A stretch of 35,572 bases of DNA from Acidimicrobiales bacterium. Its GTDB lineage: Bacteria; Actinomycetota; Acidimicrobiia; Acidimicrobiales; AC-14. The stretch's first letter is position 1, and the number at the start of each line of letters is the position of its first letter. Below are positions 1 through 35,572 of the stretch, one piece after another. Location of the stretch: contig JAODBK010000107.1 of NCBI GenBank assembly GCA_025463925.1, positions 1 through 35,572 on the forward strand, given 5' to 3'. Both the position numbers and the translations under genes were made by a program. The notes below the pieces were generated by a model, which made no database searches, had not been told where the DNA came from, and saw only the letters and a program-made list of their open reading frames with translations.

Positions 1-1
1 C

Positions 2-1858
2 ATCGGCGCGCTGGCGGCGCTGCGGTCGCCGCGGGCCAGTGGTGAGGGCGAGCACGTCGACGTCGCCATGCTCGACTGCATGACCGTCACGATGACCACG
101 TACCCGTCGGTGTTCTCGTCGTTCGCCGGCTGGCCGCCGATGACCGGGACCGGCCGCATGATCGAAGTGCCGTCGATCGAGCCGACGTCGGACGGGTACG
201 CGGTGTTCACGACCAACAGCGCGCAACAGTTCCACGACTTTCTCGTGATGATGGGCCGGGGCGACCTGCTCGAGGACCAGGGCCTGGCTCGCCCGCTGAC
301 GCGGTTCAAGCGCCGCGTCGAGTTCCTCGCCACGGTCCACGAGTGGACCACCAAGCGGACGTCGGCCGACGCGCTCGGCGAGGCGGCGCTGTTCCGGATC
401 CCGTCGGGCCCGGTGCTGAACGGCGCGACGGTGCCGGCGTTCGAGCAGTTCGTCGAGCGCGAGGTGTTCGTCACCGCGCCGTCCGGCCGCTTCCGCCAGC
501 CGCGTGTCCCGTACCGCATCACCGGCTGGTCGCCCACGCCGTTCGCGGCCGCGCCCGGCGTCGGCGCCGACACCGGGCAGGTCGCGTGGGACCGGCGGCC
601 GGCGCGGCCGGCGGGGGAGTGGCGATTGCCGCTGGCCGGGGTGCGGGTCGTCGACTGCACCGCGTGGTGGGCCGGGCCGGCGGCGACCCACGTGCTGGCG
701 GCGCTCGGCGCCGACGTCGTCAAGGTCGAGTCGGTCACGCGGCCCGACCTGATGCGCTACTCCAGCACCAAGCTGCCCACCGAGGACCGGTGGTACGAGT
801 GGGGCGCGCTCTTCCACGGCACGAACGTCGGCAAGCGCGGCGTCACCCTCGACCTCACCGACCCGGGCGGCATCGAACTCTTCGAGCGGCTGCTCAGCAC
901 CGCCGACGTGCTGGTCGAGAACTTCACGCCGCGCGTCATGGACCAGTTCGGGCTCGGGTGGGAGCGGGTGCACGCGCTGAACCCCGACCTGTTGATGGTG
1001 CGGATGCCGGCGTTCGGGCTCGACGGGCCATGGCGCGACCGCACCGGCTTCGCGCAGACGATGGAGTCGGTGGCCGGGATGTCGTGGCTCACCGGCTTCC
1101 CCGACGGCCCGCCGGTGCTGGTTCGGGGCGCGTGCGATCCGCTCGCCGGCATGCACGCGGTGTTCGCCACGCTGGTGGGACTGGCCGGCGGTCGGGGCGC
1201 GATGGTCGAGGCGGTGATGGTGGAGGCCGCGCTGAGTGCCGCGGTCGAGCAGGTCATCGAGCACGACGCCGCCGGCACGTTGCTCTGCCGCGACGGCAAC
1301 CGAGGCCCGACGGCCGCGCCACAGGGGCTCTACCGGTGCGCACCGGCGGCTCCCGCGGATGGGACGCACGGTGACCTCGGCGACGACGCATGGGTCGCCA
1401 TCGCGGTGGAGGACGACGCCCAGTGGGCCGCGCTGTGCCGGTTGGTGGGGCCCGGCCTCGACCCATCGCTGGCAACCGTCGACGCTCGCCGGGCCGACCA
1501 CGACGCCATCGACGCCGCGCTCGGCGCGTGGTGCGCGACGCGGTCGGCCGACGCCGCCGCCGGGGCGCTCGTCGACGCCGGCGTGCCGGCGGGCGTCGTG
1601 ATCTCGGCGCGCGACTGCCGGCACAATCCCCAACTGCGGCACCGTCGGCTGTTCGAAGCGGTGGACCACCCGGTGACGGGCCGCCACGAGCTGCCGGTGA
1701 TGCCCTTCCGGTTCGCCCACGTCGACCGGTGGGCGACGCGACCGGCGCCGACCCTCGGACAGCACAACGACGAGGTCCTCGGCGAGGTGGCGACGCCCGA
1801 GGAGCTGGCGCGGCTGCGCGCCGGCGGCGTCATCGGCGACCGGGTGGCCGGCGCCTAG
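2..1858 (+). CDS. CaiB/BaiF family (type III) CoA-transferase, two-domain, 5' end outside the window
   Basis: This gene is open from the window edge, so the true start lies upstream; the first in-window ATG is at 68. Type III CoA-transferases move CoA between organic acids. Two tandem CaiB-like units are visible. The tail of unit 1 (HVDVAMLDC at its active-site strand) runs to about nt 600. Unit 2 starts with LAGVRVVDCTAWWAGP, continues with ALGADVVKVE and NVGKRGVTLDL, and ends with a typical APTLGQHNDEVL tail. By eye, unit 1 carries Asp (codon 74-76) where formyl-CoA transferase has its nucleophile, and unit 2 has Glu (codon 1223-1225). The stop lies in a CTAG shared with the convergent ligase gene. 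Family call is strong; substrate is unknown. Confidence 0.9.
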   Translation: MGALAALRSPRASGEGEHVDVAMLDCMTVTMTTYPSVFSSFAGWPPMTGTGRMIEVPSIEPTSDGYAVFTTNSAQQFHDFLVMMGRGDLLEDQGLARPLTRFKRRVEFLATVHEWTTKRTSADALGEAALFRIPSGPVLNGATVPAFEQFVEREVFVTAPSGRFRQPRVPYRITGWSPTPFAAAPGVGADTGQVAWDRRPARPAGEWRLPLAGVRVVDCTAWWAGPAATHVLAALGADVVKVESVTRPDLMRYSSTKLPTEDRWYEWGALFHGTNVGKRGVTLDLTDPGGIELFERLLSTADVLVENFTPRVMDQFGLGWERVHALNPDLLMVRMPAFGLDGPWRDRTGFAQTMESVAGMSWLTGFPDGPPVLVRGACDPLAGMHAVFATLVGLAGGRGAMVEAVMVEAALSAAVEQVIEHDAAGTLLCRDGNRGPTAAPQGLYRCAPAAPADGTHGDLGDDAWVAIAVEDDAQWAALCRLVGPGLDPSLATVDARRADHDAIDAALGAWCATRSADAAAGALVDAGVPAGVVISARDCRHNPQLRHRRLFEAVDHPVTGRHELPVMPFRFAHVDRWATRPAPTLGQHNDEVLGEVATPEELARLRAGGVIGDRVAGA

Positions 1859-3426
1859 CGGCTTCTGCTGGGCAGAACCGCACGGGCGCGGAGGACGAAC
1901 TTCTGCACCTTGCCGGATGGCGTCATCGGCAGCGTGTCGACCACCTCGACGCCGCGGGGGACCTTGAAGTTGGCCATCGTCTCGCGGCACCAGGCGATCA
2001 CCGCGTCGGGGTCGACGTGGCGTCCGGCCTTGGCGATGACGAAGGCGACGCCGACCTCGCCGAGCCGCGCGTCCGGCACGCCGACCACCGCCACCTGCGC
2101 GATGTCGGGATGGCCGAGCATCATCGCCTCGATCTCGGCCGGATAGGCGTTGAACCCCCCGACGATGAACATGTCCTTCTTGCGGTCGGTGATGCGCAGG
2201 TTCCCGCCGTCGTCGACGAAGCCGATGTCGCCGGTGCGCAGCCACCCGTCGCTCATCGCCGCCGCGGTGGCCTCGGGATCGTTGAAGTACCCCTTCATGA
2301 CGTTGAAGCCGCGAACGAGGAACTCGCCCGGCTCGCCCAGCTGCACGTCGTGGCCGTCGTCGTCGACGACGCGGACGTCGACGCCCGGCAGTGGGCGGCC
2401 GACCGTCTCCGCGATCACCTCCAGCGGGTCGTCGTGGCGGCACATGCTGACGGTGCCGGTCGTCTCGGTGAGGCCGTAGCCGGTGACGACCGTCTCGAAC
2501 TTCAGCTCCTCGCGCATCCGCTTCACCACCGACACCGGAACCACCGCGGCGCCGGTGACGGAGAGGCGGAGCGACGACAGGTCGAACGACGGCAGCGCCG
2601 GGTCGTTGAGGATCGACTGGAACACGGTCGGCGGCCCGGGAAGCATCGTGATCCGCTCGGCGGCCACCCGCTTCATCACCGTCGGCACGTCGAACACTGG
2701 CTCCGGCACGATCGTCGCGCCGACCAGCACCGAGGCCAGCACGCCGGACTTCAGCCCGGCGGTGTGGAACAACGGGTACACCAGCAGGTACCGGTCCCCG
2801 CGGCGCAGGCCGACCAGGTCGCTCCACGCGCGGTAGACGCGCACGCTGGCACCGTGCCCGAGCATCGCTCCCTTGGGCGCGCCGGTGGTGCCCGACGTGA
2901 AGACGATGTCGCTGACGTCGTCCGGCCCGATCGCGGCCTCGCGCCCGGCGCCGACCGACCGGTCGACCGATGCCGCCCGTTCGACGAAGGCCGGCCACGA
3001 CACGCGGCCGTCGGGCGCCGGCCCGTCGAGCACCACGATCTCCTCGAGCGCGTCGAGATCCGGCACGCCGTCGAGCAGCGCCGACAGGTCGGCGCCGAGG
3101 AAGTCGGTCGTGACGAGCAGCAGCTTGGCGCCGGACGTCCGCAGGACATGGCCCGCTTCCTCGCCCTTGTACCGCGTGTTCAAGGGGACGAGGACCGCGC
3201 CGGCGGCGTAGATCCCGAACGAGGCCACGATCCAGGCCGCGCCGTTGGGGGCCCAGACCGCGACTCGGTCACCGGCTTCGATGCCGCTGGCGATGAAGGC
3301 GCGCGCCGCCTCGTCCGCAGCCGCTGCCAGCTCGGCGAAGGTGAGCCGGCGGCCGTCGTCGACCACGGCCTCGTCGTCGGCGAACGCCTCGGCGGCGGCG
3401 CGGAGGGCGGCAGGGATCGTCGTCAT
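1855..3426 (-). CDS. Acyl-CoA synthetase (AMP-binding), FadD3-like
   Basis: ATP-dependent acyl-CoA ligase of 523 aa, ANL superfamily. The P-loop-like FTSGTTGAPKG lies at about residues 176-186, followed by YGLTETTG, GWLRTGDIG, the hinge ITDRKKDMFIVGGFNAYP and the C-terminal catalytic-lysine region TPSGKVQK. Stretches such as LPGPPTVFQS and FDLSSLRLSVTGAA recall mycobacterial FadD3, the ligase for the steroid C/D-ring propionate, so a ring-degradation acid is a possible substrate (inference from remembered similarity). Start taken at ATG 3426 (MTTIPAALRAAAEAF); an upstream in-frame start at 3447 would add only seven residues crossing the divergent promoter region. Divergent to the amidohydrolase, convergent to the CoA-transferase. 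Confidence 0.93.
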   Translation of the reverse strand: MTTIPAALRAAAEAFADDEAVVDDGRRLTFAELAAAADEAARAFIASGIEAGDRVAVWAPNGAAWIVASFGIYAAGAVLVPLNTRYKGEEAGHVLRTSGAKLLLVTTDFLGADLSALLDGVPDLDALEEIVVLDGPAPDGRVSWPAFVERAASVDRSVGAGREAAIGPDDVSDIVFTSGTTGAPKGAMLGHGASVRVYRAWSDLVGLRRGDRYLLVYPLFHTAGLKSGVLASVLVGATIVPEPVFDVPTVMKRVAAERITMLPGPPTVFQSILNDPALPSFDLSSLRLSVTGAAVVPVSVVKRMREELKFETVVTGYGLTETTGTVSMCRHDDPLEVIAETVGRPLPGVDVRVVDDDGHDVQLGEPGEFLVRGFNVMKGYFNDPEATAAAMSDGWLRTGDIGFVDDGGNLRITDRKKDMFIVGGFNAYPAEIEAMMLGHPDIAQVAVVGVPDARLGEVGVAFVIAKAGRHVDPDAVIAWCRETMANFKVPRGVEVVDTLPMTPSGKVQKFVLRARAVLPSRSR

Positions 3427-3433
3427 GCTGGGT

Positions 3434-3446
3434 GATAATGTATACA
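3434..3446. promoter_or_regulatory. Divergent intergenic region with TGTATACA palindrome and GATAAT box
   Basis: The 44-bp gap between the ligase (ATG 3426, minus) and the amidohydrolase (ATG 3471, plus) is much more AT-rich than its surroundings. GATAAT (3434-3439) fits a plus-strand -10 box; the overlapping perfect 8-bp palindrome TGTATACA (3439-3446) could be an operator core or minus-strand -10. No convincing -35 box is visible, so this remains a weak prediction. Confidence 0.35.
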
Positions 3447-3470
3447 AACCCCACCATCGGGAGGAGCTTG

Positions 3471-4751
3471 ATGGATCTCGACGAGCTGATCCTGGTCAGC
3501 GTCGACGACCACACCGTCGAACCCCCGGACATGTTCGACGGGCGGGTCTCCGCCAAATACCGCGACCAGGCGCCGCGCGTCGTGCGGCAGGACGACGGCG
3601 CCGAGGTGTGGCTCTTCGACGGCCGCGTCATCCCGAACATCGGGCTGAACGCGGTCTCCGGCCGGCCGAAGGAGGAGTACGGGATCGAGCCCACGGCGTA
3701 CGACGAGATGCGGCCCGGTTGTCACGACGTCGACGAGCGCATCAAGGACATGAATGCCGGTGGGGTGCTGGCGTCGCTGTGCTTCCCTTCCTTCCCCGGT
3801 TTCTCGGGCCGCACGCTGGCGGCGGCCGCCGACAAGGACATGGCCTACGACATGATCCGGGCGTACAACGACTGGCACCTGGAGAGCTGGTGCGGCGCCC
3901 ACCCCGGCCGCTTGATCCCGAACGTGCTGCCGGTGCTGTTCGACCCGGAGCTGGCCGCCACGGAGGTGCGGCGGACCGCGGCGATGGGGTGCCACTCGAT
4001 CACCTTCACCGAGAACCCGGCGACGCTCGGCTATCCCAGCATCCACGATCCGTCGTGGGACCCGCTGTGGACCGCGCTGTGCGACGAGGGTGTCGTGTTG
4101 TCGATCCACCTCGGGTCGTCCGGTCAGCTGGCCATCACGTCCGCCGACGCGCCGGTGGACGTGATGATCACCCTGCAGCCGATGAACATCGCGCACGCCG
4201 CCGCCGACCTGGTGTGGTCGCGCGTCGTCAAGCAGTTCCCGGACATCCGCATCGCGCTGTCCGAGGGCGGCACCGGATGGATCCCGTACTTCCTCGAGCG
4301 CATCGATCGCACGTACGACATGCATCGGGCGTGGACCGGCCAGGACTTCGGCGACCTGCTGCCGAGTGACGTCTTCCGGCGGAACTTCCTCACGTGCTTC
4401 GTCACCGACCAGATCGGCGTCGACCTCCGCCATCACATCGGGATCGACAACATCGCGTGGGAGTGCGACTACCCCCACTCGGACTCGACGTGGCCGGCCT
4501 CGCCCGAGGTCGTCGCCGACGCGATGCGACGGGTGCCGGACGACGAGGCCGACAAGATGACCCACGCGAACGCCAACCGGTTCTACAGCTTCGACCCGTT
4601 CGCGCACCGGGCCCGGGAGGCCTGCACGGTCGGTGCCCTGCGCGCTGAGGCCGCCGGGCACGACGTGTCCATTCGGGCGTTCGACAAGGGCCGGTTCCCG
4701 CGCCGCGGCGCCACCACGATCCAGGAAGTCGCGGCCCAGGCGACGGCCTAG
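3471..4751 (+). CDS. Amidohydrolase family 2 (ACMSD/decarboxylase-type TIM barrel)
   Basis: 426-aa metal-dependent hydrolase or decarboxylase of the amidohydrolase-2 family. The N-terminus VSVDDHTVEPPDMF (residues about 9-22) is the usual metal-binding start of this subgroup; the second His of the classic HxH is replaced, as in several decarboxylase-like members. Later landmarks are AYNDWHLESW, the His of LSIHLGSSG, SEGGTGWIPYFLERID and the Asp of CDYPHSDSTWP. Start chosen at ATG 3471 because GGGAGGAG (3459-3466) is correctly spaced upstream; an in-frame ATG-type start at 3432 lacks such a site. Such proteins often sit beside aromatic or steroid catabolic genes in actinobacteria. Ends 8 bp from the convergent thiolase. 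Confidence 0.9.
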   Translation: MDLDELILVSVDDHTVEPPDMFDGRVSAKYRDQAPRVVRQDDGAEVWLFDGRVIPNIGLNAVSGRPKEEYGIEPTAYDEMRPGCHDVDERIKDMNAGGVLASLCFPSFPGFSGRTLAAAADKDMAYDMIRAYNDWHLESWCGAHPGRLIPNVLPVLFDPELAATEVRRTAAMGCHSITFTENPATLGYPSIHDPSWDPLWTALCDEGVVLSIHLGSSGQLAITSADAPVDVMITLQPMNIAHAAADLVWSRVVKQFPDIRIALSEGGTGWIPYFLERIDRTYDMHRAWTGQDFGDLLPSDVFRRNFLTCFVTDQIGVDLRHHIGIDNIAWECDYPHSDSTWPASPEVVADAMRRVPDDEADKMTHANANRFYSFDPFAHRAREACTVGALRAEAAGHDVSIRAFDKGRFPRRGATTIQEVAAQATA

Positions 4752-4759
4752 CCAGGCCC

Positions 4760-5968
4760 TCAGGCGGCTCGCTCGAGGATGTGGACCCCGCACGCCGAGC
4801 CGAGGCCGATGACGTGGGCCAGCCCCACGCGCGCGCCTTCGATCTGGCGATCGCCGGCCTCGCCGCGGAGGTGATGGCAGACCTCCCAGATGTTGGCGAT
4901 GCCGGTGGCCGCGATCGGGTGACCCTTGGACTCCAACCCGCCAGACACGTTCACCGGCGTCTTGCCGTCGCGCCACGACGCGCCCGACTCGAAGAAGTCG
5001 ACCGCGCCGCCCTCGGGGCACAGCATCAGGTTGTCGTAGTGCACGAGTTCGGCGGTGGCGAAGCAGTCGTGCAGCTCGACCAGGTCGAGGTCTTCCGGCC
5101 CGATGCCGGCCTTCTCGTAGGCCTGGTTCGCGGCCAGGCGCGTCAGCGAGTTGACGTTGGGAAGGATCTGGCACGCCTCCTCCCACGGGTCGGTGGTGAG
5201 CACCGACGCCGCGATCTTCACCGCCCGGCGCTGCTGATCCGGACCGAGGGTCTTGAGCTTGGCGTCGCTGACGACGACCGCGGCGGCGGCGCCGTCGCAG
5301 TTGGCCGAGCACATCGGTCGGGTGTTGGGGTAGGCGATCATGACGTCGTTCATGATCTCCTCGACGGTGAACTTCTTCTGGTACGCGGCCAGCGGGTTCA
5401 GCGTCGAGTGCGCGTGGTTCTTCTCGGAGATGCGGGCGAAGAGCTCGAAGCTGGTGCCGTCGTAGGCGTTCTTGTGCAGGTACTCCATGCCGACCTGGGC
5501 GAACACGCCGGGCATCGTCTCGGTGCCGATGCGCCCGTCGACCGCGGCGACCGCGCCGTACCGGCCGCTCGGCGTCCATGTGTCGCCGTCGTCCTTGCGG
5601 GCGCCGCCCGACAGCAGCCCGGCGCCCGAGAGCTTCTCGACGCCGACCGCGAGGCCCATGTCGCACTCGCCGGCCTTGACGGCCATGTACGCGACCCGCA
5701 GCGCGGTGGCGCCGGTCGCGCATGCATTGGCGACGTTGTACACGGGGATGCCGGTCTGGCCCACTTGCTTCTGCAGCTGCTGGCCGATGCCGCCCGACGC
5801 GTTCATGAGGTTGCCGGCGGCCAGCACGCCCATCTGCTTCATCGTCACGCCGCCGTCCGCCAGCGCGGCCATGGCGGCCTCGGAGGCCAGGTCGACGGTG
5901 TCCTTGTCAGTGTGCTTGCCGAACTTGGTCATGTGGATCCCGAGGATCCAGACGTCGTCACTCGCCAT
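4760..5968 (-). CDS. Thiolase-family protein (SCP-x / lipid-transfer type)
   Basis: 402-aa thiolase-fold enzyme, likely for CoA-dependent carbon-carbon bond cleavage in beta-oxidation. The nucleophilic Cys is in NVANACATGAT (Cys83); ELHDCFATAE, SKGHPIAATG (catalytic His) and the C-terminal GLGSACGVHIL (second Cys) follow. Having all these residues favours a true thiolase over an Ltp2-type aldolase, which lacks the thiolase cysteine chemistry. Start ATG 5968 is preceded by GAGGAG at about 7 nt. The gene lies 11 bp downstream of a DUF35 gene on the same strand; DUF35 proteins are known partners of SCP-x-type thiolases and aldolases in steroid side-chain degradation and of archaeal acetoacetyl-CoA thiolase/HMG-CoA synthase. 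Confidence 0.92.
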   Translation of the reverse strand: MASDDVWILGIHMTKFGKHTDKDTVDLASEAAMAALADGGVTMKQMGVLAAGNLMNASGGIGQQLQKQVGQTGIPVYNVANACATGATALRVAYMAVKAGECDMGLAVGVEKLSGAGLLSGGARKDDGDTWTPSGRYGAVAAVDGRIGTETMPGVFAQVGMEYLHKNAYDGTSFELFARISEKNHAHSTLNPLAAYQKKFTVEEIMNDVMIAYPNTRPMCSANCDGAAAAVVVSDAKLKTLGPDQQRRAVKIAASVLTTDPWEEACQILPNVNSLTRLAANQAYEKAGIGPEDLDLVELHDCFATAELVHYDNLMLCPEGGAVDFFESGASWRDGKTPVNVSGGLESKGHPIAATGIANIWEVCHHLRGEAGDRQIEGARVGLAHVIGLGSACGVHILERAA

Positions 5969-5979
5969 CGTCAGACTCC

Positions 5980-6375
5980 TCAGGTCAGGGGCTCGAAGCC
6001 GAAGCCGATGGCCTCGGTGCCCTCGGTGTCGGCACCCACGACGTACGTCGCGAGCCGGACCTTCATTCCCAGCGTCACGTGGTCGGGGTCGGGGTCGGTG
6101 TTGATCACGTTGGCCCGCACGCTGGTGCCGCCGCAGTCGACGACGCCGGCGGCGAACGGCACCGGGATGCCGGGCGCCGCGAACGAGACGATGGTGAACG
6201 CCCGGAGCTCGCCCTCGGTCGGGATCGTCGCCTTCCGGAAGTCCGTGCCGCTGCACGAGGCGCAGGCGTTGCGGCGGTCGAAGTACCGGGCGCCGCAGCC
6301 GGTGCACTCGTTGGCGACGAGGTGCGGCTCGCCGTCGAGGGACAGGTAGTCCACCAGGGGGATCTGTTTGGCCAC
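5980..6375 (-). CDS. DUF35 / OB-fold Zn-ribbon acyl-CoA-associated protein
   Basis: 131-aa protein with an N-terminal rubredoxin-like zinc ribbon (Cys24, Cys27, Cys38, Cys41 in ECTGCGARYF and ACASC) followed by an OB-fold (GELRAFTIVSFA to the C-terminus). DUF35 proteins scaffold a thiolase-fold partner and help hold or channel acyl-CoA. The gene directly precedes the thiolase and almost certainly forms a complex with it. Start is GTG 6375; no well-spaced ribosome site is present, but TATTTT lies so that transcription would begin at about the GTG, suggesting a leaderless mRNA. Confidence 0.9.
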   Translation of the reverse strand: MAKQIPLVDYLSLDGEPHLVANECTGCGARYFDRRNACASCSGTDFRKATIPTEGELRAFTIVSFAAPGIPVPFAAGVVDCGGTSVRANVINTDPDPDHVTLGMKVRLATYVVGADTEGTEAIGFGFEPLT

Positions 6376-6381
6376 GGCGGC

Positions 6382-6387
6382 AAAATA
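6382..6387 (-). promoter_or_regulatory. Candidate -10 box for leaderless DUF35-thiolase operon
   Basis: On the minus strand TATTTT (6387 down to 6382) is a good -10 hexamer in otherwise GC-rich DNA. Seven bases downstream is 6375, the first base of the GTG start, so the transcript would be leaderless. The -35 region (GTAGGT) is poor. Confidence 0.4.
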
Positions 6388-6424
6388 CTCCGAACCGCCG
6401 CGCTACCTACCATTGGCCCGGCAT

Positions 6425-6452
6425 CGACCGACCGACCGACCGACCGACCGAC
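6425..6452. repeat. Tetranucleotide microsatellite (CGAC)x7
   Basis: Seven perfect copies of CGAC (28 bp) lie in the 88-bp gap between the divergent DUF35 and KARI-like genes. The run directly abuts the ribosome binding site GGGGAG (6453-6458) of the KARI-like gene. A TACCAT -10-like hexamer lies at 6408-6413, so the repeat would lie in the 5' UTR. Copy-number change would alter leader length, and would shift the frame of any translation started upstream. Confidence 0.9.
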
Positions 6453-6463
6453 GGGGAGCACCG

Positions 6464-7450
6464 ATGAGCAACGTGATTCGAGAGTCCGACGCCGACACCG
6501 GCGCGATCGCCGGGCAGCGCGTCGCGATCGTCGGCTACGGCAACCAGGGCCGGTCGTGGGCGCTCAACCTCCGCGACTCGGGCCTCGACGTGTCGGTGTG
6601 CGTCCGGGCCGACCCGTCACGCGACGCCGCCGAGGCCGACGGGTTCTCGACGAGCGACCTGGCGGCGGCGTCGGACGCCGACATCGTCTGCGTGCTCGTG
6701 CCCGACGACGTCATCCCGATGCTGCCCCTGCAGCCCCGCGACGATGCGCTCGTCGTCGTCGCCAGCGGCTTCACGCTGGCCTTCGGACGCCTCGACCTGG
6801 CGTGCGACGTCGGGATGGTCGCGCCCCGGATGCTCGGGCCGGAGGTGCGCCGCTGCTACGAGGAGGGCGTCGGCTTCATCACCGCGGTCGGTGTCCATCG
6901 CGACGTCACCGGCACCGCTCGGGCCCGCACGCTGGCGGTCGCCCAGGCCATCGGCGGCCTGCGCCAGGGCGCCCTCGACCTCACGCCGCGGCAGGAGGCG
7001 GTGCTCGACCTGGCGGTGGAGCAGGCGCTGTCCCCGGCGCTCAGGCTGGTCAGCGAGTCGTTCGTGCGGGTGATGCTGGAGGAGGGCGTGCCGATCGAGG
7101 CGATCGTCACCGAGCTCGTGCTGTCCGGTGAGGTCGAGCGGACCTACCGGCTGGTCCGGCTCGAGGGTGGCGCCGCGCAGATGGCGTACCACTCGCCGAC
7201 GAGCCAGTACGGCCAGATGTCGCGGGCCGGGAGCTACGACCACCTCGACGTGGCGACGACGATGCGCGAGCTGGTCGGCGACATCACGTCCGGACGCTTC
7301 GCCGACGAGTGGGATGCCGAGCGCGACGCCGGCTACCCGCGGCTGGACGCGTTGCGGGCCAAGGCGATGGCGCCCGAGATCCTCGCGTTCGAGGCCGACC
7401 TGCGGGCCCAGCTCGGCGAGGGCGCGGTCGCCACTACTCTCCAGCCATGA
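6464..7450 (+). CDS. Ketol-acid reductoisomerase-like (IlvC-fold) oxidoreductase, divergent
   Basis: 328-aa protein with an N-terminal Rossmann domain (VAIVGYGNQGRSWALNLRDSG begins near residue 21) and a C-terminal all-helical KARI-type domain. MVAPRMLGPEVRR matches the IlvC MVAPKGPG segment. Asp182 and Glu186 in DLAVEQA align with the metal-binding D-x3-E of IlvC (DLFGEQ). The catalytic His of the IlvC AHG motif is Ser101 here (VVASGF), so ordinary branched-chain amino acid synthesis is doubtful; a related reduction or a redox-sensing role is possible. Start ATG 6464 has GGGGAG 5 nt upstream. It heads a coupled operon and overlaps the next gene by ATGA. Confidence 0.8.
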   Translation: MSNVIRESDADTGAIAGQRVAIVGYGNQGRSWALNLRDSGLDVSVCVRADPSRDAAEADGFSTSDLAAASDADIVCVLVPDDVIPMLPLQPRDDALVVVASGFTLAFGRLDLACDVGMVAPRMLGPEVRRCYEEGVGFITAVGVHRDVTGTARARTLAVAQAIGGLRQGALDLTPRQEAVLDLAVEQALSPALRLVSESFVRVMLEEGVPIEAIVTELVLSGEVERTYRLVRLEGGAAQMAYHSPTSQYGQMSRAGSYDHLDVATTMRELVGDITSGRFADEWDAERDAGYPRLDALRAKAMAPEILAFEADLRAQLGEGAVATTLQP

Positions 7451-7566
7451 CTGCGCCTGCTGCCGGCAACCGCTTCCGGTGTGAGACCTGCGGGACCGAG
7501 ATCATCGTCGTGAAAGCCGGCGACGCGGTTCCGTCGTGCTGTGACGAGCCGATGGCGGCCCGCTGA
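7447..7566 (+). CDS. Desulforedoxin-like mini rubredoxin, Cys4
   Basis: 39-aa protein. Cys12, Cys15, Cys31 and Cys32 (FRCETC ... PSCC) have exactly the CxxC-x15-CC spacing of desulforedoxin, the 36-aa homodimeric Fe(Cys)4 protein of Desulfovibrio, and of the N-terminal domain of desulfoferrodoxin. It is therefore likely to bind one iron (or zinc) and act in electron transfer or superoxide/oxidative chemistry. The ATG overlaps the stop of the KARI-like gene (ATGA) and the stop overlaps the next start (TGATG), so the three are translationally coupled. It is short enough to be missed by gene callers. Confidence 0.75.
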   Translation: MTAPAAGNRFRCETCGTEIIVVKAGDAVPSCCDEPMAAR

Positions 7567-7709
7567 TGGCCAACCAGCTCGGCAAGCGGTACACGTGCGC
7601 GACGTGCGAGGCCACGATCCTCGTGACCAAAGCGGGGGACGGCACCCTCCAGTGCCACGGCGCGGTCATGGAGATCGCGACCGCGAAGCCGCTGCCGTCG
7701 TCCGACTGA
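7566..7709 (+). CDS. Desulforedoxin-like mini protein with Cys3His site
   Basis: 47-aa paralogue of the preceding gene. Cys11, Cys14 and Cys30 keep the desulforedoxin spacing, but the fourth ligand position is His31 (LQCHG instead of CC). The metal site is therefore predicted to be Cys3His, which would alter redox potential or favour zinc. A 16-residue tail beyond the ligands (VMEIATAKPLPSSD region) is longer than in its neighbour. Its ATG overlaps the stop of the Cys4 gene (TGATG). Homo- or heterodimerisation with the neighbour is plausible because desulforedoxin is a dimer (inference). Confidence 0.7.
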   Translation: MANQLGKRYTCATCEATILVTKAGDGTLQCHGAVMEIATAKPLPSSD

Positions 7710-7718
7710 CGGCGGTCG

Positions 7719-8861
7719 ATGGAGCCGGGCGTCGACGTCGCCGCCTGGCGCAGCTTCTGCCGGCGCTTGGAGGCGGTCGGCGAGCAGCTGCTCGGGCCGG
7801 CGTTCCCGCAGGACCCGGCTGATCGTGCCGAGGGATTCGCGCACCTGGCCGAGCAGGTCGTCTGCTGGGTCGCGTGGTCGGTGAGCCACCTCGATCCACG
7901 GTCGCCGGCGTTCCAGCGGCAGAACGACCTGGTCACCAAGTGGGGCGGCCCCAACGCCGACAACGGGTACCGCCACGCCCGCGTCGACCCGTCGCTGCGG
8001 TACCGGATCACCGGCCGCATGCACGCGTGCGAGGAGTTCATCCTCGCCCTGCGCGGCGGCTTCATGCACATGCCGGCGTGGGGCACGTTGCACGAGGTCA
8101 CCGCGTCGGAGCTCGGCATCCGCGAGGGCGATGACTTCGAGATCCTGCTGGGCGGGCCCGGCGGGATCGCGATCCCCGGCGGCGCGTGCATGGCGACGGT
8201 GCGCGAGTACTACTGGGACTGGCGGGCCGACGAGCCGGCCACGTTCACCATCGAGTGCCTCGACGGGCCGGCGGAGACGCGGCCGCGACGACATGCCGAT
8301 GCAGTGGCGGCGGCGCTGGAAGAGGCGATCGTCGGCGTCGAGCAGTCGATCACGTACTGGAACGGCTACCTGCGCGACATCCGGCGCGCCACACCGGACA
8401 ACACCTTCGCCCCGACCATGACGCTCGCCAAGGGCCTCGACGCCGCCAAGTACGCGTTCTGCGCCTTCGACCTCGCGCCCGACGAGGCCCTGGTGATCGA
8501 CAGCGACTTCCTCGACGCGCGCTACTGGAGCCTGCAGCTGGCCGACATGACGTGGTTCGAGTCGCTCGACCTGGCCAACCGGATCATCAGCATCAACCAT
8601 CGCCAGGCGCGGGCGTCGGCAGACGGGCGGTTGCAGGTCGTCGTCGCCCACGACGACCCCGGTGCCGCCAACTGGCTCGACACCGAGGGCCGTCGCGCCG
8701 GGCTGGTGACCTACCGGTGGTTCTGGTCCGACGAGGAACCGCGCCCCACCACCTCGGTGGTGAAGGTCGCCGACGTGCGCAACGGCGACGTGGACCCGTC
8801 GGCCCGCCGCGAGGAAGTGGCGCGCCGCCGGCGCCATGTCGCGTGGCGGTTCCGGACGTGA
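7719..8861 (+). CDS. DUF1214 domain-containing protein
   Basis: 380-aa soluble protein with no signal peptide. The C-terminal half fits DUF1214: AFDLAPDEALVIDS, ARYWSLQLAD, SINHRQ, the VVAHDDPGAANWLDT block and a final YRWFW. KWGGPNADNGYRHA in the N-terminal half is shared with the paralogue at 26277 (KWGGDNADAFYQYA). No catalytic motif is known to me; the domain often occurs with lipid or steroid genes in actinobacteria. Starts 9 bp after the Cys3His mini protein; its stop overlaps the next GTG (GTGA). The ribosome site is weak, in keeping with coupled translation. Confidence 0.8.
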   Translation: MEPGVDVAAWRSFCRRLEAVGEQLLGPAFPQDPADRAEGFAHLAEQVVCWVAWSVSHLDPRSPAFQRQNDLVTKWGGPNADNGYRHARVDPSLRYRITGRMHACEEFILALRGGFMHMPAWGTLHEVTASELGIREGDDFEILLGGPGGIAIPGGACMATVREYYWDWRADEPATFTIECLDGPAETRPRRHADAVAAALEEAIVGVEQSITYWNGYLRDIRRATPDNTFAPTMTLAKGLDAAKYAFCAFDLAPDEALVIDSDFLDARYWSLQLADMTWFESLDLANRIISINHRQARASADGRLQVVVAHDDPGAANWLDTEGRRAGLVTYRWFWSDEEPRPTTSVVKVADVRNGDVDPSARREEVARRRRHVAWRFRT

Positions 8862-10366
8862 GCGTGCTGTCCGACACGTTGGCCGAGGCCGCCCGGCGGT
8901 TCCCCGAGCGGCGGGCGCTCGTCCACGGCGAGATGGCGTTCACCTACGCCAGCCTCGACGCCCTCGCGACCCAGCTGGCGGCCGGCCTGGCGAAGGAGGG
9001 CATCCAGGCGGGTGACGTCGCCGCGCTCGTCCTGCCGGCGGGCCCGGAGTACGTCGTCGCGTACCTCGCGTTGGGCCGGCTCGGTGCGATCGCCACCGGC
9101 GTCGGGCACCGGTACACCCCGGACGAGCGGTCCAAGGTCCTGGTCCAGGCCGACCCCGCGGTCGTGCTGACCACCGAGGAGCTGACCGAGGGCGTGCCAT
9201 CCGGGCCGCCGATGATCCTCGTGCGCCCGGCCGCGGATGTGGACGACGTCTGGCGCGAGGTGCGGGTCGATGCCGCGCCACCGCCGGCGCCGGCGACCGA
9301 GCCCGATCTGGTCGAGACGATCGTGTTCACGTCCGGCACGACCGGCACGCCGAAGGGCGCGATGTTCACCTCGCGCCAGATCGCGGCGATCACGCGGATG
9401 GACACCGGCGGCGCGTGGGGCGCCGGCGGGTCCCAGGTGGTCGCCACCGGGCTGCCCCACGTCGGGTTCATGACCAAGCTCGCGGGCAACGTGCAGCAGG
9501 GACTGACGATGCACCTGCTGGCGCGGTGGCGGGCCGCCGACGTGCTCGAGATCATCGCCCGCGAGCGCATCGCCCATGTCGGCGGTGTCGCGGCGCAGAT
9601 CGCGCTGCTGCTGCGAGTCCCCGGGTTCGACTCCTACGACCTCTCGGCGGTGAAGGGGCTTATCGTCGGCGCCGGACCCTCGCCGCCGGCCATCGTCCGC
9701 GAGGCCCGCGCCCGCTTCGATGCCGGGTACTCGATCCGGTACTCGTCGACGGAGTCCGGCGGGCTCGGCACGCTGACCGCATTCGACGCGCCCGACGACG
9801 AGGCGCTGCACACCGTGGGCCGGCCGCGGCCCGGGACCGACCTGTCGATCCGGTCGACGGTCGACGGCGCGGTCCTCCCCGTCGGCGAGACCGGCGAGGT
9901 CTGCCTGCGCTCACCGGCGGTGATGGCGGGCTACTGGCGCGATCCCGACGCGACCGCGCGGGCGCTCGATGCCGAGGGATGGCTGCGCACCGGCGACGTC
10001 GGCTGGGTCGGCGAGGACGGCTGCCTGCGCCTCACCGGCCGCATCAAGGAGCTGTACATCCGCGGCGGCTACAACGTGTACCCGCTCGAGGTGGAGGGTG
10101 TGCTGCTCGACCATCCGGCGGTCGCGTCGGTGGCCGTCGTGCCCCGGCCGAGCTCGGTGATGGGCGAGATCGGCGTGGCCGTCGTCGTGCCGCGCGACGG
10201 CGTCGCGCCGCCGACCCTCGACGACCTCCGCGCGTTCGCGGCGACGCGCCTCGTGCACCACAAGCTGCCCGAGGCGATTCGCATCGTCGACGCCATCCCG
10301 CTCACCGGCATGGACAAGGTCGACCGGCGCGCGTTGGCGGCGCGCGAGGCGGACGCGGCCGAGTGA
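8858..10366 (+). CDS. Acyl-CoA synthetase (AMP-binding)
   Basis: 502-aa ANL-superfamily ligase. FTSGTTGTPKG is at residues 157-167; YSSTESGGLG, GWLRTGDVG, LTGRIKELYIRGGYNVYP and the C-terminal TGMDKVDRR (catalytic Lys) follow. It would activate a carboxylic acid to an acyl-CoA. GTG 8858 is chosen because it overlaps the previous stop by 4 bp (GTGA), matching the coupling seen throughout this operon; GTG 8864 is the alternative. It is distinct from the FadD3-like ligase at 1855. The substrate presumably links to the sulfotransferase and thioesterase that follow. Confidence 0.93.
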   Translation: MSVLSDTLAEAARRFPERRALVHGEMAFTYASLDALATQLAAGLAKEGIQAGDVAALVLPAGPEYVVAYLALGRLGAIATGVGHRYTPDERSKVLVQADPAVVLTTEELTEGVPSGPPMILVRPAADVDDVWREVRVDAAPPPAPATEPDLVETIVFTSGTTGTPKGAMFTSRQIAAITRMDTGGAWGAGGSQVVATGLPHVGFMTKLAGNVQQGLTMHLLARWRAADVLEIIARERIAHVGGVAAQIALLLRVPGFDSYDLSAVKGLIVGAGPSPPAIVREARARFDAGYSIRYSSTESGGLGTLTAFDAPDDEALHTVGRPRPGTDLSIRSTVDGAVLPVGETGEVCLRSPAVMAGYWRDPDATARALDAEGWLRTGDVGWVGEDGCLRLTGRIKELYIRGGYNVYPLEVEGVLLDHPAVASVAVVPRPSSVMGEIGVAVVVPRDGVAPPTLDDLRAFAATRLVHHKLPEAIRIVDAIPLTGMDKVDRRALAAREADAAE

Positions 10367-11601
10367 CCTGGATGCCGCCGCCGCGGCCCGGCTGGGTGCG
10401 AGCGGTGAACGCCGGCGATCTCGCGCCCTACGCCGACGCGGCGCGCGACCCGTTCACGGTCGACGGGCTGATGGGTGAGGCCCGGGTCCGGCAGGCGCTC
10501 GACGACTTCGGCGACGACGACTTCCTCGAGCCGCTCGGCATCCTCGTCTCGGGGTTGGAGGACGAAGCCGAGCTGACCATCCTCGGCCGGTGGCTGACCC
10601 GGCGGTTCATCCTGCGCATGCTGGAGGTCCGGCTGCAGCTCGTCGACTACGTCGGGCGCGACCCCGGCGTCGTCGGCGAGCCGATCACCGAGCCGCTGTT
10701 CGTCACCGGCGCGCCCCGCACCGGCACGACGATCCTCTACAACCTGCTCGCGCTCGACCCGGTGCATCGCGTGCCGCTCGGCTGGGAGCTCCTGCGGCCG
10801 GTGCCGCCGCCGGACGCGTCCACCCACGACGACGACCCGCGCATCGCGCTGGCCGACGAGGAGCTGCGGGGCCCGGCCGCCGTGACCGAGGGCCTCGACG
10901 CCATCCACGTCTACGGCGGCCGCTTGCCGAAGGAGTGCCTGTCGGCGATGTCGCTCGCGTTCCGCTCGGAGGAGTTCACCGCCCGCTACCACGTGCCGAC
11001 CTACGCCGACTGGCTGTCCAGGTGCGACATGCGCCCCGCCTACGAGGTGCACAAGCTCGTGCTGCAGGTGCTCGGCCGGAGAATGCCGACCGCGCGGTGG
11101 GTCCTGAAGTCGCCGGTCCACCTGCACTCCTTGCCGACGTTGCTGTCGGTGTATCCCGACGCGCGGATCGCGATCACGCACCGCGATCCGCTGATGGTGC
11201 TGCCCTCGGTGACGAGCCTGGTCGCAATGCTGCGGTGGGCGCACAGCGACCGTGTCGACTTCGCCGAGATCGGTCGCGACCACGCCGCTCGCCACCACTC
11301 CGACCTGGACGGGCTCGTCACTCACGTCGACCGCGGGACGTTGGACCCGGCGCGCACATGGCACGGGCGGTACGCCGACTTCGTCGAGGAGCCGATCGGC
11401 ACCGTCGCCAAGCTGTACGCGCACGCCGGCCGTGACCTGCCGCCGCCGCTCGCCGAGCAGATGGCGCGCCACCTCGCCCGTCAGTCGCAAGGCGGGCCGG
11501 GCGGTCACGCGTACTCGTTCGACGACCTCGGCCTCGACCGCGCCGCCGAGCGCGACCGGTTCGCGCGGTACCAGCGGTGCTTCGCGGTGCCCGATGAGTG
11601 A
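10363..11601 (+). CDS. Sulfotransferase (Sulfotransfer_3 type), copy 1
   Basis: 412-aa PAPS-dependent sulfotransferase-like protein. The 5'-phosphosulfate loop GAPRTGTT is at residues 116-123 (FVTGAPRTGTTILYNLL), RWVLKSPVHL follows, and the 3'-phosphate-binding segment is THRDPLMVLPSVTSL. The acceptor is unknown; this family sulfates lipids, sterols, glycans or alcohols. Start GTG 10363 overlaps the ligase stop (GTGA); ATG 10372, three codons later, is possible. It overlaps the thioesterase gene by 8 bp. A second copy at 23274 lies next to PAPS synthesis genes; the two share the core motifs but differ greatly elsewhere. Confidence 0.9.
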   Translation: MTWMPPPRPGWVRAVNAGDLAPYADAARDPFTVDGLMGEARVRQALDDFGDDDFLEPLGILVSGLEDEAELTILGRWLTRRFILRMLEVRLQLVDYVGRDPGVVGEPITEPLFVTGAPRTGTTILYNLLALDPVHRVPLGWELLRPVPPPDASTHDDDPRIALADEELRGPAAVTEGLDAIHVYGGRLPKECLSAMSLAFRSEEFTARYHVPTYADWLSRCDMRPAYEVHKLVLQVLGRRMPTARWVLKSPVHLHSLPTLLSVYPDARIAITHRDPLMVLPSVTSLVAMLRWAHSDRVDFAEIGRDHAARHHSDLDGLVTHVDRGTLDPARTWHGRYADFVEEPIGTVAKLYAHAGRDLPPPLAEQMARHLARQSQGGPGGHAYSFDDLGLDRAAERDRFARYQRCFAVPDE

Positions 11602-12265
11602 CCCGCCGGTGTCGGCGGCCCGGCTGGCCGACCTGCTCGGCGAGCTGCCCGGCCCCGAGTCCGTCACGCCGGAAGAGATCGCGCTGGTCGAACGGGTGCG
11701 GGAGCTGGTCGAAGCGGTCGTGCTCACCGATGCCGACCGGGCCACGTTGACCGATGCCGCGGGCGCGGTGGCGGCGCTGACCCAGCGACTCGCCGCCCGC
11801 CGTCGGGACGGCGGGATCCGGCTGATCCGTCACGCCGACGGTCGGCTCGAGAACCTCACGCAAGCCGGCTCGGGCCGGCTCAATCCGCAAGCTCCGCCCC
11901 TCGAGTTCGTGGACCTGCCGCCGGATCCGCCGCGGGGCGCCGAGCCGCGGCCGGTCGAGATCCGCGCCCGCTGCACGCTGACCGCGGCGCACGGCGGGTC
12001 GCCGGACCGCGTGCACGGCGGCGTGGTCGCGTTGCTCCTCGACCAGGTCCTCGGCATGGCGGTCCACGCGGCCGGCGCCGGCGGCCTCACCCGCGCGCTC
12101 ACGGTCGAGCTCCGCAAGGCGACGCCATTCGGTGTGCCGCTCGAGATCACCGCGAGATGCACCGAGTTCGGCGGCGGGCGCAGCCGTGCGACCGGTGAGC
12201 TGCGCCACGGCGAGGTCGTCACCGCCGAGGCGGTCGCCACGTTCGTCACCGATCGCACGAAGTAG
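11594..12265 (+). CDS. PaaI-type hotdog-fold thioesterase
   Basis: 223-aa protein with a C-terminal 4HBT hotdog domain: DRVHGGVVALLLDQVLGMA is the classic HGG-x-A-x-L-x-D helix, followed by ALTVELRKATPFGVPLEI and a final VTAEAVATFV strand. The first 100 residues are a helical extension not typical of short PaaI proteins. Expected to hydrolyse an acyl-CoA, perhaps releasing the product of the ligase encoded in the same operon. The ATG lies inside the 3' end of the sulfotransferase gene (8-bp overlap). Confidence 0.88.
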   Translation: MSDPPVSAARLADLLGELPGPESVTPEEIALVERVRELVEAVVLTDADRATLTDAAGAVAALTQRLAARRRDGGIRLIRHADGRLENLTQAGSGRLNPQAPPLEFVDLPPDPPRGAEPRPVEIRARCTLTAAHGGSPDRVHGGVVALLLDQVLGMAVHAAGAGGLTRALTVELRKATPFGVPLEITARCTEFGGGRSRATGELRHGEVVTAEAVATFVTDRTK

Positions 12266-12274
12266 ACAGGGGCC

Positions 12275-13150
12275 ATGCGCTTCTCGTACGCCGAGACGAT
12301 GACCGACCCGAGCTTCTACGCACCGCTCGCGCGGGCCGCCGAAGAGGCCGGGTACGCCAACTTCGTCATCCCCGACAGCATCTGCTACCCGCGGGAGTCG
12401 GACTCGGTCTACCCGTACAACCCGGACGGCACGCGGGAGTTCCTCGAGGACAAGCCCTTCATCGACCCCTTCGCGCTGATCGCGGCGCTGGGCGCGGTCA
12501 CCGAGAAGATCCGGTTCACGACCTTCGTCATCAAGCTCCCGATCCGCCATCCGGTGCTGACCGCCAAGCAGGCCGGATCGGTCGCGGTCCTCACCGGCGG
12601 GCGGTTGGTGCTCGGCGTCGGCACCAGCCCCTGGCGCGAGGACTACGCGTTGACCGACGTGCCGTGGGAGCGCCGCGGCCGCCGCATGGACGAGTGCGTC
12701 GAGATCGTCCGCGGCCTCACGCAGCCGGGATGGTTCGAGTACCACGGTGAGATCTACGACGTACCGGCCGTCAAGATGACGCCGACGCCGGAGCGACCGG
12801 TGCCCATCCTCATCGGCGGCCACGCCGAGGCCGCGCTGAAGCGGGCCGCCGCCCTGGGTGACGGGTGGATGCACGGCGGCGGTGACCCGGCCGACCTCCC
12901 CGGCCTGCTCGACCGGCTCGGGCAATTGCGCAAGGAGCACGGTCGTGATCACGAGCCGTTCGAGATCCACGTGATCTCGTTCGAGGCCTTCACCGTCGAC
13001 GGCGTGAAGCGGCTCGAGGAGCAGGGCGTGACCGACGTGATCGTGGGGTTCCGGTGGCCCTACGACGTCGGGCCGGACACCGAGTCGCTGGCGATGAAGC
13101 TGGACAATCTGCGCCGGTTCGCCGACGACGTCATCGCGAACGCGCAGTAG
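12275..13150 (+). CDS. LLM-class (F420-dependent-like) oxidoreductase
   Basis: 291-aa luciferase-like TIM-barrel flavin or F420 oxidoreductase. Typical blocks are SYAETMTDPSFYAPLARAAE at the start, KIRFTTFVIKLPIRHPV, GGRLVLGVGTSPWREDY, WERRGRRMDE, and PVPILIGGHAEAALKRAA. In actinobacteria this group usually uses coenzyme F420, although FMN cannot be excluded from sequence alone. ATG 12275 follows AGGGG with good spacing and lies 9 bp after the thioesterase, making this the last gene of the 6464-13150 operon. It could supply a redox step on the substrate activated upstream. Confidence 0.9.
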   Translation: MRFSYAETMTDPSFYAPLARAAEEAGYANFVIPDSICYPRESDSVYPYNPDGTREFLEDKPFIDPFALIAALGAVTEKIRFTTFVIKLPIRHPVLTAKQAGSVAVLTGGRLVLGVGTSPWREDYALTDVPWERRGRRMDECVEIVRGLTQPGWFEYHGEIYDVPAVKMTPTPERPVPILIGGHAEAALKRAAALGDGWMHGGGDPADLPGLLDRLGQLRKEHGRDHEPFEIHVISFEAFTVDGVKRLEEQGVTDVIVGFRWPYDVGPDTESLAMKLDNLRRFADDVIANAQ

Positions 13151-13193
13151 TTCCTCAGGGATCTCCCAGCCCGCGGTGACAGCGTCGTCGCCC

Positions 13194-13898
13194 ATGAGGC
13201 GCCGCACCCGCTGGTTGATCGGCATCCCGGTTGCGCTCGTCGCCCTCGTCGCCGGCGGCACCTGGTTCTACATCCACGTCGTCGAGGGGCCGGCGCCGGC
13301 GAAGCTGTCGCTGAACTCGAGCGCGTCCGTCACGACCGCCGCGGCCGGTTCCGGGACGGTCGCCGCCGGACCGTTCACGTTGGCCGGGACCTGGAAGCCG
13401 ACGCCGGCGAGCCAGCTCGGCTACCGCATCAAGGAGACGCTGTTCGGCCAGAGCAACACCGCGGTCGGCCGGACCAACGCCATCAGCGGCGATCTGGTGA
13501 TCGACGGCGCCACGGTCAAGACGGCCTCGTTCAGCGTCGACATGACGAAGGTCGCGAGCGACCAGCACCAGCGCGACGGGCAGTTCCAGGGCCGCATCAT
13601 GCACACGTCGTCGTTCCCGACGGCGACGTTCACGCTCACCTCTTCGATCGCGTTGCCGTCCGATCCGGGCGACAAGCAGCAGCTCTCGTTCAACGCGACC
13701 GGTGACCTGACGATGCACGGTGTCACCAAGGCGGTGTCGTTCACGCTGAAGGCGCAACGCAACGGCAACACCATCGAGGTGAACGGGGAGATCCCGGTCA
13801 CCTTCGCCGACTACGGCATCGACAACCCGAGCGGCGGCCCGGCATCGACCGCCGACAACGGCCTGCTGGAGTTCCTGGTCGTCTTCCAGCACGCCTGA
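13194..13898 (+). CDS. YceI-family lipid-binding protein with N-terminal membrane anchor
   Basis: 234-aa protein. Residues 1-5 are Met plus basic residues (MRRRT), followed by one hydrophobic segment (WLIGIPVALVALVAGGTWF), so it is exported or membrane-anchored. After a Ser/Ala-rich linker comes a YceI beta-barrel: GTWKPTPASQLGYRIKE, ASFSVDMTKVASDQHQRDG, FPTATFTLTS, GDLTMHGVTKAVSF and PVTFADYGI. YceI proteins bind isoprenoid or amphiphilic lipids. ATG 13194 is preferred to GTG 13176 because the positive charges then sit at the N-terminus; neither has a clear ribosome site. Convergent with the following SDR. Confidence 0.9.
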   Translation: MRRRTRWLIGIPVALVALVAGGTWFYIHVVEGPAPAKLSLNSSASVTTAAAGSGTVAAGPFTLAGTWKPTPASQLGYRIKETLFGQSNTAVGRTNAISGDLVIDGATVKTASFSVDMTKVASDQHQRDGQFQGRIMHTSSFPTATFTLTSSIALPSDPGDKQQLSFNATGDLTMHGVTKAVSFTLKAQRNGNTIEVNGEIPVTFADYGIDNPSGGPASTADNGLLEFLVVFQHA

Positions 13899-13932
13899 CC
13901 GGCTTCGACCGGGCAAGAGCGCATGGTGGGAG

Positions 13933-14814
13933 CTACGCGTGGAGGTCGGACATGTTGACCGGCAGGCGGGACTCGCGGATGGCGTCGGCCCGCTGGTGGA
14001 GCATGTCGCCGATCTCGTCCAGGTTGAAGCTGATGATGAACCGGCCGTCCTTCACCCCCTGGACGGCGAACTTGCCGAGCTCGTAGACGTCCATCACGTC
14101 GGCGCTGCGCCCGGCGTCCTCCAGGGCGCGGCGGTAGTCGGCGAACGTCGTCTTGGGCGCGACCGGTCGCGACCGCTCGCGGGCCAGCTCGGTCGGCCGG
14201 TTGCGGTCGGCGGTCCAGAGGCCCGTGTCGAGCAGTCCGCCTGACGGATAGAAGACCGCGGCCCGCACGTTCGTGCCTTCCGTCTCGAGTTGCGACGCCA
14301 GCGCCTCGGTGAAGCACGACACCGCCGCCTTGCTCGACGCGTAGACCGACGCGTAGGGCACCGGCGCGAACCCGCCGTCGCCCGACGACGTGTTGACGAT
14401 CAGGCCGGGCTCGCCCGACGCCAGCATGCGAGGGACGAACGCCAGGACGCCGTGGACCACGCCGAAGACGTTCACGCCGAAGCACCAGTACCAGTCCTTG
14501 GGCTCCTGCTCCCACGGCTTGCCGCCTCCGCCCGACGTCACGCCGGCGTTGTTGAACAGCAGGTGACACGCGCCGTGCCGGTCGTACACCGCGTCGGCCA
14601 GCGCGTCGGCGGACTCGGACTTCGACACGTCGGTGACGACGCCGGTGACCTCGCCCCACTGGCCGAGCTCGGCGACCGCGGCCTCGAGCACCGGTTCCTC
14701 GATGTCGGCGATGACGAGCTTCACGCCCTCGTCGAGCAGCGCCCGCCCGAGGCCCTTCCCGACGCCGCTGGCGCCACCCGTGACCACCGCGACCTTGCCG
14801 GCCAGATCCTCCAC
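13933..14814 (-). CDS. Short-chain dehydrogenase/reductase (SDR)
   Basis: 293-aa classical SDR. TGGASGVGKGLG near the N-terminus binds the nucleotide, the acidic residue in VIADIEE favours NAD, then come NNAG, SSGDGG and the catalytic YASSK. The C-terminal 70 residues (FADYRRALEDAGRSADVMDVYE onward) form an extension seen in alcohol or polyol dehydrogenase-like SDRs. GTG 14814 has GGGG 5 nt upstream. Its promoter region diverges from the nitroreductase. Substrate unknown. Confidence 0.9.
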   Translation of the reverse strand: MEDLAGKVAVVTGGASGVGKGLGRALLDEGVKLVIADIEEPVLEAAVAELGQWGEVTGVVTDVSKSESADALADAVYDRHGACHLLFNNAGVTSGGGGKPWEQEPKDWYWCFGVNVFGVVHGVLAFVPRMLASGEPGLIVNTSSGDGGFAPVPYASVYASSKAAVSCFTEALASQLETEGTNVRAAVFYPSGGLLDTGLWTADRNRPTELARERSRPVAPKTTFADYRRALEDAGRSADVMDVYELGKFAVQGVKDGRFIISFNLDEIGDMLHQRADAIRESRLPVNMSDLHA

Positions 14815-14884
14815 GTCGTCCCCTGTTCTCCGATGCCGTCGACGCGGGGAGCGTAGGCCGGGCCGCGTCCGGCAGGATGGGCCG

Positions 14885-15544
14885 ATGGACGTCTACGAGG
14901 CGCTGTACACGACCCGAGCCATGCGGCGGATGAAGCCGGATCCGGTACCGATGGACGTGCAGGCCCGGATCCTCGACGCCGCCATCCGGGCGCCGAGTGG
15001 CGGCAACGTCCAGAACTGGCGATTCCTGCTGGTCGACGACCCCGATGTCCGTGGCCGGCTGGCGCCGCTCTACCACGACGCCATCGGTCAGCTCTGGAAG
15101 ACGGTGTACGCGTCCCGCATCGCCGCCGCAGAAGCGGCGCCGGACGACCCCGAGTCGATCCAGATGCAGAAGGTCGTGCGCTCGGCCCAGCACCTGGCCG
15201 ATCACTTCGGCGAGGTGCCGCTGCTCCTGTTCGCGTTCGCGCAGGGCGACCCGACCGGCGGCTCGATCTTCCCCGCGGTGTGGAGCGCGCAGCTCGCGGC
15301 GCGCGCCGAGGGCGTCGGCAGCGCGCTGACATCGGTGCTCGCGTACTTCCACGGCGAGGAGACGTTCGACATTCTCGGCGTGCCCAGGGACGAGGGCTGG
15401 ATCATGTCGTGCTGCGTGGTCTTCGGGTATCCGACGGGCACGTGGGGCGTCGCCGCCCGGCGACCGGCGCACGAGGTGACGCACCGCAACCAGTGGGGCG
15501 CGCCGGCCGGGTTCGAGATCGTCGAGCCGCTCTGGTCGCCATGA
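14885..15544 (+). CDS. Nitroreductase-family flavoprotein
   Basis: 219-aa FMN-dependent nitroreductase fold. The N-terminal MDVYEALYTTRAMRRMKPD and APSGGNVQNWRF are the FMN-phosphate and isoalloxazine-binding motifs, and FGYPTGTWG lies near the C-terminus. Natural reactions of the family include enone, quinone or flavin reduction. AGGA lies 8 nt upstream of the ATG. Its stop overlaps a tiny 34-codon frame (ATGA) that leads to another SDR, so these genes form one + strand unit. Confidence 0.9.
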   Translation: MDVYEALYTTRAMRRMKPDPVPMDVQARILDAAIRAPSGGNVQNWRFLLVDDPDVRGRLAPLYHDAIGQLWKTVYASRIAAAEAAPDDPESIQMQKVVRSAQHLADHFGEVPLLLFAFAQGDPTGGSIFPAVWSAQLAARAEGVGSALTSVLAYFHGEETFDILGVPRDEGWIMSCCVVFGYPTGTWGVAARRPAHEVTHRNQWGAPAGFEIVEPLWSP

Positions 15545-15645
15545 GGTTCTCGATGATCTCCGGAGCGGTCGAGCATCACGCCCTCACGTGGCCCGCCCAC
15601 ACGCGCGCGCCGGAGATCTTCCCGTCCTTCCGGGCCGCGGGATAG
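15541..15645 (+). CDS. Putative 34-aa small ORF between nitroreductase and SDR
   Basis: A 35-codon frame starts with the ATG of the ATGA overlapping the nitroreductase stop and ends 6 bp before the SDR GTG start. The product begins MRFSMISGAVEHHAL. No domain or membrane segment is recognisable. The only support is the coupled start and the exact fit into the gap; it may be a translational bridge, a remnant, or chance. Confidence 0.25.
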   Translation: MRFSMISGAVEHHALTWPAHTRAPEIFPSFRAAG

Positions 15646-15651
15646 GGCGCG

Positions 15652-16431
15652 GTGGACACCGACCTCAGTGGGCGCCGGGCCATCGTCACCGGAGGCAGCG
15701 CCGGCATCGGCGCCGCAGTGGTCCGGGCGCTGGCCGAGCACGGCGCGCGCGTCGCGTTCTGCGCGCGTGACAAGGACGCGGTGGCGGCGGCATCGACGGC
15801 CGCCGGCGCCGGCGTCCGTGGCTACGTCGCCGACATGGCCGACGCGGCGTCGATCGACGCCTTCCTCGAGGCCGCGACGGCCGACCAGGGCCCGGCCGAC
15901 ATCCTCGTCAACAACGTCGGCGCGTCGCCGACCCGCAACTTCCTGCACATGACCGACGAGGACTGGGAGGAGCTGTTCCGGCTCAACCTGCTGTCAGCGG
16001 TCCGGTGCACACGCCGCGCGCTGCCCGCGATGCGGGCGCAGCGGTGGGGCCGCGTCGTGATGATCTCGTCGGTCGCCGCCAAGTCGCCGAACGCGCCGCT
16101 GGTCGACTACGCCGCCAGCAAGGCGGCGATGGTCGCCATGGCCAAGGCGTTGTCGAAGAAGTACGGCGCCGACAACGTGCTGGTGAACTCGGTCCTCCCC
16201 GGTCGCGTCCGCACCGCCATGTGGGAGCGGGCCGCGGGCGAGATCTCGGCTGCGTCCGGCCAGTCGGTCGAGGAGGTGTTCGCCGCCCGCTCCGAGGACA
16301 TCCCGCTCGGCCGTTACGGGCGAGCGGAGGAGATCGCCGACGTCGTGCTGTTCCTGTGCAGCGAGCGGGCGTCGTACGTCAACGGCGCGACGATCGACGT
16401 CGACGGCGGCCTCGGCTCGTTCATGTACTGA
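15652..16431 (+). CDS. SDR-family oxidoreductase (FabG-like)
   Basis: 259-aa classical SDR with TGGSAGIGAAVV for cofactor binding, NNVG in place of NNAG, ISSVAAKSP, the catalytic YAASK, and the FabG-like ending EIADVVLFLCSERASYVNGATIDVDGG. Arg in FCARDKD suggests NADP preference. GTG 15652 is the start; upstream AGGG is weak. The last 11 bp overlap the 3' end of the convergent methyltransferase gene. Likely a 3-hydroxyacyl or alcohol dehydrogenase; substrate unknown. Confidence 0.92.
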   Translation: MDTDLSGRRAIVTGGSAGIGAAVVRALAEHGARVAFCARDKDAVAAASTAAGAGVRGYVADMADAASIDAFLEAATADQGPADILVNNVGASPTRNFLHMTDEDWEELFRLNLLSAVRCTRRALPAMRAQRWGRVVMISSVAAKSPNAPLVDYAASKAAMVAMAKALSKKYGADNVLVNSVLPGRVRTAMWERAAGEISAASGQSVEEVFAARSEDIPLGRYGRAEEIADVVLFLCSERASYVNGATIDVDGGLGSFMY

Positions 16432-17041
16432 GGCGGACGAAGCGCACCTCGGCACCCGGCCGCGCCGGCAGATCGCCGTTCGACTGCAGCTCGAGCGGCG
16501 CCGCCGAATGGAGCTCGAAGCCGGGCCCGAGGACCGCGCCCACGAACTCGGCCCGACCGTCGACGGTCGGGGCACCGGCATCGCCGGCCCGGATGCGAAG
16601 GATGAGGAGCAGCCGACTGCCGGGCCGGGTGAGCCGGCGGATGTTGGCGCGGTACTCCGGCAAGGCACGGGCCGGCAGCTGGTGCAGGCAGCCGAGATCG
16701 AGGACGACGTCGTGGCTGGTCGCGTCCCGCAAGCGCCGGGTCACGTCGGCGCGCCGCAGCGTGAGCCCCGGCACGTCGTGCAGGGCGCGAGCCCGTTCGA
16801 TGGCGGCGTTCGAGAGGTCCATCGCCAGCACGCGATGACCGCGTGCCGCGAGCCACGCCGAGGTGTGGCCGAGGCCGCAGCCCACGTCGACCACCGAAGC
16901 GCCGGCCGGGATCCATCCCGAGTCGTGCGCCGCCGCCACCTCCGGGCGCACGTCCTGGTGCAGCCACGGCGGCTGGAAGTCGGCCCGGCCCCAACGGTCG
17001 TCCCACTGGCGGCGCCGCGACCGCCGACGACGGCCGATCAC
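16421..17041 (-). CDS. Class I SAM-dependent methyltransferase
   Basis: 206-aa protein. The SAM-binding motif I is VVDVGCGLG (residues 50-58), followed by the acidic LAMDLSNAAIERA (motif II), LRRADVTRRL and DVVLDLGCLHQLP. The N-terminus is Arg-rich (IGRRRRSRRR). The target is unknown; overall layout resembles small-molecule or tellurite-resistance-type methyltransferases. GTG 17041 overlaps the stop of the SPFH gene (GTGA), so translation is coupled to it. An unusual third member of an NfeD-SPFH operon. Confidence 0.85.
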   Translation of the reverse strand: MIGRRRRSRRRQWDDRWGRADFQPPWLHQDVRPEVAAAHDSGWIPAGASVVDVGCGLGHTSAWLAARGHRVLAMDLSNAAIERARALHDVPGLTLRRADVTRRLRDATSHDVVLDLGCLHQLPARALPEYRANIRRLTRPGSRLLLILRIRAGDAGAPTVDGRAEFVGAVLGPGFELHSAAPLELQSNGDLPARPGAEVRFVRLST

Positions 17042-17982
17042 TCGTCGTCGGCGCCGTCTTCGACCGGTGCGTTCTCCAGGACACTGCGCAACGTCTGCGC
17101 CGCGCCCAGCAGGCCGATGCTCTCGTAGGGGACGACGATCTTGGCGTTGTAGCTGTCGGAGAGCTTGGCCAGCGCGTCGAGTTGCAGGATGGCGATGAGC
17201 GCCGGTGTCGGCGCCTGCTGCTGGATCGCGCCGTAGACCGTGCCGACCGCCTGGGCCCGGCCCTCGGCGTCGAGGATGGCCGCCTGCCGCCCGCCTTCGG
17301 CACGGAGGATGGCGGCCTGCTTCTCACCTTCGGCGGCGCGAATCGTCGCTTGGGCGTTGCCCTCGGCGACATTGATCGCCGACTGCTGCTCACCCTCGGA
17401 CTGCAGGATCTTGGCCCGCTTCTCCTGGTCGGCCTGCTTCTCGAGCGCCAGCGCCGCGAGGATGTTCGGCGGCGGCGAGATCTCGACGATCTCGATGCGG
17501 CTGATGCGAATGCCCCACTTGTCGGTGACGACCTCCATCTGCTGCTGGACGTCGGTGTTGATGCGCTCGCGCTCGGACAGCGCCTGGTCGAGGGTCATCG
17601 TGCCGATCACGGAACGGAGCGCGGTGCGAGCCAGCGCGTCGATGCCGACGTCGAAGTTGGCGACGCTGAAGAGCGCCGCCTTGGCGTCGACGACCTGCGT
17701 GAAGATCGTGGCGTTCACGGTGACGACCACGTTGTCCTTGGTGATGACCTCCTGGCGGTCGCCCGGTCGCGGGATCTCGCGCATGTCGACCCGCTGCAGC
17801 GACTCGATGAACGGCGCGATGACGACCAAGCCGGGCTCGTGGGTGCGTTGGTACTCGCCCAGCCGCTTGACCACGCCGACGGTGCCCTGTTGGACGATGT
17901 TCAGCGACTGCGCCAGCGCGGTCAGCAGGACGATGACGACCAGCGCCAGCAGCGCGAGGCCGACGAATGCTCCGGTGCTCAT
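17038..17982 (-). CDS. SPFH/band-7 domain membrane protein (paraslipin/QmcA-like)
   Basis: 314-aa protein with one N-terminal transmembrane helix (residues about 5-27), an SPFH domain (VQQGTVGVVKRLGEYQRT through ISRIEIVEISPP) and a helical tail with repeats of the form AEGxxQAAIxxAEG that should form a coiled coil. SPFH proteins assemble membrane microdomain scaffolds. ATG 17982 has AAAGGA just upstream, and it overlaps the NfeD stop by ATGA. Pairing with NfeD is the standard arrangement. Confidence 0.93.
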   Translation of the reverse strand: MSTGAFVGLALLALVVIVLLTALAQSLNIVQQGTVGVVKRLGEYQRTHEPGLVVIAPFIESLQRVDMREIPRPGDRQEVITKDNVVVTVNATIFTQVVDAKAALFSVANFDVGIDALARTALRSVIGTMTLDQALSERERINTDVQQQMEVVTDKWGIRISRIEIVEISPPPNILAALALEKQADQEKRAKILQSEGEQQSAINVAEGNAQATIRAAEGEKQAAILRAEGGRQAAILDAEGRAQAVGTVYGAIQQQAPTPALIAILQLDALAKLSDSYNAKIVVPYESIGLLGAAQTLRSVLENAPVEDGADDE

Positions 17983-18449
17983 GGGGTCCTTTCCTGGACC
18001 GGCTCGCGGTCGAGTGGCAGGACGACGAGCGTCGTCCCCTGAACCTGGGTTACGAGGACCGTCGTGCCGGCGGGGATGGTGCCGCCCGAGCCGCTCACCG
18101 CGAGCCACCGCTCGCCGACGAGGCGGACGTGACCGAGGGCGTGGGCGTCGCCGACGTCGTCGAGGGTGAGGGCTTCCTGGCCGACGAGCCCGCCGTGCAC
18201 GCCGCGCGCGACGTGGGGAACGTGGCGGCGCCGCTCGTAGGCCCGGCTGACGAGCGGGCGGGCCAGCGCGACGCCGGCCACCGACACCGCCACGGCAACC
18301 GCGGCCTGGGCCCCGATCGCGGTGGGCGCCACCAGCGCCACGATCGCGGCGCCGAGGCTGCCGATCGCGCCGAAGAGGGCGTAGAACGCCAGGTGGTGCA
18401 TCTCGAACAACAGGAGCACGATCGCCAGCACGAACCACGCGACTACCAC
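17979..18449 (-). CDS. NfeD-like membrane protein
   Basis: 156-aa protein. Hydrophobic helices include VVAWFVLAIVLLLFEMHH, a second starting LAFYALFGAIG, and a third at AAVAVAVSVAGVALARPLV. A C-terminal OB-like domain (VGQEALTLDDVGD, GERWLAVSG, GTTVLVTQVQGTTLVV) follows. NfeD proteins partner with SPFH proteins. Start GTG 18449 is preferred because GGAGG lies 8 nt upstream; GTG 18458 overlaps that site and is unlikely. Confidence 0.88.
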   Translation of the reverse strand: MVVAWFVLAIVLLLFEMHHLAFYALFGAIGSLGAAIVALVAPTAIGAQAAVAVAVSVAGVALARPLVSRAYERRRHVPHVARGVHGGLVGQEALTLDDVGDAHALGHVRLVGERWLAVSGSGGTIPAGTTVLVTQVQGTTLVVLPLDREPVQERTP

Positions 18450-18525
18450 CGATGCCACCTCCGCTTCGGAGCGTACCGGCCGCCAACCCTCACTTGGGGG
18501 CCGATTCGGCCGATAGGGGAGCCTG

Positions 18526-18804
18526 ATGATCCTTCCCTTCGCCGCACTCGTGGCCGTCGTCGCGGTGGCCGTCGCCGCCATCTCCTTTCGTGCTCGCGGC
18601 TCGGCCCGCCGCCGTCACTCGGAAGCGATCGTGGGCGCATCCGAGGTCTCGACGTGGATGTCCGAGGTCATGGATGCCATGAACCCCGAACCGCCGACGC
18701 TGCACGCCGTCCATGACGATCAGGCCGTACCGACCGGACCGCCGTCGAGGGTGACGATCCTGATGCCTGACGATCAGCACCCGGCGGGGCACGTCGCCAA
18801 CTGA
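18526..18804 (+). CDS. Small single-pass membrane protein, unknown function
   Basis: 92-aa protein not recognised as a known family. Residues 3-21 form one hydrophobic helix (LPFAALVAVVAVAVAAISF) followed by a basic stretch (RARGSARRRH), so the rest is cytoplasmic by the positive-inside rule. The remainder is polar and Pro/Asp-rich. The ribosome site AGGGGAG four nt before ATG 18526 is strong, supporting a real gene. Divergent from NfeD with a 76-bp gap. Confidence 0.6.
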   Translation: MILPFAALVAVVAVAVAAISFRARGSARRRHSEAIVGASEVSTWMSEVMDAMNPEPPTLHAVHDDQAVPTGPPSRVTILMPDDQHPAGHVAN

Positions 18805-18818
18805 GCCGGCGACGGCTC
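18803..18818 (+). terminator. Weak hairpin at end of small membrane protein gene
   Basis: GAGCCG-GCGA-CGGCTC forms a perfect 6-bp stem with a 4-nt loop, overlapping the TGA stop of the small membrane gene. No T-run follows, so terminator function is uncertain. Confidence 0.3.
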
Positions 18819-18851
18819 GCATTCGGGGTGACGGCCCGGCATGCTACGGCG

Positions 18852-19562
18852 ATGTCCGCTGAGCCCCTGGCCTTCATCTTCGCGATGCCGATGGAGATCA
18901 AGCCGCTCGTGCGGCGACTCTCCCTCCAGAAGACGACGATCGGCGGTGAACGGGCGTACGAGGGCAAGCTCCCGGACGGGCGCGACGTGGTCGCCATCGT
19001 CACCGGCATGGGCACCGCGTTCGCCACGGCGGGCGCCGAACGGCTGCTCAATGCGGTCCACGTCGACCGCGTCCTCGTGGTGGGCATTACCGGGGCGGTC
19101 GAGAACGACACGCCGATCGGCACCCTCGTGTTGCCGAAGACCGTCGTGAACAGCAACACCGGCGCCGAGTTCACCCCGGCCCCGCTGGGTGACGGCACCC
19201 CGAGCGGCACCATGTGGACCACCGACGTGATCCTCACGGATCCCGACCACCTCGCCGGTCTCAGGGCGCGAGGTGTCGTGTCGCTCGACATGGAGACCGC
19301 GGCGATCGCCGAGGCGTGCGACAAGCGCGCCATCCCGTGGTCGGTCTTCCGGGTGATCAGTGATCGGGCGACCGACGGCAGCATCGACGAGGAGGTCTTC
19401 CACCTCAGCAATCAGGACGGCACCGCCCGGCCGGGCGCGATCGCGAAGTACTTCCTGATGCATCCGTGGAAGGTGCCCAAGATGGCCAAGCTCGCCAAGG
19501 GCGCCAAGCTGGCGACCGAGCGGGCGGTCGAGGCGGCGCTGGCGGCGGTCGCCGGAGCCTGA
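18852..19562 (+). CDS. MTA/SAH nucleosidase-like phosphorylase (PNP/UDP family)
   Basis: 236-aa nucleoside hydrolase/phosphorylase-fold protein. FAMPMEIKPLVRRL at the N-terminus resembles the MTAN start (GAMxxE). VTGMGTAFA, VVGITGAV, and the diagnostic SLDMETAAIAEAC with FRVISD (catalytic Asp) follow. It would cleave the N-glycosidic bond of methylthioadenosine, S-adenosylhomocysteine or a related nucleoside, or act in hopanoid or futalosine-type chemistry. The lysine-rich C-terminal tail (KVPKMAKLAKGAKLATE) is an extension. ATG 18852 is the start; no clear ribosome site is seen. Confidence 0.82.
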   Translation: MSAEPLAFIFAMPMEIKPLVRRLSLQKTTIGGERAYEGKLPDGRDVVAIVTGMGTAFATAGAERLLNAVHVDRVLVVGITGAVENDTPIGTLVLPKTVVNSNTGAEFTPAPLGDGTPSGTMWTTDVILTDPDHLAGLRARGVVSLDMETAAIAEACDKRAIPWSVFRVISDRATDGSIDEEVFHLSNQDGTARPGAIAKYFLMHPWKVPKMAKLAKGAKLATERAVEAALAAVAGA

Positions 19563-19633
19563 TCGGGGCGCCATCCGTGCTCCCGGATGGCCATGGAATC
19601 AGGGCTCCCTGGGTACCATGTCGGCCAATTCCA

Positions 19634-20593
19634 ATGGCTGCGGACACCCTTTCCGGCCCGGTCGCGCCGGGCGCGTTCCGCCACGAGGCCCTCTTGTACG
19701 CCGGTGAGGGAGACTTCCTCGCCCAGACGGTCCCGTTCCTGCGCGAGGCCGCGGCCGCCGGCGAGCCGACGCTCGTCGTCGTCGACGCCGCCCGGATCAG
19801 GCGCCTGCGGGCGGACCTGAACGGGGAGTCGGAGGCCATCCTCTTCGCCGACATGGCCGAGGTCGGTGCCAACCCGGCCCGGATCATCCCCGCCTGGCAT
19901 CGGTTCGTGGCCGAGTACGGCGCCCTCGGCCGCCCGCTGCGCGGGATCGGCGAACCCATCTGGGCCGGCCGCAGTCCCGACGAGCTGGTCGAGTGCCAGC
20001 GACACGAGGCCCTGCTCAACCTCGCGTTCGCCGACGCGCCGTCGTTCCGGCTGGTGTGCCCGTACGACACCGAGGCCCTCGACGCCGCGGTGATCGACGA
20101 GGCGCGCCGCAGCCACCCCGTAGTCGGCCGGCGCGGCGCCGAAGCCGAGAGCGCCGAGTACGTCGGGCTCGACGAGGTCGCCGAGCCGTTCGACGCGCCG
20201 CTGCCGCCGCCGCCCGCCAGTCGGGCGCTGATGCAGTTCGGGCCGCGGCGGCTGGGCGCGGTGCGGCGGTTCGTCATCGCCGAGGCCGATCGGGCCGGGC
20301 TCGGACGGGCGCGCGTCGACGCGCTCGTCGTGGCGATCAACGAGTTGGCGACGAACAGCGTCCGGCACGGCGGCGGGCGCGGCTCCGTCTCGATGTGGTG
20401 CGCACCTGGGTCGCTGGTGTTCGAGGTGCGCGACCGGGGTCGCATCGACGATCCGCTGGCCGGTCGATCGTCACCGGATCTCAACCAGGACGGCGGCCGC
20501 GGTTTGTGGATCGTGAACCAGTTGTGCGACCTGGTGCAGATCCGCACGCGCGAGGACGGCACCGCCGTCCGCGTGCACATGCACGTGTCGTAG
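19634..20593 (+). CDS. MEDS domain plus HATPase_c anti-sigma-type regulatory protein
   Basis: 319-aa soluble protein. Residues about 15-185 fit the MEDS sensory domain (RHEALLYAGEGDFLAQTVPF, FADMAEVGANPARIIPAW, LVCPYDTEAL). The C-terminus is a GHKL ATPase of the RsbW/anti-sigma kind: N-box INELATNSVRHG, G1 VRDRGRIDDP, G2 GGRGLWIVNQ. Such fusions are thought to control sigma factors through phosphorylation of an anti-anti-sigma; no sigma or STAS gene is in this window. A TACCAT box at 19614-19619 would give a very short leader. Ends just before a large hairpin. Confidence 0.88.
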   Translation: MAADTLSGPVAPGAFRHEALLYAGEGDFLAQTVPFLREAAAAGEPTLVVVDAARIRRLRADLNGESEAILFADMAEVGANPARIIPAWHRFVAEYGALGRPLRGIGEPIWAGRSPDELVECQRHEALLNLAFADAPSFRLVCPYDTEALDAAVIDEARRSHPVVGRRGAEAESAEYVGLDEVAEPFDAPLPPPPASRALMQFGPRRLGAVRRFVIAEADRAGLGRARVDALVVAINELATNSVRHGGGRGSVSMWCAPGSLVFEVRDRGRIDDPLAGRSSPDLNQDGGRGLWIVNQLCDLVQIRTREDGTAVRVHMHVS

Positions 20594-20604
20594 CTCCCGC
20601 GCCT

Positions 20605-20657
20605 CCGTTTTCGCCGCAGTTGGTGTCGCGTAGCGACACCAACTGCGGCGAAAACGG
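20605..20657. terminator. Perfect 25-bp inverted repeat, likely bidirectional terminator or palindromic element
   Basis: Arms 20605-20629 and 20633-20657 are exactly complementary over 25 bp with a 3-nt GTA loop. The element lies between two convergent genes, 12 bp after the MEDS/HATPase stop. There is no T-run, but each arm carries TTTT or AAAA near its base. Strong hairpins without U-tails are common terminators in actinobacteria. It could instead be a dispersed palindromic repeat. Confidence 0.75.
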
Positions 20658-20690
20658 GTGGGTCGGGTGGGTCGGGTGGGTCGGGTGGGT
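20655..20690. repeat. Four tandem copies of CGGGTGGGT, potential G-quadruplex
   Basis: CGGGTGGGT is repeated four times without mismatch (36 bp), overlapping the end of the hairpin by 3 bp and ending 12 bp before the P450 stop. The plus strand has eight GGG tracts separated by one or two bases, a pattern that predicts stable quadruplexes in single-stranded DNA. P450 transcripts carry the C-rich strand. Confidence 0.9.
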
Positions 20691-20701
20691 CGGCGGTGGA
20701 C

Positions 20702-21910
20702 TCAGGCCGTCAGCGCCTTCCATCGGATCGGGACGTTGACGAAACCGTCGATGAGGTTGGAGTTCACGCGCGGCAGCGTCGCCGGGTCGGTGGTGACCTC
20801 GAGGCCGTCGAAGCGGTCGAGGAACGCCTCGAACATGATCTTCGCCTCGAGCCGGGCCAGGTTGGCGCCGAGGCAGAAGTGGGGCCCGCCGGCGCCGAAC
20901 GCGACGTGGTCGTTGGGGTGGCGGGTGATGTCGATGGTGTCGGGATCACCGAAGGCGCGGTCGTCGCGGTTGGCCGACGCGTACACCAGCAGCACGCGGT
21001 CCTCGGCCGCGATCGGCACGCCGCCGACCTCGGTGTCGGCGCCGGCCCGTCGCGTGAACTGCATGACCGGCGACACGTAGCGGAGGAGCTCCTCGACCGC
21101 GGTGGGCAGCCGCGACCGGTCGGCGCGCAGCTTCTCGAGCTGGTCGGGGTGGTCCAGCAGGACGAGCAGGCCGGTGGTGATCAGGTTGCGGGTGGTCTCG
21201 CTGCCGGCGTTCTGGAGGAGGAGGAAGAACAGGTCGAGCTGCATCTGCGTGAGCTGCTCGCCGTCGACCTCGGCCTGGATCAGCACGCTCATCAGGTCGT
21301 CCCTCGGGCGCTTGCGGCGGTCCTCGCACATCGCGTCGGCGTACAGGTACATCTGCATCATGGCGTCGCCGCGCTGCTCCGCGGTCACGTCGGCGTCGAA
21401 CCCGAAGGTGAGCTCGGTCCACTCGAAGATCTGCTTGCGGTCCTCCTCCGGCACACCCACCAGGTCGGCGATGACGTGCAACGGGAGCCAGAGCGCGATG
21501 TCGGTGACGAGGTCGCACTCGTCGCGGCCGGCCAACTTGGCGAGGATCGAGTCGACCCGGGTCCGGATGCCGTCTTCGAGGCCGGCGACGCGTCGCGGCG
21601 TGAATCCGCTGTTGATGAGCTTGCGGAGCTTGGTGTGGTCGGGCGGGTCCTTGCTGATGAGGAGCTCGGAGACGCCGGAGTCGGTCTGGTCGGCGGCTTC
21701 CTCGAGGAACGGGTGGGGCGACGTGTGGAACGTGGCCGAGTCGCGCGACACCCGCTGGACATCGGCGTGGCGCGTGACCGCCCAGTACCCCCGCGGCCAC
21801 GCGGGATGGTCGTGGTGCGAGACCGGATCCGTCTCACGCAGTTCACGAAAGAGCTCGTGCGGGAAGCCGGCGGCATAGGTCATAGGGTCGTGGAGCGCGA
21901 CGTCGGTCAT
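20702..21910 (-). CDS. Cytochrome P450 (CYP125-like group)
   Basis: 402-aa soluble bacterial P450. The I-helix motif AGSETT is at residues 235-240, ExxR is in EELLR, and the heme loop [11 protein letters not shown] has Cys346 as axial ligand. [35 protein letters not shown] and [15 protein letters not shown] resemble actinobacterial CYP125/CYP142-type sterol hydroxylases (remembered similarity), so a sterol- or terpenoid-like substrate is plausible. ATG 21910 overlaps the CysQ stop (ATGA), making it the last gene of the TetR-CysQ-P450 operon. No ferredoxin is encoded nearby. Confidence 0.95.
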
Positions 21911-22653
21911 GACGGGCCTTTCTCGACCTCGGCGGCGATGGCGTCGAGCAGGCGGGTCGCGAGCTCGGGCCGGCAGACCACGAGGTCCGGGAGATAGGGA
22001 TCGGGCTGGTTGTAACGGAGCGGCGAGCCGTCGATGCGCGAGCAGTGCAGGCCGGCGGCGAGGGCCACCGCAACCGGCGCCGCCGAGTCCCACTCGTACT
22101 GACCGCCGCCGTGGACGTACGCGTCGGCGTCGCCGAGCACGACGGCCATGGCCTTGGCGCCGGCCGACCCGAGCTCGACCAGGTCGGCATCCAGCGCCGA
22201 TGCCACGCCGGCCGCGAACGCCGGCGGCCGCGACCGGCTGACCACGATCTGCCGGCGACCCGCCGGCGGGGGCGGGGAACCGACGTCCGGTGTGCGCAGG
22301 ACGAGTGACCGGGCCGGCAGCGCGACCGCGCCCGCGGTGAGCCGGCCGTGCTCGAGCAACGCGACGTGGACCGCCCAGTCGCTGCGGGGCGGCTCGCGGA
22401 ACTCGCGGGTGCCGTCGAGCGGATCGATGATCCACACCCGCTCGGCGCCGAGGCGCGCCTTGTCGTCGGCCGCCTCCTCGGAGAGCACGGCGTCGGCGGG
22501 CCGCTCGGCGCGCAGGCGCTCGGCGATGAGCTGCTGGGCGCGCCGGTCGCCCTCGTCGCCCAACTCGCGGCCGGCGAGGCCTTCGGTGCGAACGGTGCGC
22601 AGCACCGCGCCGACGTCGTCGGCCAGGGTGGCGGCGAACTCGTGGTCGTTCAT
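21907..22653 (-). CDS. cysQ: 3'(2'),5'-bisphosphate nucleotidase, CysQ-like (inositol monophosphatase family)
   Basis: 248-aa metal-dependent phosphatase. The metal ligands are in [20 protein letters not shown] and [16 protein letters not shown], the three signatures of the IMPase/CysQ family. CysQ converts PAP, the inhibitory by-product of sulfotransferases, to AMP. Context favours that role: a sulfotransferase and a PAPS-synthesising Sat-CysC fusion are transcribed from the other side of the same regulatory region. An inositol phosphatase remains possible. Overlaps TetR upstream and P450 downstream by ATGA each. Confidence 0.85.
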
Positions 22654-23243
22654 CGGGCGAGCGCGCTCCTCGCGACCAGGGCCGCCACGTCGTCGGCGTG
22701 CCGCAGCGCGCCGCGCTCGCCGCGCACCATGGCGCGCAGGAACATCGCGCCGAGCAGCGTCTCGTAGATCAGGTCGGACGAGGTGTCCGCGTCGATCGTC
22801 CCGCGCGCGACGGCCGCCTCGATCGTGGCGCGGAATGCCTGGCGCGTCGGCATCTCGGTGCGCAGCACGAGCCGGTCGTACTGCGCCGGGCTGCGGTGGT
22901 ACTCGGTCAGCAGGCCGGCGATCGCGGCGCGGGCGGCGGGGTCGTTCAAGCCGCGGAGGAGGAGGCGCGTCCACGCCCGCAGATCGGCGGCGAAGTCGCC
23001 GGACGGCTCGGGGTACTCGACGTCGGTCGACGGGAAGATCGCGTCCTCGACCAGCTCGGCCTTCGTCGACCAGCGGCGGTAGATGCTCGGCGCGCCCACG
23101 CCCGCTCGGCGAGCGACCGCCTGGATGGTGGTGGCCTGGTAGCCGTCCTCCACGAGCAGCTCGAGCACCGCGGTGCGGATGGCTTCGTCGACGCGGGGGT
23201 CGCGGGGCCGGCCCACGCGCGCGGCCGGTTCGGCACTTGACAC
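22650..23243 (-). CDS. TetR-family transcriptional regulator
   Basis: 197-aa repressor-type protein. The N-terminal helix-turn-helix is clear ([22 protein letters not shown], shortened here to [17 protein letters not shown]), preceded by [20 protein letters not shown]; the C-terminal helices would bind a ligand. Start is placed at GTG 23243 because a GATAAT -10 box puts the transcript 5' end there, implying leaderless translation; GTG 23216 (just before GRPRDP) is the alternative. It probably controls its own operon and the divergent sulfotransferase by binding the inverted repeat at 23246-23280. Confidence 0.9.
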
Positions 23244-23280
23244 TCCTTGATTATCGTTAGAGGATGCAACGTAATGCAAG
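23237..23280. promoter_or_regulatory. Overlapping divergent promoters with inverted-repeat operator
   Basis: Plus strand: TTGACA (23237-23242), 17-bp spacer, GAGGAT (23260-23265), predicted start near the sulfotransferase ATG 23274. Minus strand: TTGCAT (23279-23274), 18-bp spacer, GATAAT (23255-23250), predicted start at GTG 23243. Both transcripts would be leaderless. Arms CTTGATTATCGTT (23246-23258) and AACGTAATGCAAG (23268-23280) form an imperfect inverted repeat across both promoters, a good TetR operator candidate. Confidence 0.6.
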
Positions 23281-24539
23281 GGGGAACGGCCGACGTCGTC
23301 GAGATCGACGATCTGGCCGACCCGAAGCTGCCCGACGAGGTCGTCGCGTTGCAGCGGATGCTCGCCGAGATCGCGCCAACGATGGCGCTCGAGCCGGGAC
23401 CGCGCCGCGCCGCTGCGACGGAGGAGACCGGCCTGGCCGACTTCGGCGACCCCGCGTACGAGACGCGGCTCGCGGTGCTGTGCGACGCGCTGCGCGCCGA
23501 GGGCAACCTCAGCCCGGCCGGCCACGTCGGCGCGTGCGTGCAGCTCACCGCGCTGTTGAAGAACCGGCTCCTCATCCAGGACCTGTTGACGCGTCATCCC
23601 GAGATCCACGACGTCGAGATCGCGCGGCCCATCGTGATTGCCGGACTGCCGCGGACCGGCACGACGCACTTGCACAACTTGCTGGCCGCTGACCCGGCGC
23701 TGCGATCGCTCCCGTACTGGGAGAGCCTCGAACCGGTGCTGGCCGAGTCCGAGCGGCCGGCGCCGGGCGAGCCCGACCCGCGTCTCGCCCGCACCGACGC
23801 GACCGTCGCGACGATCAACGCCGCCATGCCGTATTTCAAGCGGATGCACGAAATGACCACCGAGCACGTGCACGAGGAGATCCAGCTCCTCGCCATCGAC
23901 TTCTCCACGATGCTCTTCGAGACGATGGCGCTGATCCCGTCGTGGCGCGACCACTACCTGGCGCACGACCAGACGCCGTCCTACCGCTATCTCGAGACGG
24001 TGCTCAAGGTGCTCACGTGGCTTCGCGGTGGCGAGCGTTGGGTGCTCAAGTCGCCGCAGCACCTCGAGCAGTTCGGCCCGCTGATGACGGTGTTCCCGGA
24101 CGCGACGGTCGTCGTCACGCACCGCGACCCGGTGTCGGTGACCGCGTCGATGTCGACGATGGCCGCGTACACCGCGCGCATGAGCGCGGCGTCGGTCGAC
24201 CCGCACCGTGTCGGCCGCTACTGGGCCGACCGCATCCAGGCCATGCTCGGCGCGTGCGTGCGGGACCGCGAGGCACTGCCGGCCGACCAGTCGATGGATG
24301 TCCTCTTCCACGAGTTCATGGCCGACGACCTCGGCACCGTCGAGCGGATCTACCAGCTCGCCGGCCAGCCGATGGCGGGCCCGTCGCGTGCCGCGCTCGG
24401 GCAGTACCTCGCGACCCACCAGCGGGACCGGCATGGCCGGGTCCGCTACGACCTGGGCCCCCTGGGCCTCGACCGCGACGACCTCCGCCGGTCGCTGCGG
24501 CCCTATGGCGAGCGATTCGCCGTCCGCCCGGAGGCCTGA
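23274..24539 (+). CDS. Sulfotransferase (Sulfotransfer_3 type), copy 2
   Basis: 421-aa PAPS-dependent sulfotransferase-like protein. The 5'-phosphosulfate loop GLPRTGTT is at residues 124-131, RWVLKSPQHLEQF and the 3'-phosphate segment THRDPVSVTASMSTM follow. Start ATG 23274 lies at the predicted transcription start, so translation is probably leaderless; a TTG nine codons upstream is in frame but lies within the promoter. It is 14 bp upstream of the Sat-CysC gene that makes its sulfate donor, and divergent from CysQ, which would remove the PAP product. Acceptor unknown, possibly a hydroxylated lipid produced by the nearby P450 (inference). Confidence 0.9.
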   Translation: MQGGTADVVEIDDLADPKLPDEVVALQRMLAEIAPTMALEPGPRRAAATEETGLADFGDPAYETRLAVLCDALRAEGNLSPAGHVGACVQLTALLKNRLLIQDLLTRHPEIHDVEIARPIVIAGLPRTGTTHLHNLLAADPALRSLPYWESLEPVLAESERPAPGEPDPRLARTDATVATINAAMPYFKRMHEMTTEHVHEEIQLLAIDFSTMLFETMALIPSWRDHYLAHDQTPSYRYLETVLKVLTWLRGGERWVLKSPQHLEQFGPLMTVFPDATVVVTHRDPVSVTASMSTMAAYTARMSAASVDPHRVGRYWADRIQAMLGACVRDREALPADQSMDVLFHEFMADDLGTVERIYQLAGQPMAGPSRAALGQYLATHQRDRHGRVRYDLGPLGLDRDDLRRSLRPYGERFAVRPEA

Positions 24540-24553
24540 TCCAATGACCGGCC

Positions 24554-26269
24554 GTGTCTGACAACCTCATCGCCCCGCACGGCGGCCCGCTCGTCGACCT
24601 GCTCGTCACCGACGACCGCGCCGGCGACCTCAAGAAGCAGTCGGCCGACTGGCCGTCGTGGGACCTCACGCCCCGCCAGCTCTGCGACCTGGAGCTGCTG
24701 ACCACGGGCGGCTTCTCGCCGCTGCGCGGCTTCCTCGGCCGAGCCGACTACGAATCGGTCCGCGACTCGATGCGACTGGCCGACGGGACGCTCTGGCCGA
24801 TCCCCGTCACGCTCGACGTCAGCGAGGAGTTCGCCGAGGGCCTGGCAACCGGCACGACGGTCGCGCTGCGCGACGCCGAAGGCGTGATGTTGGCCGCGCT
24901 CCACGTCAGCGACGTCTGGCGACCGGACCTCGATGCCGAGGCGGCCGCGGTCTACGGCACCACCGACGCCGGCCACCCGGCGGTCGGCTACCTGCGCAAC
25001 CAGTCGGGTCCGGTCTACGTCGGCGGCGAGATCGAGGCGCTCCAGGCACCGCTGCACTACGACTACCGCGACCTGCGCCACACCCCGGCCGAGCTGCGGG
25101 CCGTCTTCGGGCGTGACGGCTGGCGGTCGGTCGTCGCCTTCCAGACGCGCAACCCGCTGCACCGCGCGCACCAGGAGCTGACGCTGCGCGCCGCGCGCGA
25201 GGTGGAGGCCAACCTGTTGATCCACCCGGTCGTCGGCATGACCAAGCCGGGCGACGTCGACCACTACACCCGGGTGCGCTGCTACCAGGCGATCATGCCG
25301 GGGTACCCGCACGGCACCGCGATGCTCAGCCTGTTGCCGCTGGCGATGCGGATGGGTGGCCCGCGCGAGGCGGTGTGGCACGCCATCATCCGCAAGAACC
25401 ACGGGGTGAGCCACTTCATCGTCGGTCGCGACCACGCCGGGCCGGGTGCCGATTCGAAGGGCGAGCCGTTCTACGGGCCCTACGACGCGCAGGCGCTGCT
25501 CCGCCAGCACGAGGCGGAGCTGGGCGTGACGATGGTGCCGTTCCTCAACATGGTCTACGTCGAGGACCGCGACGAGTACCTGCCGGAGGACGAGGTGCCC
25601 GATGGCGCCCGGGTGCTGTCCATCTCGGGCACCGAGCAGCGCCGCCGCCTCAACGAGGGCCGCGACCTGCCGGAGTGGTTCACCCCGCCGACCGTGGCCA
25701 CCGAGCTGCGCCGGTCGTACCCGCCGCGGGCGCAGCAGGGCTTCACGGTGTTCTTCACCGGCCTCAGCGGGTCGGGCAAGTCGACGATCGCCAACGTGTT
25801 GCTGGTGAAGCTGCTGGAGATGGGGGGCCGGCCGGTGACGCTGCTCGACGGCGACCTGGTCCGCAAGCACCTGTCGAGCGAGCTCGGGTTCTCGAAGGAG
25901 CACCGCGACATCAACATCCGCCGCATCGGCTACGTCGCCAGTGAGATCACCAAGAACGGTGGCATCGCGATCTGCGCGCCGATCGCGCCGTACGAGTCGA
26001 CGCGCCGCGACGTCCGGGCCGCGGTCGAGCCGGGTGGCGGCTTCCTGCTGGTGCACGTGGCCACCCCGATCGAGGTGTGCGAGGCGCGCGACCGGAAGGG
26101 CCTGTACGCCAAGGCGCGCGCCGGCGTGCTCAAGGAGTTCACCGGGATCTCCGACCCGTACGAGGAGCCGTCCGACGCCGACGTGGTGATCGACACCACC
26201 ACGACCAGCGCCGAAGAGGCGGCCCAGCAGGTGATCCTCCACCTGGAATCCGAGGGCTACATCACGTGA
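24554..26269 (+). CDS. Bifunctional sulfate adenylyltransferase / adenylylsulfate kinase (Sat-CysC fusion)
   Basis: 571-aa PAPS synthetase. Residues about 1-390 are ATP sulfurylase of the single-chain Sat type, with QTRNPLHRAHQ at 197-207 and GRDHAGPG. Residues about 395-571 are APS kinase with P-loop GLSGSGKST at 403-411, LLDGDLVRKHL, and FSKEHRDINIRR. The order Sat then kinase is the bacterial/fungal-like arrangement, unlike animal PAPSS (kinase first). Both active sites look complete, so it should convert sulfate and ATP to PAPS. GTG 24554 is the start; no other long in-frame start exists. Serves the adjacent sulfotransferase. Confidence 0.96.
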   Translation: MSDNLIAPHGGPLVDLLVTDDRAGDLKKQSADWPSWDLTPRQLCDLELLTTGGFSPLRGFLGRADYESVRDSMRLADGTLWPIPVTLDVSEEFAEGLATGTTVALRDAEGVMLAALHVSDVWRPDLDAEAAAVYGTTDAGHPAVGYLRNQSGPVYVGGEIEALQAPLHYDYRDLRHTPAELRAVFGRDGWRSVVAFQTRNPLHRAHQELTLRAAREVEANLLIHPVVGMTKPGDVDHYTRVRCYQAIMPGYPHGTAMLSLLPLAMRMGGPREAVWHAIIRKNHGVSHFIVGRDHAGPGADSKGEPFYGPYDAQALLRQHEAELGVTMVPFLNMVYVEDRDEYLPEDEVPDGARVLSISGTEQRRRLNEGRDLPEWFTPPTVATELRRSYPPRAQQGFTVFFTGLSGSGKSTIANVLLVKLLEMGGRPVTLLDGDLVRKHLSSELGFSKEHRDINIRRIGYVASEITKNGGIAICAPIAPYESTRRDVRAAVEPGGGFLLVHVATPIEVCEARDRKGLYAKARAGVLKEFTGISDPYEEPSDADVVIDTTTTSAEEAAQQVILHLESEGYIT

Positions 26270-26276
26270 GCGCGGC

Positions 26277-27335
26277 GTGAGCGCCGAGCTGACCGGTCAG
26301 GCGTTCCACGAGCTGCTCGACGAGCTGCACGGGCTCGAGAAGAAGTTCACCGCGAGCCCGAACGGCCCCCTCGACGAGCAGGCGATGCTCGAGGGCTACA
26401 AGTGGGCCTTCTCGATCCTCCAGGTCGCCTTCGACGCCCATGTGTGGGCCGACACCGGCCGGCCCCGGTTCGTCGACATCGTCGGCCCGTACAAGAAGTG
26501 GGGCGGCGACAACGCCGACGCCTTCTACCAGTACGCGCCGATCGACCCGACGCGCACGTACCGCGTGCGCGGCCGGGTCGGCGACGCGGTGTACCTGTCG
26601 CTCACGGTGTACGGCGGCCCCGACGACGGCCGGTACTCGACGCGCATCGTCGGCACGCGGAACGACCGCGACCTCGACATCGCGCCGGACGGCACCTTCG
26701 AGCTGGTGCTCAGCCCCGAGCCGCACGAGGGCGCGTGGATCGCGCTCGAGCCCGACGCGGTGTGCGCGGTCACGCGCGACTACCTCGAGGACCCCGACCA
26801 CGGCCGCCGCGCCGAGTGGGCCATCGAGGCCGACGACCCGCCGGCGACCTATCGCATCGACGATGCCGACCTGGCGCGGCGGTTCCGCGCCGCCCGCACG
26901 TGGGTCAACGAGCAGTCGCAGATGGTCCCGATCGGCTTGGGCACGCCGAACGCCGTCGACGAGCCGTATCCCGTGCCGGCCCAGACATTCGGCTGGGCCG
27001 CCGGCGACGCCGCCTACGCGATGGGCAGCTTCGACTTGGCCGACGACGAGGTGTTGGTGATCGAGGGCCGTTCGCCGGAGTGCGCGTTCTGGAACCTCTG
27101 CCTCTGGAACCAGTTCCTGCACACGTACAACTACGAGTACGAGCGGGTGACGATCAACGGCAGCCAGGTGGAGTACGAGGACGACGGCTCGTGGACGATC
27201 GTCGTGGCCCACCGCGATCCCGGTCACCCGAACTGGGTGTCGACCCAGGGCCACCGGCGGGGCCGCATCTGGTTCCGCTGGTTCCTCCCGTCGGCCACGC
27301 CGGCCCGCCCGACGACGCGCGTCGAGACGAGGTAG
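26277..27335 (+). CDS. DUF1214 domain-containing protein, second copy
   Basis: 352-aa soluble protein related to the product of 7719-8861. Shared features are KWGGDNADAFYQYAPID, SFDLADDEVLVIEG, AFWNLCLWNQ, VTINGSQ, IVVAHRDPGHPNWVST and the final WFRWFL. No signal peptide or known catalytic motif. GTG 26277 follows the Sat-CysC stop by 7 bp and precedes the next gene by 3 bp, so it is cotranscribed. Both copies in this window occur in operons that also encode a sulfotransferase. Confidence 0.8.
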   Translation: MSAELTGQAFHELLDELHGLEKKFTASPNGPLDEQAMLEGYKWAFSILQVAFDAHVWADTGRPRFVDIVGPYKKWGGDNADAFYQYAPIDPTRTYRVRGRVGDAVYLSLTVYGGPDDGRYSTRIVGTRNDRDLDIAPDGTFELVLSPEPHEGAWIALEPDAVCAVTRDYLEDPDHGRRAEWAIEADDPPATYRIDDADLARRFRAARTWVNEQSQMVPIGLGTPNAVDEPYPVPAQTFGWAAGDAAYAMGSFDLADDEVLVIEGRSPECAFWNLCLWNQFLHTYNYEYERVTINGSQVEYEDDGSWTIVVAHRDPGHPNWVSTQGHRRGRIWFRWFLPSATPARPTTRVETR

Positions 27336-27338
27336 TCG

Positions 27339-27962
27339 GTGCCGGTCGACCTGGTGGAGCTCGTCGCCCCGGCGCACACCGCGGTGCTCACCATGGAGAC
27401 GCAGAAGGGCGTGGTCGGCGCCGAGAGCCCGATCCGCGTGCTGGCCGACGAGGTCGCCGCCAACGGGATGCTCGAGCGCATGGGCCGGCTGTGCCGCGCC
27501 GCCCGCGCCGCCGGCGCGCCGGTGGTGCACTGCACCGCCGAGTTCCGCGCCGACCGGGCCGGGTCGTCGTTCAACATCCCGCTGTTGGCGCGGCTCGCCA
27601 AGGGCGAGCTGTCGATGGTCGGCGGATCGCCGGCCGCCGAGGTCGTCGACGAGCTCGGGCCCGAGCCCACCGACCTCGTCTCGCCGCGCCTCCACGGGAT
27701 CTCGCCGTTCACCGGCACCAGCCTCGACCAATGGCTGCGCAACCTCGGCGTCACCACCGTCGTCGCCACCGGTGTCTCGGTGAACCTCGGCGTGCTCGGC
27801 ATGTGCGTCGAGGCGGCCGACCTCGGTTACCGCATCGTGGTGCCCGTCGACGCGGTCGCGGGCTTCCCGCGCGACTACGCGCAGGCGGTGTTGGACAACA
27901 CGATCGCGTTGCTGGCCACACGCGCGACCGTCGACGAGGTGATTGCGGCCTGGCGGTCGTGA
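27339..27962 (+). CDS. Isochorismatase-fold (cysteine hydrolase superfamily) protein
   Basis: 207-aa Rossmann-like hydrolase. Landmarks: TAVLTMETQKGVV at the N-terminus, VVHCTAEFRADRAG, HGISPFTGTSLDQWLRNLGV, and VATGVSVNLGV followed by DLGYRIVVPVDAVAG. The usual N-terminal Asp is Glu (METQ), and the cysteine of GVATNVCV is Gly, as in true isochorismatases such as EntB and PhzD, which do not use Cys. It may hydrolyse an ether or amide without the Cys mechanism; substrate unknown. GTG 27339 starts 3 bp after the DUF1214 gene. Confidence 0.82.
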   Translation: MPVDLVELVAPAHTAVLTMETQKGVVGAESPIRVLADEVAANGMLERMGRLCRAARAAGAPVVHCTAEFRADRAGSSFNIPLLARLAKGELSMVGGSPAAEVVDELGPEPTDLVSPRLHGISPFTGTSLDQWLRNLGVTTVVATGVSVNLGVLGMCVEAADLGYRIVVPVDAVAGFPRDYAQAVLDNTIALLATRATVDEVIAAWRS

Positions 27963-27982
27963 GGCATGAGAAGCTGTCACCC

Positions 27983-29011
27983 ATGTCGGTCGCAGCCCGC
28001 AGTCTGAGCCCACTCCCTCCGGTCGAGCGCGTCCGGCCGGGTCTCTGGAGCATCCCGGTCCCGATCCCCAGCAACTCCCTGCGCTATGTCTTCGTCTACG
28101 TCTTCGAGACCGACCGCGGCCCGTACATCGTCGACACCGGTTGGAACACCGACGACGCGTTCGCGGCGCTGTCCGACGGGCTGAAGCAGGTCGGCACCGA
28201 CCTGGCCGACGTGCAGGGCGTGCTCGTCACCCACATCCATCCCGACCATTACGGCCTGGCCGGACGGGTGCGCGAGGCGTCGGGCGCCTGGGTCGCGCTG
28301 CACCCCGAGGACGCCGCCCTGATCAAGGACCGGTACGAGGAGCCCACCGACCTGCTCGAGCGGGTCGGCGCCATGCTGCGGCGGATGGGCGCGCCGCCCG
28401 AGGAGCTGGAGGGGATGCGCAACGCGTCGATGCCGGTGCTGCCGTTCGTGTCGGCGGCGCAGCCCGACGTCCTGTTCGAGGACGGCGACAAGCCCGAGGT
28501 CCCGGGCTGGGACCTGAGCGCCATCTGGACGCCCGGTCACTCACCGGGCCACCTCTGCTTCTGGGAGCCGGCCAACCGGGTGATGCTGTCGGGCGACCAT
28601 GTGCTGCCGCGGATCACGCCGAACATCCCGTTCCACCCGCAGGCGGCGGCCGACCCGCTGGGCGACTTCCTCCAGTCGTTGGAGAAGCTGCGCGGCTACG
28701 GCGAGGACGAGGTCCTCCCCGCGCACGAGCACCGCTTCGTCGGCCTCGACAGCCGGCTCGACGAACTGATCGCGCACCACGAGCGGCGGTTCGCCGAGGT
28801 GCTCGACGCCATCCGCGACGGCGTCACCAGCGCGTGGGGAATCGCCGAGCGGATGGGCTGGTCGCGTCCGTGGGGCCGCATCGAGGGCTTCATGCGCCGG
28901 GCGGCGGTCGGTGAGGCGATGGCCCACCTGCGCACCCTCGAGAAGCGCGGCATCGTCCGCGAGGTGATGGGGGAGCCCTCGCGTTGGGAGATCGTGGCCG
29001 AACGCGCCTAG
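27983..29011 (+). CDS. Metallo-beta-lactamase-fold hydrolase
   Basis: 342-aa dinuclear zinc hydrolase. The metal motif THIHPDHYG gives His84, His86, Asp88 and His89; further ligands lie in TPGHSPGH, LSGDHVL and PAHEH. The last 100 residues form a helical, winged-helix-like tail (ERMGWSRPWGRIEGF, HLRTLEKRGIVREV), as in LACTB2-like/RNase-Z-related small-molecule hydrolases. A thioester, lactone or sulfate-ester substrate is conceivable given the neighbours. ATG 27983 lies 20 bp after the isochorismatase-like gene. Confidence 0.92.
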   Translation: MSVAARSLSPLPPVERVRPGLWSIPVPIPSNSLRYVFVYVFETDRGPYIVDTGWNTDDAFAALSDGLKQVGTDLADVQGVLVTHIHPDHYGLAGRVREASGAWVALHPEDAALIKDRYEEPTDLLERVGAMLRRMGAPPEELEGMRNASMPVLPFVSAAQPDVLFEDGDKPEVPGWDLSAIWTPGHSPGHLCFWEPANRVMLSGDHVLPRITPNIPFHPQAAADPLGDFLQSLEKLRGYGEDEVLPAHEHRFVGLDSRLDELIAHHERRFAEVLDAIRDGVTSAWGIAERMGWSRPWGRIEGFMRRAAVGEAMAHLRTLEKRGIVREVMGEPSRWEIVAERA

Positions 29012-29024
29012 GTTTCCCGGCCCT

Positions 29025-29963
29025 ATGGGCACGTTGGACGGACGGGTTGCGATCATCACCGGCGCCGGGCGCGGCATCGGCCGCGAGCACGCGCTGCTGT
29101 TCGCGTCGGAAGGCGCCAAGGTCGTCGTCAACGACCTCGGCGGCGCGGTCGACGGATCGGGCGACGACCGATCGCCGGCCGAGCAGGTCGTCGACGAGAT
29201 CAAGGCGATGGGCGGCGAGGCGGTCGCCAACGCCGACAACGTCGCCGACTTCGACGCCGCCAAGGCCATCGTCGACCAGGCGGTCGACGCCTTCGGCGAC
29301 CTTCACGTGGTGGTGAACAACGCCGGCATCCTGCGCGATCGCGTCCTCGTCAACATGAGCGAGGCCGAATGGGACGCGGTGATCAACGTGCACCTGAAGG
29401 GCCACTTCGCCGCGACGCATCACGCCGCCGCGTACTGGCGGGAGCAGTCGAAGGCGGGTGCCGAGGTGAAGGCGGCGGTGATCAACACGTCCTCGTCGGC
29501 CGGGCTCGCCGGCAATCCCGGCCAGACCAACTACGCCGCCGCCAAGGCCGGCATCGCGGCGTTCACCATCGTGTCCGCCATGGAGCTCAAGCGCTACGGC
29601 GTCCGCTGCAACGCGATCGCGCCGTTCGCCCGCACCCGCATGACACTGCAGACGCCCGGCATGGACGAGGTCGTGGCCGCCCCGCAGGACGCGGGTGCGT
29701 TCGACTACTGGGACCCGGCGAACATCTCGCCGCTGGTCGGCTATCTCGCCACCGCCGACTGCCCCTTCAACGGCGGCGTGTTCCACGTCGGCGGCGGCCA
29801 GGTCGGGCTGTACGTCAATTGGACGCTCGACCAGGTGCTCGATCACGGCGACCGCTGGACGGTCGCCGAGCTGATCGCCGAGGCGCCGGCGCTCATGGAG
29901 GGCCGCCCCAAGCTGGCCTCCGCGGGCGTCGACATGGCCGACCTCATGAAGGGCGCCTTCTAG
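29025..29963 (+). CDS. SDR, MFE-2/HSD17B4-type 3-hydroxyacyl-CoA dehydrogenase-like
   Basis: 312-aa SDR. TGAGRGIGREHALLFASEGA and VVVNDLGG with a long loop (GSGDDRSPAEQVVDEI), NADNVAD, NNAG, NTSSSAGL and the catalytic NYAAAK match the dehydrogenase domain of peroxisomal multifunctional enzyme type 2 and its actinobacterial stand-alone homologues in sterol side-chain beta-oxidation. Expected to oxidise a 3-hydroxyacyl-CoA with NAD. Starts 13 bp after the hydrolase gene; last gene of the + strand cluster. Confidence 0.9.
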   Translation: MGTLDGRVAIITGAGRGIGREHALLFASEGAKVVVNDLGGAVDGSGDDRSPAEQVVDEIKAMGGEAVANADNVADFDAAKAIVDQAVDAFGDLHVVVNNAGILRDRVLVNMSEAEWDAVINVHLKGHFAATHHAAAYWREQSKAGAEVKAAVINTSSSAGLAGNPGQTNYAAAKAGIAAFTIVSAMELKRYGVRCNAIAPFARTRMTLQTPGMDEVVAAPQDAGAFDYWDPANISPLVGYLATADCPFNGGVFHVGGGQVGLYVNWTLDQVLDHGDRWTVAELIAEAPALMEGRPKLASAGVDMADLMKGAF

Positions 29964-30003
29964 TCGCTGGGTGGGGGACAGTGTTCACGCGTCCTTCACA
30001 CGC

Positions 30004-30018
30004 TCGACCAGCGGTCGA
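30004..30018. promoter_or_regulatory. Inverted repeat upstream of the transglutaminase-like genes
   Basis: TCGACC-AGC-GGTCGA is a perfect 6+6 inverted repeat in the 81-bp gap between the SDR stop and GTG 30045. It could be a regulator site or a weak terminator of the upstream cluster; no -35/-10 pair is clear. Confidence 0.25.
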
Positions 30019-30044
30019 CACCGAGGCCGGGCAGCCTGTCGAGG

Positions 30045-30851
30045 GTGCAACTCCGTGTCGGGTGCGAGTTCGTCCACGGCGTGACGGCCGAGACCCACGC
30101 CGTCGTGCAGGTCGAGCCGAGGATCGACGGAGCGTTCGCGATCGTCGACGAGCAGTGGGAGACCGAGCCCCCGCTCGAGTCGCGCCGCCACCTCGATGGG
30201 TTCGGAAACCTGCGCCGCCGCGTCACCCTTTCCGCCGGGACCTCGACGCTTCGCTACGACGCCTTGGTGGATGTGCCGGAGTTCGCCGATCCCGAAGACC
30301 TCGACGCCCGCGAGCTCACTCCAGCCGAGGTGCCCGACGACGCGTTGGTGTTCACGCTTCCCAGCCGGTTCTGCCCGTCCGACGCAATGGGCTGGCAGGC
30401 GGCTGAGCTGTTCGGCGCCATCGACCCGGGATGGGGCCGGGTGCAAGCGATCTGCGACTGGGTGCACGGCACGGTGACCTTCGGCTACGGGTCCAGCTCG
30501 CCGACCACCACCGCGGCCGATGTGCTCGAGGCCGGCAAGGGCGTGTGTCGCGACTTCGCCCACCTGGCGGTCACCTTCTGTCGGGCGCTGAACATCCCGA
30601 CGCGCTACGTCTTCGGATATCTGCCCGACGTGGGCGTCGAGCCGCTCGACGAGCCGATGGACTTCTGCGCGTGGATCGAGGTCTTGCTCGGCGACACCTG
30701 GTGGACGTTCGACCCCCGGAACAACCAGCGGCGAATCGGCCGCGTCCTCGTCGGCCGCGGGCGCGACGCGCTCGACGTGGCGATGATCACCACCTTCGGC
30801 GCCGCCGACCTGCACTCTATGGTCGTGTGGGCTGACGAGGTCACCGGATGA
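30045..30851 (+). CDS. Transglutaminase-like protein with altered catalytic residue (copy 1)
   Basis: 268-aa protein: an N-terminal beta-sheet domain (LRVGCEFVHGVTAETHAVVQ) and a transglutaminase-like papain fold. The nucleophile is Cys168 in GKGVCRDFAHLAV. The position of the catalytic His (normally DFHAW) is Cys208 (MDFCAWIEV), while Asp223 is kept in FDPRNN. The triad is therefore Cys-Cys-Asp, so proteolytic or transamidase activity is doubtful. The rest of the fold is well preserved, arguing against a decaying pseudogene. GTG 30045; ATGA overlap with the next, intact paralogue. Confidence 0.88.
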   Translation: MQLRVGCEFVHGVTAETHAVVQVEPRIDGAFAIVDEQWETEPPLESRRHLDGFGNLRRRVTLSAGTSTLRYDALVDVPEFADPEDLDARELTPAEVPDDALVFTLPSRFCPSDAMGWQAAELFGAIDPGWGRVQAICDWVHGTVTFGYGSSSPTTTAADVLEAGKGVCRDFAHLAVTFCRALNIPTRYVFGYLPDVGVEPLDEPMDFCAWIEVLLGDTWWTFDPRNNQRRIGRVLVGRGRDALDVAMITTFGAADLHSMVVWADEVTG

Positions 30852-31726
30852 TCGAGGCACTGAGCAACGCGATCGAGGCACTGAGCAACGCCTCCGAGAT
30901 CACCGCCTTCACCCTCCAGCAGCGGATCCGGTACGACTACACCGGCCCGGTGACCGCGCTGCGCCAGCGCCTCGTCGTCGTCCCACCGGCCAATCACGGA
31001 AGTCAGCGGCGGTGGCACTGGGCCGTGCACGTCGACGGAGCGGTCGGGGCCACCCAACGCGCCCGGCGCGACCGGTACGGCAACCTCGGTGTCGACATCG
31101 CGGTGCCGAAGGTCGACGACTGGGTCGAGTTCCGCGTCGAGTGCACTGTCGGACGGCGCGCCCGCCGCGCGCCGTACCGCATCAGCCCGGACTGGCGATA
31201 CCTTTCGCCGACGCGCCTCACCGCGCCCGACGACCGCATCGCGGCCCTGGCGGCGCGGTGCCGCGACCCAGAGGCGATCTGTGCGCGGGTGCACGAGCAC
31301 TTCCGGTACGAGTACGGCGTCACCGGCGTGCGCACGACCGCGGTGGAAGCACTGCGAGGTGGCGTGGGTGTGTGCCAGGACTATGCCCACGTGATGCTGA
31401 GCGCGTGCCGATCGGCCGGGTTGCCGGCCCGCTACGTGTCCGGTCACCTGGTGGGCGAGGGCGGCAGCCACGCGTGGGTGGAGGTGCTGCGTCCCGATCC
31501 GACGCGCCGGAACGCCTGGCTCGTCGAGGCCTGGGACCCGACGCACGACCGCCGGGCGCTCGAGGGGTACCTGACCGTGGCCGTCGGTCGCGACTACGCC
31601 GACGTGGCGCCGATGACCGGCACGTATGAGGGCGCGGGTGTCGACGGCGCGCTCACCGTGTGGAAGCAGCTCATTCCGTCCGGAGGTCAGCCGGCTTTGG
31701 GGGCGATGGACTTCAGCTCGAGGTAG
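30848..31726 (+). CDS. Transglutaminase-like protein (copy 2), intact triad
   Basis: 292-aa protein of the same two-domain type as its upstream neighbour. Cys176 (GVGVCQDYAH), His208 (GSHAWVEV) and Asp230 (WDPTHD) form a complete triad, so it may act as a peptidase, amidase or transglutaminase. The N-terminus contains a seven-residue duplication (IEALSNA twice) from a 21-bp tandem repeat. The start overlaps the previous stop (ATGA); the 3' end overlaps the convergent ALDH gene by 40 bp. Such pairs are often near glutamylation or ATP-grasp genes, but none is present here. Confidence 0.9.
   Translation: MIEALSNAIEALSNASEITAFTLQQRIRYDYTGPVTALRQRLVVVPPANHGSQRRWHWAVHVDGAVGATQRARRDRYGNLGVDIAVPKVDDWVEFRVECTVGRRARRAPYRISPDWRYLSPTRLTAPDDRIAALAARCRDPEAICARVHEHFRYEYGVTGVRTTAVEALRGGVGVCQDYAHVMLSACRSAGLPARYVSGHLVGEGGSHAWVEVLRPDPTRRNAWLVEAWDPTHDRRALEGYLTVAVGRDYADVAPMTGTYEGAGVDGALTVWKQLIPSGGQPALGAMDFSSR
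30851..30892 (+). repeat. 21-bp in-frame tandem duplication
   Basis: Copies 30851-30871 and 30872-30892 differ at one base only (final G versus C). They encode IEALSNA twice directly after the start Met of the second transglutaminase-like protein. It looks like a recent slippage duplication. Confidence 0.9.
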
Positions 31727-33132
31727 TGCTCGAGGCCTTCCTTGCCGAACTCGCGGCCGACACCGCTCGACTTGTAGCCGCCGAACGGGGCCACGAAGTC
31801 CATCGTGTACTGGTTGATGCCGTAGGTGCCGGTGCGCACGCGCCGGGCGATGTCCATGCCCTTGTCCAGATCGGCGGTCCACACCGAGCCGGCGAGGCCG
31901 TAGTCCGAGTCGTTGGCGATGCGGACGGCGTCGCGCTCGTCGTCGAACGGGATCACCGAGATGACCGGGCCGAAGATCTCCTCGCGGGCGATGCGCATGG
32001 TGTTGTCGACGCCCGAGAACACCGTCGGTTGCACGTACCAGCCCTTGTCCTGGCCGGCCGGCATGCCGTTGCCGCCGGTGACGACCTTGGCGCCCTCTTC
32101 CTGGCCGACCGCGATGTACTTCTCGACGCGCTCCTGCTGGCGCTGGGCCACCAGCGGACCGATCTCGGTCGCCGGGTCGTGCGGGTCGCCGACCTTCAAG
32201 CCGCCGACCATCTCGGCCAGCGCGTCCACCACCTCGTCGTACCGCGCGCGCGATGCCAGGACGCGCGTCTGCGCGACGCAGGCTTGGCCGTTGTTCATGA
32301 GCGACGCGAACTTGAGGCCTTCGACGGTGGCCGCCAGGTCGGCGTCGTCGAGGATGATCGCCGCCGACTTGCCGCCGAGCTCGAGGCTCACCCGCTTGAG
32401 CTGCTCACCGCAGATCGACGCGATGCGCCGGCCAGCCGCGGTCGAACCGGTGAACGCGATCTTGTCGACGCCCGGGTGGCGGACCAGGTGCTCGCCGACC
32501 TCGCGTCCGGCGGGGATCACGCTGACCACGCCCTTCGGCACGCCCGCTTCCTCCAACAGCTCGGCCATGAACAACGCGTCGAGCGGCGTCTCGGGCGACG
32601 GCTTCAGCACGAGCGTGCAGCCGGCGAGGAGCGCCGGCGCCAGCTTCGACATCGTCACGAACTGCGGGACGTTCCACGGCACGATGGCACCGACGACGCC
32701 GACCGGCTCGTGCCGCACGATGATCTCGCCGCCCAGTGATCCCTGGCGCCGCTCCTCCCACGGGTACTCGGCCGCGACCGCCAGGAACGTGGTGAGCATC
32801 ATCCACGGCGCCGGCGACTGCGCCAGCTGCGAGAAGGTGATCGGCGAGCCCATCTCGGTGGTGATGACCTCGGCCATGTCCATCATGCGGGCGGCGTAGA
32901 TCTCGGCGAACCGGGCGACGATGGCAGCGCGATCGGCCGGCGCCATGAACGCCCAGTCGCTCTCGTCGAAGGTGCGGCGGGCGACCGCGACCGCCTTGTC
33001 GACGTCGTCGGTGGTGCCCTCGGGCACCCGGCCGACCAGCTCTTCGGAGTGCGGCGAGATGACGTCGATGGTGCCGGACCCTGCCGGTGCCACCCACTCG
33101 CCCCCGATGAACAGCTTCTCGTACTCGCGCAT
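31687..33132 (-). CDS. Aldehyde dehydrogenase (NAD(P)-dependent)
   Basis: 481-aa ALDH superfamily enzyme oxidising an aldehyde to an acid. Nucleophile Cys285 is in NNGQACVAQTR, the general base Glu in SLELGGKS, cofactor motifs are VPWNVPQF, LKPSPETP and FTGSTAAGRRI, and EEIFGPVISVIPF is present. Length is standard. ATG 33132 is preceded by AGGGG at about 6 nt. It resembles actinobacterial terpenoid/aromatic aldehyde dehydrogenases, which could feed the CoA ligases of the window (inference). Confidence 0.96.
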   Translation of the reverse strand: MREYEKLFIGGEWVAPAGSGTIDVISPHSEELVGRVPEGTTDDVDKAVAVARRTFDESDWAFMAPADRAAIVARFAEIYAARMMDMAEVITTEMGSPITFSQLAQSPAPWMMLTTFLAVAAEYPWEERRQGSLGGEIIVRHEPVGVVGAIVPWNVPQFVTMSKLAPALLAGCTLVLKPSPETPLDALFMAELLEEAGVPKGVVSVIPAGREVGEHLVRHPGVDKIAFTGSTAAGRRIASICGEQLKRVSLELGGKSAAIILDDADLAATVEGLKFASLMNNGQACVAQTRVLASRARYDEVVDALAEMVGGLKVGDPHDPATEIGPLVAQRQQERVEKYIAVGQEEGAKVVTGGNGMPAGQDKGWYVQPTVFSGVDNTMRIAREEIFGPVISVIPFDDERDAVRIANDSDYGLAGSVWTADLDKGMDIARRVRTGTYGINQYTMDFVAPFGGYKSSGVGREFGKEGLEHYLELKSIAPKAG

Positions 33133-33165
33133 TGCCGGCCCCTCTCGTCAGAATCCGACGCGAAG

Positions 33166-34116
33166 TTAGCTGCCGGCCGGTATCCGTCCCATTCGGCCGG
33201 CCTGGAAGTCGGCCATCGCCTGGCGGATCTCGTCGTCGGTGTTCATGACGAACGGGCCGTACCAGGCGACCGGCTCGTTGATCGGGCGCCCGCCGAGGAC
33301 GATGACCTCGAGGTTCGGCGAGCGCGATTCCTGCGTCTCGTCGGCCCGCACGGTGACGGTGTCGCCCGCGCCCAGCACCGCGAGCTGGCCGGCGGCGAAC
33401 GGCCGCCGTTCCTCGCCGACCGCGCCGCGACCGGAGAGGGCGTAGACGAGGGCGTTGAAGTCGGGCCGCCACGGCAGGACGAGCTCGGCGCCCGGGCTGA
33501 CCGTGGCGTGGAGCATCGCGATCGGTGTGTGCGTGGCGCCGGGACCGGCGTGACCGGCCACGTCGCCGGCGATCACCCGGACGAGCGCGCCACCGTCGGG
33601 GGAGCTGGCGAGCGTGACCTTGTCGCGCCCGATGTCCTGGTAGCGCGGCGGCACCCACTTGTCGGACGCCGGCAGGTTGACCCAGAGCTGCAGGCCGTGG
33701 AACAGGCCGCCGCGCACGACGACCGCCTCGGGCGGTGCCTCGATGTGGAGGATGCCCGCGCCCGCGGTCATCCACTGCGTGTCCCCGTCGGTGATCACGC
33801 CGCCACCACCAGTGGAGTCGTGGTGCTCGAAGATGCCGTCGATCATGTAGGTCACGGTCTCGAAGCCGCGGTGCGGATGCCACGGCGTGCCCTTGGGCTC
33901 GCCCGGTGCGTACTCCACCTCACCCATCTCGTCCATGTGCACGAACGGGTCGAGCTGCTGTGGATCGACACCGGCGAAGGCGCGGCGGACCGGGAAGCCC
34001 TCGCCTTCGAAACCGCGGGGCGCGGTCGTGAGCGACACCACCGGGCGGGCGAGCCCGCCTTCGGGGCGAGTGATGCGCGGGAGCGAGAGCAGGTTGTCGA
34101 CGGTGACGGCAGGCAT
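33166..34116 (-). CDS. Pirin-family bicupin protein
   Basis: 316-aa pirin. The N-terminal cupin has WHPHRGFET (His80 and His82 as metal ligands) and GILHIEAP (His and Glu ligands); GLFHGLQLWVNLP is the usual pirin signature, and the C-terminal cupin ends with INEPVAWYGPFVMNT. Bacterial pirins include quercetin dioxygenases and redox-linked regulators. ATG 34116 has GGAAGG 3 nt upstream. It ends 34 bp upstream of the ALDH start, so the two may be cotranscribed (pirin then ALDH). Confidence 0.93.
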   Translation of the reverse strand: MPAVTVDNLLSLPRITRPEGGLARPVVSLTTAPRGFEGEGFPVRRAFAGVDPQQLDPFVHMDEMGEVEYAPGEPKGTPWHPHRGFETVTYMIDGIFEHHDSTGGGGVITDGDTQWMTAGAGILHIEAPPEAVVVRGGLFHGLQLWVNLPASDKWVPPRYQDIGRDKVTLASSPDGGALVRVIAGDVAGHAGPGATHTPIAMLHATVSPGAELVLPWRPDFNALVYALSGRGAVGEERRPFAAGQLAVLGAGDTVTVRADETQESRSPNLEVIVLGGRPINEPVAWYGPFVMNTDDEIRQAMADFQAGRMGRIPAGS

Positions 34117-34214
34117 GAACCTTCCAACGTGGTTGTAAGAGCAACTATTCCAATGGGTACTGCGACTCAGGCCGAAGCCGGCCGCATGCAGTACAACCTC
34201 TCGTAGGAGGGAAT

Positions 34215-34598
34215 GTGGACGTCCAGGCTGCTGATCGCCGGCCACGCGCCGTGGTCTGCGACGACGATGGAATCGCTCGACGGGTCGTGCGCCATCTGCT
34301 CGACGACTCCGGGTACGAGGTCGTCGGTGAGGCCGCCAACGCGGTGGAGATCATCGCGCTCGTCGATCACCTCGCGCCGCAGGTCGTCATCCTCGACATG
34401 GCCCTCAACGGGATGAGCGGCATGGACGCCATCCCGTTGCTGCGCGAGGCCGCGCCCGACACGATCGTCGTCGTCTACAGCGCGTTCGACGACCTCAGGC
34501 ACCACGCGCTGTCGGCCGGCGCGCACCACGTGGTCGACAAGCTCGACACCGCGCAGCTCGGCGAGCTGCTCCGCAAGGTCGGCGCCGATCTCGATTGA
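34215..34598 (+). CDS. Stand-alone response regulator receiver domain (CheY-like)
   Basis: 127-aa single REC domain without output domain. Acidic pocket Asp16/Asp17 (VVCDDDG), phospho-acceptor Asp61 (VILDMALNG), Ser89 (VVYSAFDD) and Lys109 (VVDKLD) are all present, so it should be phosphorylated. GTG 34215 follows GGAGG (34206-34210) with 4 nt spacing; the overlapping ATG 34213 is in the wrong frame. No kinase is adjacent. Convergent with the MATE gene, divergent from pirin. Confidence 0.9.
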   Translation: MDVQAADRRPRAVVCDDDGIARRVVRHLLDDSGYEVVGEAANAVEIIALVDHLAPQVVILDMALNGMSGMDAIPLLREAAPDTIVVVYSAFDDLRHHALSAGAHHVVDKLDTAQLGELLRKVGADLD

Positions 34599-34612
34599 AG
34601 CGGTGGCCGACG

Positions 34613-35572
34613 TCAGGCGGCCGGGGACGAGCGACTGGCGACCACGACCCACCGGCGGCCGACGACGCGAGCGCCGTTGGCGGCCGCCCGCCCCGTCATC
34701 CACACCGCCAGTCCGCCCCAGAGCCACGGCAGACCGAGGTGGTGGTCGGCGAGCACCGCGGCGGCGAACGGCACGAACAGCACGAGTGACGCCACGCTCA
34801 CCATGGCGAGGTACCGGAAATCCGACGCGCCCATGAGCACGCCGTCGAGCACGAACGCGGTCGCGCCCGGCACCTGCAGGACTCCGAGGATGACGAGGAT
34901 CGGCTCCGCTTGGCGCGCCACCGCGACGTCGGCGGTGAACAGGTGGGGGAGCGCGGCCGCGCCGGCGACCAGCGCGACCAGCAGCACCGCGCCGACCTGC
35001 AGGCCGCGCGCCACCAGTCGCCGGGCGATCGCGACCGCGCCCGGCTCGTCACCGGCGCCGAGCGCGGTGCCGACCAGTGCCTGGCCGGCGATCGCCAGCG
35101 CGTCGACCGACAACGCGAGAAAGAGGAAGAGTTGGTAGGCGACCTGGTGCGCCGCGAGTTGTCTCGGACCGAGGCGGGCGGCCACCGCCGTCGCGGCGGC
35201 GAACGCCGCGATGATCGCGCCGGTGCGAACGAAGAGGTCGCGGCCGACGACGATCATGCGGCGCATCTCGACCGGGTCCGGCGCCAACCGGCCCCCGGCG
35301 GCCCGGAAGCCGCCGATCATCAGCCGGCCGAACCACACCGCGGCGACCCATTGCGCGATGACGGTGCCCCACGCCGATCCGGCGAGGCCCCAGTCGAATC
35401 CGTAGACGAAGAGGATCTCGAGGACCAGGTTGAGCGCGTTGGCGGCGGCGAGGACGACCAGCGGCGTGCGGGTGTCGGACCGGCCGCGGAGGTAGCCGTT
35501 GCCGACCAGCGCGACGAGCACCGCGGGGACGCCGGCGGCGCTGATGCGCAGGTACCGCGCGCCCGCGGCGAG
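34613..35572 (-). CDS. MATE-family efflux transporter (DinF-like), 5' end outside the window
   Basis: At least 319 residues of a multidrug and toxic compound extrusion protein; the frame stays open to the window edge, so the N-terminal quarter or more is missing. Visible: YLRISAAGVPAVLVALVGNG, RGRSDTRTPLVVLAAANALN, GLAGSAWGTVIAQW, and LAAHQVAYQLFLFLALSVDA, all typical of the DinF branch, with many hydrophobic helices. Exports cationic drugs or metabolites using Na+ or H+. The C-terminus is basic (GRRWVVVASR). Confidence 0.93.
   Translation of the reverse strand, partial: LAAGARYLRISAAGVPAVLVALVGNGYLRGRSDTRTPLVVLAAANALNLVLEILFVYGFDWGLAGSAWGTVIAQWVAAVWFGRLMIGGFRAAGGRLAPDPVEMRRMIVVGRDLFVRTGAIIAAFAAATAVAARLGPRQLAAHQVAYQLFLFLALSVDALAIAGQALVGTALGAGDEPGAVAIARRLVARGLQVGAVLLVALVAGAAALPHLFTADVAVARQAEPILVILGVLQVPGATAFVLDGVLMGASDFRYLAMVSVASLVLFVPFAAAVLADHHLGLPWLWGGLAVWMTGRAAANGARVVGRRWVVVASRSSPAA

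Follow-up and report, generated by a model that had tools for sequence, protein, structure and literature searches.

The window, that is, the whole stretch of 35,572 nucleotides of Acidimicrobiales DNA analyzed here, carries two very small consecutive genes, referred to as DRX1 and DRX2. They lie in a plus-strand series encoding a KARI-like protein, DRX1, DRX2, a DUF1214 protein, a FadD-type acyl-CoA ligase, a sulfotransferase, a thioesterase and an LLM protein (Table 1). In agreement with the initial annotation, the stop codon of the KARI-like gene and the start of DRX1 share an ATGA (7447–7450), and DRX1 and DRX2 overlap in a TGATG (7564–7568). Direct reading of the sequences places the cysteines of DRX1 at positions 12, 15, 31 and 32 (C-x2-C-x15-CC) and the ligands of DRX2 at C11, C14, C30 and H31 (C-x2-C-x15-CH). 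The previously described desulforedoxin spacing, with 15 residues between the ligand pairs, is present in both frames, as is the replacement of the last cysteine of the second frame by a histidine. The minus strand close to the pair (4760–6375) additionally encodes a thiolase-like protein and, beside it, a DUF35 protein with Zn ribbon and OB domain (PF12172, PF01796).

Table 1 Features of the DRX locus in the window.
Feature	Position	Strand	Description
DUF35 gene	5980–6375	−	PF12172, PF01796; another small acyl-CoA-metabolism protein with a Cys ribbon
KARI-like paralogue	6464–7450	+	KARI_N/KARI_C; below the NCBIfam ilvC cut-offs
DRX1 (ORF1)	7447–7566	+	39-aa C4 desulforedoxin-like protein, first of the pair; ATG 7447, TGA 7564–7566
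DRX2 (ORF2)	7566–7709	+	47-aa C3H desulforedoxin-like protein; ATG 7566, TGA 7707–7709
DRX2 C-terminal tail	7686–7706	+	KPLPSSD codons; conserved; least confident part of the AF2 model
DUF1214 protein	7719–8861	+	PF06742, 30.1 bits (cut-off 25); window-specific neighbour
FadD-type acyl-CoA ligase	8858–10366	+	PF00501; two genes downstream of DRX2
LLM gene	12275–13150	+	fifth gene downstream of DRX2

DRX1 and DRX2 are real, constrained, overlapping genes. The median dN/dS was 0.36 for DRX1 (26 sequences, 183 pairs with pS 0.1–0.6) and 0.34 for DRX2 (26 sequences, 297 pairs with pS 0.1–0.6), values that are rough due to the shortness of the genes. Both medians lie below 1, and together with the conservation described below they rule out chance ORFs. 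Genes of 39–47 aa are readily missed by annotation, and the expectation that they would easily stay unannotated is borne out among their relatives: for plasmid relatives, which are mostly fused, the label was ‘hypothetical protein’ in 15 of 18 records, two were unannotated and one record had no feature at this position. In a second set of relatives’ records, all of them (11/11) were labelled ‘hypothetical protein’.

Relationship to desulforedoxin

Desulforedoxin is a homodimeric Fe(Cys)4 protein. DRX1 scored 33.8 bits against PF06397, the N-terminal domain of desulfoferrodoxin (cut-off 23), and matched the PDB desulforedoxin 1cfw (E 0.0035). DRX2 alone stayed under the PF06397 cut-off with 17.9 bits, and neither protein reached the 36.05 bits of NCBIfam TIGR00319 (desulf_FeS4; DRX1 25.3, DRX2 15.7). 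For a profile of 28 DRX2 relatives, the best PDB sequences were desulforedoxin (E 5.5e-5) and desulfoferrodoxin (E 8e-5). The AF2 model of DRX2 (pLDDT 88.8; block means 91 and then 75, lowest in the C-terminal tail) resembled desulforedoxin 1dxg with an rmsd of 0.7 Å over 36 residues (probability 1.00, TM 0.73/0.93, Foldseek E 0.037, Z 6.0), and DRX2 is accordingly modelled as a C3H variant of the desulforedoxin fold. The profiles of DRX1 and DRX2 are homologous to each other (hhalign E 2.6e-21, a single comparison).

The complete desulforedoxin ligand set C-x2-C-x15-CC is present in DRX1 and absent from DRX2, where His31 is the fourth ligand; it was found in 24/24 upstream partners of parsed pairs, which had been preselected by a looser Cys pattern. 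The C-terminal SOR domain of superoxide reductase (desulfoferrodoxin) is absent, as the proteins stop after 39 and 47 aa, and a PHROGs search with three proteins returned no match. Altogether, the DRX proteins share with desulforedoxin (PDB 1dxg/1cfw) the length, the C-x2-C-x15-CX spacing and, for DRX2, the predicted fold. Unlike desulforedoxin, which is one homodimeric protein, they form a tandem unequal pair with a C3H site and a conserved C-terminal tail in DRX2, and their family includes fused ligand-free relatives and occurs in acyl-CoA operons.

Distribution and conservation of the pair

A DRX2 match was obtained in 33 of 60 related genomes, the window’s own included, at E ≤ 1, and 22 of the 33 were at E ≤ 0.003. 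With a 21-row profile, 118/298 genomes of the order showed a match at E ≤ 0.01. The same profile matched 24/396 genomes of the phylum, 19 of them at E ≤ 1e-15; four of the other five matches were C4 desulforedoxin or desulfoferrodoxin proteins.

For comparison of ligand types, 80 named loci were retained from 96 relatives; the query used to retrieve them was C3H, which biases the C3H share upward. They comprise 41 C3H, 20 C4, one C3D and 18 ligand-free forms, and a C-x2-C-x15-CC frame is located at most 450 bases upstream in 29/41, 13/20, 1/1 and 0/18 of these, respectively. The adjacent C4 and C3H genes of the window are therefore a recurring pair. The histidine proved to be co-conserved as well: C11, C14, C30 and H31 are invariant in all eight C3H proteins aligned, and so is the PLPSSD of the tail. 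The C3H site as a one-off is ruled out by its presence in 41/80 named loci, this share carrying the bias of the query.

Since tail patterns preselect tailed members, we rechecked the conservation of the tail on profile-defined matches. Out of 87 loci, nine were skipped and 15 lacked a readable GKR; in 60 of the 63 readable relatives, a stop codon directly follows the final D of the tail. The three misses are two wrong-strand picks and one local alignment ending two residues early.

The C4+C3H pair was found in Acidimicrobiia and other Actinomycetota MAGs, Nocardia, Rhodococcus and Gordonia, and the C4+C4 pair in Chloroflexota, a Desulfobacteraceae MAG and Microbispora. C3H forms lacking an upstream C4 frame occur in Amycolatopsis, two Rhodococcus, one Acidimicrobiaceae MAG and three Microbacteriaceae MAG loci, and as fusions in Frankia, Pseudofrankia and locus L144. 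Fused forms are also present on plasmids of Mycobacterium branderi, Rhodococcus and Streptomyces and in some Sphingomonads. Genomes can contain several unlinked DRX copies, for example on six contigs in genome G149.

Some loci deviate in their organization. Rhodococcus phenolicus (L119:5998–6722) encodes two identical copies of a C3H protein about 440 bases apart. In a Deltaproteobacteria MAG (L158) and a Binatota MAG (L154), the order is DRX2-ECH-FadD-ECH-DRX1, with the pair bracketing the acyl-CoA genes; this is perhaps the older arrangement. The Chloroflexota C4+C4 pairs (L137, L139–L143, L148, L157) have their own conserved neighbourhood, with small unidentified genes upstream and, downstream on the other strand, an LLM or acyl-CoA dehydrogenase gene and a zinc-type dehydrogenase gene. 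A record titled Bifidobacterium breve MAG (L120) contains a DRX locus of Acidimicrobiia type that closely resembles L103 and is probably misbinned.

Fusion of the two domains and loss of metal ligands

In other lineages, single proteins of about 80–105 aa hold both domains in the order of the pair, with the C-terminal tail kept and the metal ligands gone. Their domain 1 follows the pattern ‘RLxSxVCxTEVIVVKAP..L.CGG..M’ and their domain 2 the pattern ‘LGKRY......EVLCTKAG.GSL......KEAKPLPSSD’; in single hhalign comparisons, they matched DRX1 (E 1.8e-12) and DRX2 (E 2.7e-20), respectively. Among 69 parsed fusions without a CxxC in domain 2, domain 1 of one protein has three ligand cysteines and that of 34 proteins has two; a further 22 have a single one, and 12 have none. 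This parsing demands a non-Cys residue at the fourth position, and seven unparsed fusions inspected by eye also lack the fourth Cys. Two intermediate states exist, namely a ligand-free domain 1 with a C3H domain 2 (Frankia group, L144) and a three-Cys domain 1 with a ligand-free domain 2 (L184).

A model of the ligand-free fusion L161 (pLDDT 93.2, pTM 0.82, last residues least sure) displayed two like strand patterns. Neither the fold search with the fused model nor the fused profile yielded a match in the PDB, and ligand-free fusions matched no family in Pfam (one tried) or NCBIfam (two tried). The three-Cys fusion L098 gave Zn-ribbon matches that were all under the cut-off, and a C3H fusion passed PF06397 with 24.3 bits. 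That the fused form has the desulforedoxin fold is proposed from its relatedness to the pair and from the predicted strand pattern.

Two tail types can be distinguished: K-tail forms end in SAD, and P-tail forms in PLPSSD or similar. In the K-tail C4+C4 loci L073, L075 and L076, the gene order is DRX1(C4)-DRX2(C4)-ECH-CaiB-ECH. In twelve further loci (L216–L227), the genes for ECH and CaiB come after one ligand-free fusion of 73–82 aa, in most cases with another ECH behind them; exceptions are an extra gene in L221 and an opposite-strand call in between in L222, and some gene lists end early. These fusions contain no cysteine in L217–L220 and one in the other eight loci. The K-tail fusions L228, L229 and L231 had no readable ECH neighbour. 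The adjacent ECHs of K-tail pairs (three rows) and K-tail fusions (12 rows) form one clade (SH-aLRT 97). Similarly, ECHs beside C3H pairs (ten rows) and those of fused P-tail operons (five rows) form one clade with a support of 100. This points to a K-tail operon in which pair and fusion replace each other, and to a probably independent replacement in the P-tail lineage. A 43-column domain tree was compatible with one origin of the ligand-free forms as well as with two (p-AU 0.238); two origins are suggested by the ECH trees and the two tail types.

Genomic neighbourhood of the DRX genes

We analyzed the co-directional flanking genes of the DRX forms, skipping DRX genes themselves, in comparison with 1056 other genes of the same loci. 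These control genes come from loci rich in acyl-CoA genes, overlapping loci are counted repeatedly, related genomes are not independent, and the neighbour on one side is missing for 13 P-tail and two K-tail ligand-free forms and for one C3H form. FadD flanked 51/65 ligand-free P-tail forms, 5/46 C3H forms (no enrichment, p 0.33), 3/15 P-tail C4 forms and 0/17 K-tail forms (control 86/1056). ECH was found beside 12/17 K-tail forms (C4 4/6, ligand-free 8/11), 11/46 C3H, 2/15 P-tail C4 and 5/65 ligand-free P-tail forms (control 80/1056), and CaiB beside 18/46 C3H and 7/65 ligand-free P-tail forms and none of the 15 P-tail C4 or 17 K-tail forms (control 152/1056). For any acyl-CoA family taken together, the fractions were 56/65 for ligand-free P-tail, 33/46 for C3H, 5/15 for P-tail C4 and 12/17 for K-tail forms (control 477/1056). 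The link to acyl-CoA genes is therefore strong in two groups, the ligand-free P-tail forms and the C3H forms. In K-tail forms it is confined to ECH, and the P-tail C4 forms, of which 10/15 come from Chloroflexota, show none.

Overall, acyl-CoA ligase, crotonase and CaiB-type CoA-transferase are the recurrent neighbours, and some pairs have an LLM or acyl-CoA dehydrogenase gene next to them. Of the FadDs located near fused, C3H or C4 forms, 48 rows group in one clade with a support of 100, a clade chosen after viewing the first tree and after dropping 13 near-duplicates. FadDs near DRX genes that fall outside it include L065_4, L066_8, L067_2, L173_6, L163_3, L168_1, L146_6, L154_3 and L158_8.

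The window’s pair has neither the linked FadD subfamily nor crotonase or CaiB adjoining. Its FadD was placed outside the DRX-linked clade in the trees (p-AU 0.043 upon adding it). Another contig of the same genome (C31) encodes a FadD 54% identical to the DRX-linked FadD of L103, with an amidohydrolase gene a few genes away; no DRX gene was listed among the genes of the 13 kb surrounding this FadD. The arrangement in the window therefore appears atypical, and the partner of its pair, if any, may act in trans.

With BLASTP against the called genes and TBLASTN against the nucleotide sequence of 173 DRX loci (E ≤ 1e-5), a KARI-like or DUF1214 match was found in 0/172 other loci of 3–12 kb each and solely in the window’s own copy (L210). 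The window’s sulfotransferase matched none of the 173 loci, of which L210 stops short of that gene. Close paralogues of the KARI-like gene (62–86% identity) occur in 8/59 other genomes, and none was seen beside DRX genes, with KARI itself uncalled in L270 and L272 and several contigs short. The other KARI copy of the window’s genome, on contig C107, is 39% identical to the KARI-like protein. The KARI-like paralogue type of the window is present in all six sampled genomes with C3H forms, the window’s own included, and its neighbours vary. A conserved partnership with the KARI-like gene is ruled out by the paralogues not seen beside DRX genes and by the 0/172 loci. The LLM gene, previously regarded as a neighbouring enzyme, is indeed downstream in the window, but not adjacent. 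The proposal made at the outset, of redox partners for the KARI-like and LLM enzymes, finds no support in these data: the recurring neighbours are ligase, crotonase and CoA-transferase, and LLM genes lie beside some pairs.

Possible function of the DRX pair

The ligand-free forms occupy the same operon position as eight-Cys pairs, so the metal looks dispensable, and the loss of ligands could also signal a changed function of the fused forms. This bears on the heterodimeric or two-potential redox pair proposed in the initial annotation. Its heterodimeric part gains indirect support, because the natural fusions hold both domains in the same order; its redox part is not supported, given the ligand-free members. 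A pair of two potentials, with Fe(Cys)4 and Fe(Cys)3His centres feeding electrons to neighbouring oxidoreductases, would suit the ligand spacing and fold of desulforedoxin, itself an Fe(Cys)4 protein, the C3H site of 41/80 named loci (a biased sample, from a C3H query) and the LLM or acyl-CoA dehydrogenase genes beside some pairs. However, orthologous ECHs have ligand-free proteins next to them at this operon position, just 1/69 parsed ligand-free fusions retains three Cys in domain 1, and the usual partners FadD, crotonase and CoA-transferase require no electrons. Ligands that can be dispensed with speak against a conserved role in electron transfer, and we consider this explanation unlikely. 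A sensor of metal or oxidation, gating the acyl-CoA pathway via the metal site, could be imagined from the Cys-rich sites of some lineages and their graded loss in others, but the proteins are small domains leaving no room for a DNA-binding part, and the ligand-free forms of the same operon lack the sensing site, which makes such a role highly improbable.

Another possible explanation could be based on MbtH-like proteins, which are very small and dedicated to an ANL-superfamily enzyme. By analogy, the fusion or the pair would bind the acyl-CoA ligase, which is one of the ANL adenylating enzymes, and would be required for that ligase to fold or to be active. FadD adjoins 51/65 ligand-free P-tail forms, on one side or the other, the DRX-linked FadDs form their own clade, and a ligase is located next door in 4/4 plasmid loci inspected (of 18 records). 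The possible likeness lies in the very small size and the nearby ANL enzyme; unlike MbtH-like proteins, DRX proteins also have crotonase and CoA-transferase as neighbours. K-tail forms adjoin crotonase and never FadD (0/17), C3H forms of Nocardia and Rhodococcus adjoin CaiB, and one specific partner cannot cover all forms. A dedicated ligase activator is hence doubtful, and any single enzyme as the sole partner appears excluded by the varying type of partner.

We propose, with a probability of roughly 0.5, that the DRX pair assists acyl-CoA enzymes as an accessory subunit or assembly factor dedicated to its operon, and that its metal is optional and structural. The operon-dedicated copies beside acyl-CoA enzymes, together with the conserved and probably flexible tail, suggest an accessory subunit, and several unlinked copies per genome, as in G149, fit operon-dedicated partners. 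The paralogues DRX1 and DRX2 would pair, one copy each, as the two halves of a desulforedoxin dimer, as the natural fusions indicate. Each half could carry a structural metal, probably Zn or Fe, at its C4 or C3H site. The pair would serve the acyl-CoA enzymes encoded alongside, i.e. acyl-CoA ligase, crotonase or CaiB-type CoA-transferase, with the KPLPSSD tail of DRX2 as the likely contact to the partner enzyme. In other lineages, the halves would have become one chain in which the ligands decayed and the two-domain layout and the tail stayed; the C4 outgroup suggests this direction of change, from ligands to none. More tentatively, a desulforedoxin-derived heterodimer might have turned into a metal-optional accessory subunit that fused and shed its metal site at least twice, in the K-tail and the P-tail forms, keeping a partner-binding tail.

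A comparable case is the DUF35/ChsH2-type protein (rubredoxin-like Zn ribbon plus OB domain; PF12172, PF01796), likewise a small Cys-ribbon protein beside acyl-CoA enzymes and a partner of thiolase-like enzymes; one report describes co-purification of the DUF35 domain with its thiolase-like aldolase partner (PMC11321319). Unlike these proteins, DRX proteins belong to different Pfam families, have no OB domain and have other neighbour genes. In the open-access literature, subscription papers being outside our scope, we found no description of desulforedoxin tied to acyl-CoA or Actinobacteria. On desulforedoxin and heterodimers, this literature yielded a paper on a siderophore reductase. A prior description of the C4/C3H pair, the fusion and the family-wide loss of ligands was not found in this literature.

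Across the family, the evidence favours a helper role over the carrying of electrons, and the interest of DRX proteins lies more in the family-wide loss of the metal than in the pair alone. If this is true, a widespread unnamed family of small proteins would add a so far missing part to the acyl-CoA catabolism of Actinomycetota and some Sphingomonads. Because its members would range in nature from eight ligands down to none at one operon position, the family could be used to ask what a small metal site is for, and it would represent a metalloprotein in which the metal served as scaffolding that could be given up.
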